Assembly (NCBI GenBank): GCA_017441925.1
Contig: JAFRUE010000002.1
Location: 1-64,000, forward strand
DNA length: 64,000 nt
Reading direction: 5' to 3'
Origin: Bacillota bacterium
GTDB lineage: Bacteria > Bacillota > Clostridia > Lachnospirales > Bianqueaceae
Shown here: one piece after another, positions 1 to 64,000 of the stretch
How positions within the stretch are numbered: position 1 is the first letter of the stretch
Layout of the letters: the number at the start of each line of letters is the position of its first letter
Notes under the pieces: generated by a model
The model's input: the letters and a program-made list of their open reading frames with translations, nothing else
What the model was told of the DNA's origin: nothing
Database searches by the model: none
Made by a program: the position numbers and the translations under genes

Positions 1-554
1 CCGAGGTGCTCGTGATAAACCGTCCGCCCGTCGACCGTGTATTTGAAGTCCGGATGGATGGTCCAGCCTCCGATCTGCGTCGGCGGAGCGTACTCAAAGC
101 GGACCCGATGCTTGTGAAGCATCTCGACGATCGCGGTCTCAGCCGTAGAACAGACGTAGATCTTATTCGTGTAATAGACGTACTGCTCCGCGTGCCGGCG
201 GCCGATGACCGCATATTTTGCGGCCAGGCGGCGCCGGTAGCCTTTAAAACGCCGGGATGCCTTCCGAATCCTCGTCAGGGCCGACCGGATCAGCTTTTTC
301 TGCTTCAGAAGTCCGATCAGAGAAGCGTCCTGTTTCAGTGAAAGATATCTGTCCCTGCGGACATGCGCCATCGTAGTCTGGACGCTGTAATAAGCCCGCT
401 GACCCCGGCGGCGTACAATAAGCGTCCCTTCCGGCAGATACGGCAGCTCAAACAAAAGCTTCGCATGCAGCGTGACCATTTCTTCGACAGGCATCGATTC
501 GATATCCAGCAGCAGATCCGGCACGACCAGTTTCGACATATCAAAATGCGGCAT
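1..554 (-). CDS. Partial hypothetical protein with nuclease-like motif (5' part only)
   Basis: An open leftward frame starts at ATG 554-552 and runs off the left edge, giving about 184 residues with no stop. The visible part begins MPHFDMSKLVVPDLLLDIES, is rich in Arg/Lys in the middle, and near the edge has an HPDF motif about 10 residues before HEHLG. A (H/R)PDF...(W/H)EHLG pattern is common in Firmicute hypothetical proteins that resemble PD-(D/E)XK nucleases; that link is from family knowledge and is tentative. It diverges from the beta-glucosidase at 722. The overlapping leftward frame at 335-646 is in a different phase and is not the gene. Confidence 0.6.
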   Translation of the reverse strand, partial: MPHFDMSKLVVPDLLLDIESMPVEEMVTLHAKLLFELPYLPEGTLIVRRRGQRAYYSVQTTMAHVRRDRYLSLKQDASLIGLLKQKKLIRSALTRIRKASRRFKGYRRRLAAKYAVIGRRHAEQYVYYTNKIYVCSTAETAIVEMLHKHRVRFEYAPPTQIGGWTIHPDFKYTVDGRTVYHEHL

Positions 555-639
555 TCGGCAACCTCCATAAACCAATCTACCCTTATTATGTAACGTTTTT
601 CCGTTTTGGCCGGCCGTTCCGCAAAATATACTTTCCGAC

Positions 640-668
640 TTGACAATGCAGCCGGAATTCGTTATATT
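640..668 (+). promoter_or_regulatory. Sigma-A promoter of the GH3/corrinoid operon
   Basis: TTGACA at 640-645 and TATATT at 663-668 are separated by 17 nt, about 53 nt upstream of the beta-glucosidase start. This is a near-consensus housekeeping promoter. Confidence 0.75.
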
Positions 669-721
669 CTAATGAGAATCTACATCTGAACCGACTACAA
701 TTCATCTTGTGAGGTGCAATA

Positions 722-3004
722 ATGACCAAAGAAAATATCCAGGCTCTCGTCAATCAGCTGACTCTAGAAGAAAAAGCCGCATTCTGCGCTGGCAAAGACT
801 TCTGGCGGCTTGTCAGCTGTCCCCGGCTCAGCATTCCTGAAGTCATGGTTTCAGACGGACCGCACGGACTCCGCGCCCAGAAAAAAGCGCAGGACAATCT
901 CGGCATCAACGATTCCATCGAAGCCGTCTGCTTCCCAGCCGGATGCGCGACCGGCTCGAGTTTTGACCGTAATCTTGTCAAGGAGATCGGCAGCGCGATC
1001 GGTACCGAGGCGCAGGCCGTCGATCTCAGCGTCGTCCTCGGACCGGCTATGAACATCAAGCGCAGCCCATTGTGCGGCCGCAATTTTGAGTATATTTCCG
1101 AGGATCCGCTGCTTGCGGGTGATCTCGCTGCCGCCTTGATCGAAGGGATCCAGAGCAAAAACATCGGCACGAGCCCCAAGCATTTTGCTGCGAACAGCCA
1201 GGAATATCACCGAATGTCCAATTCGTCCAATATCGATGAACGCACACTGCGTGAAATCTATCTGGCCAACTTCGAGCGTGCTGTCAAAAAGGCCCAGCCC
1301 TGGACGATCATGAATTCCTACAACAAGATCAACGGCACCTATACCTGCGAAGACAAATGGCTCCTGACTGACGTGCTCCGTGATGAATGGGGCTATCAGG
1401 GCCTTGTCGAGACCGACTGGGGCGCAATGGACAACCGCGTCGCCGCGCTTAAGGCAGGCTGCGATCTGGAGATGCCCGGCCCCGGAGACAACAGACAGGC
1501 GATCATCGATGCTGTTCAGAACGGGATGCTTTCTGAAGAAATCCTCGACATCAGTGTTGCCCGTATTCTGGATCTGATCTTCAAGTATACAGAGAACAGG
1601 GAAACATCTGCTGTCTTCGATTATGAAAAAGACCATGCTCTCGCCGCAAAAGCCGCGGAACAGTGTCTTGTCCTGCTGAAGAATGACGATGCTATCCTGC
1701 CGCTCAAGACGACACAGAAAGCTGCCTTTATCGGGCAGTATGCCCAGAAACCGCGTTATCAGGGCGGCGGCAGTTCCCATATCAATTCGTTCCGCGTGGA
1801 ATCCGCTCTGGAGGCGGCCGCTGAGCTTATCCCGGAAGCTTCTGTCACCTATGCGAGAGGCTTTGACGATTCGGTCGATACTGTGGATCCCGTTCTGATC
1901 GCAGAAGCTGCAGAAGCAGCACGCGCAGCCGATATCGCGGTCGTTTTTGCCGGCCTGCCGGATTCTTATGAATCGGAAGGCTATGACCGGACGCATCTGC
2001 GGATGCCGATGGGACAGGAAATGCTGATTGAAGCCGTCGCGGCTGCCAATCCCAATACGGTCGTCGTCCTGCATAACGGTTCAGCCATCGAGATGCCCTG
2101 GCTCGGCAAGGTCAAAGGTGTCCTGGAAGCCTACCTCGGCGGCCAGGCCGTCGGGCGCGCGGAGATCCGCATTCTCTACGGTATGGCAAATCCGAGCGGC
2201 CGTCTTGCCGAATCCTTCCCGCTGCGCCTTGAAGACACTCCGTGTTATCTGGACTTCGGCGGCGAAGACGATGAGATCCGCTACAGCGAAGGCGTTTTTG
2301 TCGGATACCGCTACTACACTTCCCGGAACATGCCGGTGCTCTTCCCGTTCGGATATGGCCTGTCTTACACGGATTTCGCTTATTCGGACCTGCGTGTCTC
2401 CGCTGAAGCGATCCGCGAGTCCGAGCCGCTTACGGTTTCGGTCGACGTCACCAATACTGGAAACAGAGCCGGCGCGGAGGTTGTCCAGCTCTATGTCGGC
2501 GCCAAGGGACGCAAGCCGAACGGCATCATCCGTCCCGTCCGTGAACTGCGTGGATTCGACAAAGTCTATCTTGAACCGGGCGAAACCCGCACGGTCACAT
2601 TTACGCTCGACAGCCGGGCTTTCGCGGTCTGGAACACAACACTGCATGACTGGTACGTCGACACACGCGAATACACCGTCGAGATCTGCGCAAACGCTTT
2701 TGACGTCCTGCTCTCCGCGCCGGTCACCGTCACGGGTGAAAAAGTGATCCCTTACACCTATACAATGAACTCGATCGTCGGACGCCTGATGCATGATCCG
2801 AAAGGCGCGGCGATCCTCGAGAATCTAAAGGAAGTCTTCGGCGGCGGCGAACCTGCTCCCGAGGGAGAAGACTCTGCCGTCTCCAGTGAAATGGCGATGG
2901 CGATGATGGAAGGCATGCCGCTGCGTTCACTGCCGGGCTTCGTGGATTCGATCAAAAAGCCGATGCTTGAGCAGCTGATCGATATGTTGAATGCAGACAG
3001 CTGA
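722..3004 (+). CDS. Glycoside hydrolase family 3 beta-glucosidase
   Basis: This 760-residue protein has the full GH3 order: N-terminal TIM barrel, alpha/beta sandwich, then a fibronectin type III-like domain (about 555-690). The substrate-binding KHFAANSQE lies at 153-161, the likely nucleophile is D232 in TDWGAM, and the likely acid/base is E523 in YSEGVFVGYR, the same layout as bacterial and yeast beta-glucosidases. About 70 extra C-terminal residues are not recognised. There is no signal peptide, so it should act in the cytoplasm on imported beta-glucosides. Only 37 nt with no terminator separate it from the corrinoid protein gene, so they are probably co-transcribed. The exact sugar specificity cannot be read from sequence. 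Confidence 0.92.
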   Translation: MTKENIQALVNQLTLEEKAAFCAGKDFWRLVSCPRLSIPEVMVSDGPHGLRAQKKAQDNLGINDSIEAVCFPAGCATGSSFDRNLVKEIGSAIGTEAQAVDLSVVLGPAMNIKRSPLCGRNFEYISEDPLLAGDLAAALIEGIQSKNIGTSPKHFAANSQEYHRMSNSSNIDERTLREIYLANFERAVKKAQPWTIMNSYNKINGTYTCEDKWLLTDVLRDEWGYQGLVETDWGAMDNRVAALKAGCDLEMPGPGDNRQAIIDAVQNGMLSEEILDISVARILDLIFKYTENRETSAVFDYEKDHALAAKAAEQCLVLLKNDDAILPLKTTQKAAFIGQYAQKPRYQGGGSSHINSFRVESALEAAAELIPEASVTYARGFDDSVDTVDPVLIAEAAEAARAADIAVVFAGLPDSYESEGYDRTHLRMPMGQEMLIEAVAAANPNTVVVLHNGSAIEMPWLGKVKGVLEAYLGGQAVGRAEIRILYGMANPSGRLAESFPLRLEDTPCYLDFGGEDDEIRYSEGVFVGYRYYTSRNMPVLFPFGYGLSYTDFAYSDLRVSAEAIRESEPLTVSVDVTNTGNRAGAEVVQLYVGAKGRKPNGIIRPVRELRGFDKVYLEPGETRTVTFTLDSRAFAVWNTTLHDWYVDTREYTVEICANAFDVLLSAPVTVTGEKVIPYTYTMNSIVGRLMHDPKGAAILENLKEVFGGGEPAPEGEDSAVSSEMAMAMMEGMPLRSLPGFVDSIKKPMLEQLIDMLNADS

Positions 3005-3041
3005 TATAAATGATATCCATTAAAGGAGGCATTTCCATACC

Positions 3042-3674
3042 ATGAATGTTTTTGAATCCATTGCCGACAGTCTTGAGCGCGGCAGAGCCAAAGAAGTATC
3101 TGCAAAAGTCACAGAAGCCCTGGATAACGGTGTTTCGCCGGAACAGATCCTGAACGAAGGACTTGTCGTCGGCATGAACGTTATCGGCGAACAGTTCAAG
3201 AATAACGAAGTCTTTGTACCGGAAGTTCTGGTCGCCGCGCGCGCGATGAACGCTGGGCTTAAGATCCTGAAGCCCTATCTGCAGAAGGAAGGCGTCGAAC
3301 CCGTCGGCAAGGCTGTCATCTGTACGGTCAAAGGCGATATGCATGACATCGGCAAGAATCTGGTCAAAATGATGATCGAGGGACAGGGCATCGAGTGCAT
3401 CGATCTCGGCGTAGATGTTGATCCGCAGAGGATCGTTGACGCCGTCAAGGAAAGCGGTGCCAAGCTCGTCTGCCTTTCTGCTCTGCTTACGACCACCATG
3501 TACGGACAGAAGGACGTAATCGACGCGCTGAAAGCCGCCGGTATCCGTGACCAGGTGAAAGTCATGGTCGGCGGCGCGCCTGTAACGCAAGCTTTCGCCG
3601 ATGAGATCGGTGCGGACTGCTACACGCTTGATGCCGCGTCTGCAGCGAAAGCCGCCCGCGCGTATTTTGACTGA
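3042..3674 (+). CDS. Corrinoid (B12-binding) methyltransfer protein
   Basis: This 210-residue protein has a helical cap domain (about 1-85) followed by a Rossmann-like cobalamin-binding domain. It carries the base-off/His-on motif D99-x-H101-x-x-G104 (GDMHDIGKN) and a downstream GGAPV loop. It is the size and layout of MtaC/MtbC/MttC-type proteins that shuttle a methyl group on Co(I)/Co(III)-methyl between two methyltransferases. A strong AAAGGAGG lies upstream. It is followed by two URO-D-fold methyltransferases and a reactivase, the usual companions. The methyl donor is unknown from this gene alone. Confidence 0.93.
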   Translation: MNVFESIADSLERGRAKEVSAKVTEALDNGVSPEQILNEGLVVGMNVIGEQFKNNEVFVPEVLVAARAMNAGLKILKPYLQKEGVEPVGKAVICTVKGDMHDIGKNLVKMMIEGQGIECIDLGVDVDPQRIVDAVKESGAKLVCLSALLTTTMYGQKDVIDALKAAGIRDQVKVMVGGAPVTQAFADEIGADCYTLDAASAAKAARAYFD

Positions 3675-3694
3675 GCCATCGGAAAGGACATAAC

Positions 3695-4696
3695 ATGAAT
3701 TCCAAAGAACGTCTGGATGCTTTTATTGCCGGCAGCGCTGTTGACCGCCGGCCGAACCTGACCATCGTCGGCAGTACCGTCTGCCGTATGAACAGAATCG
3801 ATATTCCGACCTATTGCAAAGAATGGCGCAGGATGGAAGAGGCTGCCGAGCTTGCGGCGCACGAGTACCGACTGGATTTTATCCAGGTAGCTTCCGATCT
3901 TGTACGCGAAGCGGAAGGATATGGTACGGAAGTTGCTTTCCCGGCCGACCGTCTGCCGTATGCCGCAGGATATGCCCTGGAGGATATTACCGACGTCAGC
4001 CGTCTTCATCCGCTGAAAGTGCAGGATATCCCCCGTCTCTGCGATCTGGTGCTGGCCGCTCAGAAAGCGGCGGAATGCGCTGACATCTACCCGATGACGC
4101 TTGCTGTCGGTCCGGCGACCGTCGCCGGCAATATCCGCGGCGTCGAAGATCTGATGATGGATTCTCTGGACGAGCCGGAAGCGGTAGAAGAGCTGCTCGA
4201 TATCGTGACCGAAACATCTCTTGATTTTCTGAAATGTCTCGCTGAAACAGGCCAGAAGTATTTCTATGTCGCGGATCCGGTCGCGTCGCTGCTCTCTCCG
4301 CGCATGTATCTGAATCTGATTCTGCCCCGCCAGAAAAAGATTTTTGACCGTGGCCGGGAGCTTGGACTGACCGGACGTCTGCATATGTGCGGCAATACGA
4401 CGCATGTTATCGAATACACATCGCAGCTCGGAGCCGCGATCGTCGACATCGATCATATGGTCGATTACGGCGAAGCGCTTGAGAAAGCGGCCGGCCGCTG
4501 CATTCTGAACGGGAACATCGATCCTGTCGCGGACGTTTTCTCCTGCGATGCAGCTCATACACATGACACCATCCTCGCGCTCGGTCAGAAATACGCCTCC
4601 GAAAAGGCGATGTTCATGCCGGGCTGCGAACTTCCGACAACTACCCCGACAGAGAATATACTTGCGATTGCCGATGCCCTTGCTGAAATCGGCTGA
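3695..4696 (+). CDS. URO-D-fold methyltransferase, MtaA/CmuA type
   Basis: A 333-residue uroporphyrinogen-decarboxylase-fold protein. It keeps the three zinc ligands of methylcobamide methyltransferases: H230 and C232 in LHMCGN and C311 in MPGCELP, matching the H239/C241/C316 pattern of MtaA. In methanogens such enzymes move methyl groups from a corrinoid protein to coenzyme M. In bacteria the acceptor is usually different or unknown. It lies 20 nt after the corrinoid protein gene and 11 nt before a second URO-D protein. True uroporphyrinogen decarboxylase is unlikely because the zinc site is present and the neighbours are methyltransfer genes. Confidence 0.88.
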   Translation: MNSKERLDAFIAGSAVDRRPNLTIVGSTVCRMNRIDIPTYCKEWRRMEEAAELAAHEYRLDFIQVASDLVREAEGYGTEVAFPADRLPYAAGYALEDITDVSRLHPLKVQDIPRLCDLVLAAQKAAECADIYPMTLAVGPATVAGNIRGVEDLMMDSLDEPEAVEELLDIVTETSLDFLKCLAETGQKYFYVADPVASLLSPRMYLNLILPRQKKIFDRGRELGLTGRLHMCGNTTHVIEYTSQLGAAIVDIDHMVDYGEALEKAAGRCILNGNIDPVADVFSCDAAHTHDTILALGQKYASEKAMFMPGCELPTTTPTENILAIADALAEIG

Positions 4697-4707
4697 AAGG
4701 AAATATC

Positions 4708-5832
4708 ATGACAAACCGTGAACGTGCGATGAATATCCTGCACTACAAATCCGTAGACCGCTTCCCTGCTGTTCATTTCGGATACTGGCGCGAACTGCTG
4801 GCGGAATGGGCCGCGCTTGGCAAGATCCCTGTGGAGCTTTCCAAAGGCTGGAGCGACGGCAACCCTGTCGACAAGGAGCTTGACAAGCTGATCGGATGGG
4901 ATTTTGACTGGACTCCGCGCTACAGTCCGAGAAACGGCCTCTTTCCGGCGTTCGAGGAAAAAGTCCTGGAGGTCCTCCCGGACGGCACCAAAAGAACGCT
5001 GAACGCCGATGGCCTGATCCAGCGTTTTTCTCCGGGCGTCGTATCGATTCCCGCCGAGGATGACTATCTGCTGAAGGACCGCGAAGCATTCGAGACGCTG
5101 TATAAGCCGAAAATGCAGTTTACACCGGAACGGATCAACTATGAATACCTGAAGGACTTCAATACGGAAGTCTATGACAAGCTGGATTATCCGGTCGGTC
5201 TGGGAGTCGGTTCCGCGATCGGCACGATCCGCTCGATGGAATCCGTCGTCGGCATGAGCTATCTGCTGTACGATGAAGACGAAGATCTTTTCGGCGATAT
5301 TATCGATACGTTTGCCGAACTGCAGTATCAGTGCACCAAAGCTGTCCTCGAAACCGGCGCGCACTTTGATTTCGCGCACTACTGGGAGGACATCTGCTTC
5401 AATTCTGGCCCGCTGCTGAATCCGAAGATCATCGAAAAGTACTGCCGTAAGCATTATGAGAGGCGCAATGAGCTGCTGCATTCCTACGGCATCGACATCA
5501 TATCGCTTGACTGCGACGGCGTCACGCGTGATCTGCAGGAGCTCTGGGTCGATACCGGCGTCAACGTACTCTTCCCGATCGAAGTCGGTACCTGGGGCGA
5601 CCAGTTCGGACCGGCGCGCCGCAAATACGGCAAACGCCAGCTCGGAGTCGGCGGTTTCAATAAACTTGCGCTCCGCGAGGACAAAGCCGCTGTTGATAAA
5701 GAGCTGGAACGCATCCGTCCGCTGGCTATGGAGGGCGGGTATCTCCCCTGCCCTGACCACAGGCTCATGCCCGGGACCAAGTTCGAGCTTGTCCAGTACT
5801 ATGCTGAAGAGATCAAGAAACTGAAAATATGA
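4708..5832 (+). CDS. URO-D-family protein, candidate substrate methyltransferase
   Basis: This 374-residue protein belongs to the URO-D fold but differs from its neighbour. The position of the HxC zinc pair reads SLDCDGV, so the His is lost and one Cys kept, and the C-terminal site reads LPCPDHRLMP. Proteins of this type often sit in corrinoid methyltransferase clusters and are candidates for the enzyme that demethylates the substrate (MT1). That role is inferred from context. Its stop overlaps the start of the RACE gene by 4 nt (ATGA), which indicates translational coupling. Confidence 0.8.
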   Translation: MTNRERAMNILHYKSVDRFPAVHFGYWRELLAEWAALGKIPVELSKGWSDGNPVDKELDKLIGWDFDWTPRYSPRNGLFPAFEEKVLEVLPDGTKRTLNADGLIQRFSPGVVSIPAEDDYLLKDREAFETLYKPKMQFTPERINYEYLKDFNTEVYDKLDYPVGLGVGSAIGTIRSMESVVGMSYLLYDEDEDLFGDIIDTFAELQYQCTKAVLETGAHFDFAHYWEDICFNSGPLLNPKIIEKYCRKHYERRNELLHSYGIDIISLDCDGVTRDLQELWVDTGVNVLFPIEVGTWGDQFGPARRKYGKRQLGVGGFNKLALREDKAAVDKELERIRPLAMEGGYLPCPDHRLMPGTKFELVQYYAEEIKKLKI

Positions 5833-7328
5833 GTAACATCGTTACCATCCCGGAAGAAGCCGCGGGACAGAATCTGCTGCATTATCTGCGCGGTAAAGGG
5901 ATCGGACTGCCGGCTGCCTGCGGCGGACGAGGTGTCTGCGGCAAATGCAGGGTACGGCTTCTTTCCGGTGAACTGTCGCTTAAGCCTGATCCGGACGGGT
6001 CTATACTCGCCTGTCAGGCTTTCTGTACGGAAAATGGCGCTGTTATTTCTGTTCCGGATTCTGACGGAACAGGTCTGACCGATTTTGCTTCGAGAGCATC
6101 TCAAAGCGATTCTGCAGACCTGTCCGGAATAGCCCGTCTTGGCGCCGCGCTTGATATCGGTACAACGACTCTTGCGATGGCGCTCGTAGACCTCGATTCC
6201 GGGAAAGTGCTCCGGACGGTCTCCGCGCTGAATCCGCAGCGCAGTTATGGGGCAGATGTCATGACCCGGATCACCTCCGCAAAACAAGGGGACCTGCAGA
6301 ATCTGCAGGATGTATTGCTGAAGTCCGTTCGTGCTCTGCTTCTTCAGCTGACGGAAGGACTTGCCGGGGACACTTCTCCGGAGCTTCTGATTGCGACAGG
6401 GAACACGACAATGCTGCACCTTTTCCTCGGCATTTCGCCGGAAGGAATGGGACAGTATCCATTTACTCCTGCATTTACGGATATCCAGACGCGTACAGGT
6501 GCAGAGCTTGATCTGCCCATCGGCAAAGTCCTCACCATGCCCTGCGCATCGGCTTTTATCGGCGCGGACATCGTCGGAGGGGCACTGGTTTCCGGTTTTG
6601 GGGAGACGGATGATACGCCACGTCTGCTGCTGGATATCGGAACAAACGGAGAAATGATCCTCTCGGCCAACGGTAAGCTCTATGCCGCTTCCACCGCCGC
6701 GGGGCCGGCACTTGAAGGTGCGAACATCTCCTGCGGCGTCGGCGGGATCCCCGGTGCTGTCGACCACGTCAGTCTGGCTATGCGTGACGGCAGGCAGACA
6801 GTTACCTATACGACGATCGGGGGGAAAGAACCCATCGGTCTGTGCGGCTGCGGTCTGATCGATCTCTGCGCACTGCTTCTCCTGACCGGGGAACTGGACA
6901 TGACCGGACGGCTTGCCTCTCCCTATACGATTCCCGGGACGCCCGTAACGCTGGACCAGGCGGATATCCGCCAGGTACAGCTCGCAAAAAGCGCTGTCGC
7001 GGCCGGTATTCTTGCTTTGACCGATTCTGCGGAGACAACACCGGATGCAATCAGTCAGGTGAAGATCGCAGGCGGCCTCGGATTCTATCTGAATACGCAG
7101 AGCGCCTTCGCGATCGGACTGCTCCCGCCGGATCTTGGCCGGAATATCGAGAGCATCGGCAACAGTGCTCTGCACTCTGCCTGTGTCTGCCTGACGGATC
7201 CCGCGAAACTGGAAAGCGCGAGGCAGATCGCGTCAGCCTGCAAGGTCATCGAACTGAACCTGAGCCCTGTGTTCAACGAGGCTTTTATCGACAATATGCT
7301 GTTCGGCAATGAGGAGGATGAAGAATGA
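5829..7328 (+). CDS. RACE protein: reductive activator of corrinoid enzymes
   Basis: A 499-residue protein with an N-terminal plant-type [2Fe-2S] ferredoxin domain (C31-x5-C37-x2-C40-x21-C62) and a large C-terminal ASKHA-type ATPase domain (LDIGTTTLAMAL near 115, LLDIGTNGEM and GVGGIPGA further on). This is the RamA/AcsV-like RACE architecture. Such proteins use ATP and a low-potential electron to reduce inactive Co(II) corrinoid back to Co(I). Its presence strongly supports a working corrinoid cycle in this operon. The start overlaps the upstream stop by 4 nt, and the DUF2284 gene overlaps its end by 4 nt. Confidence 0.93.
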   Translation: MSNIVTIPEEAAGQNLLHYLRGKGIGLPAACGGRGVCGKCRVRLLSGELSLKPDPDGSILACQAFCTENGAVISVPDSDGTGLTDFASRASQSDSADLSGIARLGAALDIGTTTLAMALVDLDSGKVLRTVSALNPQRSYGADVMTRITSAKQGDLQNLQDVLLKSVRALLLQLTEGLAGDTSPELLIATGNTTMLHLFLGISPEGMGQYPFTPAFTDIQTRTGAELDLPIGKVLTMPCASAFIGADIVGGALVSGFGETDDTPRLLLDIGTNGEMILSANGKLYAASTAAGPALEGANISCGVGGIPGAVDHVSLAMRDGRQTVTYTTIGGKEPIGLCGCGLIDLCALLLLTGELDMTGRLASPYTIPGTPVTLDQADIRQVQLAKSAVAAGILALTDSAETTPDAISQVKIAGGLGFYLNTQSAFAIGLLPPDLGRNIESIGNSALHSACVCLTDPAKLESARQIASACKVIELNLSPVFNEAFIDNMLFGNEEDEE

Positions 7329-7876
7329 GTCTCCGTGATAAGATCGAAGCGTTCCTGGCTGACCGCTCTCTGCAGCCATGGCCGATCCACGAATCCGGCT
7401 TTCTGGTAACAAAAGACATCCCTTTTGATCCGGGTACACGTGATGCCTGCAAGGCGAATTACTGCGGCCAGTACGGCCGTACATGGGCCTGTCCTCCGGG
7501 CTGCGGCACGTTTGAGGAGCTCAAAGAGCATTTTATGGGCTATTCCTGTGCTTTTGTCTATACGACAAAACATGATCTCGAGGATTCCTACGATATCGAG
7601 GGCATGGGCGAAGGCCGCAGGAAACACGCTGAGCTTGACGATGCTTTCATTGCCTATCTAAAGGATGAAGCCGATCCGCACGAGCTCTGCGATGCCGGCG
7701 GCTGCAGCATCTGCAAAAAATGCACCTACCCCGACGCGCCGTGCAGATTTCCCGACAGAATGCGACGCTCCATGGAATCCACCGGCATCAACGTCATGAA
7801 TCTTTCCAAAGAACTGGGGATTCACTACATCAACGGCGTCAATACCGTTACTTATTTTTCCATGATCTACTTCTGA
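7325..7876 (+). CDS. DUF2284 cysteine-rich metal-binding protein
   Basis: A 183-residue cysteine-rich protein with CKANYCGQYGRTWACPPGC near the start and CDAGGCSICKKCTYPDAPC in the middle, typical of DUF2284. The Cys spacing suggests an iron-sulfur cluster or zinc site. No reaction is established, but the family recurs beside corrinoid methyltransferases and may help electron supply or cofactor assembly. It overlaps the RACE gene by 4 nt and is the last gene of the operon. A new promoter begins 12 nt after its stop. Confidence 0.85.
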   Translation: MSLRDKIEAFLADRSLQPWPIHESGFLVTKDIPFDPGTRDACKANYCGQYGRTWACPPGCGTFEELKEHFMGYSCAFVYTTKHDLEDSYDIEGMGEGRRKHAELDDAFIAYLKDEADPHELCDAGGCSICKKCTYPDAPCRFPDRMRRSMESTGINVMNLSKELGIHYINGVNTVTYFSMIYF

Positions 7877-7888
7877 TCCAATTTAATC

Positions 7889-7918
7889 TTGTACGGATTC
7901 CATAATTCATGTTATAAT
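7889..7918 (+). promoter_or_regulatory. Probable promoter of the HAD hydrolase gene
   Basis: A perfect TATAAT at 7913-7918 lies 18 nt after TTGTAC (7889-7894). The -10 is strong and the -35 only half matches. It lies 30 nt before the ATG at 7949. Confidence 0.55.
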
Positions 7919-7948
7919 CAGTACAGTAACTTGCAAAGGAGAAACACA

Positions 7949-8803
7949 ATGGACTACTCACTGGAAAACTTCGTGAAAAAGCATGACAAGGTTATCTGCA
8001 TCGATTCGGACGGCACTATGATCGACGCAATGAACGTCAAGCACCGCCGCTGTCACGGCGCAAGCTTCATCGATCTGTGGCAGCTGAACGATAAGGCTGA
8101 TGAGGTCCAGAAGGTCTGGGACGGCATCAATCTGTTTGAAAAGAGCCGCGGCGTCAATCGTTTCATCGCGCTCGAAGAGATGCTCCGCCGCTGTGAGAAG
8201 CGCGGCTGGATCAAACTGGATCCGGATGATTTCAAAGTCTACTGTGACTGGGTCGCAAAGGGCAAGATCTCCAATAAGGATCTGGTCGCCGAAATGGAGC
8301 ACAATGATTCCCCGCTGCTTAAGAAGGCTTACGACTGGTCTGTCGAGCTGAACAGACGCATCGAATCCGTAACGTCCGCTGACAAGCCGCCGTATGAAGG
8401 TGCGCGTGAAGCTCTGGAATATGCTAAAGGTAAGTGTGATATCGCGATCATTTCCAGTTCCAACATGGCTGCTATCGTAAAAGAATGGTCTGACCACGAT
8501 CTGCTGAAGTATGTCGATGTCATCACGAGCCAGGAGATCGGTTCCAAGAATGCCTGCATTGCCCGCATGCTGACCAAGGGATACGGCAAAGAGGACGTTC
8601 TGATGATGGGCGATGCCTATCCGGACGTTGACGCTTCCGCTGAGAACGGTGTCTGGTACTATCCGATCCTGACCCGCCACGAGAAAGAGAGCTGGGACGA
8701 TTTCCACTATAAGTATTTCGATCTGTTCCTGGAAGGCAGATATGACGAGTGCCAGCAGGAACTGATGGACAGATTCGAGAACAATTTCGACAAAAACGCA
8801 TAA
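7949..8803 (+). CDS. HAD-superfamily hydrolase
   Basis: The start is set at ATG 7949 because AAAGGAG lies 8 nt before it. An upstream in-frame ATG at 7889 lies inside the promoter. The 284-residue product has HAD motif I (D19-S-D21-G-T), motif II in IISSSN, and motif IV in MMGDAYPDVDAS. It is probably a cytoplasmic phosphatase for a small phosphorylated metabolite; the substrate is unknown. A helical cap of about 140 residues lies between motifs I and II. It lies 24 nt before the alcohol dehydrogenase gene, so the two form an operon. Confidence 0.88.
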   Translation: MDYSLENFVKKHDKVICIDSDGTMIDAMNVKHRRCHGASFIDLWQLNDKADEVQKVWDGINLFEKSRGVNRFIALEEMLRRCEKRGWIKLDPDDFKVYCDWVAKGKISNKDLVAEMEHNDSPLLKKAYDWSVELNRRIESVTSADKPPYEGAREALEYAKGKCDIAIISSSNMAAIVKEWSDHDLLKYVDVITSQEIGSKNACIARMLTKGYGKEDVLMMGDAYPDVDASAENGVWYYPILTRHEKESWDDFHYKYFDLFLEGRYDECQQELMDRFENNFDKNA

Positions 8804-8827
8804 AACAATACGAAAGGGGTACACAGT

Positions 8828-10051
8828 ATGGAAAATTTCCTGTACAACACACCAACCCGCGTCTATTTCGGCAAGGGAACCGAGAACCAGGTCGGACAGC
8901 TGGTTAAAGAGCAGAAATGCAAGAAGGTCCTGGTCCACTACGGCAGCGGATCCGTAATCCGTTCCGGTCTGCTCGACCGCGTCAAAAAGTCGCTTGACGA
9001 GGCCGGTATCGCTTACGTAGAGCTTGGCGGCGTCGTTCCGAACCCGCATCTGTCCAAGGTATATGAAGGCATCGATCTCTGCCGCAAAGAAGGCGTTGAT
9101 TTCATCCTCGCTGTCGGCGGCGGTTCCGTCATCGACTCTGCAAAAGCGATTGGATACGGCCTTGCAAACGAAGGCGATGTCTGGGATTTCTATGCGTTTA
9201 AGCGTGTACCGACCGCCTGCGCTCCTGTCGGCGTTATTCTGACGCTTGCGGCGACCGGTTCCGAGATGAGCAACAGCTCTGTTATCACCAAAGAAGACGG
9301 CGGTATCAAGCGCGGCTGCAACACCGAGTACGGCCGTCCGCGTTTCGCGATCATGAATCCGGAACTGACCATGACCCTGCCTCCTTATCAGACAGCTGCC
9401 GGTGCTTCCGACATCATGATGCATACAATGGAGCGTTATCTGTGCAAAACCGATCCGACGCTGGAGCTGACCGACGGCATCGCAGAGCATCTGCTGAGAG
9501 TTGTCATGAAGAACGCGCGTATCCTTGTCGATGATCCGGCCAACTATCAGGCCCGTGCTGAAGTCATGTGGGCAGGTTCTCTTTCCCACAATGGCCTGAC
9601 CGGCTGCGGTACGGACGGCGGCGGCTGGGAATCCCATCGTCTGGAGCATGAACTGAGCGGAATGTTCGACGTTACGCACGGTGCCGGACTGACCGCGATC
9701 TGGGGCAGCTGGGCACGCTACGCGATCGACTGCCGTCCCGCACGTTTTGCACAGCTTGCGATCAACGTTGCCGGCGTCAAGGCTCCGGAAGGTTATGAAC
9801 TCGGCAAAGACTCAGCCTGTGATAAGGAGATCGGCCTTAAGGGCATCGCGGCTATGGAGGACTTCTTCCACTCCATCAACATGCCTGTCAACATGAAGGA
9901 ACTTGGCATCGATCCGACGGACGCGCAGATCGACGAGCTCGCCGACAAGTGCTGGAAAGCCTGCACCGACGGCAACAAGACCTCTCTCGGCTCCATCCGT
10001 CCGCTGCTGCGCGACGACATGAAGGCGATCTATGAGATGGCCAGAGGCTAA
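8828..10051 (+). CDS. Iron-containing alcohol dehydrogenase (BDH-like)
   Basis: A 407-residue group III alcohol dehydrogenase. The NAD(P)-binding GGGSVIDSAKA is near 97-107. Likely metal ligands are D195 and H199 in GASDIMMHT, plus H270 and H284, which have the 14-residue spacing of the family. Closest in style to YqhD/BdhA butanol dehydrogenases, which reduce aldehydes with NADPH or NADH. Start ATG 8828 has GAAAGGGG upstream. It shares a transcript with the HAD hydrolase and ends at the terminator at 10096-10143. The physiological aldehyde is unknown. Confidence 0.93.
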   Translation: MENFLYNTPTRVYFGKGTENQVGQLVKEQKCKKVLVHYGSGSVIRSGLLDRVKKSLDEAGIAYVELGGVVPNPHLSKVYEGIDLCRKEGVDFILAVGGGSVIDSAKAIGYGLANEGDVWDFYAFKRVPTACAPVGVILTLAATGSEMSNSSVITKEDGGIKRGCNTEYGRPRFAIMNPELTMTLPPYQTAAGASDIMMHTMERYLCKTDPTLELTDGIAEHLLRVVMKNARILVDDPANYQARAEVMWAGSLSHNGLTGCGTDGGGWESHRLEHELSGMFDVTHGAGLTAIWGSWARYAIDCRPARFAQLAINVAGVKAPEGYELGKDSACDKEIGLKGIAAMEDFFHSINMPVNMKELGIDPTDAQIDELADKCWKACTDGNKTSLGSIRPLLRDDMKAIYEMARG

Positions 10052-10095
10052 GCCTCGCAGATAAATCCGTATAGACCGGTCCGCTGAATATGCAC

Positions 10096-10143
10096 AAAAA
10101 TATCCCCCAGAGCGGTGATCAGCCACTCTGGGGGTATTTTTTC
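10096..10143. terminator. Bidirectional terminator between adh and argH
   Basis: ATCCCCCAGAG...CTCTGGGGGTAT forms a stem flanked by an A-run on the left and TTTTTT on the right, so it can stop both converging transcripts. Confidence 0.88.
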
Positions 10144-10151
10144 TATCGTTT

Positions 10152-11528
10152 TCAGGCTCCTATGATCTCCCTGGCGTATGCGATCTGCTGCTCGACCGAT
10201 CCGACACTGGTGCCGCCCGTACTGGTACGCCGCGCGACACAATTATCGAGATCCACCGCATCATAGACGCCTTCGTCAAACAGCGGCGAGAAAGACCTGT
10301 ATTCCTCGAGCGAAAGATTTTCCAGAGTTTTCGTGTTTTTCTGAGCGTAGGCAACGATCCCGCCCGACAGCTTGTACGCTGTCCTGAACGGCAGGCCTTT
10401 ACCGACAAGATAATCGGCGAGATCGGTCGCGTTGATAAAGCCGCCGGCTGCCGCGGCGCGCATGTTGCTGCCGAGTGCCTTCATCGTCCCGATCATCCCG
10501 TTAAAGACCTCCAGACACTTCTTGACCGTATCGCAGGCGTCAAAGACCGCCTCTTTATCCTCCTGCATATCTTTGTTATAAGCAAGCGGGAGTCCTTTCA
10601 TCGTTGTCAGAAGCGCCATCAGATCACCGTAGACCCGGCCGGTCTTCCCCCTGACAAGCTCGGCGATATCCGGATTTTTCTTTTGCGGCATGATCGAAGA
10701 ACCGGTCGTAAACGCGTCCGAGAGCTCGATAAAGCGGAATTCAAAGCTGCTCCAGAGGCAGATTTCCTCGGAGAAACGCGAGAGATGCATCATCAGAACC
10801 GCGATGTCCGAGAGCAGTTCCAGTACAAAATCCCGGTCCGAAACACCGTCGATCGAATTCAGCGCGATCCCTTCAAAGCCGAGTTTTTCCGCTTCGTAAA
10901 ACCGGTCCGTAGGATAAGTCGTCCCTGCAAGGGCACAGCATCCGATCGGAGAAACGTTGATCCGCCTGCGTGTGTCGGACAGACGGTCGATATCACGCAG
11001 CAGCATCATGACATAAGCCATCAGATGATGCCCGAACGTTACCGGCTGCGCGCGCTGCAGATGCGTATAGCCCGGCATGATCAGCGATTTGTACTCCTCT
11101 GCCTTATCCGTTACCGTCCCTGCAAGCAGCTTGACGGCCTCTATGATCCGGTCGGTCTCTTCACGCAGATACAGGCGCAGATCAAGCGCGACCTGATCGT
11201 TGCGGCTGCGGGCGGTATGGAGCTTCTTACCGGCTTCACCGACACGCTCCGTCAGGATCTGCTCGACAAAAGAATGAATATCCTCTGCCGCCGGATCAAA
11301 ATCGATCTTACCGCTATCCAGATCCTCCAGGATCCCCGACAGGCCGTCGATCAGCACCTCTGCCTCCGCTTCGGTTATGATGCCTGTCGCTCCGAGCATC
11401 GCGGCATGCGCCATGCTGCCGGTAATATCCTGACGGTAGAGCCTTTTGTCGAACGGAAGCGATGAATTGAATCCGTCCGCGGCAAGGTCGACCGCTCCGT
11501 CTGTCCGGCCCGCCCATATTTTAGCCAT
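10152..11528 (-). CDS. argH: Argininosuccinate lyase
   Basis: A 458-residue enzyme that cleaves argininosuccinate to arginine and fumarate, the last step of arginine synthesis. It has the superfamily signature GSSIMPQKKNPD at 276-287, HTARSRNDQ at 104-112 and the catalytic His region GYTHLQRAQP (H156). Length is normal for ArgH. AAGGAGG precedes ATG 11528. It follows argG in the same direction, but a hairpin terminator lies in the 76-nt gap, so its expression may depend on read-through or on an unseen promoter. Confidence 0.97.
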   Translation of the reverse strand: MAKIWAGRTDGAVDLAADGFNSSLPFDKRLYRQDITGSMAHAAMLGATGIITEAEAEVLIDGLSGILEDLDSGKIDFDPAAEDIHSFVEQILTERVGEAGKKLHTARSRNDQVALDLRLYLREETDRIIEAVKLLAGTVTDKAEEYKSLIMPGYTHLQRAQPVTFGHHLMAYVMMLLRDIDRLSDTRRRINVSPIGCCALAGTTYPTDRFYEAEKLGFEGIALNSIDGVSDRDFVLELLSDIAVLMMHLSRFSEEICLWSSFEFRFIELSDAFTTGSSIMPQKKNPDIAELVRGKTGRVYGDLMALLTTMKGLPLAYNKDMQEDKEAVFDACDTVKKCLEVFNGMIGTMKALGSNMRAAAAGGFINATDLADYLVGKGLPFRTAYKLSGGIVAYAQKNTKTLENLSLEEYRSFSPLFDEGVYDAVDLDNCVARRTSTGGTSVGSVEQQIAYAREIIGA

Positions 11529-11572
11529 GATGCAAACCTCCTTACTGAATCACGCGAACTGTCTCTGTCTAC

Positions 11573-11600
11573 GAAAAAACCGCCTGTTACCAGGCGGCTG
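11573..11600 (-). terminator. Intergenic terminator between argG and argH
   Basis: On the minus strand CCGCCTG-GTAA-CAGGCGG is followed by TTTTTT (complement of 11574-11579), an intrinsic terminator placed between argG and argH. Confidence 0.8.
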
Positions 11601-11604
11601 TTTC

Positions 11605-12822
11605 TTATTTCTTACCATCCACCATCGCCTGTACTTTGATCGGCAATCCGTAAAGATTGATAAACCCTTCTGCATCCTTCTGGTTGTAATCGCTCTTGCC
11701 GAAGGTCGCAATGTTCTCGCTGTAGAGCGAATATTCACTCCAGACGCCCGCTTTGATGATATTGCCCTTATACAGCTTCAGCCTTACTTTACCGGTGACT
11801 TTTTCCTGTGTTTTGTCGACGAAAGCAGCAAGCGCTTCGCGCAGCGGCGTGAACCACTGGCCGTTATAGACAAGCTCCGCATAGGTCACGGCCAGCTTCT
11901 GCTTCTCATGCATCGTCATTTTGTCGAGGCAGACAGATTCAAGATATTCATGTGCCTTATACAGGATCGTACCGCCTGGAGTCTCATAGACGCCGCGGCA
12001 TTTCATACCGATCAGCCTGTTTTCGACGATGTCCAGCAGACCGATCCCGTTCTTGCCGCCGAGCTCGTTGAGCTTAAGGATGATCTCTTTCGCGCTGAGT
12101 TTCTCATCATTAAGAGCTGTCGGAATGCCCTGTTCAAAGTCGATCGTCAGATACAGCGGCTCATCGGGAGCATCAAGCGGGGAGACAGACATCTCGAGGA
12201 ATCCGGGCTTCTCATACAGCGGCTCGTTTCCGGTATCTTCCAGATCAAGTCCCTCGTGGGAAAGATGCCAGAGATTTTTGTCCTTTGAATAATTTGTCTC
12301 ACGGTTGATCTTAAGCGAAACGTTATGCGCTTCGGCATAATCGATCTCCTCTTCCCTCGACTGGATCGTCCATTCCCTCCAGGGAGCAATGATCTTCATA
12401 TTCGGCGCGAAATGCTTAATCGCCAGTTCAAAACGGACCTGATCATTGCCTTTTCCGGTACAGCCGTGGGCGATCGCGTCGGCGCCTTCCTTTAAGGCGA
12501 TCTCAACAAGCCCCTTCGCGATACACGGCCTCGCGGTACTTGTACCAAGCAGATAGTCTTCATATACCGCGCCGGCCTTCATCGTCGGGATGATATATTC
12601 GTTTACATATTCATCGGTCAGATCAAGGACATAGAGCTTGGATGCTCCCGTCTTAAGGGCTTTCTCCTCAAGTCCCTCAAGCTCGTCCGCCTGGCCGACG
12701 TTGCCGGAAACAGCGATAACTTCGCAGTTGTTATAGTTTTCCTTGAGCCAGGGAATTATAATAGAAGTATCGAGTCCGCCGGAATAGGCAAGAACGACTT
12801 TCTTAATATCGTCATTGGGCAT
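11605..12822 (-). CDS. argG: Argininosuccinate synthase
   Basis: A 405-residue enzyme that joins citrulline and aspartate using ATP. The N-terminal ATP-pyrophosphatase P-loop [10 protein letters not shown] is at 11-20. [15 protein letters not shown] and the family's EYESVC-type C-terminal region (HEYLESVCL) are present, and the length is usual. AAAGGAG lies upstream of ATG 12822, and a textbook promoter lies at 12856-12884. No T-box or clear arginine operator was recognised in the leader. Confidence 0.97.
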
Positions 12823-12855
12823 ATATATGCACTCCTTTTCTTTGTTTATGCATAG

Positions 12856-12884
12856 ATTATACTCGTTCTGCTCCTGTTTGTCAA
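12856..12884 (-). promoter_or_regulatory. Perfect-consensus sigma-A promoter of argG
   Basis: On the minus strand TTGACA (12879-12884) and TATAAT (12856-12861) are separated by exactly 17 nt. Confidence 0.9.
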
Positions 12885-12935
12885 CAATTATCCGAAATAT
12901 TTATAATGATGACCGTTTTCTTCCGTCGGAAATAC

Positions 12936-12986
12936 AAAAAACTGTCTCAAAGACATTTTGCATACACAGCAGTCTTTGAGACAGTT
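12936..12986 (-). terminator. Terminator of the second GH3 gene
   Basis: A perfect 15-bp stem (AACTGTCTCAAAGAC at 12940-12954 with its complement at 12972-12986) is followed on the minus strand by a T-run. It lies between the GH3 stop and the argG promoter. Confidence 0.88.
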
Positions 12987-13018
12987 ATTCTTTATACGCG
13001 TACTGATTTCAAAAATGA

Positions 13019-15082
13019 TCAGAAGGTCAGTCCGAATCCGTAAACGTATTTGTTTCCGTCAGTATCAATGAGTGCATATTCCTTGCCGTCCATGTAAAGG
13101 CTCTTTTCGAAGCCCGGCACATCATTCGGTGAAGCGCAGATCGTGTTTTCGTCGACCGCGATGACATCCTGTCCGGCAGGAATCGTAAGCGAAAGTCTGC
13201 CGCAGGGAGCGAAGCGGCCGAAGATCACGTCGCAGACAGCCTTTATAAAGGTGCCGTAACCGACAGTCAGCGCGTCGCACTTAGGCTCGACATCTCCCAG
13301 CAGGAAAGGCATCGGCAGATTGACATGGCAAATCAGCTTGCCGGCAGCCGCACGGACCGCGTCCAGACGCTCGGTATCGATACCGGTACCTTTGCCGAGT
13401 CCGAGATCCAGATATCCTTCGGTAGCTGCGAAGTAGCTGCCGCTCTGCGGATTCAGGATGGCAATCGCGATATCCGCGCCTTCGGCTTCGTCAACCCAGC
13501 AGACGTCCGGGAATGCTGTCTTGGCCGCCGCGCGGAATTTCTCTTCCTCTTCGGCACGCTTGCGTCCGCCGCCTCCCATCGGGGCTCCTTTGGTCTCTTC
13601 CTGCTCAAACAGGGCCAGATAGACCTTCTTTCCTGCCAGCTTATCCGCTGTCAGCGGAAGCAGCCCGTCGTGGTTCTTAAGCAGCGTGACAGACTCCTGA
13701 TGGACCTTGTAGGCTTTCTCCATGCCTTCCGGAGATCCTGTAAGCGCAAGCTCCTCTTTGCAGGAGTACGGATTCTCGAACAGCCCGAGGCGGAACAGCT
13801 CGCACAGAAGTCCTGAAAGCGCATCGTGCAGGCGCTTCTCGTCGATCAGTCCGGCATTGATCGTGCTGACGACGTCCTCCGTCTTATCACTGATTGCGAT
13901 AACGTCGGTTCCGGCATTGATCGCTTTCGCAATGCGCTGCTCCATCGTCAGGTCCTCGACACCCCATGCCATACCCTGCAGGATGCCGGAGTCCGAATTG
14001 ACATAGCCCTTAAATCCGAGCTTGTCCCGCAGCAGATCCGTAACAATCGCCTTATTGAACGCCATACCGACCTGCTCAAACGGCTCGTCGACCGGCGGAT
14101 GCGGCGGAACGGATTTCTCTTCACTCGGGATCGCGTAATACGGCATCATGGATGTCGTACCTGCATCGATCGCGGCCTTGAAGCCGGGGATATGATACTT
14201 CTCCAGGCTGCCGGGCGTACGGTATACATTGTACTTGCCCTCAGCGTAATGCGGGTCAAAACCGTTCTCACGGGCACCGCCGCCGGGGAAATGCTTCGTC
14301 GTCATGGAGACACTGTTTTCGCCCAGCTTATCTCCCTGATGCGTCTTGATCAGCTCTGTAATGATCTTCGCGATATCCTGCGGATTCTCGCCGAAAGTCT
14401 CATGTGTGCGGAACCAGCGCGGATCTGTCGCGCAGTCTGCCATATACACATAACCCTTGCGGATATTGCTGGACTTGAAGTTGATGTAGCTCTCCGCTGC
14501 AAAATCCGATACGGCCTGCGGATCGCTCTGTCCTGCCGCGGTAACGCCGAGGTTCTCCGGATACATCGCATATCCGTCAGGATTTGCGCTCTCATCCCAG
14601 ACAACCGCGCCGTTATTGTTGCGGGCGTTCGACATGATGATCGCGGGGATGCCGAGACGTGTGCCTTCGCACATTTCCTCGAGCGCGTCCGCCCACTCCG
14701 CCATGTCCTTGGGATTTTTCATCTCACGGACGATGTAATGGCGCAGCTGCTCCTTCTCGATCATATCCGTCGTGCTCTTCGTAAAGCGCGGCGGGCGGCC
14801 GGGCATAAGCGGAATCTCGCCGGATTCTTCACTGATCAGGCCGTTATGGCTTGTTTTTTCTTTGTCTTTAACAGAAATACCCATCCGGGCCTGCGCGACC
14901 AGGAGCATTCCTGCTTTCTCCTGGACCGTCATGCGGCTGATCAGATCCTCAGCGCGTTCTTCCGGTGTCAGACGCCAGTCCTCGTACGGCTTCAGTTCGC
15001 CGTCGCCATACAGATCCTTGAACTTAAGGCCATCGACTTCGATGATCTTTTTGACACGTGCTTCGATTTTCTTCTGTTCCAT
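13019..15082 (-). CDS. Glycoside hydrolase family 3 protein (second, divergent)
   Basis: A 687-residue GH3 protein. It has KHFPGGG at 263-269, which binds substrate in the barrel, and a likely nucleophile D364 in GYVNSDSGI, followed by an alpha/beta sandwich starting about 470. It lacks the fibronectin III-like domain seen in the enzyme at 722. A polar GGGGRKRAEEEEKF stretch interrupts the second domain. There is no signal peptide, so it is cytoplasmic. It is monocistronic, with TAAGGAGG upstream and a terminator downstream. Substrate could be a beta-glucoside, beta-xyloside or similar; sequence alone does not decide. Confidence 0.88.
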   Translation of the reverse strand: MEQKKIEARVKKIIEVDGLKFKDLYGDGELKPYEDWRLTPEERAEDLISRMTVQEKAGMLLVAQARMGISVKDKEKTSHNGLISEESGEIPLMPGRPPRFTKSTTDMIEKEQLRHYIVREMKNPKDMAEWADALEEMCEGTRLGIPAIIMSNARNNNGAVVWDESANPDGYAMYPENLGVTAAGQSDPQAVSDFAAESYINFKSSNIRKGYVYMADCATDPRWFRTHETFGENPQDIAKIITELIKTHQGDKLGENSVSMTTKHFPGGGARENGFDPHYAEGKYNVYRTPGSLEKYHIPGFKAAIDAGTTSMMPYYAIPSEEKSVPPHPPVDEPFEQVGMAFNKAIVTDLLRDKLGFKGYVNSDSGILQGMAWGVEDLTMEQRIAKAINAGTDVIAISDKTEDVVSTINAGLIDEKRLHDALSGLLCELFRLGLFENPYSCKEELALTGSPEGMEKAYKVHQESVTLLKNHDGLLPLTADKLAGKKVYLALFEQEETKGAPMGGGGRKRAEEEEKFRAAAKTAFPDVCWVDEAEGADIAIAILNPQSGSYFAATEGYLDLGLGKGTGIDTERLDAVRAAAGKLICHVNLPMPFLLGDVEPKCDALTVGYGTFIKAVCDVIFGRFAPCGRLSLTIPAGQDVIAVDENTICASPNDVPGFEKSLYMDGKEYALIDTDGNKYVYGFGLTF

Positions 15083-15163
15083 CTTAATCCTCCTTATTTA
15101 CGGATTCTCATTCAGCTGATTTCAGTATACCATATCATCAACGGCAAATAAAGACCTGCGGGC

Positions 15164-15192
15164 AAAAAAAACGGAGCCCCTGCCGACTCCGC
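15164..15192 (-). terminator. Terminator of the E2-like gene
   Basis: On the minus strand CGGAG and CTCCG pair around a 10-nt loop and are followed by eight T (complement of 15164-15171). Confidence 0.75.
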
Positions 15193-15225
15193 TTAGTTCT
15201 TTCTTTTGTTGTCCGAAGAAACCGA

Positions 15226-16122
15226 TTACCGGGCTGTTTTCTCCGGCTTAGGCAGATGATACTCGCAGCCCTCGTCAAACCGGACGCTTTCCGGCGGCTG
15301 CTCCAGCACCTCCGGATGCTCCAGATAGTAACTCATGTCTTTGAAGAAGCGGGCGTAATGCGCGCCGGAACACACTCTCTCGTCTGCGGTGATGCCGATC
15401 GGCAGATACCGTTTCATACGTGTCTCACCGTTCTCGACCTCCGCGACCTTCTCGATCATACCCATCCCGTAGAACATTCCGACGTTGCCAAAATTATAAA
15501 TATGATGGTTTACGTCATGCAGTCCGATCGAAGCCATGTTGGTAACATACAGGCCGACATGGAAAGGCAGTTCTTCGATCAGGAAGCCCGGGCACAGTCC
15601 GTAACGGTCCAGCAGCCGCACCAGGCCGACGACAAAATTAGGCAGTCCGGGAACCTTGAAAAGCCCCGCGGCCAGTTTATCCAGGAAGTTTTTCTCCTGC
15701 ACGCCGCGGTTCTTCTCGATTACACCGCTCATACGGTCATAGACATCATAGATCGTATCCGTCAGATCAAATTTGAGCTTGATGACCGTCTCGCCCTGAT
15801 CCGCGTCGTTCGGGTTATTCAGCATCGTAAACGCCGCCGAGCAATTATTCCGGGCATAGTACTGCTTATTCATGATGAAACGGTTGACATTCGGATTCCG
15901 GCTGACCGCCCGTACATACGCCGCAAAAACGATCTGCATATGCGTGAAAGAAATCCCCTCCTCCGCACGTTTGGCGCGGATGTAACGGTTCATTTTCTCC
16001 AGATCCACGCGGTGCTTCAGCAGAACCTGAGCGTCACAGCGCATCGGCATGATATACGGCGTGATCTGCACGATCGGGTCGATTTTATTGATTCTGCGTC
16101 CGTCCGGTCTTCTTCCAAACAT
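15226..16122 (-). CDS. Orphan E2-like (CAT-fold) acyltransferase without lipoyl domain
   Basis: This 298-residue protein matches the catalytic domain of 2-oxoacid dehydrogenase E2 and chloramphenicol acetyltransferase but has no lipoyl or E3-binding domain and no E1/E3 genes nearby. The region equivalent to the HHxxCDG active site reads TADERVCSGAHYARFF, so the catalytic His and the DG Asp are replaced. The fold would allow a trimer, but normal acyltransferase chemistry is doubtful. It may bind an acyl or CoA ligand or use another mechanism. It is monocistronic, divergent from the galactonate operon and shares its control region. Confidence 0.75.
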   Translation of the reverse strand: MFGRRPDGRRINKIDPIVQITPYIMPMRCDAQVLLKHRVDLEKMNRYIRAKRAEEGISFTHMQIVFAAYVRAVSRNPNVNRFIMNKQYYARNNCSAAFTMLNNPNDADQGETVIKLKFDLTDTIYDVYDRMSGVIEKNRGVQEKNFLDKLAAGLFKVPGLPNFVVGLVRLLDRYGLCPGFLIEELPFHVGLYVTNMASIGLHDVNHHIYNFGNVGMFYGMGMIEKVAEVENGETRMKRYLPIGITADERVCSGAHYARFFKDMSYYLEHPEVLEQPPESVRFDEGCEYHLPKPEKTAR

Positions 16123-16171
16123 GTTCCGTCCCCCTCAAATCGCATACGTTTTTATACTGTAACTGTACATT

Positions 16172-16200
16172 AAGATACATCCGATTCTCAAAAATGTCAA
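16172..16200 (-). promoter_or_regulatory. Promoter of the E2-like gene
   Basis: On the minus strand TTGACA (16195-16200) and TATCTT (16172-16177) are separated by 17 nt. The -35 box overlaps the inverted repeat at 16198-16217. Confidence 0.65.
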
Positions 16201-16217
16201 GATGATGAATCATCTTG
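16198..16217. promoter_or_regulatory. Inverted-repeat operator between divergent promoters
   Basis: A perfect 9-2-9 palindrome, CAAGATGAT-GA-ATCATCTTG. It overlaps the -35 boxes of both divergent promoters, so one dimeric repressor could control the E2-like gene and the galactonate operon together. The regulator is not encoded nearby. Confidence 0.7.
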
Positions 16218-16243
16218 CGTCCCCGGCCCGTCTATGCTATGAT
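16215..16243 (+). promoter_or_regulatory. Promoter of the galactonate operon
   Basis: TTGCGT (16215-16220) and TATGAT (16238-16243) are separated by 17 nt, 30 nt before the ATG at 16274. Confidence 0.65.
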
Positions 16244-16273
16244 ATGAAAAGAATGACTGCAGGAGGTAATCAT

Positions 16274-17728
16274 ATGGCCGAGAAGAACAGACGGGAATTG
16301 GATTTTTACGGCAGCGGCAAAGCTCTCTGCACGCCTGTTTCCGATGAATATCCGGGGATCCGTAACCCCGGAGATCTGTATACTGTTCTGCGCGGCATCT
16401 GGTGTCCGGAGACCTGTGCGCCACGCATGCGCAAAGACTGGACTGTGTCAAATCCTGCGCTCGGGCAGTGTTCCGTCACCGCTTTCCTGGCTCAGGACAT
16501 TTTCGGCGGGACAGTCCGCGGGATTCTGCTTCCGGACGGAAACTATCACTGCTATAATGACGTATCCGGATGTGTTTTTGACCTGACCAGTTCACAATTC
16601 GGCGCGGATGCCGTCAATCTGTCCTATCAGGATAATCCGGAGCAGTTGCGCACTGTGCATTTTGCCCGGCAGGAAAAAGAAGAACGCTATCATCTGCTCA
16701 AAAAACTGCTGCAGGATAAACTGCGTGGATTGTATACAGCCGTCGGATCTACTGAAAGTCTATTCCCGTCAGGCGGCGGGACGGTCCTTACGATCGGCGA
16801 AACAATGGCAGCTTTCACACCCGGCGAAGCAGGCAGTCTCCGGTATGTCCGCGATTTCCGGATGAAAACAGCCGGAGCCGAGAGCAATACCGCAATCGGT
16901 CTGGCGAAGCTCGGAATCTCAGCGGAATGGTACAGCCGGATCGGCGATGATGAATTCGGAGCATTTCTGGTCCGTGAACTGCAGGCAGATGGGGTGTCCT
17001 GCCGGCATGTGATCCGGGATGCTGCCCACCGGACCGGAATTATGTTCAAGGAATTGTCCCCGTCCGGTACAAAAGTATACTATTACCGTGAAAACAGTGC
17101 TGCAAGTCACCTTTCTCCGGATGATATCCGTCCCGAGCTGTTCGAGGGTGTTTCGCTCCTGCATCTGACAGGGATCACGCCAATCCTCTCCGAATCCTGC
17201 CGCGAAGCCGTTTTCCGTGCTTTTGATCTCGCTGAGGAAAAAGGCATTCCCGTGAGTTTTGATCCGAACATCCGCAAACGCCTCTGGAAAGGCTGCGATC
17301 ATTCTCCGCTGCTGCGTGATCTGGTCAGCCGGTCCACGATCGTCCTTGCAGGGCTTGACGAAGCCGCGGTATTGTACGGGACAGATACGCCGGAAACCGC
17401 TCTGGAAGCCATTCTTAACACCGGACCTGCTGTCGCGGCAATCAAGGATTCCTCCCACGGAGCCTGGATCGCGGCCGCATCCATGAATAACCGCCCCGTT
17501 TTCATTCCGCCCTATCCCTGCAATCCTGTCGAACCTGTCGGCGCTGGGGACGGTTTCAACGCAGGGTTCCTGGCCGGATTGCTGCAGGGTAAAGATCCGG
17601 AAACCGCCGGTCGTATGGGAGCAGTCTGCGGAGCTCTCGCAACGCAGGTCTCCGGCGATACGGAAGGGTATCCGGATGCCGCACAGCTGAACGAGATTCT
17701 TGCCGGCAGCGACCCGGTACTGCGGTAA
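16274..17728 (+). CDS. YunG-like domain fused to PfkB-family 2-keto-3-deoxy sugar-acid kinase
   Basis: The start is ATG 16274, 7 nt after AGGAGG; earlier in-frame ATGs overlap the promoter. The 484-residue protein has two parts. Residues about 40-145 look like the YunG family (GQCSVTAFLAQDIFGG, YHCYND, DLTSSQF), with an ordered C66, H92 and D103. Residues 169-480 are a PfkB ribokinase-type kinase with the anion hole/base GAGDGF (D426) and TAGAESNTAIGLAKLG, most like 2-keto-3-deoxygluconate kinases. With the aldolase and dehydratase downstream it should phosphorylate 2-keto-3-deoxygalactonate. The N-terminal domain has no assigned function and the fusion is unusual. It is one open frame with no sign of a frameshift. 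Confidence 0.85.
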   Translation: MAEKNRRELDFYGSGKALCTPVSDEYPGIRNPGDLYTVLRGIWCPETCAPRMRKDWTVSNPALGQCSVTAFLAQDIFGGTVRGILLPDGNYHCYNDVSGCVFDLTSSQFGADAVNLSYQDNPEQLRTVHFARQEKEERYHLLKKLLQDKLRGLYTAVGSTESLFPSGGGTVLTIGETMAAFTPGEAGSLRYVRDFRMKTAGAESNTAIGLAKLGISAEWYSRIGDDEFGAFLVRELQADGVSCRHVIRDAAHRTGIMFKELSPSGTKVYYYRENSAASHLSPDDIRPELFEGVSLLHLTGITPILSESCREAVFRAFDLAEEKGIPVSFDPNIRKRLWKGCDHSPLLRDLVSRSTIVLAGLDEAAVLYGTDTPETALEAILNTGPAVAAIKDSSHGAWIAAASMNNRPVFIPPYPCNPVEPVGAGDGFNAGFLAGLLQGKDPETAGRMGAVCGALATQVSGDTEGYPDAAQLNEILAGSDPVLR

Positions 17729-17764
17729 ACTGCCGTTTCATTTTCCTAAGAAAGGACTGATTCT

Positions 17765-18430
17765 ATGGACGCATATAGAATCGTTGCGGAAAATCCGCTG
17801 CTCGGTATCCTCCGCAACGTCCCGACCGAACAGGTCATTCCTTATATCGAAGCCGCTATGCGCGGAGGCGTGAGATTTTTCGAAGTCGCTTTGAACAGCA
17901 AGGACGCGCTGAAACAGATCTCGATGCTTCGCGAGCATTTCGGAGACAGCTGCCTTATCGGCGGCGGCACAGCGATCACTGTCCCTCTTTGTGAAAACGC
18001 CATTGCGGCCGGTGCGCAGTTTCTCCTGACACCCGGTACTCCGCCGGACGTTTTCCGTTACTGTGCGGATCATGACGTAATTCTGATTCCCGGAGTCCTG
18101 TCCCCGACCGACGTTGCTGTCAGCTTCGAATATGGCTACAAGACCATGAAGCTTTTCCCGGCAGGCAGTATGCCGATGCGCTACGTGAAGGATCTGAAAG
18201 GTCCGTTCGACAATGCCGAGTTTATGGCGATCGGAGGCGTTTCACCTGATAATATCGCAGATTTTCTCAACGCGGGATGCCTCGGAGCCGGCCTCGGAAG
18301 CGCTCTGATGCCCAAGGAAGCCGCCGCGCGGGGCGATTGGGACACTTGTACTGAATATGTGCGGGATCTGGTCAGCCGGATCCCCGAAGAGCGAAGAAAG
18401 TTCGCGGAAAGGATACGTGCATCACAATGA
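17765..18430 (+). CDS. 2-keto-3-deoxy-6-phospho(galacto/glu)conate aldolase
   Basis: A 221-residue class I aldolase of the KDPG/KDPGal family. The Schiff-base Lys is K129 in YKTMKLFPAG and the catalytic Glu is E40 in FFEVALNS; GGGTAITVP is also typical. It splits KDPG or KDPGal into pyruvate and glyceraldehyde 3-phosphate. Because the next gene is a galactonate dehydratase, the galacto substrate (DgoA-type) is most likely. It has AAAGGA upstream and overlaps the dehydratase start by 4 nt. Confidence 0.92.
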   Translation: MDAYRIVAENPLLGILRNVPTEQVIPYIEAAMRGGVRFFEVALNSKDALKQISMLREHFGDSCLIGGGTAITVPLCENAIAAGAQFLLTPGTPPDVFRYCADHDVILIPGVLSPTDVAVSFEYGYKTMKLFPAGSMPMRYVKDLKGPFDNAEFMAIGGVSPDNIADFLNAGCLGAGLGSALMPKEAAARGDWDTCTEYVRDLVSRIPEERRKFAERIRASQ

Positions 18431-19575
18431 AGATCACAGAAGTCAATACTTATCATGTAAGACCGCGCTGGGGGTTTGTGGAGATCCTCACGGATGACGG
18501 ATACAGCGGCTGGGGCGAAGCGGTCCTTGAGGGACACTGCGATACTGTCCTCGCCTGCGTTCAGGAGATGAAGACCTATCTCATCGGCCGGGATCCGCAG
18601 CAGATCGAGGATATCTGGAATGTCCTCTACCGCGCCGGCTTTTACCGGGGCGGCGGCGTCCTGATGAGCGCGATCTCCGGCATCGATCAGGCTCTTTGGG
18701 ACATCAAAGGCAAGTACTTCGGCGTGCCGGCATGGCAGCTCATGGGCGGACGCTGTCACGACAAAATGCGCGTCTACAGCTGGATCGGCGGGGACAGACC
18801 TTCTGATGTCGGAGCGGATGCCTTGGAAAAGAAAAACGCAGGCTTTACCGCGATCAAGATGAACGCGACCGAGGAACTGCAGATGGTCGATTCCTACGCA
18901 AAGATCGACGCGGTCCTTGAGCGCGTCGCTGCCGTCCGCGAGACCTGCGGCAAGTATTTCGGCATTGCGATCGATTTTCACGGACGCGTCCACAAGCCCA
19001 TGGCCAAGATCCTCGCGAAGAAGCTTGAGGAATTCGATCCGATGTTCATCGAGGAGCCCGTACTCTGTGAAAACATGGAGCTGTTTCCGGAAATCGCCGC
19101 AGCCTGCAATATCCCGATCGCGACCGGTGAACGCCTATTCTCGATCTATGATTTCAAACGTCTCCTGCAGATTGGCGGTGTCGATATCGTCCAGCCGGAT
19201 CTGTCCCACGCCGGAGGCCTCACTTCTGTCAAGAAGATCGCTTCCATGGCCGAAGCGTACGATGTGGCGCTGGCACCGCACTGTCCGCTCGGTCCGATCG
19301 CGCTAGCAAGCTGCCTGAATGTCGACGCGACCTGCTACAACGCGGTCATTCAGGAACAGTCCATCGGCATCCATTACAATGTCGGCGCGTCCGTTCTGGA
19401 TTACGTAAAGAATCCGGAAGACTTCCGCTTTGTGGACGGCTGGGTCGAGCTGCCGCACATCCCGGGCATCGGCGTCGAAATCAACAAACCGTTGGTGCTT
19501 TCCGAAAACGAGGACCCGCACGAATGGAAAAATCCTCTGTGGCGTCATGAAGACGGCAGTGTGGCGGAGTGGTGA
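18427..19575 (+). CDS. dgoD: D-galactonate dehydratase
   Basis: A 382-residue enolase-superfamily enzyme. Every residue characteristic of E. coli DgoD is found at the same number: metal ligands D183, E209 and E235, and acid/base residues H185 and H285. It dehydrates D-galactonate to 2-keto-3-deoxygalactonate, the first step of the De Ley-Doudoroff route. It follows the kinase and aldolase, so the operon would yield pyruvate plus glyceraldehyde 3-phosphate. The gene ends at a long terminator starting one base after the stop. Confidence 0.93.
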   Translation: MKITEVNTYHVRPRWGFVEILTDDGYSGWGEAVLEGHCDTVLACVQEMKTYLIGRDPQQIEDIWNVLYRAGFYRGGGVLMSAISGIDQALWDIKGKYFGVPAWQLMGGRCHDKMRVYSWIGGDRPSDVGADALEKKNAGFTAIKMNATEELQMVDSYAKIDAVLERVAAVRETCGKYFGIAIDFHGRVHKPMAKILAKKLEEFDPMFIEEPVLCENMELFPEIAAACNIPIATGERLFSIYDFKRLLQIGGVDIVQPDLSHAGGLTSVKKIASMAEAYDVALAPHCPLGPIALASCLNVDATCYNAVIQEQSIGIHYNVGASVLDYVKNPEDFRFVDGWVELPHIPGIGVEINKPLVLSENEDPHEWKNPLWRHEDGSVAEW

Positions 19576-19576
19576 G

Positions 19577-19645
19577 ATACAAAAGCAGGGGCTGAAAGTT
19601 GTCTCATTTTAAAGGCCAACTTCAGCCCCTGCTTTTGTATTTTTT
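19577..19645 (+). terminator. Strong terminator of the galactonate operon
   Basis: A perfect 20-bp stem (19577-19596 with 19621-19640, core AAAGCAGGGGCTGAA) around a 24-nt loop, followed by TTTTT. Confidence 0.93.
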
Positions 19646-19706
19646 GCAGTTCCAGGCTATACTTGTTTAAAGGCCAATTTCGGCCTATGTTTTTTGTATT
19701 TTTAGC
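19608..19706 (+). repeat. Imperfect tandem duplication of the terminator loop and right arm
   Basis: TTTAAAGGCCAACTTCAGCC... from 19608 recurs degenerate from 19666 as TTTAAAGGCCAATTTCGGCC..., followed in both cases by TTTTGTATTTTT. The offset is 58 bp. The second copy has no left arm and so no long stem. Confidence 0.7.
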
Positions 19707-19741
19707 ATGTCTCGAGGATTTCATTTCAGGTATAGAAATAG

Positions 19742-19785
19742 CCCGGCGATTAGCCTTTCAAACGAGGCAATCACCGGGTTTTTAT
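19742..19785. terminator. Terminator between dgoD and the nucleoside hydrolase
   Basis: CCCGGCGATTAGCCT and AGGCAATCACCGGG pair with one bulge, followed by TTTTT on the plus strand. It can act as a second stop for the galactonate operon and as a hairpin downstream of the opposing gene. Confidence 0.75.
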
Positions 19786-19792
19786 ATGTCTG

Positions 19793-20740
19793 TTATTGCT
19801 TCTTGAACATTCCGATGAAACGTTTGGTGAATCCGCCGGCATCCATCGACGTGATCACTTCGTCCGGATATCCGGGAATCTCCGGCATGGATTCGTAGGT
19901 ACTGCCCTCCCGATAGAAGATGACCTGTCCGTAGCACGGTCCGTTATCGATGCAGGTATAGCAATAGACGTTCATCCTGCCGGTGACGGTTTCAGGCCAG
20001 ATGGCACAGGCCATCGCGACCGCATCCGGAAGATCGATCATATCCTGTCCCCTTGTCTTGCGGTTGAAATCCAGCAGCACCGCTGTCGCATCTTTCAGGA
20101 AAGCGCCTTGCGGGGAGGAAGCAGCGATCTCCGCGAGTTCATCGAGGTCGATCTCGATATCGCCGACACACAGATCAAATCCCGCAATCGATACTGGGAT
20201 GCCGGAATCCAGCATGATCTTATACGCTTCCGCATCAATAAATACATTGAATTCCGAAACCGGCGTGGCGTTGCCCGGTCCGAAGCCCGGTGTGCCCATC
20301 GACCAGATCCGTTTGACGCGGCTCATCGTCTCGCGGTCCCGCAGGATCGCGAGTGCGATATTTGTCACAGGGCCCAATACAACGATTTCGATCTCGTCCG
20401 GATATTCCGCAACCGTATTCAGGATATAATCGACCGCGTCACCAGGCGCGAACCCGCCTTGCGGATGGATCAGTCCTTTATCGCCCATACCGTCCACGCC
20501 GTGTACGCTGATCGTTTCTTTGCGGGAATGCATCAGCGGCTGTTTTGCTCCAAGGAAAACCGGCACATCGCTGCCGCAGACTTCAAGCGTCATCTTGGCG
20601 TTCCGGCCTGCCTGCTCCACAGAAACATTGCCGGCCACGACGGTCACACCCATGATCTCGATATTCTTTGTCATACACGCCATCATCAGCGCGGCGCAGT
20701 CATCCGAAGCCGTATCCGTATCGATTATGAATTTTCTCAT
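19793..20740 (-). CDS. Inosine-uridine-type nucleoside hydrolase
   Basis: A 315-residue IunH-family enzyme. The calcium-binding N-terminal motif reads DTDTASDDCAA (residues 7-17), a variant of the usual DTDPGxDDxxA; GPVTNIALAI and SEFNVFIDAEA are also typical. It hydrolyses a ribonucleoside to base and ribose in the cytoplasm. It lies 11 nt after a 5'-nucleotidase-like gene, so together they would take nucleotides to base and sugar. The P-to-T and G-to-A changes in the motif are worth noting but keep the Asp ligands. Confidence 0.9.
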   Translation of the reverse strand: MRKFIIDTDTASDDCAALMMACMTKNIEIMGVTVVAGNVSVEQAGRNAKMTLEVCGSDVPVFLGAKQPLMHSRKETISVHGVDGMGDKGLIHPQGGFAPGDAVDYILNTVAEYPDEIEIVVLGPVTNIALAILRDRETMSRVKRIWSMGTPGFGPGNATPVSEFNVFIDAEAYKIMLDSGIPVSIAGFDLCVGDIEIDLDELAEIAASSPQGAFLKDATAVLLDFNRKTRGQDMIDLPDAVAMACAIWPETVTGRMNVYCYTCIDNGPCYGQVIFYREGSTYESMPEIPGYPDEVITSMDAGGFTKRFIGMFKKQ

Positions 20741-20751
20741 TTTTCAGCACC

Positions 20752-22212
20752 TCAGGAATTGATCGTGATTCTGCCGTCAAGATATGCTGTCAAGTGTGCA
20801 TGCGTGTTGAAATACTCCTCCACCACGTCATAATCCGACGTAGTGATCACGCGGCATCTCGGATATCCTTCGATCTCTGCAGTCGGGATGCCCAGGCATT
20901 CCTCAACATTCTTGAAGTGGTATTCCTGGATCGCGACATTATAGACCTTGCCGTCGTCAAGCGGTACTCCATCGACCGTGATATCGATGACTTTTGTGGT
21001 GCGGTTATATGTGATCCGCACATTGCGTGAAACCTGATAAAACTCAAAATGCTCTGTATCAAATCCGTCCCTGAGCATATACTGCATAGCTTTACGGAAT
21101 GTCGATCCCTGCATCGGTGCGAGGAAAACTTTACCCTTATACGGGAAGAATTCCATCAGATCCTGCATCGTGACGGCCTCTCCGAGGACGGTCTTGCGCA
21201 GACTGCCCGATCCCATCAGAACAATATCCGACTTCAGCATATCATAGATGATATCAGCGAACATATTGCCGAGCTCTGTCTCCTGGCAGCGCTGCGGATG
21301 TGTCAGAATGTGGTCGAAACGGGTCAGGATCCGGCCGTATTTCTCGTCAGTCTGGGACTTATAGCCTTTCAGAAGCTGCTCGATCGCGGCATCCTTTTGT
21401 GCCGTCTCTGTATCAACGGGATACAGTCCCCATTTCCACGAAGCGACACTGTTGGTATCCGTATCGACTTCGATATCAAAACGTCCGATCTGATCTGTCC
21501 CCGTCCCTGCCTGAACGATCAGGATATCGTTGACTTCAGCCGGTTTCTCCGGGAAAGTATGGGAGTGTCCGCCGATAATGATATCGACGCCGAGCTCCGG
21601 AGGGAGCTTGGAAGCAAGCTGCTGGTCTTCTTCAAAACCGATGTGCGTCAGCAGGACGGTCAGATCGATATCTTCCGTCTTGTAACTGTTGATAATACGC
21701 TCCACCTCGATCAGCGCATCATCCGTATCGACAAATGTCCCAAGCAGCGGATCCATCTTGATGTCCTTCATCGTCTCCTCTGTTACGATACCGATGAAAA
21801 GGATCTTCATACCGTCGATATTGAGGATCTTATGCGGCTGGAAAAGTCTTGTCCCTGTCGTCGTAATGAAAAGATTCGCGTTGATGATCGGGAATCTCGC
21901 GCATTTCTCCAGGAAAAGCAGATGTGACAGACCGTAATCAAGCTCGTGATTACCGAGACAGACGATGTCCGGCGCTACAAGATTCATCATCTCGATCGTG
22001 GAAATGCCACGGTATTCACTGTCGATAACGGAACCGCGGAACATATCGCCGGCGATTGCATAAATCGTATTTGGCTCTTCGGTACGGACCTTGTTCACGT
22101 AACCGGCCAGATAGGAAAGACCTCCTGTATACTTATCGTCCAGAACGTCCTTCTCTTCCAGAAAATCTCCATGCAAGTCATTGGAATGCAGAATCGTAAG
22201 TTTTTTCTTCAT
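20752..22212 (-). CDS. 5'-nucleotidase / UshA-type metallophosphoesterase (cytoplasmic)
   Basis: A 486-residue two-domain protein. The N-terminal calcineurin-like domain has HSNDLHGDF (9-17), GDMFRG, GNHELDYG and GGHSHTF metal motifs. The C-terminal 5'-nucleotidase domain has GNMFADI and LMGSGSLRK. UshA-type enzymes are normally exported, but no signal peptide is visible here, which suggests an intracellular nucleotide, cyclic-nucleotide or nucleotide-sugar substrate. AAAGGAAGG precedes the ATG. Its partner is the nucleoside hydrolase just downstream. Confidence 0.88.
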   Translation of the reverse strand: MKKKLTILHSNDLHGDFLEEKDVLDDKYTGGLSYLAGYVNKVRTEEPNTIYAIAGDMFRGSVIDSEYRGISTIEMMNLVAPDIVCLGNHELDYGLSHLLFLEKCARFPIINANLFITTTGTRLFQPHKILNIDGMKILFIGIVTEETMKDIKMDPLLGTFVDTDDALIEVERIINSYKTEDIDLTVLLTHIGFEEDQQLASKLPPELGVDIIIGGHSHTFPEKPAEVNDILIVQAGTGTDQIGRFDIEVDTDTNSVASWKWGLYPVDTETAQKDAAIEQLLKGYKSQTDEKYGRILTRFDHILTHPQRCQETELGNMFADIIYDMLKSDIVLMGSGSLRKTVLGEAVTMQDLMEFFPYKGKVFLAPMQGSTFRKAMQYMLRDGFDTEHFEFYQVSRNVRITYNRTTKVIDITVDGVPLDDGKVYNVAIQEYHFKNVEECLGIPTAEIEGYPRCRVITTSDYDVVEEYFNTHAHLTAYLDGRITINS

Positions 22213-22271
22213 TAGCGGTCCCTTCCTTTGATTTGATATAAATACATAAAGCCGATTTTATTGTACAGAAA

Positions 22272-22318
22272 ACAAAAACCGTCTGCATCCCCCGAAAGGT
22301 GGATTTTACAGACGGCTG
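22272..22318 (-). terminator. Terminator of the metal/uronate/phosphatase run
   Basis: On the minus strand AGCCGTCTG and CAGACGGT pair with an internal imperfect region, followed by TTTTTG. It lies just after the PPP phosphatase stop. Confidence 0.7.
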
Positions 22319-22330
22319 TCTTTTTCTGTG

Positions 22331-23056
22331 TCAGGCACGCGTTTCTGATTTGACATATGTCACTTCATCCGTATCCAGGCAGTACGCTGCGAGCGCGCCG
22401 CCAAAGCAGCATCCGCAGTCGATATCGATATTCCCGTGGCTGCGGTAGACTTCTGTGCTGCCGTTATAGCGGATCGCCTGGACAGGTGTATGACCTGTGA
22501 CCAGAACGGTCTGCGGATCCTTAAAATACCTTTTTTCATAGTCAGGCCGTGCGAAAAGGAGATCCTGCGGTCCGTACTCCTCCAGTGCCTCACCGTGTCT
22601 CTCGAATCCGGCAAGGCCGGCATGCACCAGGACAAATCTGCGTCCCCGGACTGTCAGGTCTGCATACAGAGCGCATTCTCCCAGATAATCCAAAAAAGCT
22701 TCCCTCTGCTCCGAATCCAGCTGCCGGAACTGACGGATAGTCACGTCTCCGCCATCCTTCATCCAGTAGCTGTAGCTCAGGAGATCATCCGCTGTCAGGT
22801 AATCCTCCGCGTTCTCGTCTGTGATATCGACAGACAGCCGGCGCAGCACGTTCAGCGCCATGAATTCATGGTTCCCGAGCAAGGGGATCACATTCGGCCG
22901 CGTCATCAGGTCCATCGTCAGCTGTACAGGCTCCGGTCCCCGGTCCAGGAAGTCACCGAGCACATACAGTTCATCGTCATCCGAAAAACGGATCTCCCGG
23001 AGAAGCCTGCAGAATTCCGCATAACAGCCGTGTATATCGGCGATCACATATTTCAT
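22331..23056 (-). CDS. PPP-family serine/threonine phosphatase-like protein
   Basis: A 241-residue calcineurin-like phosphoesterase with the PPP signatures DIHG (7-10), GDFLDRG (34-40), GNHE (61-64) and VTGHTPV. Similar bacterial proteins remove phosphate from Ser/Thr or Tyr, or hydrolyse diadenosine tetraphosphate; the substrate here is unknown. It overlaps the upstream YgjP-like gene by 4 nt and closes the transcript before the terminator. Confidence 0.88.
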   Translation of the reverse strand: MKYVIADIHGCYAEFCRLLREIRFSDDDELYVLGDFLDRGPEPVQLTMDLMTRPNVIPLLGNHEFMALNVLRRLSVDITDENAEDYLTADDLLSYSYWMKDGGDVTIRQFRQLDSEQREAFLDYLGECALYADLTVRGRRFVLVHAGLAGFERHGEALEEYGPQDLLFARPDYEKRYFKDPQTVLVTGHTPVQAIRYNGSTEVYRSHGNIDIDCGCCFGGALAAYCLDTDEVTYVKSETRA

Positions 23057-23634
23057 GTTTCCTGTCCTTCCCGCATTCTTCTGATCAGTCTGCCGCCGTA
23101 TTCTTTAAGCCAGCTCCGCTGCAGACGATAGTCCGGCAGGACTCCTCCGACCTCCGCCCAGAACCTGGGAGAATGATTCATCTCTTTCCGGTGGCAGAGC
23201 TCATGAACGATCACATAATCCCGCACTTCCGCCGGGCACAGCATCAGCAGGCAGTTAAAGTTCAGATTGCCCTTTGCGGAGCAGCTGCCCCAAAGCGTAG
23301 CCTGATTCCGGATCGTGATCCGACCGTACTGTATGCCCATGATCCCGGCAAAATGTTCTACTCGCGGAGGGATCTCCCGACGCGCCTGGGCTGCAAGCTC
23401 CCTGATCTCGCTTTGCGTGATCGGAACTTCCTCTCCGAACGCTGCGTATTGTTTGTCGAGCCTTTCCCGCATCCGGGCAAGCTTCATGTCGATGATGGAC
23501 TGTTTCTCACGGACCATGCGCCGAATCCGCTCATCCGGCATGGTATACGGGACTCTCACGATCACCCGCAGATCCTCTGTGATCTCGATAACAGCAGTCC
23601 GACGGCGGCTCCTGACAATCTTATAATCTGTCAT
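23053..23634 (-). CDS. YgjP-like (DUF45) M48-type metallopeptidase
   Basis: A 193-residue YgjP family protein. The zinc site is HELCHRKEMNHSPRFW (H144, E145, H148, with H154 following), preceded by the family block WGSCSAKGNLNFN. The N-terminal half is a beta-sheet plus an Arg-rich helix. Its cellular substrate is not established. It is soluble, 18 nt downstream of the uronate reductase gene, and coupled to the phosphatase by a 4-nt overlap. Confidence 0.88.
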   Translation of the reverse strand: MTDYKIVRSRRRTAVIEITEDLRVIVRVPYTMPDERIRRMVREKQSIIDMKLARMRERLDKQYAAFGEEVPITQSEIRELAAQARREIPPRVEHFAGIMGIQYGRITIRNQATLWGSCSAKGNLNFNCLLMLCPAEVRDYVIVHELCHRKEMNHSPRFWAEVGGVLPDYRLQRSWLKEYGGRLIRRMREGQET

Positions 23635-23652
23635 AACCGTGCAAACTCCTGA

Positions 23653-25245
23653 TCAAAGACAGCGTGTCAGTGTCCTTCGGACAGCTCCGGGACCGGCCGT
23701 CTCCTCTATGAACAGTTTTTCGATGGTGTTCCCGAGACCTGCTTCATACAGATCGCTGCCGAAGACCGAAGCGTTCGAGAGGATCGGCGCAAGTGCACTG
23801 TGCGCCTTCTCTGCACTGCCGACAGCTTCCCGGACTTGCGCCTGCAGCTCGTCATTCATCGGATCGGGAGACAGTTCAAAAGGCTTACCCGCATCGTCAA
23901 TGGCCAGCAGATATCGCAGCCATCCGGCAATTGCGAGCGCGATCCCCTGCAGTCTCTCCGCGCTGCCGTATTTGCGGACGCAGGCTTTGATCGTTTCACC
24001 GAATCGGATCCCGACCATCTGGGAGGTGTCGACCGCGATCCGCTGAGGCGTATCGCCCAGATACGGATTCGGGAATCTCTCGTACAGGCATTCCTCGATA
24101 AAAGCCTGCGGAGACAGGATCCCCGGATCTTCCACAAATTCCATTCCCTCACCGAAACCGACTTTTTCCGCGAGCTTCGCAAGCTGCGGATCCTTCATCT
24201 CATCCGCGAAATACGCAAAGCCGAGGACGCATCCGTAAGGCGCGAGCGCTGTATGGATCGGATTCAGACAGGCCGTCACTTTCATCCTCTCGGATTTGCG
24301 GACAGTCTCCCTGTCCGTCATATATACACCGGCCTTCTCAAGAGCCGGTCTGCCGTTCGGGAAACTGTCCTCGATGACAAGATACTGCGGCCCTTCCGCA
24401 TTCGCGAACGGAGCGATATATGTCTGTTTCGCGGTGATGACAATGTCCATGTCCTCCACGCCGGCTTCTTCCAGGGCTGCCTGAATCTGCGGCTCCGGCC
24501 GCGGCGTGATCTTATCGATCATTGTCCACGGGAAAGCCACTTGTGCCTCATCCGAGAGCCATCCTGGATAATCCGCACCGGCAAAACCGCTTTTCACCCA
24601 TTTATCTGCAATCTCCAGCACCGCGTCGCGCAGCCGCTCACCGTTACGGGAACAGTTGTCCATCGAAACAAGCGCAATAGGAAATCCGCCTGCCCGATAC
24701 CGTTCCAGCAGCATCGCCGCTACGATACCGATCGCCGTGCGGGCCTTGTCCGGACCTTCTGCTATATCCTGCCGCACAGCCGGCAGATATCCGCCTGAAG
24801 CATCGCGCAGTGCATAGCCTTTCTCCGTAATCGTGAATGAGACCATCTGCAGGCTCTTGCCGCGGAAGATCTCCTTCAGCCGTTCCCGGTCTTCTGAAGC
24901 TTTGACCGCCTCCGCGAAACATCCGAAAACTTTCCTGTCCTGTGTCCCGTCGTTCCGCAGAATGACAGAAAGGACCAGATTATCATAAGGCCGGTAAATC
25001 TTGTCCACGATCTCCTCGTCAAAAGTCTCCGCGCAGGTGATCCCGGTATCCATATAGCCTTCCTCGAGCAGACGGTCCGCAATGCTTCCGATAAAGATCC
25101 GGAAGATGTTTCCGATCCCGAAATGCACCCATGCGGGGGCTTTAACGGATCTCTCCGCTGTCTGCGTCACGTCGTAGCCGGGCAGTGTAATACCGGCAGC
25201 AGCCCAGGCTTCCCTGCCGCGCAGTCCGTCAATTGTCAGTTTCAT
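23653..25245 (-). CDS. uxuB: Mannitol dehydrogenase-family oxidoreductase, fructuronate reductase-like
   Basis: The start is ATG 25245, with GGAG upstream. An earlier in-frame ATG at 25305 lies inside the repressor gene. The 530-residue protein is a long-chain polyol dehydrogenase: NAD-binding HFGIGNIFR near residue 43 and the catalytic K-x5-N-x2-H motif in KVTACLNPIH. In this family UxuB reduces D-fructuronate to mannonate. Given the oligogalacturonate lyase and keto-deoxy sugar-acid genes nearby, a uronate role (fructuronate or tagaturonate) is favoured over mannitol, but this is inference. Unexpectedly it sits in a metal-efflux operon. Confidence 0.8.
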   Translation of the reverse strand: MKLTIDGLRGREAWAAAGITLPGYDVTQTAERSVKAPAWVHFGIGNIFRIFIGSIADRLLEEGYMDTGITCAETFDEEIVDKIYRPYDNLVLSVILRNDGTQDRKVFGCFAEAVKASEDRERLKEIFRGKSLQMVSFTITEKGYALRDASGGYLPAVRQDIAEGPDKARTAIGIVAAMLLERYRAGGFPIALVSMDNCSRNGERLRDAVLEIADKWVKSGFAGADYPGWLSDEAQVAFPWTMIDKITPRPEPQIQAALEEAGVEDMDIVITAKQTYIAPFANAEGPQYLVIEDSFPNGRPALEKAGVYMTDRETVRKSERMKVTACLNPIHTALAPYGCVLGFAYFADEMKDPQLAKLAEKVGFGEGMEFVEDPGILSPQAFIEECLYERFPNPYLGDTPQRIAVDTSQMVGIRFGETIKACVRKYGSAERLQGIALAIAGWLRYLLAIDDAGKPFELSPDPMNDELQAQVREAVGSAEKAHSALAPILSNASVFGSDLYEAGLGNTIEKLFIEETAGPGAVRRTLTRCL

Positions 25246-25258
25246 GATCGTTTCTCCG

Positions 25259-25621
25259 TTATTCGCTGATGTGATCCATGCCCTGCCCGATGATCGTACG
25301 GACATGATCGTCCGCGAGCGAATAGAATACGCTCTTTCCGTCCCTGCGTGACTTGACGAGCTTGTTGCGCTTCAGAATGCTCAGCTGATGAGAGACCGCC
25401 GACTGTGTCATATTCAGCGCTTCCGCAAGATCGCAGACACAGACCTCCGCCTCAAACAGCACGAAAAGGATCCGGATCCGGGTGGAATCCCCGAAGATCT
25501 TGAAAAGCTCCGCCAGATCATAAAGGCTGTCCAGATCCGGCATTTTCGCGTTGATCTGCTGCAGGACGTCCTCGTGAAGCTCCGTCACTTCGCAGCATTC
25601 GACTCTTTCTATCGGACTCAT
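25259..25621 (-). CDS. ArsR/SmtB-family metal-sensing repressor
   Basis: The start is ATG 25621, 14 nt after the ATPase stop; a longer frame to 25756 overlaps the ATPase. The 120-residue winged-helix protein has MTQSAVSHQLSILKRNKLV as recognition helix. D104, H106, H117 and E120 match the alpha-5 zinc site of SmtB at identical numbers. It also has an alpha-3-type EVCVCD (C61, C63) and an N-terminal C9-C10, so both CadC-like thiolate and SmtB-like zinc sites look present. It likely represses this operon through the palindrome at 27763-27788 and releases on Zn, Cd or Pb. Confidence 0.92.
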   Translation of the reverse strand: MSPIERVECCEVTELHEDVLQQINAKMPDLDSLYDLAELFKIFGDSTRIRILFVLFEAEVCVCDLAEALNMTQSAVSHQLSILKRNKLVKSRRDGKSVFYSLADDHVRTIIGQGMDHISE

Positions 25622-25635
25622 ATTCTGATATCTCC

Positions 25636-27504
25636 TTATAGATTCTTCACACGCAGCGCGCGGACCGCGTTCAGGACCGCAAGCACCATCACACCCGTAT
25701 CCGCAAAGATCGCCGCCCACATATTCGTGATGCCGAGCGCTCCGAGGATCAGACACAGGATCTTGATCCCGATCGCGAACCAGATGTTCTCATAGACGAT
25801 CCGGATGCATTTGCGGGAGATCCTGATCGCTTTCGCGATCTTGAGCGGATCATCGTCCATCAGGACGACATCAGCCGCTTCAATAGCCGCGTCTGACCCC
25901 AGCGCGCCCATCGCGATACCGACGTCTGCACGGGACAGGACCGGCGCGTCATTGATCCCGTCCCCTACAAAAGCAAGCCTGCCGTTTCCTTTCGCTTCGG
26001 TCAGGAACTGTTCGACTTTGGCGACTTTATCCGCCGGCAGCAGCTCGCTGAAGACTTCGTCGACGCCAAGATCCGCCGCGACCGCATCGGCCGCTTTTTC
26101 CGCGTCGCCGGTCAGCATCGTCGTCCGTTCGACGCCCGCGTCCTTAAGCGCACGGATCGCTGCCTGCGCCGTAGGCTTCACAGCATCGGAGATCAGGATA
26201 TGTCCCGCGTATTCTCCGTCAACAGCCGCATGAACGACCGTACCGACACCGTGACAGTCTTTCCACTCTGAGCCGACTGCCTGCATCAGCTTACTGTTGC
26301 CGACAGCGACGGTTCTGTCATCCACCCGGGCTGTAACGCCCTGGCCGCTGATCTCGCTGACATCCGAAACCCTTGTCTCATCGATCTCCTCACCATAGGC
26401 TTTGCGCAGACTCGAGCTGATCGGATGTGTGGAAAAAGCCTCGGCATGCGCGGCCAGTTCCAGGAGCTTCCCGGATTCCATCGAATTGTGGTGCACGCCG
26501 CTGACTTCGAAAACGCCTTTGGTCATGGTGCCGGTCTTGTCAAACACAACGTGACGCACCTGCGAAAGCGTCTCCATATAGTTCGATCCTTTGATCAGGA
26601 TCCCTTCACGGCCTGCTCCGCCGAGCCCCGCGAAGAACGTCAGAGGAATGCTGACGACCAGCGCGCAGGGACAGCTGATGACCAGGAATGTCAGCGCACG
26701 GTATACCCATACGCTCCAGTCTCCACTCATCCCGAGCAGCAGACGGATCACAGGCGGCACAAGCGCCAGCGCCAGCGCCGATATACACACAGCCGGCGTA
26801 TAGATACGGGCAAATTTCGTGATAAAGTTCTCGGATCTGGACTTGCGGGAGCTTGCGTTCTCCACAAGATCAAGGATCTTGGAAGCCGTAGACTCGCCGA
26901 ATTCACGCGTTGTCCGAATACGGATCAGCCCCGACAGATTGATGCTGCCGGAAAGTACTTCACTCCCCACAGCAGCTTCTCTCGGAACGCTCTCGCCTGT
27001 CAGCGCCGCGGTATCCAGAGATGTCGTACCTTCTGTAATAATACCGTCGATTGGGATCTTCTCTCCCGGCTTGACGGTAATGACTGTCCCGATCTCGACC
27101 TCGTCCGGATCGACCTGCTCCAGACTGCCGTCCGCCTGTTCGATATTCGCGTAATCCGGTCGGATATCCATCAGTGCGCTGATATTCCTGCGCGACTTGC
27201 CGACCGCATAGCTCTGGAACAGCTCGCCGATCTGATAAAAAAGCATAACGGCAGCAGCCTCGGTATATTCACCGAGCAGGAATGCCCCCACCGTCGCGAC
27301 GCTCATCAGGAAATTCTCATCAAAAGGCTGCAGATTACGGATTCCTTTTGCGGCTTTGATCAGGATATCATATCCGATGATCAGGTAAGGAGCAAGGTAC
27401 AGGATCAGCTTCCAGGTCCCTTTGATACCGGAGATCTCGATCGCAGCAATCAGAACGGCCGCAAGAAGGATCCTGAACAGGACTTTCTTCTGCTTTTTGT
27501 TCAT
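25636..27504 (-). CDS. P1B-type Zn/Cd/Pb-translocating ATPase
   Basis: A 622-residue heavy-metal P-type ATPase: TGES (169-172), membrane CPC (278-280), phosphorylation site DKTGT (322-326), a THPI motif and GDGINDAP. The last helices contain ADTGVMVLAVLNAVRAL, whose Asp is typical of the Zn/Cd/Pb subgroup (ZntA/CadA). The protein starts directly with transmembrane helices and has no N-terminal metal-binding domain; that domain is a separate gene 14 nt upstream. It exports toxic divalent metal across the cytoplasmic membrane. Confidence 0.93.
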   Translation of the reverse strand: MNKKQKKVLFRILLAAVLIAAIEISGIKGTWKLILYLAPYLIIGYDILIKAAKGIRNLQPFDENFLMSVATVGAFLLGEYTEAAAVMLFYQIGELFQSYAVGKSRRNISALMDIRPDYANIEQADGSLEQVDPDEVEIGTVITVKPGEKIPIDGIITEGTTSLDTAALTGESVPREAAVGSEVLSGSINLSGLIRIRTTREFGESTASKILDLVENASSRKSRSENFITKFARIYTPAVCISALALALVPPVIRLLLGMSGDWSVWVYRALTFLVISCPCALVVSIPLTFFAGLGGAGREGILIKGSNYMETLSQVRHVVFDKTGTMTKGVFEVSGVHHNSMESGKLLELAAHAEAFSTHPISSSLRKAYGEEIDETRVSDVSEISGQGVTARVDDRTVAVGNSKLMQAVGSEWKDCHGVGTVVHAAVDGEYAGHILISDAVKPTAQAAIRALKDAGVERTTMLTGDAEKAADAVAADLGVDEVFSELLPADKVAKVEQFLTEAKGNGRLAFVGDGINDAPVLSRADVGIAMGALGSDAAIEAADVVLMDDDPLKIAKAIRISRKCIRIVYENIWFAIGIKILCLILGALGITNMWAAIFADTGVMVLAVLNAVRALRVKNL

Positions 27505-27518
27505 GGCGGCACCTCTGT

Positions 27519-27737
27519 TTACAGGAAGATCTCGCAGTCGCTCTCCACTTTCTTACAGTTCTTAAGGACTTCCTGCATAACGCTCTTTACGTCGGCTCCG
27601 TCCTCAAAATAAACGGTCATTTTCAAGGTCATGAAGTTGACAGCCGCGTCCGCAACACCGACAGTCTTCTTTGCGGCTTCTTCCATCTTGTTAGCACAGT
27701 TTGCACAGTCTACGTCGATCTTGTACGTCTTCTTCAT
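27519..27737 (-). CDS. Small HMA metallochaperone (detached ATPase metal-binding domain)
   Basis: A 72-residue heavy-metal-associated domain with metal ligands C11 and C14 in VDCANCANK and a ferredoxin-like fold pattern. The DCANCA form is that of Zn/Cd ATPase N-terminal domains rather than copper CopZ. It is first in the operon and 14 nt before the ATPase, which lacks this domain, so it probably hands metal to the pump or regulates it. The C-terminal pair of acidic residues and C68 could add ligands. Confidence 0.92.
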   Translation of the reverse strand: MKKTYKIDVDCANCANKMEEAAKKTVGVADAAVNFMTLKMTVYFEDGADVKSVMQEVLKNCKKVESDCEIFL

Positions 27738-27762
27738 CGTCTGTTACCTCGTCGTCTATTCA

Positions 27763-27788
27763 TTTGAACATATATTCATATGTTCAAA
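27763..27788. promoter_or_regulatory. SmtB/ArsR-type operator of the metal-efflux operon
   Basis: A perfect 11-4-11 inverted repeat, TTTGAACATAT-ATTC-ATATGTTCAAA, at the expected transcription start just downstream of the -10 box. It resembles the known ArsR/SmtB operator form (ATATGAAC...GTTCATAT). Confidence 0.88.
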
Positions 27789-27816
27789 CAGACTATACCA
27801 TACGCGGTATAGTCTG
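27789..27816. promoter_or_regulatory. Second inverted repeat in the metal-efflux promoter
   Basis: A perfect 11-6-11 palindrome, CAGACTATACC-ATACGC-GGTATAGTCTG, spans the -10, the spacer and one base of the -35 box. It may be a second repressor or activator site. Confidence 0.7.
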
Positions 27817-27820
27817 TCAA
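27792..27820 (-). promoter_or_regulatory. Promoter of the metal-efflux operon
   Basis: On the minus strand TTGACA (27815-27820) and TATAGT (27792-27797) are separated by 17 nt. Confidence 0.85.
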
Positions 27821-27865
27821 GTAGATTTCCGTATTTTTTTGTGCAGCCGGACCATGATCCGCGGC

Positions 27866-29329
27866 TTAATAATCCGCCAGACTGTAGCCGTTCTTCATGC
27901 GCGTACTGACTTCATACAGTACTTTGTTCAGCGTACTGATCGTCTCTTCTTTCGCCATGGCGCTGAGCTTCTCATTAGCCTGAACGGCCAGCTTTGCGTC
28001 GCCTGTCTCCGCGATCTTCGCGTCATATTCCAATACGATCTCACGGCCTCTCGTCATCACAGCATCCTGATACCTGTCGATCATCTGGATGCAGGCGGAG
28101 TAATGCGGATCCGCCAGCGCGCCGATCAGACGGCTCCCCCAGTAGAAAGTATCCGTCGATACATCCAGCGATACGTCGCTGAGATACTTCGGCAGTTTCG
28201 GCACATTCGGATAAACGGGAAGCAGCGCGTCAAAAGTCGTGGACCCGAAGCAGACCCATTCAAGTCCTTTGACCGCGTCCGGCACGTCACTGCGGATCTG
28301 GCAGACGGTCATGACGCCGGTCCGGTTGATGCCGATCGAACGGTACATACCTCGTTTTCCGGTATCCCGGTTCAGGTACGGATCATAATCCGTACCCTGA
28401 AAATGCCCGGAAAGCAGGTATTTGACGTCTTCGACCGCAATCTTGCGCTCCGGTACCAGCGACCACGGGATATCATCACTCTCAGGCGTGAAGTCGGCAT
28501 CCGGCCCATCCCAGCGGTACCTGCGCGGTGCGAGGAAACGTCCCATGAACCAGGCTCGCGGCGTGTTATAGAGATGATCTCTGTCCCTGTGCGATCCGAA
28601 AATATCCCTTGGATTGCATTTGCCGTCCTGATTCAGATCCAGACGGTATTTCATGATGAACTCCCGCAGATCCTTAGAGCACATATTCTCTTTGGCTTCC
28701 CCGTATGCGTCGTCAAAATCAAATCCGTCCATTCCGAACTGGTTGGGATTGATCACGACGACATCATCCGGAACGCGCCGCGCCATCCAGTGATGCCCGC
28801 CGATCGTCTCGAGCCACCAGATCTCATTCTCATCGTTGAACGCGATACCGTTCGATTCATAGGTCCCGTACTGCTCGAGCAGGCTGCCGAGACGCTCTAC
28901 GCCCTCTCGGGCCGTATGAATATAAGGCAGGACCAGCACGACAAAATCCTCTTCCCCGATACCGCCGGGCGTCTCCTTGCCGCGCGGCGTTTTCGCCTTG
29001 ACAAGGTCAACATACGGATCCGCCGCGAGTACGCGCGGGTTGGAAGTGATCGTTTCCGTCGCGGTCATTCCGACATTCGCTGCATTGATTCCCGTCGCCG
29101 GCCAGATTCCTTCTTTAGTATCGACGTTCGGACACATCGTATAGCGCATCGGGGCATCGGGCAGATCGACCTCCACATGCGAATTCACGCTCTTATAGTG
29201 TTTTTTCTGATCTTTGGGCTCCACGACGATGATCTTCTTTACGTCATAATGACCGTCATCCGTTCTCGCGATCATCGTTGAATTGTCGTTGCTGGCCCTC
29301 TTCCCTACGAGTACCGTTGTACATGCCAT
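27866..29329 (-). CDS. C69-family dipeptidase
   Basis: A 487-residue N-terminal-nucleophile hydrolase of peptidase family C69 (PepD). It starts MACTTVLVGKRAS; removal of the first residues would expose the catalytic Cys (C3). DDGHYDVKK, PATGINAANVGMTATET and SNGIAFND are family blocks. It cleaves dipeptides in the cytoplasm. It lies 45 nt after pepT and is the last gene of the leftward aldo/keto reductase-ogl-pepT run. Confidence 0.9.
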   Translation of the reverse strand: MACTTVLVGKRASNDNSTMIARTDDGHYDVKKIIVVEPKDQKKHYKSVNSHVEVDLPDAPMRYTMCPNVDTKEGIWPATGINAANVGMTATETITSNPRVLAADPYVDLVKAKTPRGKETPGGIGEEDFVVLVLPYIHTAREGVERLGSLLEQYGTYESNGIAFNDENEIWWLETIGGHHWMARRVPDDVVVINPNQFGMDGFDFDDAYGEAKENMCSKDLREFIMKYRLDLNQDGKCNPRDIFGSHRDRDHLYNTPRAWFMGRFLAPRRYRWDGPDADFTPESDDIPWSLVPERKIAVEDVKYLLSGHFQGTDYDPYLNRDTGKRGMYRSIGINRTGVMTVCQIRSDVPDAVKGLEWVCFGSTTFDALLPVYPNVPKLPKYLSDVSLDVSTDTFYWGSRLIGALADPHYSACIQMIDRYQDAVMTRGREIVLEYDAKIAETGDAKLAVQANEKLSAMAKEETISTLNKVLYEVSTRMKNGYSLADY

Positions 29330-29374
29330 AGTATGCTTTCTCCTCTGCTGATTATATTGATGCGGTATCGGCTA

Positions 29375-30649
29375 TTATTCCGGCTTCCTGGCCGCGAACG
29401 CGGCGCACAGCCTCCGGAGGATCTCCACGTTCCTGACCATCGACTGGATCGGGACATATTCGAACCGTCCGTGAGCGTTCTCATAGCCGGCGGAAAGGTT
29501 CGGGCACGGCAGTCCGCGGAAAGTGAGTGCCGCTCCGTCCGTGCCGCCGCGGAAGGGTTCGCAGACAGGCTCAAGCCCGCTGTCCCGGATCGCCTGGCAA
29601 AGCGTCTGGGCAAGCCACGGCACCTGCTGCAGCACTTCTTTCATATTGCTGTACTGATGATGGATCGTCAGTGCGACACGGTCTTTTCCATATGTCTCTG
29701 CGAGACGCTCCGCGCATTTCCGCAGATGATCCTCTCTCGCCCGGAATCCGTCCTTATCGAAATCACGGATGATCAGCCGGACCTCCGCGTGCTCACAGGC
29801 CGCGCTGCAGGAGATCACATGGTAGAAACCTTCTACACCGGCGGTATACTGCGGTTTCTCCCGGGGCGGGAGCATCGCAAGGAATTCTCCCGCGATATCG
29901 GCTGCATTGATCATGATGCCTTTCGCCGTGCCGGTATGGACACTTCTGCCCTCCATCGTCAGTTTCGCCTCAGACGCATAGAACGTCTCATCCTCATACC
30001 ACCCCAGATGATCTCCGTCAAGCGTATAGGCGACCTTAGCCGTCAGACTGGAGAGATCGACGTCCTTGGCCAGTCCGCCGACCTCTTCATCCGGAGTAAA
30101 GACCAGATCGATCGCAGCATGCGGCTCTTCCGGATGCGCCGAATACCACGCTGCCAGAGTCATCACGGCAGCGATGGATGCTTTATCATCACCGCCAAGC
30201 AGCGTCGTGCCATCCGTCAGGATCAGATCCTGCCCGATATACTGTCGGAGATTCGCATAATCAGCGGCTTTCATGACGATGCCCTTCTCCCGGTTGAGCA
30301 CAATGTCTCCGCCGTCGTAGTTCTCAAGGATCCACGGCTTTACATCCGTCCCGCTCGCATCAGGCGCAGTATCCATATGCGTGATGAAAGCTACTGCCGT
30401 TCCCTCTCCCGGAGACAGATTCGACGGAATTGCCGCGTACAGCACACAGTTCTCCTCATCAAACCTGACATACGGCACCCCTATCGCGGCTAGCTCGTCC
30501 TGGAGCAGGATCGCCAGATCCCTCTGCTTATCCGTCGTCGGCCACTTGCCGCTGTAAGGCTGAGACTGCGTATCCACACGGGCATAGCGCATCAAACGCT
30601 CTGCGGTCTGTTGATAGATCTCCCTGTCCGCTGCTCTCCAGTCCATCAT
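29375..30649 (-). CDS. pepT: Peptidase T (tripeptide aminopeptidase)
   Basis: A 424-residue M20 zinc aminopeptidase. Family features include ITHMDTAPDASG (metal His and catalytic Asp), TLLGGDDKASIA (bridging Asp), PDEEVGG (catalytic Glu plus metal Glu), RIIRDFD-type dimer region and GGTDGA near the end. It removes N-terminal residues from tripeptides. It lies 9 nt after the oligogalacturonate lyase gene with GGAG upstream and pairs functionally with the C69 dipeptidase downstream. Confidence 0.95.
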   Translation of the reverse strand: MMDWRAADREIYQQTAERLMRYARVDTQSQPYSGKWPTTDKQRDLAILLQDELAAIGVPYVRFDEENCVLYAAIPSNLSPGEGTAVAFITHMDTAPDASGTDVKPWILENYDGGDIVLNREKGIVMKAADYANLRQYIGQDLILTDGTTLLGGDDKASIAAVMTLAAWYSAHPEEPHAAIDLVFTPDEEVGGLAKDVDLSSLTAKVAYTLDGDHLGWYEDETFYASEAKLTMEGRSVHTGTAKGIMINAADIAGEFLAMLPPREKPQYTAGVEGFYHVISCSAACEHAEVRLIIRDFDKDGFRAREDHLRKCAERLAETYGKDRVALTIHHQYSNMKEVLQQVPWLAQTLCQAIRDSGLEPVCEPFRGGTDGAALTFRGLPCPNLSAGYENAHGRFEYVPIQSMVRNVEILRRLCAAFAARKPE

Positions 30650-30658
30650 GTTCTCCTT

Positions 30659-31825
30659 TTATTTGCTCTTGATAACGTCCTTGACCTTGGGAAGCGCTGT
30701 CACGTCTTCCGGCACATCCGCGAGATACAGCTGGATATAGCCCGTAGAGTTGCTGTTGTAAAGCACCTGGCGGTCGCCCGGCATCAGCCTTGGATGCGGA
30801 TGGGAAGCCTGATGGAAGAATCCGCCGTCATGCATGGCCAGGATTCTGGCGTCGTCATAATCCGTACCGTTGAACCGGTACAGCTTGATCGTCGAGCCGG
30901 CATCACTTACGATCAGATTGAAATCATTGGAATGAATATGATCCGGACTCGGGAAAGGAACGCAGAGCGCTTCCATCTCATTCTTTCCATCATAGTCTAT
31001 TACGCCGAAATACGAAGTGCCGGCTGCTCTTCTGTGCACCTGATAGCCTACGCGCAGGCCGTCCGCGTACCAGTATTCATGTCCGATCATCTCCTGATCG
31101 ACCTTGCGGGGACGCAGCATATACGGCTTACAGGTCTCCGTATCCAGGAACCAGATCCGCTGATCGACCAGATTCCACGGGCCCTCATGGCAAAACGTCA
31201 GGAAGGTCGGCTGCGTCGGGGAAGGATTGACATGCCCGATCCAGCATTTCTCCTGCCAGAGCACATCGCAATGACCGCTGTCCACATCGATCCGGATGAT
31301 CCGGCTGTCGGGATGCGCTGCAAACGTCTCGTTAAAGCCGATATAGCTGGCGCCCATATTCGTATAGATCCGTGATGACAGATCTTCGCCAAGGACACAG
31401 TAGACATAGCGTCCGTCCGCACCGGTAAGTCCGCCGCCGAGCTTGAATCCCTCCGGCGCCGCATAGAGGAAGCGGGACTCGAGTTTCTCCACATCGTAGG
31501 CATAGATCTTGTTCTCGCGCAGATAGTATATCTCCGGCCGTTTCGGATTGAAATCATTGACGAAGCTGACCGGTGTCCTGTCTCCAGGCTGATAATCGGT
31601 CAGGCGGTTGATGACGCCGCTCTCCAGATTAACGGTGAAAAGATTGCGGGCATTCCCACGGTCGGAAATGAACAGATATTCCGTCCCGTTCTTCCACAGT
31701 CCGTTATTCGTAAAATAAGCATGATGGCTGTCGCAGTAATATGACGTCAGCTGACGGACCGTAACTCCGGATACTCTGTCCTTAAAGACATTCATTTCGG
31801 ACGGATAGGTTTCAAATGTTTTCAT
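30659..31825 (-). CDS. ogl: Oligogalacturonate lyase (PL22)
   Basis: The start is ATG 31825 with AAGGAG upstream, giving 388 residues, the usual PL22 length. The seven-bladed beta-propeller enzyme keeps the metal ligands: Q339, H342 and H344 in HQASHPHPR have the same spacing as Q350, H353 and H355 of Yersinia Ogl, and the fourth ligand is likely H296 or H298 in SPDHIHSNDFN. It cleaves unsaturated digalacturonate to 5-keto-4-deoxyuronate in the cytoplasm, the last depolymerising step of pectin use. No kdgF, kduI or kduD is certain nearby, although the SDR at 40187 resembles KduD-type proteins. Confidence 0.95.
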   Translation of the reverse strand: MKTFETYPSEMNVFKDRVSGVTVRQLTSYYCDSHHAYFTNNGLWKNGTEYLFISDRGNARNLFTVNLESGVINRLTDYQPGDRTPVSFVNDFNPKRPEIYYLRENKIYAYDVEKLESRFLYAAPEGFKLGGGLTGADGRYVYCVLGEDLSSRIYTNMGASYIGFNETFAAHPDSRIIRIDVDSGHCDVLWQEKCWIGHVNPSPTQPTFLTFCHEGPWNLVDQRIWFLDTETCKPYMLRPRKVDQEMIGHEYWYADGLRVGYQVHRRAAGTSYFGVIDYDGKNEMEALCVPFPSPDHIHSNDFNLIVSDAGSTIKLYRFNGTDYDDARILAMHDGGFFHQASHPHPRLMPGDRQVLYNSNSTGYIQLYLADVPEDVTALPKVKDVIKSK

Positions 31826-31847
31826 AATCAGTCTCCTTTTGTAGATG

Positions 31848-31881
31848 GAATTTGTGTTTCCGGTTAGAATTTGTGTTTCCG
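31848..31881. repeat. Short tandem repeat before ogl
   Basis: GAATTTGTGTTTCCG occurs twice with a 19-bp period (31848-31862 and 31867-31881) between the aldo/keto reductase stop and the ogl ribosome-binding site. Confidence 0.8.
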
Positions 31882-31898
31882 CCTGGCTGCCGGCCGGT

Positions 31899-32885
31899 TC
31901 AGCGGCCTTCAATCAGGCTGTAGTCTTCTTCTGTCAGCTGCAGATCAGGTGCTGAGAGCGAATCCGCAAGCTGCGCGATACCGGAACTTCCGAGGATCGG
32001 CATGACGGAAGGACCCATTCCGGTCAGATACGCGACACCGATCGCCGCTGGCGATACCTTATATTTCGCGCAGAGCTGCTCTACCGCGATTGCACGGCGG
32101 CGGTTGTCTGGATCCTGGTATTTCTTCAGGCCGCCGGATGCTTTAAGGGCATCATAGCCCGCTGCCGCTGTCGGGCCTGCCGCCATGATCTTGCTGAACA
32201 AGCCGCTTGCCTGTGAAGTATAACACATCACCAGCAGCCCGCTCTCCCGGTACAGCGGGATTTCTTCCGGCTTCATCGCGAACTGCGTCTTGTCGCCGGG
32301 ATTCTCGGATTCATCGTATTTAGCCATGCTCCATTCGATCTGGAACGCGGTAAAGGGCGTCAGCCCGTGCTCTGCAGCGTATTTATTGGCTTCCATGATC
32401 CGCGCGAAGCGCCAGTTGGAAGCACCGATCGCTCTGACATAGCCTTTCTTCACAAAATCATGCAGTGTCCCCATAACTTCCGCCATATCCATCTGCGGAT
32501 TGTCGCGGTGCAGGAAATACAGATCGACATAATCCGTCTTCAGATTCCGTAAAGACTGCTCCAGGTCGAACCGCAGATCTTTCTCCGTCAGACGGTTGAA
32601 CGCACGGTCCTCCATCGGCGGATGCGCGCCTTTTGTGACCAGGAAAATACTCTCTCTGTCGCTCCTGCCGGCAAGATACCGGCCGATCATGGATTCGGAA
32701 TAGCCGAATCCGCCGTCCGGTGCGTCAAAACCGTATACGCGGGCCGTATCGATCACGTTTACGCCCTGTGAACGTACGAATTCTATGGCTTCAGCCGCCT
32801 GATCCGCTGAATACCGTTTGCCGAACGCAGTTGTTCCAAGCGCGATCGCGGAGAGCTCTCTGCCCTGAAACTGAATTGTTTTCAT
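31899..32885 (-). CDS. Aldo/keto reductase
   Basis: A 328-residue AKR with the (beta/alpha)8 barrel and catalytic tetrad region: D46 and Y51 in IDTARVYG, the Lys in LVTKGAH and the His in YFLHRDNP. NAD(P)H-dependent reduction of a carbonyl compound is expected. It heads the operon that includes oligogalacturonate lyase, so a sugar-derived aldehyde or keto-uronate is a possible substrate; this is inference. AGGAGG precedes the ATG. Confidence 0.9.
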   Translation of the reverse strand: MKTIQFQGRELSAIALGTTAFGKRYSADQAAEAIEFVRSQGVNVIDTARVYGFDAPDGGFGYSESMIGRYLAGRSDRESIFLVTKGAHPPMEDRAFNRLTEKDLRFDLEQSLRNLKTDYVDLYFLHRDNPQMDMAEVMGTLHDFVKKGYVRAIGASNWRFARIMEANKYAAEHGLTPFTAFQIEWSMAKYDESENPGDKTQFAMKPEEIPLYRESGLLVMCYTSQASGLFSKIMAAGPTAAAGYDALKASGGLKKYQDPDNRRRAIAVEQLCAKYKVSPAAIGVAYLTGMGPSVMPILGSSGIAQLADSLSAPDLQLTEEDYSLIEGR

Positions 32886-32927
32886 AACGTGGCCTCCTGT
32901 CTTTCTGTATATGATCTGTTATTGCTG

Positions 32928-32955
32928 ATTATATCACAAAATATCCCTACGGCAA
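32928..32955 (-). promoter_or_regulatory. Promoter of the akr-ogl-pepT-pepD run
   Basis: On the minus strand TTGCCG (32950-32955) and TATAAT (32928-32933) are separated by 16 nt. The -10 is perfect, the -35 partial. Confidence 0.6.
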
Positions 32956-33021
32956 CGTTCAGAATCCGATGTAACACTTTTTTTATTTCTGTCCTGTTCC
33001 TGCAGGATTCCTGACGGCTCC

Positions 33022-33050
33022 TTGATTTTTACGCTGCAAACGCATATACT
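33022..33050 (+). promoter_or_regulatory. Promoter of the WG-repeat lipoprotein gene
   Basis: TTGATT (33022-33027) and TATACT (33045-33050) are separated by 17 nt, 45 nt before the ATG. Confidence 0.7.
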
Positions 33051-33095
33051 GTAAGTGTTACGGATTCCGATATCATCAGAAAGAAGGATCTATAT

Positions 33096-34487
33096 ATGAT
33101 CAGTTTCATTAACGCTATACGTTTCCGCAGATCTGCGGCGTTCTGCCTTGCGGCACTGCTCGCCGCGGCTATACTGCTTGCCTCCTGCAGCAGCGGACCA
33201 CAGCCCGGCACTTCATCTTCAGATAAAAAGAACGAGGCTTCCGCTGCGGATCCCTCAAAGGATGCCGGCAAATCCGCCGACAGCCAGACAGCTGAAAACA
33301 GCAAGAGTTCAGCCGCTTCTGCTGCGCCGGACGATTCCATCCCTGCCGAGCCCGTTCCTGAAGAGCCCGCGGCTCTGCTGACTGACGCGGCAGATGCAGT
33401 CTGGATCAACGATGCCGTCTATGATTATCAGGATGTCACGCCGGTCTGGGCAGCGGATTTCTCGGATATGAGCGGCCGGTATATGACCGGTTCCGGAGCG
33501 CTGATCCGCCGGGAAGCCGCATCCGCTAACCGCGTGGATCTGTATGAACTTGAGATCGAGTCCTATTCTCCGATTGACGAATACTACCTGTATCTGCCGG
33601 CGGATTCGGATGTCTGGCGTTTCTTCTACATGCCGGAGCTCACCGCTTCCGGTGATACCGGATGGGACGGAGAAACATGGAATCTTGTGGGGGCTGCTCT
33701 GCCGAATCTCTCCGGAGCGGACGGTATCTGGTACGGAAACTCGCCGACAGGCCGCGAATCTCCATGGGATCTGCTGCTTTTCGGCAGCCGTGTCACCGGC
33801 ATTCCTGCTCTTGTGTATGATAAAGTGTCGGGGATCTCCTACCTCTATATTGAAAGCCAGATGGGCGACTGCGCGATGCGTCAGCTTGAACCGGATATCC
33901 TGCATAAGCCCTACCGTGCGAATATCGAACATACCGTCGATCATGACGCCCTTCCGGAAGACATCTCCGGATTGCTGCTCTGGCAGAGCGTCGATGAGAC
34001 CGGCGGATATTATCCGCAAGGGACGGTTTATACGGCGGAACCTTATGTTGAGGCCGTCAGACATTCCTCTGAACCGGTTGTCTTTATCGGGCCGGACGCA
34101 AAACCGCTTCCGCTCGGCCGTGAATATACGAATGCCGGCTGTTTCTCCTTCGGATACGCTGCTGTCGAGGCGGACGGCAAATGGGGCTATATCGATGAAA
34201 CCGGCCGCGAAGTCATCCCCTGCGAATATGATCCCGCTCCGGATTACGGCTTTCCTGCGGATCCTGCAAAAGGACATGATTTACTTCTGACCGCCTATCC
34301 TTCGACCAGCGGGACCGCTGTTGTTTTCAGGGACGGTGAATGCGGCCTGATCTCAATGGACGGGACTCTTCTGATCGGTTTCGGCGTATTTGACAATATG
34401 GCTCCCGCCTACGAAGACCAGCTGTGGGTCGAGACGGCAGAAGGCTGGCGTCTGCTGGATCTTGCGGCGCTCAAAGCTCTCATGTGA
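33096..34487 (+). CDS. Lipoprotein with C-terminal WG-repeat-like segment
   Basis: A 463-residue exported protein. A positively charged start, hydrophobic helix and lipobox LLASC (lipid-modified C31) indicate membrane anchoring outside the cell. Residues about 32-95 are a low-complexity Ser/Ala/Pro/Glu linker. The C-terminal part carries a WG-repeat pattern, DGKWGYIDETGREVIPCEYD. The middle 250 residues are not recognised. WG repeats are widespread in surface proteins of unknown role. A GH106-like fragment follows 22 nt downstream in the same direction. Confidence 0.85.
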   Translation: MISFINAIRFRRSAAFCLAALLAAAILLASCSSGPQPGTSSSDKKNEASAADPSKDAGKSADSQTAENSKSSAASAAPDDSIPAEPVPEEPAALLTDAADAVWINDAVYDYQDVTPVWAADFSDMSGRYMTGSGALIRREAASANRVDLYELEIESYSPIDEYYLYLPADSDVWRFFYMPELTASGDTGWDGETWNLVGAALPNLSGADGIWYGNSPTGRESPWDLLLFGSRVTGIPALVYDKVSGISYLYIESQMGDCAMRQLEPDILHKPYRANIEHTVDHDALPEDISGLLLWQSVDETGGYYPQGTVYTAEPYVEAVRHSSEPVVFIGPDAKPLPLGREYTNAGCFSFGYAAVEADGKWGYIDETGREVIPCEYDPAPDYGFPADPAKGHDLLLTAYPSTSGTAVVFRDGECGLISMDGTLLIGFGVFDNMAPAYEDQLWVETAEGWRLLDLAALKALM

Positions 34488-34509
34488 TCCGGTCCGGGAG
34501 GAGGTAACG

Positions 34510-35568
34510 ATGGATAAACATATACAGGAACTGCTGGACGGAGCTGCTGTCGCGACAGAATGTGCGCATGCAGCCTCGCAGCAGGAACTGCCTGAAGACT
34601 GGTTCGAAGACCATTACATCGCTTACGCCGACAGCCTTGCCGGTGCCTGCAGTCTGCAGGATTATCGGATAAGACTTGTTTCAGGCGATGCGCATATCGA
34701 TCTTCTCAAGGACGGATGCGCCGTGTATGCACTGCCGGAAGATAAGGAGCGCTTCCGTTACAGCGATCTGAAATTTGCGGCGGACCGGATGCTTGTGCGG
34801 GGCATCAACCGTTTTATCCTGCCTGCAGCCTGTGAAAACAGTCAAGCCGCTCTTACTGATTATCTGCAGCGTATGTCCTATCTCTTTGAAGGCGGCAAAA
34901 GTGTCCCTCAGGCGGCTCTTTTGCACTGCGAAGATGTTCTGCAGAGCGGTTATGCAGGCGATCCTCAAGTCACTGCCGGCGCGCTGAACGAGTCTCAGAT
35001 CGGTTATGATATCATCTCTTCCGATCTGTTCGCAGAGCACCGGGTGGACATGATCTACGACCGTCTGATCATCAACGGCAACCGCTATCAGGCACTTATC
35101 GTGCCCGATTCCGCACGTATAACCGCTCCTGTGCTCGGCTTTGTCCTGGCTGCGGAAGAAACGGATTTCCCGGTCATCTTTACCGGGCAGCGTCCTTCCG
35201 GCATCCTCGGAATGGATGTTTCTGATGCCGCGCTGATGCTGCTTGCGGATACCGGCACTCTCACAGAGTGCTCCGGGCTTGCCGCAGAGCTGGTCTCCCG
35301 GGGGATCCGGGATGTTCGTCTGACACCTGTGTGCCCCGATATCGTCAGCTTCCATTACCGCCGCGAAAACCACCTGTACCTTTTCCTGAACGAGTCTGCG
35401 GATCAGACTTACAAGGGACAGATCTATATGCCCGGCTATCAGGAAGCAGCCGTCTATGACGCGGAAGCAAATACCGTCCTGCCTCTCTCTTATCAGCGGG
35501 CGGAGAAAGGCATCCTCGCGGACGTACGGATCAGGCCCCGCGAACTCCTTACAGTCGTTTTCGGCTGA
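34510..35568 (+). CDS. Unrecognised protein, possibly a GH106-like fragment
   Basis: The start is ATG 34510, with GGAGGAGG upstream; a longer frame from 34390 overlaps the lipoprotein gene. The 352-residue cytoplasmic protein has KFAADRMLVRGINRFIL, LTDYLQRMSYLFEGGK and IGYDIISSDLF, patterns that recall the central part of GH106 alpha-L-rhamnosidases and related multidomain glycosidases of 800-1100 residues. The barrel domain with catalytic residues is not present. It may be a remnant, or a domain adapted to another use. The link is from pattern memory and is tentative. Its frame is intact. Confidence 0.55.
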   Translation: MDKHIQELLDGAAVATECAHAASQQELPEDWFEDHYIAYADSLAGACSLQDYRIRLVSGDAHIDLLKDGCAVYALPEDKERFRYSDLKFAADRMLVRGINRFILPAACENSQAALTDYLQRMSYLFEGGKSVPQAALLHCEDVLQSGYAGDPQVTAGALNESQIGYDIISSDLFAEHRVDMIYDRLIINGNRYQALIVPDSARITAPVLGFVLAAEETDFPVIFTGQRPSGILGMDVSDAALMLLADTGTLTECSGLAAELVSRGIRDVRLTPVCPDIVSFHYRRENHLYLFLNESADQTYKGQIYMPGYQEAAVYDAEANTVLPLSYQRAEKGILADVRIRPRELLTVVFG

Positions 35569-35594
35569 CCGATATCGTTCCCCGTTTTGCACAC

Positions 35595-35630
35595 AAAAAA
35601 ACTCCGGCTGATGACCGGAGTTTAATTTTG
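35595..35630. terminator. Bidirectional terminator before smpB
   Basis: ACTCCGG-CTGATGA-CCGGAGT with an A-run on the left and a T-rich stretch on the right, between convergent genes. Confidence 0.88.
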
Positions 35631-35635
35631 TTGTC

Positions 35636-36103
35636 TCAATACAGACCTTTTACCTTGTAATCCCGCTCGGCATCGCGGCGCTGGTCCTTCTTCGCGATCG
35701 ATTCCCGCTTGTCGTAAAGCTTCTTGCCCCGTGCAAGCGCGATCTGGATCTTGGCATAATTGCCCTTGAAATAGACCTTGACCGGAACGATCGTATAGCC
35801 GTCGGCACTCACGCCTGCGACAAGCTTGCGGATCTCGTTCTTATGCAGCAGCAGTCTGCGCGTCCTGACCGGATCGCGGTTAAAGATATTGCCCTTCTCA
35901 TAAGGGCTGATATGCATGTTCAGGATAAAAGCCTGTCCGTTCTTGATCTGGATATAGCTCTCCTTCACACTGCATTTGCCGGTACGCAGAGCTTTGACCT
36001 CTGTCCCGGCAAGCTCGATCCCCGCCTCATAGAGTTCTTCAAAAAAGTACTCGTGCGAGGCTTTCTTATTATGCGCGATCAGGCGGTAGTATTCCTTGTC
36101 CAT
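35636..36103 (-). CDS. smpB: SsrA-binding protein SmpB
   Basis: A 155-residue tmRNA-binding protein needed for trans-translation rescue of stalled ribosomes. It has the typical N-terminus (IAHNKKASHEYF), GTEVKALR, the SYIQIKNGQAFI strand and the basic C-terminal tail KKLYDKRESIAKKDQRRD. It follows secG by 25 nt. In many Firmicutes rnr lies between secG and smpB; here it does not. The tmRNA gene itself was not found in this window. Confidence 0.97.
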   Translation of the reverse strand: MDKEYYRLIAHNKKASHEYFFEELYEAGIELAGTEVKALRTGKCSVKESYIQIKNGQAFILNMHISPYEKGNIFNRDPVRTRRLLLHKNEIRKLVAGVSADGYTIVPVKVYFKGNYAKIQIALARGKKLYDKRESIAKKDQRRDAERDYKVKGLY

Positions 36104-36128
36104 ACCCTCTCAGGTCCTGCGGACAGGA

Positions 36129-36383
36129 TCAAAGCGCCATCCTGCCGACGATGATATACAGTACGAACGCCAGTACAAGAAAGATCGCGCCAAAGATCTT
36201 GGTCCACTTCTCCAGCTGTCCTTCCATCGTACGGGAACGGTTCTTGCCGAAATACGACTCAGCCGCGCCTGTGATCGCTGTGGAAAGGCCGGAGCCCTTG
36301 CCCTGCTGCAGCAGCACGATCAGCGTCAGCGCGATACAATCAAGTAAAAGTAAGATCGAGATAATAATCATTAAAGCCTTCAT
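36129..36383 (-). CDS. secG: Preprotein translocase subunit SecG
   Basis: An 84-residue membrane protein with two transmembrane helices (about 5-25 and 60-80) joined by the conserved loop LLQQGKGSGLSTAI. It is the auxiliary subunit of the SecYEG channel. GAGGAG precedes the ATG, and its own promoter lies at 36428-36456. Confidence 0.95.
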   Translation of the reverse strand: MKALMIIISILLLLDCIALTLIVLLQQGKGSGLSTAITGAAESYFGKNRSRTMEGQLEKWTKIFGAIFLVLAFVLYIIVGRMAL

Positions 36384-36427
36384 CTAATTCACTCCTCATA
36401 AAATACATACAAAAGCGCAACAGATAA

Positions 36428-36456
36428 AGTATATCATCATCCGCGCGGTTTTGCAA
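36428..36456 (-). promoter_or_regulatory. Promoter of secG-smpB
   Basis: On the minus strand TTGCAA (36451-36456) and TATACT (36428-36433) are separated by 17 nt. Confidence 0.7.
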
Positions 36457-36468
36457 TACTTATCTTTA

Positions 36469-37014
36469 TTACTTTTCGTAAACGGACCGCTTCAGAACGC
36501 CGACAAAAGGCAGATTGCGGTAGTCTTCCGCATAATCCAGTCCGTAGCCGACCACGAATTCATCCGGGACAAAGAATCCGGTGTAATCGACGTTGACTTT
36601 CCTCTCGCGTCGGGCCGTTTTCTCGAGCAGTGTGCAGATCCTGACGGATACAGCGCCGCGGTTGATCAGATAATCGTACAGATAAGCCAGCGTATTGCCG
36701 GTATCGACGATATCCTCCACGATCAGGATGTGACGTCCGGTTACATCCGCGTCCAGATCCTTGATGATCTGTACCGCGCCGGAAGAACGGGTTCCTGATC
36801 CGTAGCTGGATACCCGCATGAAGTCCAGCTGCAGCGGCAGATCGATCCAGCGTACAAGATCGGAGAAGAAAAGCACGGCGCCCTTAAGCGTTGCTACGAC
36901 GGTGAGCGGCTTGCCCTCATAATCCTTTGTGATCTGTTCAGCAAGTTCTCTGGTGCGTTTCTGCAGTGCTTCCTGATCGATCAGAATCTTCTCAATGTCC
37001 TTTTCCAGTCTCAT
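36469..37014 (-). CDS. hpt: Hypoxanthine phosphoribosyltransferase
   Basis: A 181-residue type I phosphoribosyltransferase. It has the flexible loop region ([14 protein letters not shown]), the PRPP-binding loop [13 protein letters not shown] and the [20 protein letters not shown] end typical of bacterial Hpt. It converts hypoxanthine (and guanine) to the nucleotide, purine salvage that complements the nucleoside hydrolase in this window. It lies 15 nt after the DegV gene and probably shares its transcript. Confidence 0.96.
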
Positions 37015-37029
37015 AAGTGAACCTCCCTG

Positions 37030-37935
37030 TTATTCTCCCTTCAGTACTATAAGCTCCGGATCCTCCGGCCAGGCATTTACGAAATACATTGAAATCGTTC
37101 CCGGACCGGTATGGCAGGAAATAACGCTTCCGATCACCGACTCGATATACTGCTGTACGCCGAGCTGCTCTGTGAGCATCTGCTCAAGCTCCGTTACAAA
37201 TTCATAGCAGTCACTGTGATTGATGCCGATGATCTGATGGGAAATATCCGAATTCAGAGATTTCTGACGGACCATTTCCACGATCCTCTGCATGGCGCGC
37301 TTATGGCCTCTCTCTTTATATCTCGGGATCAGCTTGCCGTCTTCCATATCCATGACGGGCTTGATATTGAGCGTATCGCCGACAAAAGCCGAAAATCCGC
37401 TGATCCTGCCGCCGCGGCGCAGATAGAGCAGTTTATCGACACTGAAAACATGCTCCTGATGCTGTGCGTAGAATTCGATTCCTTCGACGACCTTCTCCTT
37501 GGGCAGCCCCTTGCGGACAAGCTCCGCCGCACGCATGACGACCATTCCGAATCCGAAAGAAGCACAGAGCGTATCGATGACGGTGATATCCGCGTCCGGA
37601 TATTCCTCCTTCACAAGCTCCGCTCCAACACGTCCTGACTGGACCGTCCCGGACAGACCGCTGGAGAAACCTACATAGATGACGGATTCTCCTCTTTTGA
37701 CGCATTCCTCGAACACTTCTCTGAATCTGTCCGGAATGACCTGGGTCGTCTTATAGACCTTGCCTTCACGGACTGCGTCGCATACTTCCTTGGATGTAAT
37801 CTCCACTTCATCATCCAGCAGTCTGCCGTCATCCGTTACAACGGTCAGCGGGATGATAATGACCTCCGGATATCTGTCCTTTACGCTCTGCGGCATATCT
37901 GTCGCGGAGTCTGTCACGATCCGAATGTTTGCCAT
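37030..37935 (-). CDS. DegV family (FakB-like) fatty-acid-binding protein
   Basis: A 301-residue DegV protein with the N-terminal VTDSATDMP, the substrate-facing TTQVIPDRF and GFSSGLSGTVQ, and YLRRGGRISGF in the second half. Family members bind a fatty acid and present it to the kinase FakA for phosphorylation. No fakA is seen here. It lies between DUF951 and hpt in a leftward series with short gaps. Confidence 0.93.
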   Translation of the reverse strand: MANIRIVTDSATDMPQSVKDRYPEVIIIPLTVVTDDGRLLDDEVEITSKEVCDAVREGKVYKTTQVIPDRFREVFEECVKRGESVIYVGFSSGLSGTVQSGRVGAELVKEEYPDADITVIDTLCASFGFGMVVMRAAELVRKGLPKEKVVEGIEFYAQHQEHVFSVDKLLYLRRGGRISGFSAFVGDTLNIKPVMDMEDGKLIPRYKERGHKRAMQRIVEMVRQKSLNSDISHQIIGINHSDCYEFVTELEQMLTEQLGVQQYIESVIGSVISCHTGPGTISMYFVNAWPEDPELIVLKGE

Positions 37936-37958
37936 ATCATGTTACCTCTTTGTATATA

Positions 37959-38162
37959 TTAATGATTGGGATTGATCTCCTGTCCGTCCCGCACGATCCG
38001 CCTGACCCGCTTCTCAGCCTTCTCTCTCGGGAGGATCACTTCGTGCCCGCAGCCCTCGCAGCGTAGGCGGAACTCGATCCCGACCCGCAGCACCAGCCAG
38101 GTGTAAGATCCGCAGGGATGCGGCTTCTTGAGCCGCAGTACGTCTTGCTCGCGAACATCCAT
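37959..38162 (-). CDS. DUF951 small zinc-ribbon-like protein
   Basis: A 67-residue protein with the DUF951 pattern: LKKPHPCGSYTW, then RCEGCGHEVILPR and KRVRRIV. The three Cys and one His could hold zinc, and the fold suggests an RNA-binding beta-barrel; no function is established. It lies 6 nt downstream of the VanY-like gene, so they are co-transcribed. Confidence 0.92.
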   Translation of the reverse strand: MDVREQDVLRLKKPHPCGSYTWLVLRVGIEFRLRCEGCGHEVILPREKAEKRVRRIVRDGQEINPNH

Positions 38163-38168
38163 CCGATA

Positions 38169-39062
38169 TTACCCTTCCGGAGTGATGACGATCGTATTGC
38201 CGCGGTTGTCTCCGCAGGCGAAAACGATCGGTCCCGCCGCCGGGTCGATCGCTTCCATGATACGGATCCGGTACATCTGTCCGTCCGCCTCGACGACATA
38301 AGACCGGCCGGCATCCAGATACTGCAGATACCCCGCTACATCCGTCTCAAGCGTCCGCATCGCGACCGCGTGCACCGGCGTCACATAACGCATCGTAATG
38401 CCGGAATCCGTCCACTGTACAGCAAACCCATAAGCCTCGGCATTCCTCTTAAGCCATTCTCCCGGCTGCGAAGATGCCAGATCCGTACCGTCCGTCATGG
38501 CCGCTTCCAGGATCATGCCTGTCTGCCGCGGATCCGCACCCGGCTGACCGTAATCATACAGCGCGAACCGCGACGCCTTGTCCTCCGGATATCCCTCTCC
38601 GACATATTCCTGCTTGCGTGTCTCCACGTCCGCAGTCTGCTCTTCATAAGAACGGTATCCGCTGACCAGTTCAAATCCTGCCGTATCCACACCGTCGAAC
38701 TGCATGCCGCGCAGTATGGAGAGCCATGCCTCAGCGGCTTCCCTGGCCGCGAATACGCCGGATCCCGCTTCCGTCAGATTCTCCGGGACAAATCCCGGCG
38801 ACAGCAGATGATCCTCGTCCACAAGCCACAGATACCCTCCTGCCGGGCTCTCGGAAAGATTATCATATCCGGTTGTAATCACAGTCTCCGCAGAATCCTC
38901 CGCGGCCGAATCCGTCACAACGTCCACAGCCGTACCCGCTACGCCGACAGTCTGGCATCCGCAGACTGATACGGCGATCATGATCAGTACCGCAAGCAGG
39001 GCTGTGAACCTGCCGTACGGTCTGTTTATCCGTTTATCTGTAAAAAACCGTAAAGGTTTCAT
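38169..39062 (-). CDS. VanY-fold (peptidase M15) lipoprotein lacking zinc ligands
   Basis: A 297-residue lipoprotein: membrane helix 18-35 and lipobox-like VCGC (C36). The rest follows the D-Ala-D-Ala carboxypeptidase (VanY) fold, with SGYRSYEEQ (134-142), EGYPEDKASRFALYDYGQPGA and GEWLKRNAEAYGFA. The metal site is altered. SEHQTGLAVD becomes DPRQTGMILE (R179 and E186 in place of His and Asp), and the WHxRYV motif becomes ITMRYV (T223 in place of His). It therefore looks like a non-catalytic wall-binding protein. It heads the operon with DUF951, DegV and hpt. Confidence 0.82.
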   Translation of the reverse strand: MKPLRFFTDKRINRPYGRFTALLAVLIMIAVSVCGCQTVGVAGTAVDVVTDSAAEDSAETVITTGYDNLSESPAGGYLWLVDEDHLLSPGFVPENLTEAGSGVFAAREAAEAWLSILRGMQFDGVDTAGFELVSGYRSYEEQTADVETRKQEYVGEGYPEDKASRFALYDYGQPGADPRQTGMILEAAMTDGTDLASSQPGEWLKRNAEAYGFAVQWTDSGITMRYVTPVHAVAMRTLETDVAGYLQYLDAGRSYVVEADGQMYRIRIMEAIDPAAGPIVFACGDNRGNTIVITPEG

Positions 39063-39157
39063 TATAACAAGTCCTTTTCCGTCTGGAAATCTGCATATCC
39101 GCGGGCATCCCCTGCGGTTCCCGCCGCAGCCCGGATTGCCCGAATATATACATAATA

Positions 39158-39186
39158 ATTATATCATTTTCCGCCTGTTTTTACAA
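39158..39186 (-). promoter_or_regulatory. Promoter of the vanY-like/DUF951/degV/hpt operon
   Basis: On the minus strand TTGTAA (39181-39186) and TATAAT (39158-39163) are separated by 17 nt, leaving a leader of roughly 90 nt. Confidence 0.7.
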
Positions 39187-39243
39187 CCATAAATTGAGGC
39201 AAAATTATGTCCGCGGTACGGGATGATCCTGCCGGAAACATAG

Positions 39244-39287
39244 AAAAAGGACCGGCTTCCGGAGGCCTCCGGACATACCGGTCCTTG
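39244..39287 (-). terminator. Terminator of the SDR-aldolase operon
   Basis: On the minus strand AAGGACCGG and CCGGTCCTT pair around an inner TCCGGAGGCCTCCGGA hairpin and are followed by TTTTT. Confidence 0.85.
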
Positions 39288-39306
39288 CTTTGTGCTTACC
39301 CTGCGG

Positions 39307-40158
39307 TCAGGCTTTGCCGGCGCAGCCAAGAACTTCCATCCGCCCCAGCACGTACTGTTTTACGTTCGCAAGCCCCGCTGCGCCGTATTTCTTGGGATCA
39401 TAGACCTCCGGATCCTTCGCGATATAGGCTTTGACGCCTTCCGTGAAAGCGATCCGCAGATCCGTCGCATAGTTTACCTTGCACATACCTCTTCGAATGC
39501 ATTCCCTGACCTTGTCGTCCGGAACGCCGGAGGTGCCGTGCAGGACAAACGGTACCGAAACAAGCTTCTTCACCGCGTCGATCCGGTCGATGTCCAGCAC
39601 CGGCGTCACTTTGTATACACCGTGCGCTGTACCGATCGCGATCGCAAGCGAATCCACACCGGTCCGCTCCACGAATTCGCAGGCCTGCTCCGGATCCGTA
39701 TACGGGCTGTCGTCCCCGTTTACAAGATCATCTTCCTTGCCTCCGACCTTGCCGAGCTCTGCTTCGACCGGGATCTCGGCTGCATGACAGGCATCCGCGA
39801 CACTTTTTGTCAGCCGGATATTCTCTTCAAACGGCTGTTTGGAACCGTCGATCATAATGGAACTGTATCCTGCGCGGAAGCAGTTCATCGCGGTGGCAAA
39901 ACTGTCCCCGTGATCCAGGTGCATCACAATAGGAACACTTGCCCGATCCGCGGCTGCCTTGACCATCGCGGCGAACATCCACGGCTTCGCGTATTTCAGC
40001 GTGCCGGGCGTCGTCTGCAGAATTACGGGGGCTTTGGCCTCCTCTGCAGCCGCGATGACTGCCTGTACAAATTCCATATTCTCGACGTTGAAAGCTCCTA
40101 CGGCATACTGTCTTGCCTGGGCATCCAGCAGAAGCTCCCGGGAAGTCACATACGGCAT
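39307..40158 (-). CDS. Class II ketose-bisphosphate aldolase (FBA/GatY type)
   Basis: A 283-residue zinc aldolase with the metal and catalytic motif HLDHGDS (D82, H83), GTAHGVYK and LHGTSGVPD. Length and loops match the GatY/KbaY/FbaA class II family acting on fructose or tagatose bisphosphate and on related ketose phosphates. It is the last gene after an SDR dehydrogenase, 28 nt away. This suggests a role in a sugar or sugar-acid pathway rather than central glycolysis, but the substrate is not certain. Confidence 0.9.
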   Translation of the reverse strand: MPYVTSRELLLDAQARQYAVGAFNVENMEFVQAVIAAAEEAKAPVILQTTPGTLKYAKPWMFAAMVKAAADRASVPIVMHLDHGDSFATAMNCFRAGYSSIMIDGSKQPFEENIRLTKSVADACHAAEIPVEAELGKVGGKEDDLVNGDDSPYTDPEQACEFVERTGVDSLAIAIGTAHGVYKVTPVLDIDRIDAVKKLVSVPFVLHGTSGVPDDKVRECIRRGMCKVNYATDLRIAFTEGVKAYIAKDPEVYDPKKYGAAGLANVKQYVLGRMEVLGCAGKA

Positions 40159-40186
40159 ATCAGATCATCCCTTCAGACAGAATAGA

Positions 40187-40960
40187 TTACATGCAGGTGT
40201 AACCGCCGTCGACAGGAAGTGCGATACCGGTTACATAGGTGGATTCGGGAGCCGCCAGGAACAGCGCTGCGCTGTCAAGCTCTCCTTCATGGCCATAGCG
40301 CTCTTCCGGAATGAATGCCTTAGCGTTCGCCTGGAAGAATTCGGTGTCCAGAGTTGCCTGGGTCAGCGGGGTATAGAAATAACCCGGGCAGATGCTGTTT
40401 ACGGTGATGCCGTACTTGCCCCACTCTGCTGCCAGAGCACGGGTCAGGTTGACAACGCCGCCCTTTGCGGCATGATACGGAGCGGATCCGGCGATCTTGT
40501 TGCCGACCAGTCCGTACATGGAAGCGATATTGATGATGCGGCCGTATTTTGCCGGGATCATCGCGTTCTTGGCGACCGCGCGGGACATACGGAAGGTTCC
40601 GAACAGGTCGATATTCATCTCATTGTCAAACTGCTCATCGGTGATGTCCTCAGCCGGAGCAACAGCGCCGGTACCAGCATTGTTGACCAGAATATCGATG
40701 CGGCCGAAACGCTCCATAACGGCCTTTACGCAATTATCCACGTCCTCGGTGCTGGTGATGTCGCAGCGGATGCCGACAGCCTCTACACCATATTCTTTTT
40801 TCAGGTTCTCAGCGACCTCGTCGATCAGATTCTGACGGCGCGCTACAGCTACGATATTCGCTCCCTGATTGGCCAGAGCCTTAGCCATCTGTACGCCAAG
40901 TCCTGTAGAGCATCCTGTAACGATCGCTACCTGTCCCTTAAGATTAAAGTACTGTTTCAT
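40187..40960 (-). CDS. SDR-family oxidoreductase (gluconate 5-dehydrogenase/KduD-like)
   Basis: The start is ATG 40960 because AGGAG lies 8 nt before it; the in-frame ATG at 40981 contains that site. The 257-residue classical short-chain dehydrogenase has the dinucleotide motif TGCSTGLG (15-22), NNAG (93-96), S147 and the YxxxK pair Y162/K166. The C-terminal LFLAAPESTYVTGIALPVDGGY is typical of gluconate 5-dehydrogenase and 2-keto-3-deoxygluconate oxidoreductase (KduD) relatives. It lies between an enolase-superfamily dehydratase and a class II aldolase, so a keto-deoxy sugar acid is a likely substrate. Confidence 0.88.
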   Translation of the reverse strand: MKQYFNLKGQVAIVTGCSTGLGVQMAKALANQGANIVAVARRQNLIDEVAENLKKEYGVEAVGIRCDITSTEDVDNCVKAVMERFGRIDILVNNAGTGAVAPAEDITDEQFDNEMNIDLFGTFRMSRAVAKNAMIPAKYGRIINIASMYGLVGNKIAGSAPYHAAKGGVVNLTRALAAEWGKYGITVNSICPGYFYTPLTQATLDTEFFQANAKAFIPEERYGHEGELDSAALFLAAPESTYVTGIALPVDGGYTCM

Positions 40961-41001
40961 TAAACTATTCTCCTGTTGCATTAAGTTTTAAGAGCATTTT
41001 C

Positions 41002-41030
41002 AGTATACACTGATACCTGTATTAAGTCAA
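41002..41030 (-). promoter_or_regulatory. Promoter of the SDR-aldolase operon
   Basis: On the minus strand TTGACT (41025-41030) and TATACT (41002-41007) are separated by 17 nt. The spacer contains the short palindrome ATACAGGTAT, which may be a regulator half-site. Confidence 0.7.
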
Positions 41031-41055
41031 GATGTTTGACAGAAAAATATCAAAC

Positions 41056-42321
41056 TTACTTGACTTCGTTCTCGCGGATATAATCCCAGTTCAGATCATA
41101 TCCCAGGCCCGGCTTCTGCGGGACGGCTACATATCCGTCCTTATCCATCGGATCCATCGGCGCGTTCAGCCATGGCGGCGTATTGTTGTATTCAAGGAAC
41201 GGATGCAGCATACCGCGCTCATAGTAACGTCCGGGGACCATCATCGCAGCCATTACGTGCAGAGCGCCCGCACCGCGCCCGTGGATCTCCAGCGGGATCC
41301 CAAAGGACTCGCAGGTATGGACAGTCTTCATAAGAGGCGTGATACCGCCGACGTCGCCGCAGCCGCTGCGGGAAATATCGCAGATCCCGTTCACGATCCA
41401 CTCAGCTCTCGTCCAGTATTTGCCCTTCATGACCTCCGGTCCGATGATCGGGATCTCCAGCCGCTCGTGCAGCCATTTATAGGATTCGATATTGTACTCC
41501 TCCATCGGCTCCTCGTACCACAGATAATTCAGGTCCTGCAGCGCTTTACCGAGCTTGAGCGCGTCATAACGGTCATAATAATGGAAACAGTCCACCATCA
41601 GCTCGATATCCGGGCCGACCGCCTCGCGGACCGCTTTGCATGCCTCGATATCTTTATTGACGTCCGGATGCCCGTAAACATGGTCTCCCGACCAGTCATC
41701 ATCCGCCCACGTGTGCAGTTTCACGGCACGATAGCCCTCGTCAACGCACTGTTTCGCGAACCTTGCGTATTCCTCCGGTGTGCTGAGTCCCCCGGCAAAA
41801 CTGTCCCCGACCATCGTACTCGCGTACGCGCTGACTTTCTTACGGTGTCCGCCGAGCAGCTTATAGACCGGAAGTCCGCAGTATCGGCCGAAAAGATCCC
41901 ACAGTGCCTGGTCCACGTGATTCATCACGCCGTCCGACAGGCCCGCGTTATTGTTGCTGCGCTGCATCTTGTACAGCATATGGAAGATCTTCTCCCGCTC
42001 AAAAGGATCCTGTCCCACAATGACCGGTTTGACCTTCTTCAGATAAACGTCGTCCGCGGCGTTCTGCGTGCTCTGGACGGCTTCGTTGCTGAGATCCTTA
42101 AGCGATGCCGCGGCATTGCCTCCGGGGACCTCGATGCCTTCCCTGATCGTATAGAACGCATCCGAACTCAGACTGTAGCCCGTAACGCCTTCGTCCGTTT
42201 CGATCGCGTACAGCGTCACGTTTGCCGGTCTCGGCGGACACGGATGCTGATGTCCGATATGGTCCGGTTTTGTGCAGACGGTACTCCTGAACCTTGTGAT
42301 CTTGAGATCTGTGATCTTCAA
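41056..42321 (-). CDS. Mandelate racemase/enolase-superfamily sugar-acid dehydratase
   Basis: The best start is TTG at 42321 (protein begins MKITDLKITRF), about 9 nt after AAGGGGG. The TTG at 42330 is too close to that site. The 421-residue product has the capping domain, KxH base motif in AVKLHTW, metal ligands in MVDCFHYY, WYEEP and IIGPE, and a late His in LEIHGRGAG. This fits acid-sugar dehydratases; the exact sugar acid cannot be set. It has its own promoter and lies just upstream of the SDR-aldolase operon, with which it likely forms a pathway. Confidence 0.85.
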   Translation of the reverse strand: MKITDLKITRFRSTVCTKPDHIGHQHPCPPRPANVTLYAIETDEGVTGYSLSSDAFYTIREGIEVPGGNAAASLKDLSNEAVQSTQNAADDVYLKKVKPVIVGQDPFEREKIFHMLYKMQRSNNNAGLSDGVMNHVDQALWDLFGRYCGLPVYKLLGGHRKKVSAYASTMVGDSFAGGLSTPEEYARFAKQCVDEGYRAVKLHTWADDDWSGDHVYGHPDVNKDIEACKAVREAVGPDIELMVDCFHYYDRYDALKLGKALQDLNYLWYEEPMEEYNIESYKWLHERLEIPIIGPEVMKGKYWTRAEWIVNGICDISRSGCGDVGGITPLMKTVHTCESFGIPLEIHGRGAGALHVMAAMMVPGRYYERGMLHPFLEYNNTPPWLNAPMDPMDKDGYVAVPQKPGLGYDLNWDYIRENEVK

Positions 42322-42362
42322 ACTGACCAACCCCCTTATCTGTATTTGTTTTTCTGCGTAAA

Positions 42363-42406
42363 AACGTTCTCATTTGATTTCAGTATAGCTTTGGCGGAAC
42401 GTTCTG
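42363..42406. promoter_or_regulatory. Direct repeat flanking the dehydratase promoter
   Basis: AACGTTCT occurs at 42363-42370 and 42399-42406, a 36-bp offset that brackets the -10 and overlaps the -35. It is a candidate operator pair for an unlinked regulator. Confidence 0.45.
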
Positions 42407-42410
42407 TCAA
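42382..42410 (-). promoter_or_regulatory. Promoter of the enolase-superfamily dehydratase
   Basis: On the minus strand TTGACA (42405-42410) and TATACT (42382-42387) are separated by 17 nt. Confidence 0.8.
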
Positions 42411-42460
42411 GCTCCGCATGTGCCGCGTCGGATAAATTCAGCCGCTTTTCAAAAAAGTTC

Positions 42461-42488
42461 TTGCGTTTTCAATTCAAGAATGTATAAT
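42461..42488 (+). promoter_or_regulatory. Promoter of the FliB-like gene pair
   Basis: TTGCGT (42461-42466) and TATAAT (42483-42488) are separated by 16 nt, 40 nt before the TTG start. Confidence 0.6.
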
Positions 42489-42528
42489 TATAATGTTTAG
42501 ATCCGAACGGGAAAGGAGGGACACGCCG

Positions 42529-42921
42529 TTGAACAGAGTCGAAAGAGATTTTGTCATTCCGGCATATTACAGGTATTTTTCCTGTAAAGCAGACGCCTGC
42601 CGGAATACCTGCTGTAATCTCAGTAAAACAGTTTCACTGGAAGAATATCGGAATCTGGTCGGTCTGTCCTGTCCGGAGGATATCCGCAGGGATCTGGACG
42701 CGTCTTTCTCCCTCCGCAAGGATGCTGATTCCTATAAATATGCAGACATGCATCAGAATTACTTTGGAAACTGCTATATGCTGGATTCCGATGGTCTCTG
42801 CCGTCTTCAGTCTGCCTGCGGCGAAGAAGTCCTGCCCTCTCTCTGTCGTTATTTCCCGCGTACTGTCAAATTCGGTCCGCTTCCGTTCTGCTGCTGCGGC
42901 AACGGCTGTGCGCGGAAATGA
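42529..42921 (+). CDS. FliB-like protein, N-terminal part of a split gene
   Basis: The start is TTG 42529, with AAAGGAGG upstream; a frame from ATG 42493 precedes that site. The 130-residue product begins MNRVERDFVIPAYYRYFSCK and has a Cys pattern (C..C..TCC, then GLCRLQSACGEEVLPSLCRYFPR and CCCGNGC) like flagellin lysine-N-methylase FliB and its many homologues in non-motile gut Firmicutes, which may bind an iron-sulfur cluster. FliB proteins are usually near 400 residues, so this is only the front part. The next frame carries the rest. Confidence 0.7.
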   Translation: MNRVERDFVIPAYYRYFSCKADACRNTCCNLSKTVSLEEYRNLVGLSCPEDIRRDLDASFSLRKDADSYKYADMHQNYFGNCYMLDSDGLCRLQSACGEEVLPSLCRYFPRTVKFGPLPFCCCGNGCARK

Positions 42922-43475
42922 TGACCGTCTCCGGGAAAACGCTCTTTGGCAGGCTGGATCTTATCGCGCGTCTGATCAGGGATACAGAGCCGGTCCCGGA
43001 GGACAGTCTGATCATGATGGAAGAGCTTCGAATCATTCTCGACTATGCAGGCAGACAGTCCGCAGCACTTACAGAATTCACGGAAGCTGCCCTTCGCCTT
43101 GACAATTACCGTTATTACGATATTATGTTATTTAAGGTGCCGGAAAAGATCTGCCGTGCTTATCCGTCTTTTGACCGGTTCTTAAACCGTGTCCTCGCAA
43201 ACGATATTCTGTTTCGCGGGTTCCCTTCGGGCGATCCGAAAATTACACCCGCCCGGAGTTTCCGTGTGTTTTACCGCATGGTCTATGCCCTGCTGATGCT
43301 CGTAAGCGCAAATCTGGACCGACTGGCCGCGGCGGGAACGGACGGACTGATCGCGCTTTTTGTAGAATATTTCCGTCTGGTGGAACTGACCGATTTTGAC
43401 ACGGCGGTCCTTGCTCTGATTGGGGACGGAGACAACGGAAACGATAACGGCACCGACAACAATACTGCTGCTTAA
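42918..43475 (+). CDS. FliB-like protein, C-terminal part of a split gene
   Basis: A 185-residue helical protein overlapping the previous stop by 4 nt (ATGATG...). Segments such as FGRLDLIARLIRD, ELRIILDYAG and FRVFYRMVYALLMLVSANL resemble the alpha-helical C-terminal half of FliB-like proteins. It has an Asp/Asn-rich tail. Either a frameshift split one gene or the two halves are now translated separately by coupling. No flagellar genes are in the window. Confidence 0.6.
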   Translation: MMTVSGKTLFGRLDLIARLIRDTEPVPEDSLIMMEELRIILDYAGRQSAALTEFTEAALRLDNYRYYDIMLFKVPEKICRAYPSFDRFLNRVLANDILFRGFPSGDPKITPARSFRVFYRMVYALLMLVSANLDRLAAAGTDGLIALFVEYFRLVELTDFDTAVLALIGDGDNGNDNGTDNNTAA

Positions 43476-43508
43476 GTCCGTAAAATATACAACTCAGGAG
43501 GAATCATT

Positions 43509-44066
43509 ATGAGAAAGAATCTTGGAAACAAGCCGCTGATTTATCCGCAGCCTGTCCTTGTGATCGGGACCTATGACGAAGCCGGGAATCCGGATGCCAT
43601 GACGGCTGCCTGGGGCAGCGTCGGCGATGACACGCAGGTATTTCTGTGTCTCAGCAAAGAGCATAAAACAACGGAGAATATTCTGAAAAGCGGCTGTTTT
43701 ACAGTCAGTATCGGCACACTTGACACACTTGCCGCCTGTGACTACGTCGGAATCGATTCCGCCAACAAGGTGCCCGATAAGATCAGAAAGGCAGGGCTCA
43801 CGCCGGTACATTCCGAAGAAGTCAATGCGCCTTATTTTGAAGAGCTGCCGCTTGCGCTCTCCTGCACATTGATCTCCTATGAGCCGGAGCACTGTCACCT
43901 ATTTGGCGAGATCGTCGGCACAAGTGTTGATGAAAAGATCCTGACCGACGGCAAGATCGATCCGGCCAAGCTGCAGGCGATCGCTTTCGGAATCGGCGAC
44001 AACAGCTATCTGCTGGCGGCTGAGAAGGTCGGGGACGCTTTCCGCGCCGGGCTTTCGCTTCGCTGA
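43509..44066 (+). CDS. Flavin reductase-like FMN-binding protein (flavoredoxin type)
   Basis: A 185-residue split-barrel protein starting MRKNLGNKPLIYPQPVLVIGTYDEAGNPDAMTAAW, typical of flavoredoxin/flavin reductase-like proteins that bind FMN and transfer electrons. CGEIVG-type end (LFGEIVGTSVDEKIL) is also normal. AGGAGG precedes the ATG. A second, different member is at 63033. Partner and substrate are unknown. Confidence 0.88.
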   Translation: MRKNLGNKPLIYPQPVLVIGTYDEAGNPDAMTAAWGSVGDDTQVFLCLSKEHKTTENILKSGCFTVSIGTLDTLAACDYVGIDSANKVPDKIRKAGLTPVHSEEVNAPYFEELPLALSCTLISYEPEHCHLFGEIVGTSVDEKILTDGKIDPAKLQAIAFGIGDNSYLLAAEKVGDAFRAGLSLR

Positions 44067-44090
44067 AACCGCGGTGGCCAGGGAACAGCT

Positions 44091-44579
44091 ATGATCCGCA
44101 TTCGGCCCTATAAAGATTCAGATGAGGCGGCCATCCTGAGCTGGTGCAGAGATGAGGATGAGTATTACAGGTGGACGGCCGGCATTCTGGGCAGGTATCC
44201 GGCCACAAGAGAACAGTTCCGTGAGACCGGCAAACTGATGCGTTTTACGGCACTGGACGATAAAGAACCGGCAGGCTTTTTCACGGTCAGGAATCCGAAA
44301 GCCACCCTTGACGAGCTGCGTTTCGGATTCGTTATCGTCGACCCGGCTAAGCGCGGCAAAGGCGTCGGCCGGGCGATGCTGCGGCAGGGACTTGAATATG
44401 CCTTCCGGATCTATCAAGCGGAACGCGTCACGCTCAGCGTGTTTGAGGCGAATCTCCCCGCGCGCGCCTGTTATGCATCAGCCGGTTTCCGTCAGACCGG
44501 TCTGAAAGAAGTCTATTTCGTGAAAGGTGAAGCGCAGACAGCCATCGAAATGGAATGCCTGCGGTCAGAGTTTATGTAA
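44091..44579 (+). CDS. GNAT-family N-acetyltransferase
   Basis: A 162-residue GNAT protein. The acetyl-CoA loop is RGKGVGRAML (motif A, about 87-96), preceded by the strand ELRFGFVIVDP and followed by VTLSVFEANLPARACYASAGF (motif B). The acetylated substrate could be a small molecule or protein terminus. It lies 24 nt after the flavin reductase gene and ends at a strong terminator. Confidence 0.9.
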   Translation: MIRIRPYKDSDEAAILSWCRDEDEYYRWTAGILGRYPATREQFRETGKLMRFTALDDKEPAGFFTVRNPKATLDELRFGFVIVDPAKRGKGVGRAMLRQGLEYAFRIYQAERVTLSVFEANLPARACYASAGFRQTGLKEVYFVKGEAQTAIEMECLRSEFM

Positions 44580-44605
44580 GTATACAGCAGCCGTGACACA
44601 CAGAT

Positions 44606-44649
44606 AAGGCTTGTGAAAAAACGTAAAACCGCTTTCACAAGCCTTTTTA
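44606..44649 (+). terminator. Terminator after the GNAT gene
   Basis: AAGGCTTGTGAAA and TTTCACAAGCCTT pair, followed by a T-run. Confidence 0.9.
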
Positions 44650-44685
44650 TGTACTCTGGTCATTTCGACAGAAACAGCAAACTTT

Positions 44686-44703
44686 CCCCCCCCCCCAAAA
44701 AAA
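44686..44703. repeat. Homopolymer tract C11-A7
   Basis: Eleven consecutive C (44686-44696) run into seven A (44697-44703), 24 nt before the -35 box of the padR promoter. Confidence 0.9.
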
Positions 44704-44726
44704 TTAGAAAAATTACATAATATATG

Positions 44727-44755
44727 TTGACAGCCGACATATGTCGTGTTATGAT
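44727..44755 (+). promoter_or_regulatory. Promoter of the padR-DUF2812 operon
   Basis: TTGACA (44727-44732) and TATGAT (44750-44755) are separated by 17 nt. The spacer contains the palindrome CGACATATGTCG. Confidence 0.8.
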
Positions 44756-44805
44756 ATAGTCGTCAGACGACATATCATGATATGACATATCAGGAGGTGA
44801 CATAT
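44735..44805. promoter_or_regulatory. Cluster of GACATAT operator motifs (likely PadR autoregulation)
   Basis: GACATAT occurs at 44736, 44769, 44784 and 44799; the last three are exactly 15 bp apart and the last overlaps the start codon region. CGACATATGTCG (44735-44746) and ATATCATGATAT (44772-44783) are perfect palindromes, and ATATGTCGT (44739) is inverted as ACGACATAT (44767). PadR proteins bind ATGT/ACAT-type inverted repeats, so self-repression is likely. Confidence 0.75.
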
Positions 44806-45117
44806 ATGAAGCGAATTGAACCACTGTCGGAAAGTTATTATTACATCCTGCTCTGCCTGGCTAAAGGCGCCAATCACGGCTACGGCATCATGCAGATGAC
44901 AGAGAAGCTCTCCGGCGGTGACGTTAAGATCGGCTCCGGCACTATGTACGGAGCGACAGGCAACATGATGAAAAAAGGATGGATCCGCGAGATCATGTCC
45001 GATGAGCCGGGACTGGAACGCCGCCGGCTGTATCAGCTGACAGACTCAGGCCGCAAGGCTCTGAGAGCGGAGATCAACAGACTTCAGCGTATGCTGGAAA
45101 ACGCAGAGGGGGTGTAA
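44806..45117 (+). CDS. PadR-family transcriptional regulator
   Basis: The start is ATG 44806, 8 nt after AGGAGG; the frame from 44782 starts inside the operator cluster. The 103-residue winged-helix protein has YYILLCLAKGANHGYGIMQMTEKLSGG, GSGTMYGATGNMMKKGWI and RRRLYQLTDSGRKAL, the classic short PadR-s2 form. It probably represses its own operon and responds to an unknown, perhaps lipophilic, ligand. The DUF2812 gene follows after 3 nt. Confidence 0.93.
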   Translation: MKRIEPLSESYYYILLCLAKGANHGYGIMQMTEKLSGGDVKIGSGTMYGATGNMMKKGWIREIMSDEPGLERRRLYQLTDSGRKALRAEINRLQRMLENAEGV

Positions 45118-45120
45118 CAT

Positions 45121-46026
45121 ATGTCCAGTAATTACAAGACTTCCTTCAAGGCTTACACAGCCTGGAATTATGAAAGAGAGATTGAAGACCTGAATAAGGC
45201 TTCCGAAAAAAGCTGGCAGCTTGTCAAAGGAGGCTGCTTCCACAGCCGTTTCGTGAAAAATCCGGACGTCCATTACCGCTATCAGCTGGATTTCGGCAGG
45301 ATCGAAGATATGGGCCGGTACATCGAGACGTTCCGCGAACAGGGATGGGAGTATATCAATTCCACTTTCAACGGCTGGCATTATTTCCGCAAACTCTACG
45401 ATCCGTCCCAGCCGGAAGAATCCTATGAGATCTTCACCGACCGTGAATCTCTGCACGAGATGAATAACCGCTGGGCGCGTTTGGCGCTGATCCTCGGCAT
45501 TATCCTCGCCGCGTTCGCCGTATTCTATGCGGTCCGTTCTTTCACTCATCTGACGATTCCTTCGCTGATCCGCTTCTTCATGTTTCTTATCGAGAGTGCT
45601 CTCCTGCTGCGCGGATGGTTCATCATGCGGAATCCTGAGTCAAGCCGCAACCGCCGAGGCGACGGAGCAATATTCGCGATCTTTCTGTCGGTTATCATTC
45701 TGGGAGCCGGAATCAGTATCATTCTGGAAGGACAGCGGCCGCATATGTGGACCACTCAGCAGGCTTCATCCATCGATCAGCCGATTATCGATAACCGCTG
45801 GAATGATTTCGATGTGAAATATGCCGACAACTATTATCTGGATCTGAAACTCGAAGCCCCGGCTCCGATGACCTTCGAGATCGTAAATGACGCCGGCGAA
45901 GCCGTTTTCACACAAACAGCAACAGCTTTTGACGAAAAGAACATCCGTCTGAAGCTCCCGAGAGGTCATTATCAGTTCTCTATATCCTGCACTACGGGAT
46001 ACTACGTATACTGCGACCTGGATTAA
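45121..46026 (+). CDS. DUF2812 membrane protein
   Basis: A 301-residue protein. The first 125 residues are a DUF2812 domain (GGCFHSRFVKNPDVHYRYQLDF, EQGWEYINSTFNGWHYFRK). Three or so transmembrane helices follow between about 120 and 205, then an extracytoplasmic-looking beta-rich C-terminal domain of about 90 residues. DUF2812 proteins are commonly coded directly after a PadR regulator; they may sense or counter membrane stress, but no function is proven. Confidence 0.88.
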   Translation: MSSNYKTSFKAYTAWNYEREIEDLNKASEKSWQLVKGGCFHSRFVKNPDVHYRYQLDFGRIEDMGRYIETFREQGWEYINSTFNGWHYFRKLYDPSQPEESYEIFTDRESLHEMNNRWARLALILGIILAAFAVFYAVRSFTHLTIPSLIRFFMFLIESALLLRGWFIMRNPESSRNRRGDGAIFAIFLSVIILGAGISIILEGQRPHMWTTQQASSIDQPIIDNRWNDFDVKYADNYYLDLKLEAPAPMTFEIVNDAGEAVFTQTATAFDEKNIRLKLPRGHYQFSISCTTGYYVYCDLD

Positions 46027-46031
46027 AACAT

Positions 46032-46086
46032 AAAAAACACGTGCCGCCCCGGAAGACGATCTCTTCGGACGGCACGTGCTTTTTTT
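46032..46086. terminator. Bidirectional terminator between DUF2812 and the CDF gene
   Basis: CACGTGCCG and CGGCACGTG pair as arms of a hairpin, with an A-run on the left and TTTTTTT on the right. Confidence 0.88.
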
Positions 46087-47194
46087 ATTCTGAAACGTCG
46101 ATATCCGGCTGTACGAACAGCTTATAGTCCGGATACATTGTCTGCACTTCTTCACAGATCTCCTGCAGTGCTTCGTCCCTGTCGCATTCGAACGACAGCA
46201 CGACGTCAAAGCGCATCGTTTTCTGCTGCAGATCGACGTTGAAGCCGTGAAGCTGCAGGACGTAACTGTGCTCCATGACTTTTTCGATGACGTTCCTGCG
46301 CATGGTTCCGGCCTCGTCGTCACTCATATTGACAGCGTAGATCCCGACTCCGGTCAGGATCACGTGATGCTTGAGATAAACATTTGCCTGAACGCGGCGG
46401 TCCAGCGCGTCGATCTCGTTCGCCGTCAGAGTGTCCCTGACCTCCACGTGGACGGAACCGTAATTTCTGTCCGGTCCGTAATTGTAGAGGAAAAGATCAT
46501 AGGCGCCGAGCACTTCCGGATCTTCGCAGATCGTCTGCTTGATGGCGACCGTAAGCTCTTTGTCTGTCCTCGCACCGAGGATATCGTTCAATGTCTCGAT
46601 CATCATCTCGATGCCTGCCTTGATGATAAAAGCCGCGATCAGGACGCCGACATACGCCTCTACGCTGATTCCCGTGATCAGGAAGAAGACCGCGGCGGCA
46701 AGGACCGAGGCAGACAAAATCGCGTCGAAGCTCGCGTCTGATCCGGATGCGATGAGCGCCTGGCTGTCAACGTCCTCGCCTTTTTTCTTGACGTAACGAC
46801 CGAGCAAGAGCTTCACGATGACAGCCGCCGCAATGATGATCAGAGACACTGCCGAATAGTCCGCCGCCTCCGGGTGGATGATTTTCTTGACCGATTCGAC
46901 CAGGGAAGTGATACCGGCGTACAGGACCAGACCCGCGACGATCATGGCTGTCAGATACTCGATCCGGCCGTGTCCGAGGGGATGCTTCTTGTCCGGCTGC
47001 CGGCTTGCGAGCTTGGTCCCGATGATCGTAATGACGGATGAAAGCGCATCGCTGAGGTTGTTGACCGCGTCCAGAACGACCGCGATGGAGCGGGAAATCA
47101 GCCCGACCGCCGCCTTAAAAGCCGCCAGTGCTATATTGGCCACTATGCCGATTATACTGGTCTTAACAATGATTTTTTCTCTCTGTTCTGCCAT
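46085..47194 (-). CDS. Cation diffusion facilitator exporter (Mn-type signature)
   Basis: A 369-residue CDF transporter with six predicted membrane helices and a C-terminal cytoplasmic domain, here longer than average. The TM2 site reads NNLSD (NxxxD) and the TM5 site DASFD (DxxxD), not the HxxxD of zinc exporters, a set associated with manganese-type CDFs. It would export divalent metal in exchange for protons. It lies 13 nt downstream of the larA-like gene and likely shares its transcript. Confidence 0.88.
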   Translation of the reverse strand: MAEQREKIIVKTSIIGIVANIALAAFKAAVGLISRSIAVVLDAVNNLSDALSSVITIIGTKLASRQPDKKHPLGHGRIEYLTAMIVAGLVLYAGITSLVESVKKIIHPEAADYSAVSLIIIAAAVIVKLLLGRYVKKKGEDVDSQALIASGSDASFDAILSASVLAAAVFFLITGISVEAYVGVLIAAFIIKAGIEMMIETLNDILGARTDKELTVAIKQTICEDPEVLGAYDLFLYNYGPDRNYGSVHVEVRDTLTANEIDALDRRVQANVYLKHHVILTGVGIYAVNMSDDEAGTMRRNVIEKVMEHSYVLQLHGFNVDLQQKTMRFDVVLSFECDRDEALQEICEEVQTMYPDYKLFVQPDIDVSE

Positions 47195-47207
47195 ATGAAT
47201 CTCTCCT

Positions 47208-48515
47208 TTAGTCCGTAACGATCACGGAAATCCCGTTCGGAATAACTGTGATCTTCTGCTCCTGCGTGTCCCGGCAGCCGCTGTCCGCGGCCATCCGGCG
47301 GGCCATCTGCAAGGCTTCCTGCAGATTCGCTGCGTAATGCATCTTCATCTCATGGATTGCCTCAGCAAGCTCCGGCCGCGTGACCATAATGACCGGATGA
47401 TGGATCAGGATCCGCGCGAGGATCTGGACCTGCCACTGATCCTGGATCGTCTCGGCCTGCGGCACCTGCGAAATCTGCGCGAGGAGGCTCTGGGCGTCCC
47501 TGCAGTCCCGCAGCGCGCGGTAGAAGCTGTCTCCGCCGATCCCGTCCGCGCATTCGGCGCAGATAATGATCGGACCTCCGTCCCTTACGGTCGCCTCTGC
47601 GGCCGTCATGCTTTTAACGCACTGATAGACGTTCTGATCGAGCGGTGCCCCGCCGTTCGAAGTGATCCCGATGTCGGCGGGTATTGCCCGGGTGCGGAAA
47701 TACTGCAGCACCATCCCGCATCCGGCCTCATGCGCCGCAAAAGGGTCTCCTGCGTAAGCCGCGGCGACCCTCTGCCCCTCGTCCAGGACGACGTTGACGA
47801 TATAGGCAAGATGCGCCTGACGCGCCGCGCTGACCATATCGGTATGGATCGGATTATCCGCAAGGATCCCCGTCCTCGCGGCCGGATCGTTGATGAATTT
47901 CGCGCAGTGATTGCCGAAAACCGTCACTTTGTCGCAGATCCCGGGCAGCACGCTCTTGCGTCCACCGGAAAAACCGGCAAAGAAATGCGGTTCAATGAAG
48001 CCTTCTGCTATAAGCAAGTCCGTGTGGACAGCGGTCTTGTCAATGATCAGATCCGCGCCGGAAGGAAGCACACCGATTTTCTCGTTGCGGTCCGGGTCCG
48101 TCGCGTCATGCACCACGATCTTTTCATTCTGATAGATTTCCGTCCCCAACTTAGCCTCCAGCTCCGCGGCCGTCGTGCCGCGATGGCAGCCCGTCGCCAC
48201 AAGCAGCGTAATGTCGATGTCGGGGTTGCCCTCACGCAGCTCGGTAAGCATCGGCGGCAGGATCACCCTGCTCGGCACCGGCCTGGTATGATCGGAAATG
48301 ATGACGGTACATGTGCTTGCAGCCGCCGCAAGTTCTTTAAGTGCCGTGCCGCCGTACGGATGCGCCATCGCGTCCCGGACGATCTCAGCCTCGCCGCGGT
48401 CCGAACGGATCTCGTCGACCCGCGAAGTCAGTACGCCCTCGACCTGGCCGGCCGGAATCTCGAGCGGAAGTGTCCCTCGCCCATACGGTATATCAAAATG
48501 CAGCGTGTCTGTCAC
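47208..48515 (-). CDS. LarA-family nickel-pincer racemase/epimerase
   Basis: The start is GTG 48515, 9 nt after AAAGGA; the upstream ATG at 48587 has no ribosome-binding site and reads through the promoter. The 436-residue protein has the LarA motifs: SDHTRPVP (substrate Arg), LVATGCHRGTT (catalytic His), the second His region HDATDPD, and FFAGFSGGRKSVLPGI with the Lys that carries the pincer cofactor. LarA interconverts D- and L-lactate; many homologues racemise or epimerise other 2-hydroxy acids. No larB, larC or larE is in the window, so cofactor supply must be elsewhere. Confidence 0.88.
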   Translation of the reverse strand: MTDTLHFDIPYGRGTLPLEIPAGQVEGVLTSRVDEIRSDRGEAEIVRDAMAHPYGGTALKELAAAASTCTVIISDHTRPVPSRVILPPMLTELREGNPDIDITLLVATGCHRGTTAAELEAKLGTEIYQNEKIVVHDATDPDRNEKIGVLPSGADLIIDKTAVHTDLLIAEGFIEPHFFAGFSGGRKSVLPGICDKVTVFGNHCAKFINDPAARTGILADNPIHTDMVSAARQAHLAYIVNVVLDEGQRVAAAYAGDPFAAHEAGCGMVLQYFRTRAIPADIGITSNGGAPLDQNVYQCVKSMTAAEATVRDGGPIIICAECADGIGGDSFYRALRDCRDAQSLLAQISQVPQAETIQDQWQVQILARILIHHPVIMVTRPELAEAIHEMKMHYAANLQEALQMARRMAADSGCRDTQEQKITVIPNGISVIVTD

Positions 48516-48580
48516 ATGCCCACATCCTTTCTGCAAATCTATTGTTCTATTATACCACATTTTTATATAGCTGTACTCTT

Positions 48581-48634
48581 TTGGCACGCTTTTTCACAGA
48601 AAACATTCCCCGGGTCCACGGAAAAGCGTGCCAA
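48581..48634. repeat. 54-bp hairpin repeat, copy A
   Basis: TTGGCACGCTTTT (48581-48593) pairs perfectly with AAAAGCGTGCCAA (48622-48634), a 13-bp stem. The arms recur in copies B to E. It lies upstream of larA. Confidence 0.9.
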
Positions 48635-48674
48635 TTTTGAGAGGAGCCGCCCTGCACTGTGACTTTTCTCGCTT

Positions 48675-48728
48675 TTGGCACGCTTTTTTTGCAAAAAGCA
48701 CCGTCCAATCCGCGAGAAAGCGTGCCAA
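48675..48728. repeat. 54-bp hairpin repeat, copy B
   Basis: TTGGCACGCTTT (48675-48686) pairs with AAAGCGTGCCAA (48717-48728). It starts 94 bp after copy A and is again 54 bp long. The 3' flanks of A and B are related (AATTTTGA...CCCTGCA). Confidence 0.9.
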
Positions 48729-48752
48729 TTTTGACAAAGGCTTCCCTGCATC

Positions 48753-48784
48753 AAAAAAGCCCCGGAACCTCAGGCTCCGGGGCT
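48753..48784 (-). terminator. Terminator of the small membrane protein gene
   Basis: On the minus strand AGCCCCGGA and TCCGGGGCT form a 9-bp stem followed by TTTTTT. Confidence 0.9.
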
Positions 48785-48811
48785 CGCTGCACCTCACTGC
48801 GCCGCCGCGTG

Positions 48812-49117
48812 TTACTTCTCCAGCGACTTTTTGATTTCTTCGGTATTCTCGATCAACTGGCCGAGTCCGTATGTCATGAAGGATCCGATCCAGGACGCGA
48901 GCACGCCGACGACGATGATGACAATGCCGACAAAAATCGCAAACCCGCCTGAAATGACCACATGCTGACCGTACTGCTGTCCATACTGTGAAACGAATTC
49001 TGTCGCTCCCGCGCTGCCGAACATGACCATCACTCCGAACAGGACCGAGCAGATAATCCCGATCCAGCAGAGAATCTTGGCGAAAACTTTGATTTTGTGT
49101 CCGATATTCTTAAACAT
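48812..49117 (-). CDS. Small two-helix membrane protein
   Basis: A 101-residue protein starting MFKNIGHKIKVFAKILCWIG, with hydrophobic helices at about 12-34 and 54-80 and a polar C-terminal tail (ENTEEIKKSLEK). A Gln/Tyr-rich segment SQYGQQYGQHV separates the helices. Similar small proteins are common in gut Firmicutes; function is unknown. It lies 35 nt after the sugar isomerase gene in the same direction. Confidence 0.82.
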   Translation of the reverse strand: MFKNIGHKIKVFAKILCWIGIICSVLFGVMVMFGSAGATEFVSQYGQQYGQHVVISGGFAIFVGIVIIVVGVLASWIGSFMTYGLGQLIENTEEIKKSLEK

Positions 49118-49152
49118 GATGCATTCCTCCCGGTCTTCCGATACCGAAAAGC

Positions 49153-50070
49153 TTACAGGAACTGCTCGACGTACTTTTTGCTGTCCGTCAGGCTCGCGAG
49201 AATGCGTTCACGGGACTCTTCATAATCCCGGTCCTCGACCTCAATGCAGACATTCCCTTCATAGCCGATTGCTTTCAGCCCGGCGATGAATCTGCCCCAG
49301 TCGATGTCGCCGCGTCCGGGGATCTTAGGCGCCATATAATCCAGCGGATAAGCCATTACGCCGGCCTCGGCGAGTTTCTCCGGATACAGCTTGATGTCCT
49401 TGAAATGGACCTGGAACAGCTTGTCCTTGAACTCGGTGAGCGGTTTCATATAATCCATCATCTGCCATACGAAATGGGACGGATCATAATTCAGTCCGAA
49501 ATTCGCGTCCGGGATCATTTCATAGATCTTGCGCCAGATTACGGGTGTGGTCATGATATTCTGTCCGCCCGGCCACTGATCCGGTCCGAACAGCATGGGA
49601 CAATTCTCGATGCCGACCTTGACCCCGTGTTCAGCAGCAAATGCGAGCACCGGCGGCCAGTAAGCCTTGACCAGCTCCAGATTCTCTTCGACATTCTTCG
49701 TCTGATCGCGTCCGACAAAAGTCGTCACCATCCCGACACCGAGCTTCTCGCTCGCCAGGATCACGGCCTTAAGATGCGCCAGCACGGCCGCGCTCTTCTC
49801 CGGATCGGGATCGAGCGGATTCGGATAATAGGCAAGAGAATTGATTACGATATCCTTCTCCGCCGCGTAGTCCAGAATATGCCTTGCATACGCGTCGTCC
49901 TCAAGGACTCTCTCGCAGTCGATATGGGAAACGCCGGCATAGCGGCGTTCGGCTTTGCCCTGCGGCCAGCAGGCGACCTCAAGGCACTGGAAGCCCATAC
50001 CGTGCGCGATGTCGATCACTTCTTCATAGTTCCATCCGTCCAGAATCGATGTGATAAATCCAAGTTTCAT
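49153..50070 (-). CDS. Sugar phosphate isomerase/epimerase (AP endonuclease 2-type TIM barrel)
   Basis: The start is ATG 50070, 7 nt after GGAGG, giving 305 residues. The TIM-barrel metal site is visible: IENCP (Glu), NYDPSHFVWQ (Asp, His), VHFKDIK (His) and CIEVEDRD (Glu). Members of this family include xylose isomerase-like, inosose dehydratase and ketose 3-epimerase enzymes. It probably isomerises a free sugar or sugar phosphate; the substrate is not known. A strong promoter lies upstream, and it is not linked to other sugar genes. Confidence 0.9.
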   Translation of the reverse strand: MKLGFITSILDGWNYEEVIDIAHGMGFQCLEVACWPQGKAERRYAGVSHIDCERVLEDDAYARHILDYAAEKDIVINSLAYYPNPLDPDPEKSAAVLAHLKAVILASEKLGVGMVTTFVGRDQTKNVEENLELVKAYWPPVLAFAAEHGVKVGIENCPMLFGPDQWPGGQNIMTTPVIWRKIYEMIPDANFGLNYDPSHFVWQMMDYMKPLTEFKDKLFQVHFKDIKLYPEKLAEAGVMAYPLDYMAPKIPGRGDIDWGRFIAGLKAIGYEGNVCIEVEDRDYEESRERILASLTDSKKYVEQFL

Positions 50071-50113
50071 TTTTAATCCTCCCTGTGTAAACACGCACCA
50101 TCTTCATGGTCAC

Positions 50114-50142
50114 ATTGTAGACCTTTTTCCGATCATTGTCAA
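50114..50142 (-). promoter_or_regulatory. Promoter of the sugar isomerase gene
   Basis: On the minus strand TTGACA (50137-50142) and TACAAT (50114-50119) are separated by 17 nt. Confidence 0.8.
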
Positions 50143-50158
50143 GCCGGCCGGAAATCGC

Positions 50159-50461
50159 TCACATCGCGATCAGCACTGCCGCGACCGCGACGACTGCGAC
50201 CAGCAGCAGATTCGGCCAGAAGAAAGAAAGGATTACGGCAGCCGCCGTTCCGATCGCTGCGGCCAGCACGTTCCCGGTGCAGGTGAAGACCGCCGGGAAG
50301 ATCATCGCCGACAACACTCCATACGGCAGATAATACAGGAGCGACAGCAGGAAACGGCTTTTAAGCCTGCGCCTCACCAGTGCGATCGGAAGCGCACGGA
50401 TCAGATATGTCACACCGCTCATGACCAGGATCCCGGCCAGCATATATCCGGTATCCATCAC
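50159..50461 (-). CDS. azlD: AzlD-family branched-chain amino acid transport subunit
   Basis: A 100-residue membrane protein with three hydrophobic helices, matching AzlD (VTYLIRALPIALVRRRLKS, YYLPYGVLSAMIFPAVF). With AzlC it exports branched-chain amino acids or analogues. Its start overlaps the azlC stop by 4 nt. Confidence 0.92.
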   Translation of the reverse strand: MMDTGYMLAGILVMSGVTYLIRALPIALVRRRLKSRFLLSLLYYLPYGVLSAMIFPAVFTCTGNVLAAAIGTAAAVILSFFWPNLLLVAVVAVAAVLIAM

Positions 50462-51159
50462 GCGTCCTCCTTTCTGGGGAAAAGGAGCGCTCCCAGCGCG
50501 GACGCAGTAACGCCTGCGATAATAATGATCCAGCCGTCGCCGATAGGTTTCCCCGGCAGATAGGTCAGCAGACAGGAGAGCCCCGCTGCCGTGAGAACCA
50601 CCAGAAGCACCGACATGCTCTTGCGCGCAGCCGGAATGATGATCGCGATATACATGGCATAGATTGCGATATTCATTGCGGCGATCAGTGTGCCGGTGAA
50701 AAGATTCCCGGCGGCTTCTCCGATAACGGTCCCGCCTGTCCAGCCGACGACAGGCAGCAGTATCAGTCCCATCATATAGGAAAAAGTCAGCGGGCGGACC
50801 TGTGTCGAAGCCACTGCAAAAACTTCATCCGTGTTGCCGAAAGCGATCAGGAGCCGTTTCCACATCGGCATGTCTTCGGGGAGTTTCTGCGTCAGGGAAA
50901 GGGACATCAGCATGTAGCGGGCATTGATGACCGCGATCGCGCAGATCATCTCGATCAGTCCGCCGCCGATGGCGAGCAGGTTGATTCCGACCAGATCACC
51001 GGTGCCTGTCATGGAGATGCCCGCAAAAAGAGCCGCGCCCCAGAGCGGCATGCCTTTACCGGCCGCCATGATCCCCAGCGCGATGCTTACGGACAGATAT
51101 CCGAGTCCGATCGGGAGTCCGTCCCGGACTCCACGGTTAAAAGTCAGCTGCTGCGGCAT
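50458..51159 (-). CDS. azlC: AzlC-family branched-chain amino acid permease
   Basis: A 233-residue membrane protein with about six to seven helices and family blocks GLPIGLGYLSVSIALGIMA and FGNTDEVFAVAST. It is the large subunit of the AzlCD exporter of leucine, isoleucine and valine. It lies 43 nt downstream of a MATE transporter gene; no regulator (AzlB/Lrp) is next to it. Confidence 0.93.
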   Translation of the reverse strand: MPQQLTFNRGVRDGLPIGLGYLSVSIALGIMAAGKGMPLWGAALFAGISMTGTGDLVGINLLAIGGGLIEMICAIAVINARYMLMSLSLTQKLPEDMPMWKRLLIAFGNTDEVFAVASTQVRPLTFSYMMGLILLPVVGWTGGTVIGEAAGNLFTGTLIAAMNIAIYAMYIAIIIPAARKSMSVLLVVLTAAGLSCLLTYLPGKPIGDGWIIIIAGVTASALGALLFPRKEDA

Positions 51160-51202
51160 CCGTTACGCCTCCTTTCTATGCTCCTGACTGTCTGATTGTT
51201 TT

Positions 51203-52588
51203 TTATACAAGCGCTTTTGTCTTCCATTTGCCGGAACGCCAGCGCAGGACGTTCAGCGTTCCCCGGATTACTTCGTCCATCGCGAAGGAAATCCAGCATC
51301 CCGTAAGCCCCATGCCCAGTTTAACTCCGAAAAGCCAGGCAAACGGTATTGCGATACCCCAGCTGCAGATAACATTAACGATCATCGTGTATCTGGCGTC
51401 TCCCGTCGCGCTCAGAGCGCTCTGCATTACGTGGTTCATGCCGCGTCCGAGCTCTACGATCACGTCGATGACCATGACGACAGCCGCAAGCTGAATGATT
51501 TTCACTTCATCCGTAAATGCACTGAGAAGCGGGTACCTTGCAAGCGCGATGCATCCGGCAAAGATTCCGTTCAGTACAACTGTGATGATCAGATTCCGGT
51601 ACGTCATCCTCCGCGCAAGATCGGTGTTTTTCTGTCCGATGAGCCTTGCCACCATCAGACCGTTTCCCTGCCCCAGCGCCATTCCGAGCAGATAGGAATA
51701 TACAACGATATTCTCCACATATATCTTTGCGGAAATGGCAGCCGCGCCGATCACCGCCAGAATCGATGTGGAAACGAGCTGTGAGAAGGTATAGGAAAAA
51801 CCCTGTACTCCGCTCGGGATTCCGATACTGAGAATATCCCTCGTGATTTTGAAAGAATACACGCCTTTCTCGCGGAAACGGACCCCGATCGCCAGTTTCC
51901 GGAGAAATCCTGCCATGACGAGACACGAGATGGCTTCGCTGATGACCCGGACAACCGCGACGCCTGACACGCCTGTGAGCGGAGTCTCAAAAGGCCGGAT
52001 AATGACCAGGTAGCTGCCGATCGCGTTCAGGACGTTCATCAGAATGGACACGACAACAGGAAACAGAGTATTGCCGTAAGCTCTTGAGACTGCCATCATC
52101 GCAGTCATAATGGCCTGAAAGATCGAAATCCCCGCAACAATCCGCAGATAAATGACAGCCTCGGGCAGCAGCGCGTCTTCCAGCTGCAGCAGCTTAAGGA
52201 CCGGCACAGCGAATACATTTGCAAGAGCTCCCAGAATCACGGCAAGAGCCGCGCATACCGTAATACCAATCGCGGCAGCTTTACGGCCGACCTCATGGTT
52301 GCCTGCTCCAAGATTCTGATTGATGACGACGGTTACACCTGTTCCGATCACGGAATAGAACAGCGTTACCGCGTTAATGATCTGAGATGCAACACCTACG
52401 GAAGCGACGGAATTGTCCGAAAAACGGCCCAGAATATAAACGCTGACCGTATTCATCAGATTCCGCAGAACCGTCTCCACAATCAGCGGGAGCGTCAGTT
52501 TCAGATAGCTCAGATCCCCGTTCGCTGTATGGATGTAATTGTATTCATTCTTTCTGTCAAAGATATCGAAATCCTTTAGTCGGAACAT
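51203..52588 (-). CDS. MATE-family multidrug/toxic compound exporter
   Basis: A 461-residue transporter with twelve predicted helices in two related halves. TLPLIVETVLRNLMNTVSVYILG, GTGVTVVINQNLGAGN and, in the second half, GMALGQGNGLMVARLIGQK are MATE patterns. It uses a Na+ or H+ gradient to expel drugs or metabolites. It lies 24 nt after the P-loop kinase gene; the four leftward genes 53158 to 50159 may be one transcript. Confidence 0.93.
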   Translation of the reverse strand: MFRLKDFDIFDRKNEYNYIHTANGDLSYLKLTLPLIVETVLRNLMNTVSVYILGRFSDNSVASVGVASQIINAVTLFYSVIGTGVTVVINQNLGAGNHEVGRKAAAIGITVCAALAVILGALANVFAVPVLKLLQLEDALLPEAVIYLRIVAGISIFQAIMTAMMAVSRAYGNTLFPVVVSILMNVLNAIGSYLVIIRPFETPLTGVSGVAVVRVISEAISCLVMAGFLRKLAIGVRFREKGVYSFKITRDILSIGIPSGVQGFSYTFSQLVSTSILAVIGAAAISAKIYVENIVVYSYLLGMALGQGNGLMVARLIGQKNTDLARRMTYRNLIITVVLNGIFAGCIALARYPLLSAFTDEVKIIQLAAVVMVIDVIVELGRGMNHVMQSALSATGDARYTMIVNVICSWGIAIPFAWLFGVKLGMGLTGCWISFAMDEVIRGTLNVLRWRSGKWKTKALV

Positions 52589-52612
52589 ACTGCCGTATCT
52601 CCTGAGATTCTG

Positions 52613-53158
52613 TTATTTACGGGCTTCCGTTTTCTGATCTGCAAATTCTTTTTCCCAGTCATGCGTACGGATCGCACGGATCGTCCTGAGACGGAGCGTT
52701 TTATCCGGATACAGTTTTTCGATATAGTTATACCGGGCAGGGGCTGTCTTGCGGCTGTCGATCAGGACCCATTTCGCAAAAGCATAGTCCAGTTTCTCCG
52801 GGCATCCTTCCGCCATATCGGGTCTGGTCGAACCGCGGTACTTGAAATACCGCCCCATCACGCTGAAAAAACAGGCAAAGCGGTTAGGTGTGAGCAGCAG
52901 GATCCTGTCCGCCTCTTCCAGACGGCGTTCTCCGAGCTTACTCTTGTAATTGCCGTCGATGACCCAGCCTGTCTCTGCGTTTTCGTCCATAAAGCGGCGG
53001 ATATCTTCTTTCATATCTTCACTGTCCCGCTCAACCCATCCGCTTGAGAAGTTCAGGCTGTCCAGATGCAGGACGGGCAGTCCGAGCATCCTGCCGAGCG
53101 TATCCGCCAGCGTCGATTTACCGGCACCGCTATATCCCTGAATCGTAATCTTCATCAT
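52613..53158 (-). CDS. P-loop kinase-like protein (adenylate kinase/FlaR type)
   Basis: A 181-residue P-loop NTPase with Walker A GYSGAGKST near 8-16, then PVLHLDSLNF, WVIDGNY and a lid-like Arg-rich region. This is the pattern of proteins annotated as FlaR, DNA topology modulation protein or adenylate-kinase-like. The substrate is unknown; a small-molecule kinase role is plausible. Two start Met codons are adjacent (53158, 53155). Confidence 0.85.
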   Translation of the reverse strand: MMKITIQGYSGAGKSTLADTLGRMLGLPVLHLDSLNFSSGWVERDSEDMKEDIRRFMDENAETGWVIDGNYKSKLGERRLEEADRILLLTPNRFACFFSVMGRYFKYRGSTRPDMAEGCPEKLDYAFAKWVLIDSRKTAPARYNYIEKLYPDKTLRLRTIRAIRTHDWEKEFADQKTEARK

Positions 53159-53290
53159 GTCCTCCTGAAAACGTCTTCAAGTCGTTATTGTAGTACGATG
53201 TCCCGGAAAAAGCAAGGCACATTCGGCCTCATCCGGCCTTGTTCTGCATTCTTTTGCAAAAAGCATCCCCCCATGGGGCTTCCGCGGCCT

Positions 53291-53318
53291 GTATTATTGT
53301 GCTACCATACTGTCATAA
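53291..53318. promoter_or_regulatory. Candidate NikR-like operator upstream of cbiM
   Basis: GTATTA-N16-TCATAA matches the NikR half-site form GTATGA-N16-TCATAC at 10 of 12 positions, 21 nt before the cbiM start. No nikR gene is in the window and no clear promoter could be set here. Confidence 0.4.
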
Positions 53319-53338
53319 ATACTGAAGGAGGAATCATT

Positions 53339-54382
53339 ATGCATATGGCAGATGCTTTGCTGGCGCCTGCGGTTGCGGCTACCATGTACGTCGCTTCCGG
53401 GACAGCTGCCGGCATATCCATTCACAATCTGAGAAAGGACACGGAATCCGTCAAGCTGCCGACCATGGGCGTCATGGCAGCACTCGTCTTTGCGGGACAG
53501 ATGATCAACTATACCATCCCCGGTACGGGATCCTCCGGCCACCTCTGCGGCGGTCTGATGCTCTCGGCTTTACTGGGTCCGTACGGCGGCTTCCTTTCGA
53601 TGATCGTCGTTTTGGCCATACAGTGTCTGTTCTTCGCTGACGGAGGTCTGATGGCGCTCGGCGCAAATATCTGGAACATGGCTTTCTACGGATGCTTTGT
53701 CGGGTATTTCCTGATCTACCGTCCGATTATGCGGGCGAAATGGGGCAGCACCCGTATCCGTCTGATCGTCGCGTCGATCATCGGATGTATCGTCACGCTG
53801 CAGCTCGGTGCTTTCTCGGTCTGCCTGGAGACACTTGCGTCCGGCATCACGGAACTCTCCTTCGGCGCGTTTGCGGCTCTCATGCAGCCGATTCATCTGG
53901 CCATCGGCCTTGTGGAAGGCCTGATCACCGCTGCGGTCCTTGTCTTTGTCTATCAGACCAGGCCGGAACTCCTTGAAGTCGTCGGTGATCGTGAGACCAA
54001 GCCGGCCTCCTGGTCCGTCAGGAAAGTCCTGATCTGTCTGGCGGTCTTTGCGCTTCTTGTCGGCGGTATCGGTTCGCAGTTTGCGAGCAGTCATCCGGAC
54101 GGTCTGGAATGGGCGCTCTTCGGAAACGAAGAGGCCGGATACAATGCCAATATGGGTCTGGACGAAGAAAATTACGGCAAATCGGGAAGCGTATCCGAAG
54201 CGGCCGAGGCTGTTCAGGAAAAGACAGCTTTTCTGCCTGACTACGCCTTCGCGAATGACGAAGAGAATGCCGTGGGTACTTCTGTCTCCGGTATCGTCGG
54301 TTCACTGATCGTCGCGGGTGTCGCGATCGGAATCAGTGCCGCGGCCGGTTTCTACCGCAGGCGGAAAGCGGCTGAGGCATAA
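53339..54382 (+). CDS. cbiM: Nickel/cobalt ECF transporter substrate-binding protein CbiM with PDGLE domain
   Basis: The start is ATG 53339 (MHMADALLAP) with AAGGAGG upstream. This start is required because the free N-terminus and His2 coordinate the metal in CbiM/NikM. The 347-residue membrane protein has seven or so helices, the metal-contact region GSSGHLCGG, and after about residue 225 a CbiN-like module carrying the literal motif HPDGLEWAL and a final membrane helix. It imports Ni2+ or Co2+ with CbiQ and CbiO. Metal choice cannot be told from this gene. Nickel would serve LarA; cobalt would serve the corrinoid protein. Confidence 0.93.
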   Translation: MHMADALLAPAVAATMYVASGTAAGISIHNLRKDTESVKLPTMGVMAALVFAGQMINYTIPGTGSSGHLCGGLMLSALLGPYGGFLSMIVVLAIQCLFFADGGLMALGANIWNMAFYGCFVGYFLIYRPIMRAKWGSTRIRLIVASIIGCIVTLQLGAFSVCLETLASGITELSFGAFAALMQPIHLAIGLVEGLITAAVLVFVYQTRPELLEVVGDRETKPASWSVRKVLICLAVFALLVGGIGSQFASSHPDGLEWALFGNEEAGYNANMGLDEENYGKSGSVSEAAEAVQEKTAFLPDYAFANDEENAVGTSVSGIVGSLIVAGVAIGISAAAGFYRRRKAAEA

Positions 54383-54506
54383 ACCGGGCGGGCTTGCCTG
54401 TATTGCAAATATGGAGTATAATAGGCAGGATGTCATACGGCATCCTGCCGTTCTGTTTTTGATCCGCAGCTTATTACCGCCGGCTGTTAACACTAAGGAG
54501 ATTTCC

Positions 54507-55307
54507 ATGAACCCCATGACCGGAGCGATGAACGAGCTCGCGGGGATGGATGAGCTTGCCAGGCTCAGCTCCCCTATGCATCGTCTGCATCCTCTTCCAA
54601 AACTATTGACCGTACTTCTGTACATAGGGATCGTCCTGTCTTTCCCGAACACCCGCCTGAGCGGTCTGATCGCGATGGTAATCTTCCCGGCCGTCGGCTA
54701 TGCGGCCGCGGGCATCCCGGTGCGCACCTGTTTCTATAAACTCCGCTATATCCTGCCCCTTATCCTTGCCGTCGGGATATGGAATCCGATCCTGAACCGT
54801 GCCCCCATTTTAACTATCGGAAGGCTGACTGTTTCTGAGGGTATGGTCTCCTTCCTGGCGCTGATGCTGAAAGGAACACTCTCCCTGATGGCTTCCTTCC
54901 TGCTCGTCGCCACGACCGGCATTGAGAAGATCTGCTACGCCCTGCGCAAGCTCCGCGTTCCGAAGCTTCTTGTCACGATGCTCCTGATCACGTACCGCTA
55001 TATCAGTCTGCTGCTTTCCGAAGCCGGCACCATGGTCAATGCCTATTCTCTGCGCGCGCCGGGACAGAAAGGTATCCACATCTCTGCCTGGGGTTCTTTT
55101 CTGGGGCAGCTCCTGCTGCGCAGCATGGACCGCGCGTCAGAGCTCTATCAGAGCATGCAGATGCGCGGTTTTACCGGAGATTTCTACTATGCGGAAAAGC
55201 TGCGGGCAGTCACCGCGGACTATCTGTTCTTCCCCCTTGCGGCAGCCCTGTTCCTGCTTTTCAGGCTGGTCAACGTTGCCGCACTACTTGGCGGTCTTAT
55301 TGTCTGA
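54507..55307 (+). CDS. cbiQ: Energy-coupling factor transmembrane protein CbiQ
   Basis: The start is ATG 54507, with AAGGAG upstream; the frame opens earlier at 54318 but overlaps cbiM. The 266-residue protein is the ECF T component: five or so helices and the two coupling-helix motifs, YALRKLRVP and ELYQSMQMRGF (Ala-Arg-Gly-like). It transmits ATPase movement to CbiM. A 124-nt gap after cbiM contains no clear terminator. Confidence 0.92.
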   Translation: MNPMTGAMNELAGMDELARLSSPMHRLHPLPKLLTVLLYIGIVLSFPNTRLSGLIAMVIFPAVGYAAAGIPVRTCFYKLRYILPLILAVGIWNPILNRAPILTIGRLTVSEGMVSFLALMLKGTLSLMASFLLVATTGIEKICYALRKLRVPKLLVTMLLITYRYISLLLSEAGTMVNAYSLRAPGQKGIHISAWGSFLGQLLLRSMDRASELYQSMQMRGFTGDFYYAEKLRAVTADYLFFPLAAALFLLFRLVNVAALLGGLIV

Positions 55308-55323
55308 CGAAAGGATACCGATC

Positions 55324-56097
55324 ATGTCTGTGAATATAACCAATGCGCCTGCGATTCTGGAACTGCTGGACGCAGGCTGCTCCTACGACAAAAACACACC
55401 TGTCCTCTCCGGCCTGGACCTGACGATCCGCGAAGGTGAAGCTGTCGGACTGATCGGCGCGAACGGTTCCGGCAAGTCGACTCTCCTTGGTGCGCTCTGT
55501 AGTCTGATTCCCCACAGCGGAATCATCCGTCTGCACGGGCTTGATCTGGAGAAAAACAGCCTGCCGCAGATCCGCCGCAAGACCGGCTACCTCCTGCAGG
55601 ATTCCGACAGCCAGCTCTTCCTGCCGACGGTTTATGATGACATCGCTTTTGCTCCCCGCAACTACGGGCTGAGCAGCGAAGAAGTTGAAGCCGCCGTGGA
55701 TGAGGCTCTTTCCCGCACAGGCATTGAGCATCTCAGGCTCCGTCAGAATTACAAGCTCTCCGGCGGAGAGAAACGAATGGTCTGCCTTGCCGTGGTCCTT
55801 GCGATGAAACCGGGGCTGCTCCTGATGGACGAGCCATCCAACGCCCTGGATCCCTATAACCGCCGGACGCTGATCCGGCTGCTCAACCAGATGCCGGAAA
55901 CGAAGCTGATCGCTTCTCATGATCTGGATCTGGTGCTGGAGACATGTGAGCGTGTTATTCTGCTGGACGGCCACAGCATCCGCGCTGACGGGCCTGCCGA
56001 GAGCATTTTAAGCGATGAGGCCTTGCTTAGGGAATGCCGTCTGGAGCTTCCCCTTTCCCGGCAGGATCCCATTCCCTACCGTGCACAGCGCGGATAA
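55324..56097 (+). CDS. cbiO: ECF ATPase CbiO
   Basis: The start is ATG 55324, 16 nt after cbiQ. The 257-residue ABC ATPase has Walker A GANGSGKST (45-53), Q-loop YLLQDSDSQLF, signature LSGGEK (145-150) and Walker B LLLMDE (165-170), and SHD at the H-loop. It powers metal import through CbiMQ. Only one ATPase gene is present, so it likely works as a homodimer. Confidence 0.94.
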   Translation: MSVNITNAPAILELLDAGCSYDKNTPVLSGLDLTIREGEAVGLIGANGSGKSTLLGALCSLIPHSGIIRLHGLDLEKNSLPQIRRKTGYLLQDSDSQLFLPTVYDDIAFAPRNYGLSSEEVEAAVDEALSRTGIEHLRLRQNYKLSGGEKRMVCLAVVLAMKPGLLLMDEPSNALDPYNRRTLIRLLNQMPETKLIASHDLDLVLETCERVILLDGHSIRADGPAESILSDEALLRECRLELPLSRQDPIPYRAQRG

Positions 56098-56109
56098 CAG
56101 CCGGTCCGA

Positions 56110-56138
56110 TTGAATCCTGCACGGTCTTATGGTATACT
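56110..56138 (+). promoter_or_regulatory. Promoter of the CsoR-type sensor gene
   Basis: TTGAAT (56110-56115) and TATACT (56133-56138) are separated by 17 nt. Confidence 0.75.
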
Positions 56139-56171
56139 TGTTCCAGATAAAACAGAAAGAGGAGTCACATT

Positions 56172-56489
56172 ATGTCCGAAGAAACCCTGAACATCGATGA
56201 GCATCATGAGCACTCACACTCTCACTACCATTCCCCGGAGGAAAAAAAGCGTCAGATCAACCGCATTAACCGTATCAGCGGCCATCTGGCTTACGTGAAA
56301 CGGATGATAGAGGAAGACATCGACTGCGCTGACGTTCTCGTACAGATCGCCGCGATCCGCTCGGCGCTGAACGGTCTCGGCAAAGAGATCATCAATGAGC
56401 ATATTTCCCATTGCATCTATCACGCCATCGAGGACGGCGATACTCACGCTGTGGAGGAATTCCAGAAAGCGATCCAGAAATTCATGTAA
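56172..56489 (+). CDS. CsoR/RcnR-family metal-sensing repressor with His-rich N-terminus
   Basis: A 105-residue DUF156 protein. C52, H77 and C81 have exactly the spacing of the CsoR copper site (C36, H61, C65), while the first 20 residues contain seven His (DEHHEHSHSHYH), which is unusual for CsoR and suits Ni or Co. RcnR would need His in place of C81. It lies 74 nt after cbiO with its own promoter, so the metal transporter is the natural target, but no operator was identified. Confidence 0.88.
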   Translation: MSEETLNIDEHHEHSHSHYHSPEEKKRQINRINRISGHLAYVKRMIEEDIDCADVLVQIAAIRSALNGLGKEIINEHISHCIYHAIEDGDTHAVEEFQKAIQKFM

Positions 56490-56507
56490 ACCTTTTGACG
56501 TAAGCCG

Positions 56508-56536
56508 CCGGCGGCCAGGGATACCGCCGGTTTTTT
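56508..56536 (+). terminator. Terminator of the CsoR-type gene
   Basis: CCGGCGG and CCGCCGG pair around CCAGGGATA, followed by TTTTTT. Confidence 0.9.
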
Positions 56537-56537
56537 A

Positions 56538-56567
56538 TTGACAGACCGGCATCCGCGCCTATATAAT
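56538..56567 (+). promoter_or_regulatory. Promoter of the APH-like kinase gene
   Basis: TTGACA (56538-56543) and a perfect TATAAT (56562-56567) are separated by 18 nt. The first base directly abuts the preceding terminator T-run. Confidence 0.85.
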
Positions 56568-56597
56568 GGTACAAAACAAAAACAGGAGTAATCTGTT

Positions 56598-57641
56598 ATG
56601 ACATTACTGCGTTCTGAGGCACCCGCTGCCAGAAGGAAGAAAGTGCTTTTTGCCGGGGAAATCGCCGGATGGGACAGCTGGGGACGTATCTTCCAGGATA
56701 TCGGGCTGTTTAAGCCGCTCATTCAGGAGATCTGCAGGATCCACAGCCTCCCGTTCAGTGAACCGGAACATCTGACACCCGGTACAAACGCGGTCTTTGC
56801 TGTCGGAGAAATGGTCTTCAAGATCTATGCGCCGGCTGAAGCGGGCTTTGATCAGTCTGCCGACTGCGATACCGAGATCTTCGCGATGCAGCGCAGCCGT
56901 AAGGCTGGCGTTTCCGTCCCAGAAGTGATCGCGACAGGTATCCTGCACGACCGTTACGATTTTCGCTACCTGGTGCAGTCTCGCTGCCCGGGCAAAGCTT
57001 TCAGGGAGATCTGGCCGATGCCAGATCATACTAAGACAGTTCCTGCAGCAGTTTCCGGTACAGTTCCCGCAGCGGCAGATTCTGTCGGTTACAGCCCGGA
57101 TCCGGCCAAAACAGCATTTGCACGCAGTCTCCGCCGGCTTCTCGCCCCGCTGAACACGCCCTGCGAGATCTTCAACAATATCGACGTGATCCTTGATCCG
57201 GAACGCGGCAAACGGTGGGATCCTTTCCCGGAAGATTTCCGCGAAGACCGGCTCCGCATTATCGCCGGACTCTGCGAGACCGTCTGGAAGCCGGAATCCT
57301 TCGTCTTTGTCCACGGTGATCTGAATGAAGACAATATTCTGATCGACGGGAATCGCATCAGCCTCCTGGATTTCGGGGACGCGTGCCTGGCTCCGATCGA
57401 ATACGAATATGCTCTGGCGGCGACAGAGCTTTTCCGGCTCGACAAGGCGTTCCTGCAAGGTTTTTTTCCGGAATATTATGACCGTGCGGCAGCCCGGCTG
57501 CTTGACGAACTCGCCGATCTGATCACGCGCGGGATCCTGATCCATGACTTCGGCGGCGATGTGCTCCGCCAGCGATTTGGGCTCTGTGAATCACTGCACA
57601 GCACCGAAATGCTGCGGGATTTCATCCGCAGCAGATTATAG
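56598..57641 (+). CDS. Aminoglycoside phosphotransferase-fold kinase
   Basis: A 347-residue APH/choline-kinase-like protein. The catalytic loop is HGDLNEDN (239-246) and the metal motif DFGD (258-261). The N-lobe has VFKIYAP, whose Lys should bind ATP. Residues about 143-168 form an Ala/Pro/Thr-rich insertion absent from most relatives. Such enzymes phosphorylate small alcohols, sugars or antibiotics; nothing here points to resistance specifically. A YjbQ-like gene follows after 16 nt. Confidence 0.85.
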   Translation: MTLLRSEAPAARRKKVLFAGEIAGWDSWGRIFQDIGLFKPLIQEICRIHSLPFSEPEHLTPGTNAVFAVGEMVFKIYAPAEAGFDQSADCDTEIFAMQRSRKAGVSVPEVIATGILHDRYDFRYLVQSRCPGKAFREIWPMPDHTKTVPAAVSGTVPAAADSVGYSPDPAKTAFARSLRRLLAPLNTPCEIFNNIDVILDPERGKRWDPFPEDFREDRLRIIAGLCETVWKPESFVFVHGDLNEDNILIDGNRISLLDFGDACLAPIEYEYALAATELFRLDKAFLQGFFPEYYDRAAARLLDELADLITRGILIHDFGGDVLRQRFGLCESLHSTEMLRDFIRSRL

Positions 57642-57657
57642 AACAGGAGGGACAGTT

Positions 57658-58083
57658 ATGTACGATTATGAAGATCTCGGCAGCGGGCTGTACTGCTTCC
57701 GGGTAAGCAGCCACGAACACACTCAGATGATCGATATCACGGACAAGATCAAGGCGATCGTCACCGCGTCCGGCGTCCGCGAAGGACTCTGCACGGTTTT
57801 TATTCCACATACCACTGCCGCTGTCACGATCAATGAAAACGCTGATCCGGACGTCCAGGCTGATTTTATAAAAGAAATCGGCAAAATCGTGCCATGGGAA
57901 GACGGATACCGCCACTACGAAGGCAACAGCGCGGCGCATCTCAAAAGCTCAATGATGGGATTCTCCGAGACCGTGATCCTGCACGAAGGACGCCTACTGC
58001 TCGGGACCTGGCAGGGTATTTATTTTCTTGAATACGACGGCAGCCGTACACGTAGAGTGTATGTAAAGATCCTGCAGGGCTGA
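57658..58083 (+). CDS. YjbQ/UPF0047 family protein
   Basis: The start is ATG 57658 with AGGAGG upstream, giving 141 residues. It has the family blocks FIPHTTAAVTINENADPDV, NSAAHLKSSMMG and GTWQGIYFLEYDG. The conserved His and Asp residues form a putative metal site. Members of the family have shown weak thiamin phosphate synthase activity, but the true role is unknown. It is co-transcribed with the APH-like kinase. Confidence 0.92.
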   Translation: MYDYEDLGSGLYCFRVSSHEHTQMIDITDKIKAIVTASGVREGLCTVFIPHTTAAVTINENADPDVQADFIKEIGKIVPWEDGYRHYEGNSAAHLKSSMMGFSETVILHEGRLLLGTWQGIYFLEYDGSRTRRVYVKILQG

Positions 58084-58105
58084 GATCTGTCCCCGACCGA
58101 AACAT

Positions 58106-58144
58106 AAAAAAGAATGCCTCCGGCTGATCCGATCAGCCGGAGGC
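58106..58144. terminator. Bidirectional terminator between yjbQ-like and lipoprotein genes
   Basis: A perfect 14-bp stem GCCTCCGGCTGATC/GATCAGCCGGAGGC with a one-base turn (58116-58144) and an A-run on the left that serves as T-run for the minus strand. Confidence 0.85.
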
Positions 58145-58173
58145 TAAGTTTATGTGGAAGATATATGAAAGCT

Positions 58174-59772
58174 TTAATGATGTCCGCCGGGACCTCCGAA
58201 ACCACCCATTCCGCCGCCAAAGCCGCCGTTCATGCCGCCCTGGCCGCCGAATCCTCCTCCCATCATGGAGTTCCCGATCTGGGTGACTTCAGAACCGTTT
58301 ACCGTCACCGTCCCGCCGTTCAGCTGACCGATCCCGTCGTAATCGAACGCAAACTGAGCTGTGATATCGATCGTGCCGCCGTTGATGATCAGTCCGCCGT
58401 TTGAATCCAGTGCATCTGTATCGCCCTGACCCATCGTGATCTTGATCGTTCCGTCATTGATCACGATAAACGGATAGTACGCAGAGCTCTTGTCGGAAGC
58501 ATTGATCCCGTCATCAGACGCGGCAATTGTGATCGTTCCGCTGTTGATCTCAACAACGGTTCCCTCGATGCCTTCCGCGGCAGTGATATCAAACTGTCCC
58601 CCATTGATCAGAGTATAACTCGTTCCCTGGATCCCGTCGTCAGCTGCGCTGATACTGAATGAACCGCCGTAAACTGCGACATGTCCGACTGTATCATCAT
58701 CGTCGTTTTCGCAGTGGATCGCATCCTTATCTGTCACGATCCGGAAAGTCCCATCGTAGATCGAAACCGAATCGTTAGCTTCAATCGCGTCTTTAGTGCT
58801 TGTGATAACATACGATCCTCCTGTGATCTTCAGATCGTCTTTGCAGGTAATGCCGTTGCCGGCAGCTGAATTCACGTTCAGAGTTCCGAGACCGTTCAGC
58901 GTCAGGTCATCTTTCGCAAAGATGACCGCGTCCGTTTTGGTATCTCCGTCTTTGACGAAATCTCCGGTCACGGCCAGCGAATTGTCAGACGCTTTTGCCG
59001 TCGTCACAAAGACCTTATCCGCAGAAACCACGTAAATGACCGGGAAACTATCGTTCGTGACGTTCAGGCCGTCGAGCACCAGCTGAACCTTCGCCTCGTC
59101 TGCGGCATTGACCTTGACAGTGAAATTCTCCGCCTTTCCGCTCAGCACATAGATGCCTTCTTCCGTGATCTCAACAGTCTGCCCGTCAGCAGCTGCGATC
59201 TTCTTCGCAGCAGAAGTATCAGCCGTCTGCTCCAAGTCTCTGTCGCTGAAAACCTCACTTGCATCCATATTGACCGAAACATAATCCGTCACCTGCGATG
59301 TCTGGCCCGGAATCTGGCCCGGCATGCCGCCCTGACCGCCCTGTCCTGGCTGCATACCTCCTTGCATTCCGCTCTGCGGTCCAAAACCATAGCCGCCCTG
59401 CATGCTGCCCTGACCGTCCTGCGGACCAAAGTCCTGTCCGGACTCCGTGCCCGGCTGCGTGCCATCCGGCAACGTGCCTCCGGGCATCATCCCGCCAGGT
59501 ATCTGTCCGGGCTGCATCTGCCCGGGCTGCATCTGTCCCCCGGTATCATCACCGGGCTGTCCCTCCGGAGGTTCTCCTGGCATTTCTTCAGACACTTCCT
59601 CTGTTTTTTTCTCCTGAATGTCTGCCGATACCGTACTGCTCTCATTCACAGTCGTTTCGCTGATTCCATCATCTGCCGTATGGATTTCTCCGACACATCC
59701 GACAAGCATTGCCGCTGCAGTCAGACACGCGATGACAGTGATCATATGCTTATACCACTTGATGTTCCTCAT
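58174..59772 (-). CDS. Large DUF4353-type lipoprotein with Gly/Pro/Gln-rich linker
   Basis: A 532-residue lipoprotein with lipobox LVGC near residue 26. Residues about 65-160 are low complexity (repeated MQPGQ, GGMQPGQGGQ). From about 195 on there is a right-handed beta-helix with repeats of the type GGT/SxxIxxxxDGI and ENDDDDTVG, the carbohydrate-binding/DUF4353 fold. It ends in a Gly-rich tail (MMGGGFGGQGGMNGGFGGG) and GHH. It is probably surface-anchored; ligand unknown. It is a tandem paralogue of the gene at 59800-61008. Confidence 0.85.
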   Translation of the reverse strand: MRNIKWYKHMITVIACLTAAAMLVGCVGEIHTADDGISETTVNESSTVSADIQEKKTEEVSEEMPGEPPEGQPGDDTGGQMQPGQMQPGQIPGGMMPGGTLPDGTQPGTESGQDFGPQDGQGSMQGGYGFGPQSGMQGGMQPGQGGQGGMPGQIPGQTSQVTDYVSVNMDASEVFSDRDLEQTADTSAAKKIAAADGQTVEITEEGIYVLSGKAENFTVKVNAADEAKVQLVLDGLNVTNDSFPVIYVVSADKVFVTTAKASDNSLAVTGDFVKDGDTKTDAVIFAKDDLTLNGLGTLNVNSAAGNGITCKDDLKITGGSYVITSTKDAIEANDSVSIYDGTFRIVTDKDAIHCENDDDDTVGHVAVYGGSFSISAADDGIQGTSYTLINGGQFDITAAEGIEGTVVEINSGTITIAASDDGINASDKSSAYYPFIVINDGTIKITMGQGDTDALDSNGGLIINGGTIDITAQFAFDYDGIGQLNGGTVTVNGSEVTQIGNSMMGGGFGGQGGMNGGFGGGMGGFGGPGGHH

Positions 59773-59799
59773 TGTTAAACGCCTCTTTCCTTTCTGTTT

Positions 59800-61008
59800 T
59801 TACGGCCGCATACCGCCCATTCCGCCGAATCCACCGCCCATCATGGAATTGCTGAGCTGAGTGATCTGCGAACCGTTGACGATGACCGTTCCGCCGTTCA
59901 ACTGGCCGATCCCGTCGTAATCGAACGCAGACTGGGCCGTAATATTGACCGTACCGCCGTTGATATACAGATTTCCGTTCGAATCGATCGCGTCCGTATC
60001 ACCGGCGCCCATCGAGACGTAGATCTCGCCGCCGTTGATCACGATCTCAACTGTGCAGGCTGAGCTCTTATCTGTCGCATTGATTCCGTCATCCGAAGCC
60101 GAAACAGAAATCATTCCATCGTTGATCTCAACGGACGTCGCTTCCAGGCCTTCCGCCGCCGTGATATTCAGCTCTCCGCCGTTAATCGTAAGCGTCGTCT
60201 GTGCCTGCACGCCGTCATCCGCTGCCACGATCGCAAAGGTTCCGCCTGAAATCTCGATGCTCCCGGCCGCATCGTCCTCATCATTCTCACAATGAATCGC
60301 GTCTTTGCCGCTTGTGATCGTAAATGTCCCGTCTGTGATCGTGATGGAATCCTCTGCTTCGATCGCGTCTTCCGCACTCTCGATCCTGTAGGTCCCGCCT
60401 GTAAATTCCAGATCGTTCTTGCACGAAATACCGTTTGCCTTTGTCGATACGATCGTCAGCTCCCCGTCGCCTTCAAGCTCAAGATCATCTTTGGCGAAAA
60501 TCACCGCATCCAGATTGGTTTCACCGTCAGCCGCAAAAACACCTGTCACTGTCAGCATGGAAGAACCGTTTGTGACCACATGCACCTTGTCCGCAGAAAC
60601 CACGTAGATCACCGGAGCATCTTCGTTGGTGACCGTCACGCTGTCCAGAACGATCCAGACCTTCTCTTCTTTATCCACGTTTACCCGGATCGAGAAGTTC
60701 TCAGCACTGCCGGTAAAAGTGTAAGTGCCGGCTTCTGTAATCTCTTCAGTCTTGTTGTCCTCAACGGTTATTGTTTTGGATTCGCTGTCCGTTATAGATT
60801 CGTCACCAACCGCAGGGCTGTCCGCTGCTGAACTTTCAGTTTCGGACTGTGCATCAGCAGCCGACGTGTCTATTATTTCACTCGCTGCGGAAGTTTCTGC
60901 CGTCGTTTTCTCCGCTGTTCCCGGAATGACGGCGCAGCCAGCCAGCAGCATCAGCGTCATGATTCCCGCAAGTATCGATATCCAGAACCTGGTTTTTTTA
61001 TGTCTCAT
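59800..61008 (-). CDS. DUF4353-type lipoprotein, shorter paralogue
   Basis: The start is ATG 61008 (MRHKKTRFW), with AAAGGAG upstream; the frame to 61062 has no such site. The 402-residue lipoprotein has lipobox LLAGC, a short Ser/Thr/Ala/Glu linker instead of the Gly/Pro/Gln linker, then the same beta-helix (DAVIFAKDDL, DAIHCENDEDDAAG, SASDDGINATDKSS) and a Gly/Met tail. Its beta-helix and tail are very similar to the neighbour, which shows gene duplication with replacement of the linker. Both are transcribed leftward, 27 nt apart. Confidence 0.87.
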   Translation of the reverse strand: MRHKKTRFWISILAGIMTLMLLAGCAVIPGTAEKTTAETSAASEIIDTSAADAQSETESSAADSPAVGDESITDSESKTITVEDNKTEEITEAGTYTFTGSAENFSIRVNVDKEEKVWIVLDSVTVTNEDAPVIYVVSADKVHVVTNGSSMLTVTGVFAADGETNLDAVIFAKDDLELEGDGELTIVSTKANGISCKNDLEFTGGTYRIESAEDAIEAEDSITITDGTFTITSGKDAIHCENDEDDAAGSIEISGGTFAIVAADDGVQAQTTLTINGGELNITAAEGLEATSVEINDGMISVSASDDGINATDKSSACTVEIVINGGEIYVSMGAGDTDAIDSNGNLYINGGTVNITAQSAFDYDGIGQLNGGTVIVNGSQITQLSNSMMGGGFGGMGGMRP

Positions 61009-61071
61009 AAAAATGACTCCTTTCATATCTGTGCCTGCCCCCTCTCTCAAGGAGACAAGCACAGTATAAAG

Positions 61072-61093
61072 GAGCCAGGTTAAATCAACCTTA
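61072..61093. promoter_or_regulatory. Short inverted repeat upstream of the lipoprotein pair
   Basis: AGGTT-AAATC-AACCT (within 61074-61089) lies upstream of a TATACT-like sequence (complement of AGTATA at about 61058) on the minus strand. It could be a response-regulator site; no regulator is adjacent. Confidence 0.35.
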
Positions 61094-61143
61094 AAAGCAA
61101 TGTGAACAAATCGTGAATTCCGATGCCGGAGTGTGTTGCCCCG

Positions 61144-62955
61144 TCAGACCGTGATTCCGTTGATCTCTTCTGTCAGGCGGCAGATCTCGTCAATGATCCC
61201 GCCGATGTAACGGATCGTGTCACGCAGCGGCTCGTCCGTCGTAATGTCGACGCCCGCAAGCTTCGCAAGGCCGGCAGGATCCAGTGTGGAACCGGCATCC
61301 AGTACTTTCTTCCAGTCGTCTACGGCCGGCTGGCCTTCTCTCTCGATGCGGCGCGCCGTCTCGGTCGCGACCGTCAGGCCTGCACTGTACGTATAGGAAT
61401 ACAGTCCCATATAGTAATGCGGCTGCCGCATCCATGTGAGTTCAGCACCTTCGTTCAACTCGACCGCGTCGCCCCAGAACGTCTCAAGGTTCTTGCGGAA
61501 GATATCGGAAAGCGTCTCTGCGTTGACGGAACCGCCTTCATCGATGATCTTGTAGACTTCGCGCTGATACCAGGCTTCCCGCAGATGCGTCACGAAATTG
61601 TGATAATAGGTATTGCCGATCTGGCAGGAGAGTACCCAGCGGCGGAATCTCGGATCGTCGCTTGTTTTCAGCAGATACTGCGCCAGCAGGAGCTCGTTCA
61701 TCGTGGACGGAGCTTCCACAAAATATGTCGAGACGTCCGTGTCGAACAGGGACTGATGTCCGTTCGCGTGACGGAAGTGACCCGCGTGTCCGAGCTCGTG
61801 CGCGACGGTGAAAACGTCAGCCATCCGGTCGTTCCAGGAAAGCAGGATGAAAGAGCCTCGGCCGTACGGGCTCGCGCAGAAGCCGCCGGTCTCCTTGCCC
61901 TGGTTCTTCGCGAAATCGATCCAGCGGTCGGTGAAAGCTTCTTCGATCATGGAGGTATAGTCCTCTCCGAGGATGGACAGGCCTTTCTTTACATAATCCT
62001 TGGCTTTCTCGACGGTCAGGCGCGGATCATAATCCGGGTCCACCGGCAGTTTGAGGTCGGCAAAAGTCATCTTGTCGAGGCCGTATTTTTTCTGCAGGAG
62101 GCGTGCGTAGCGCTGCATATGCGGTGCCAGCTCGCTTGTGATCAGGTCGATCTGGCGGTCGTACATCTCGCGCGTGACCTTCTGCTCAAACAGCAGGTAG
62201 TCAAAAACCGAACTGAAGCCGCGGAGTCTGGACATGACTTTCTCCGTCGTAACCTGCGCGTTGTACGCGGCCGCCGTCACGTTCTCATACTGGCGGATCT
62301 TGTCGGAAAACGCCTTGAAAGCGGCGCGGCGGACTTCCGTATCGCGTTCGTATTCATAGTCGTCCTCAAAAAGAGAATAGCCGAGCGGATACTCCTTGCC
62401 GCCCGCGGTAAAGGACGGGAACTGCATATCCGCGATCTTAGCCATGTTGTAGACATTGTACGGCGTCTCAAAGCTCTGTGAAAGCGCGGCCATCGCCTTC
62501 TCCGTCTCCGGAGTGAGCTGATAAGGCTTGCGGCGGCGCAGATCCTTCAGATAATTCCTGCAGCCGGCGGCCTTGTCGATCGCATGATCCAGAACGGTAT
62601 CGTCTGCCTGCAGGATCTCACTGTCGATAAAACTCATGCGGCTCGCGATCTCGGCATACATCGCGGAGATCCGCTCGTTCTTCTCGAGGTTCGCGGTATC
62701 GTAGTAGTCGACGGAAACAGCCAGGCTCGTATAAGTGCTGAGCAGTCCGAGTTTCTTCTCAAGCTCCTCATAGTCCGTGAGGCAGGCTACGATCCGGTCC
62801 GGGTCGTTCAGTTTGCCGGGATAAGCCTGCTCGATCTTGTCGGCCAGCTGCTTAGCCGCCTCAAGATCCGCCTGGAAATCCTCTTCCGTTTTGTAGATCA
62901 GGCTCAGATCCCATTTCAGTTCTTCCGGTACGTCTTTTCTTCTTGCGAGTTCCAT
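61144..62955 (-). CDS. pepF: Oligoendopeptidase F
   Basis: A 603-residue M3B metallopeptidase. The zinc site HELGH is at 386-390 (VAHELGHAGHF) and the third ligand lies downstream in the helix following APSTMNELL. N-terminal RKDVPEELKWDLSLIYKTEEDF is the family's standard opening. It cleaves 7-17 residue peptides in the cytoplasm, and complements PepT and the C69 dipeptidase. AGGAGG precedes the ATG. It lies 77 nt after the flavin reductase gene in the same direction. Confidence 0.97.
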   Translation of the reverse strand: MELARRKDVPEELKWDLSLIYKTEEDFQADLEAAKQLADKIEQAYPGKLNDPDRIVACLTDYEELEKKLGLLSTYTSLAVSVDYYDTANLEKNERISAMYAEIASRMSFIDSEILQADDTVLDHAIDKAAGCRNYLKDLRRRKPYQLTPETEKAMAALSQSFETPYNVYNMAKIADMQFPSFTAGGKEYPLGYSLFEDDYEYERDTEVRRAAFKAFSDKIRQYENVTAAAYNAQVTTEKVMSRLRGFSSVFDYLLFEQKVTREMYDRQIDLITSELAPHMQRYARLLQKKYGLDKMTFADLKLPVDPDYDPRLTVEKAKDYVKKGLSILGEDYTSMIEEAFTDRWIDFAKNQGKETGGFCASPYGRGSFILLSWNDRMADVFTVAHELGHAGHFRHANGHQSLFDTDVSTYFVEAPSTMNELLLAQYLLKTSDDPRFRRWVLSCQIGNTYYHNFVTHLREAWYQREVYKIIDEGGSVNAETLSDIFRKNLETFWGDAVELNEGAELTWMRQPHYYMGLYSYTYSAGLTVATETARRIEREGQPAVDDWKKVLDAGSTLDPAGLAKLAGVDITTDEPLRDTIRYIGGIIDEICRLTEEINGITV

Positions 62956-63032
62956 AGGTTCCTCCTGTTAATTGAAAAACTCTTTTTACGGTTACGTTTT
63001 ATGAATTGCGGTTTGTGATCAACTCTAATTGT

Positions 63033-63575
63033 TTATTCTTCGATAATGTAGGCCGCGACGATTTCACCGATGTATTCTGTGTGGGGCGAATTGTTCCGGC
63101 CGGCATACGGATCCGGCTCATCCGGCGGATACATCCTCTGCTCAATGCCCTCGATCGCGATCTCCGCAATCGGCTGCTCTTTTTTGTAAATGACACGGCA
63201 CTCGAGCGTCAGCGGGAACTCCTTGATGACCGGGACACCGTTGACAGCCGCATCCTCCAGCGTAATGGCAAGATCCTTTTCCTTATCGATCTTCCATCCC
63301 GTCAATGAACCCGCCTGTCCGAGGACGCTTTTGTCATATTCTCCCAGAGGCACACTGATCGTGAACGCCTCGTTCCTGCGCAGCAGCTGCGTCGTGAAGC
63401 GGCTCTCCCGCACATACGCTGTAAAAATGGGCTTGTTCCATTCGATCCCGAGCGACCCCCAGCCGATCGTCATCGTATTGAAACGGCCGTCCGCGAAAGT
63501 GTTGAGCAGCACTCCCTTGGCGATCGCCTTTGTAATATCGTTTGCATAGTCGAACACGTTGATTTCATGTTTCAT
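63033..63575 (-). CDS. Flavin reductase-like domain protein
   Basis: The start is ATG 63575 with AGGAGG upstream. The frame extends to 63806 but that part runs through hairpin-repeat DNA. The 180-residue split-barrel FMN protein has GVLLNTFADGRFNTMTIGWGSLGIEWNKPIFTAYV-type blocks (shown here in part as NTMTIGWGSLG) and an IGEIVAAY end. It is distinct from the paralogue at 43509. It likely transfers electrons from NAD(P)H to FMN or to a partner. Confidence 0.9.
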   Translation of the reverse strand: MKHEINVFDYANDITKAIAKGVLLNTFADGRFNTMTIGWGSLGIEWNKPIFTAYVRESRFTTQLLRRNEAFTISVPLGEYDKSVLGQAGSLTGWKIDKEKDLAITLEDAAVNGVPVIKEFPLTLECRVIYKKEQPIAEIAIEGIEQRMYPPDEPDPYAGRNNSPHTEYIGEIVAAYIIEE

Positions 63576-63728
63576 CGGTTGTGACCTCCTGATTCTGAAA
63601 TTCCGAATACGATTGTATCGTAATTTACCGAAAAAAACAAGCGGTGTTTTGCCAGCTGTACTTTTGTCAAGGCAGGGGCTTGCTTCTGTTTCTGGTTCCT
63701 CTGCCGCTACAGTTTCTGCAGCTACAGT

Positions 63729-63782
63729 TTGGCACGCTTTTTCTGCGGAATGAATGAGCGTTTCCACGGAGGAGCGTGCCAA
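63729..63782. repeat. 54-bp hairpin repeat, copy C
   Basis: TTGGCACGCT (63729-63738) pairs with AGCGTGCCAA (63773-63782). An inner stem CTGCGGAA/TTCCACGG is possible. It is preceded by a duplicated GCTACAGTTT. Confidence 0.92.
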
Positions 63783-63823
63783 ACAGGGTGACGATGCCGA
63801 TCCCACTGCCTTCTCCGTTCAAA

Positions 63824-63877
63824 TTGGCACGCTTTTTCTGCGGAATGAATGCGAATATCCACTGCGGAGCGTGCCAA
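63824..63877. repeat. 54-bp hairpin repeat, copy D
   Basis: Same arms as copy C, starting exactly 95 bp after it. The inner segment differs slightly. The 41-bp spacers before and after are near-identical (CCCACTGCCTTCTCCGTTCA). Confidence 0.92.
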
Positions 63878-63918
63878 AAATGGTTACGATACTGTTCCCA
63901 CTGCCTTCTCCGTTCAAA

Positions 63919-63972
63919 TTGGCACGCTTTTTCTGCGGAATGAATGAGCGTTTCCACGGAGGAGCGTACCAA
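63919..63972. repeat. 54-bp hairpin repeat, copy E
   Basis: Starts exactly 95 bp after copy D. One base in the right arm is changed (AGCGTACCAA). The next spacer begins (TGGTTACGATACTGTTCCCA) and runs off the window, so the array probably continues. Confidence 0.9.
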
Positions 63973-64000
63973 AAATGGTTACGATACTGTTCCCACTGCC

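What the first reader, a model, noticed from the sequence alone, without database searches (positions are those of the whole stretch)
63729..64000. Tandem array of a 54-bp hairpin at an exact 95-bp period, running off the window
Three units (54-bp palindromic hairpin plus 41-bp spacer) are repeated at 95 bp. The arms TTGGCACGCT/AGCGTGCCAA are preserved, and the spacers are nearly the same, so this is not CRISPR. Length and period are rigid while the inner loop varies, which suggests selection on structure or a copying mechanism. It is not coding: 95 is not a multiple of 3. It could be a REP-like element mobilised by a RAYT-type transposase, a protein-binding array, or a set of small structured RNAs.
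Basis: seen in the sequence. Interest (0 to 1): 0.8.

Follow-up and report, generated by a model that had tools for sequence, protein, structure and literature searches.

The report
Nuclease gene with phased target-site array
The repeated 54-base unit belongs to a large set of repeat arrays, each with its own sequence, that sit beside genes of one little-known family of predicted DNA-cutting enzymes in a Clostridiales genome and its relatives; the arrays are spaced in whole turns of the DNA helix and likely serve as docking sites of the neighbouring enzyme, which would be a new kind of gene-plus-repeat module.

Summary
The array is real and has four units, not three (63729-64067, period 95 bp). 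The 54-bp unit, TTGGCACGCT-N34-AGCGTGCCAA, was found nine times in this 2.7-Mb genome (one copy 53 bp), all within 36 kb. A second species of the genus has such units at two of the same four sites, arms kept, interiors mostly changed. The array ends 172 bp before a gene without a family match (contig 64239-65150), predicted to encode a restriction-fold nuclease. Homologues also sit beside tandem dyads, with arm sequences that differ between lineages: 36 of 70 gene loci have at least three copies, against 1 of 70 matched control windows (itself a sister-lineage array). Centre-to-centre periods fall near 53, 63, 74, 85, 95 and 104 bp, whole turns of B-DNA (29 arm families, R=0.83; 0 of 200,000 random draws reached it). 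In a sister lineage of exact 47-bp sites the interior pairs little beyond chance. I read the units as dyad binding sites of the neighbouring nuclease rather than RNA hairpins: a non-HUH counterpart of RAYT/REP modules. Binding, cutting and copying are inferred. This family's units fold well as RNA, so an RNA role is not excluded.

The parts
63729..64000 (+). Dyad-site array, units 1-3 of 4 (unit 4 at contig 64014-64067). The gene proposed as its partner lies just past the window end at contig C8 64239-65150 (+).
63729..63782 (.). Unit 1, 54-bp dyad site
63824..63877 (.). Unit 2, 54-bp dyad site
63919..63972 (.). Unit 3, 54-bp dyad site, one mismatch in right arm
48581..48634 (.). Dispersed 54-bp site, locus 1 unit 1
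48675..48728 (.). Dispersed 54-bp site, locus 1 unit 2 (94 bp from unit 1)
63033..63575 (-). Flavin-reductase-like gene left of the array (Pfam Flavin_Reduct); its orthologue flanks the syntenic array in G002

Best explanation
The 54-bp units are long inverted-repeat DNA sites in an array beside a gene predicted to encode a restriction-fold nuclease, and they are likely the sites that this enzyme binds as a dimer, one subunit per arm. Neighbouring units are a whole number of helix turns apart, so bound dimers would sit on the same face of the DNA and could assemble cooperatively. The enzyme would occasionally nick or cut its sites, and repair from a neighbouring unit would then homogenise the array, change unit number and seed new sites nearby. 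Shown: the units, their rigid span, the gene-array association, arm sequences shared by close gene relatives and differing between lineages, helical spacing, local clustering, syntenic maintenance at two sites, and near-identical interiors within the larger arrays. Inferred: that this protein binds the arms, dimerises, cuts, and drives copying.
Against: No binding, cutting or expression data. 22 of 70 homologue loci show no array by this test. Arm sequence tracks the protein only for close relatives: protein pairs of at least 60% identity share arms in 14 of 16, but 40-60% pairs in 3 of 39; overall rank correlation is weak (rho 0.083, 89 of 2000 permutations reach it). In this family, units fold well as RNA (z -2.4 to -5.9 in 8 folds of 6 units) and interior G-T exceeds A-C on the gene strand (31 vs 16 in G000, 5 vs 0 in G002). 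Across arrays the interior pairs somewhat more than expected (+0.074; 29 of 38 arrays; Wilcoxon p 1.5e-5), perhaps because true arms exceed the 9 bp used. In the sister lineage positions 7-11 all lie slightly above the shuffles. Interior identity is only 0.50 in two two-unit arrays of G000, and the between-species values at the same site (0.36, 0.43) lie inside the range for different sites (0.25-0.52). Fold evidence is modest: Foldseek gives nothing at E<=0.001. Many intact sites next to an active nuclease gene would be costly unless it nicks or is restrained. The N-terminal domain has no clear fold match.
Confidence: 0.55

Rival explanations
1. The dyads are passive binding sites of the neighbouring protein, for autoregulation, chromosome anchoring or partition, and the nuclease does not drive copying; arrays change by ordinary recombination.
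For: Helical register and fixed span need only binding. Arrays are found at two syntenic sites in two species.
Against: Arrays lie upstream only in 18, downstream only in 16 and on both sides in 5 of 40 loci (one locus not classed), so no fixed promoter position. Catalytic-type residues are invariant in all 40 members. Gene plus array appears as a block in six places in G005, starting about 85-93 bp before the start codon, with no blastn similarity further upstream.
Confidence: 0.27
2. The array is transcribed into structured RNAs that work with the nuclease (guide, decoy or antitoxin RNA).
For: Strong predicted folding of this family's units, a G-T excess on the gene strand in this family and a small excess of interior pairing over 38 arrays. 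Arrays beside a nuclease gene recall TIGR arrays.
Against: No Rfam match at gathering score. No G-T over A-C excess across 38 arrays. Sister-lineage interiors pair at or near chance. Periods follow the B-DNA turn. Arrays lie on either side of the gene.
Confidence: 0.11
3. REP elements of a RAYT (Y1 HUH) transposase.
For: Same logic: gene plus cognate extragenic palindromes, in some species accumulating near the gene (PMC2817692 section 8).
Against: Neighbour gene has no Y1 domain; the single Y1_Tnp hit in G000 is on contig C10, and G002 (86% complete) has arrays but no Y1_Tnp hit.
Confidence: 0.03
4. Neutral tandem duplication of a non-functional palindrome.
For: Units within three arrays are 85-91% alike inside.
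Against: Arms and span are kept while interiors differ between species; 40 array loci with different arms show the same architecture and register.
Confidence: 0.02

Closest known systems
RAYT (REP-associated tyrosine transposase) / REP-BIME modules
   Same: A nuclease-type gene with its own cognate extragenic palindromes, in some species clustered near the gene (PMC2817692, abstract and section 8). A Bacteroidales contig here shows a Y1_Tnp gene beside a similar dyad array.
   Different: Restriction-fold nuclease (predicted) instead of HUH Y1; long dyads whose interior pairs little beyond chance in the sister lineage; head-to-tail arrays in whole helix turns.
EDxHD homing endonucleases (I-Bth0305I)
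   Same: Best structural match of the catalytic domain; dimer on a target of nearly 60 bp, to be compared with 47-54-bp dyads here.
   Different: Several intact candidate target sites beside the gene instead of one target in an allele lacking it; intron or intein context was not tested.
TIGR-Tas
   Same: Array of repeats next to an effector gene, for example in Flavonifractor plautii (passages).
   Different: No Nop domain among Pfam matches; periods of 52-106 bp instead of 36-nt RNA units; interiors within this array are nearly alike.
PDC-S68 candidate defence protein (PADLOC)
   Same: Its model matches 40 of 40 members; in the query the match is residues 163-258, the nuclease domain.
   Different: The PDC-S68 model is 1221 residues long; this gene is a 303-aa stand-alone protein with an array.
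Iteron or centromere arrays of plasmids (recalled, no call)
   Same: Tandem protein sites in helical register.
   Different: Partner here is a nuclease-type protein; no plasmid replicon was sought.

Membership tests
RAYT/REP | Y1 HUH transposase gene adjacent to the repeats | tested here: not met
   Neighbour gene has no Y1 domain; Y1_Tnp in G000 only at C10:7122, none in G002
RAYT/REP | Repeats present where the cognate gene is present | tested here: met
   TTGGCACGC sites only in 2 of 19 family genomes, the two with a close orthologue
EDxHD homing endonuclease | EDxHD-type catalytic fold and residues | tested here: inconclusive
EDxHD homing endonuclease | Gene inserted at its own target; empty allele cleaved | not tested
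   G001 has no close orthologue of the flanking flavin reductase (best 34%), so no empty site could be read
CRISPR | Unique spacers between identical repeats | tested here: not met
   The three spacers of the array are nearly alike
TIGR-Tas | Nop-domain Tas protein | tested here: not met
   No Nop domain among Pfam matches of 40 members at E<=0.01
Known structured RNA | Match to an Rfam family | tested here: not met
   0 gathering-score matches in the window; around the array only a sub-threshold snoRNA hit 110 bp past it
Structured RNA (any) | Interior pairing beyond column composition, with G-U favoured on one strand | tested here: inconclusive
   Near chance in the 47-bp lineage; small pairing excess but no G-T bias over 38 arrays; this family alone leans towards pairing
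MITE | Target-site duplication at each copy | not tested
   No empty site available; the tandem layout is unlike a MITE (inference)

The most novel reading that the evidence does not exclude
A separate, undescribed class of repeat-associated nuclease: a restriction-fold dimeric enzyme that assembles in helical register on arrays of its own long dyads and copies them locally, evolved independently of RAYT/REP, present in at least two families of one order of Clostridia, each gene lineage with its own arm sequence.
Probability: 0.5. Interest if true: 0.9.

Novelty: categorically new. Interest (0 to 1): 0.8.

Why it matters
If true, bacteria hold a second, unrelated solution to the RAYT/REP arrangement, built on a restriction-type nuclease. 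Each gene lineage would carry a natural library of its own target sites, so recognition could be read from sequence: about 29 arm families with their neighbouring genes are already available for testing. The helical spacing makes cooperative assembly directly testable, and the enzymes would be compact nucleases with long, rare targets.

Tried and rejected
RNA hairpin function: not supported for the family as a whole, kept as a rival because of the family-specific lean. Rfam: none at gathering score; one sub-threshold snoRNA match taken as chance. RAYT. Terminator role: by eye no T run follows the dyads, and the sites lie between divergent, convergent and tandem genes. Viral contigs: no exact match to one pattern. 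Genome-contig scan with one exact pattern: 11 stretches, one is RUG12817 (= G002); L031 is a RAYT-side array; the other nine I take for chance singletons from their varied spans and unrelated organisms, not examined further except as control windows. Pattern search in relatives: 2 of 58 genomes with a match. G001 as empty-site witness failed. N-terminal domain: three-stranded sheet plus long helices, no clear fold match, so its DNA-binding role is inference. Protein database search gave 3, then 9 proteins with the profile, the query itself among them; its word filter limits reach. Phylum sample: 27 of 398 genomes hit; of the 25 listed matches outside the order, 13 lie in open frames of 419-1269 aa and 12 in frames of 103-234 aa, so the stand-alone gene was seen in two families only (f1, f6). 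Literature: ten answered searches of open-access full text; I saw listings with the start of abstracts and found no description of this module there; papers opened were PMC2817692 (abstract, section 8), PMC3943268 (passages) and PMC12045711 (passages). Other PHROG matches: 3 of 40 members hit a Holliday-junction-resolvase family.

Rows dropped before counts: one search used 40 of the 46 sites (six near-duplicates left out). One search used 70 gene loci; second fetches of the same gene and loci that a single-query tblastn did not place (L077/L083, L079, L087) were left out; some loci are cut by contig ends. Its 29 periods are one main value per arm family, compiled by hand; L107 (two copies, 38 bp) was left out; the best period in the scan was 10.75 bp (R 0.834). 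One search dropped sites with N and arrays with fewer than three copies, save three. Off-phase values exist: TTGGTATAT 81.5 bp (7.76 turns), L107 38 bp, L084 124 bp. One search drew 60 control windows and skipped 7 that overlapped the array region; it used spans of 34-66 bp, searches used 30-70. On the 21 control windows from other contigs there were 2 positives, both in L031. In one search one folded stretch (L084) is shifted by one base.

Full report
OBSERVATION. TRF gives a 95-bp period, and the contig beyond the window completes a fourth unit at 64014-64067. The unit is TTGGCACGCT-N34-AGCGTGCCAA, 54 bp, with 41-bp spacers. In the window the pattern gives 5 matches at up to three mismatches against 0 in 100 shuffles.

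WHERE ELSE. In the 2.72-Mb genome (97.9% complete) two searches together found nine units at four places on contig C8, at 48.6, 63.7-64.1, 77.4 and 84.2 kb, all within 36 kb; the reversed control pattern gives none. In G002 (same genus; its contig matches that of MAG RUG12817) two units lie at the site syntenic to this array, between an 84%-identical copy of the neighbour gene and the flavin reductase, and four whole units plus a cut one lie beside the same SDR gene as our 77.4-kb pair. Interiors are 85-91% identical within three arrays and 50% within two two-unit arrays. Between species they are 36% and 43% identical at the two shared sites, inside the 25-52% range for different sites. So arms and span are kept while the interior turns over.

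ASSOCIATION. Beside the homologues I found tandem dyads with other arms. A separate sample from another family gave arrays of at least three copies at 19 of 30 loci and at least two at 22 of 30. Taken together, 36 of 70 gene loci have at least three copies and 48 of 70 at least two. Controls: matched 3.3-kb windows of C8 gave 2 of 70 with at least two and 1 of 70 with at least three, both being sister-lineage TGTCAG sites; an earlier run gave 0 of 53; windows away from the genes 0 of 22; block-shuffled loci 0 of 30; windows from unrelated contigs 2 of 21. Those two are both in L031, where the array sits beside a Y1_Tnp gene. Arms follow the gene among close relatives: 14 of 16 protein pairs at 60% identity or more share arms, 3 of 39 at 40-60%, 14 of 332 at 30-40%, 14 of 393 below 30%. 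The overall rank correlation is weak (rho 0.083, 89 of 2000 permutations).

DNA, NOT RNA, ON BALANCE. Centre-to-centre distances of 186 neighbouring dyads fall at 52-54, 62-64.5, 72-75.5, 81-87.5, 94-95 and 101-106 bp, apart from one at 38 and one at 124. With one value per arm family (29), the resultant at 10.5 bp is 0.83; none of 200,000 uniform draws reached it, and the signal stays without the 53-bp class (20 families, 0.75). A sister lineage uses TGTCAG-N35-CTGACA: 19 exact 47-bp sites in G000, 27 in G002, 1 in G011 and none in 16 other family genomes; reversed control 2 in all. In G000 such sites flank three of six genes of that lineage on both sides and one on one side; none was seen at the two that lie at contig starts. 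Over 40 distinct sites the interior pairs within two s.d. of shuffled columns at each position, positions 7-11 slightly above; the half-site shows weak base preference at 7-11 and 16-22. Over 38 arrays, G-T and A-C mismatches are about equal on the gene strand (arms 55 vs 52, interiors 321 vs 344), with a small but significant excess of interior pairing (+0.074, 29 of 38 arrays, p 1.5e-5), which may come from arms longer than the 9 bp masked. Against this, units of our own family fold well as RNA (z -2.4 to -5.9 in eight folds of six units) and lean to G-T on the gene strand (31 vs 16, near-identical units included). An RNA role for this lineage is therefore not excluded.

MOBILITY. In G005 six copies share a block that starts about 85-93 bp before the start codon and includes the gene and its array, with no blastn similarity upstream. 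Gene plus array thus behaves as a unit, at least there. Over 40 array loci, arrays lie upstream only in 18, downstream only in 16 and on both sides in 5; in the remaining one all sites fall in the called ORF, whose start looks over-extended. In all, 7 of 245 sites fall inside the called ORF, five of them in that one.

MECHANISM. Shown: dyads of fixed span, gene association, arms that differ between lineages, helical register, local clustering, presence at syntenic sites, near-identical units in the larger arrays. Inferred: a dimer of the neighbour protein binds the two arms, as I-Bth0305I dimerises on nearly 60 bp (passages of PMC3943268); dimers on successive units assemble on one face; occasional nicking or cutting followed by repair from neighbours spreads and homogenises units. 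The RAYT literature describes local accumulation near the gene for REPs of some species (PMC2817692 section 8), so the logic has precedent, but the enzyme is different.

NOVELTY. It fails the defining feature of RAYT/REP (Y1 enzyme), of TIGR-Tas (Nop domain) and of CRISPR (unique spacers). Ten searches of open-access papers showed no description of it in their listings. It works like RAYT/REP, but no tested family claims it, so I rate it categorically new, with the caveat that most subscription journals and bioRxiv were not searched.

Noticed in passing
window 3-554 (-): Second-lineage homologue of the nuclease gene, cut by the contig start, 91% identical over 184 residues to the copy at G000:C9:95.6k.
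   Followed up: partly
G000 C8:244780-247380 and 272997-273191: Gene of the TGTCAG lineage at 245136-245846 with 47-bp dyads on both sides, and a further tandem set about 28 kb away with no homologue beside it in that contig scan.
   Followed up: partly
L031:3501-5400 (Bacteroidales contig JAMPAT010000006.1): Array of GTTTGGCAC dyads, many in steps of about 84 bp, beside a Y1_Tnp (RAYT-like) gene: similar architecture with an unrelated enzyme.
   Followed up: partly
L094-L099 (G005): Several spacers and the left edge of the G005 units carry GGGACGG/CCGTCCC motifs, possibly of a second repeat family.
   Followed up: no
L119:2324-2923: Array with a three-unit higher-order repeat (225 bp); arm variants TTAGCACCC and TTGGCACCC change on both sides together.
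   Followed up: no
L088, L094, L098, L039: Contigs end in or near the arrays in several cases, so draft genomes may undercount them.
   Followed up: no
matches in open frames of 800-1270 aa: The same nuclease domain seems to occur in long proteins, in line with the match to the C-terminal part of the PDC-S68 model.
   Followed up: no
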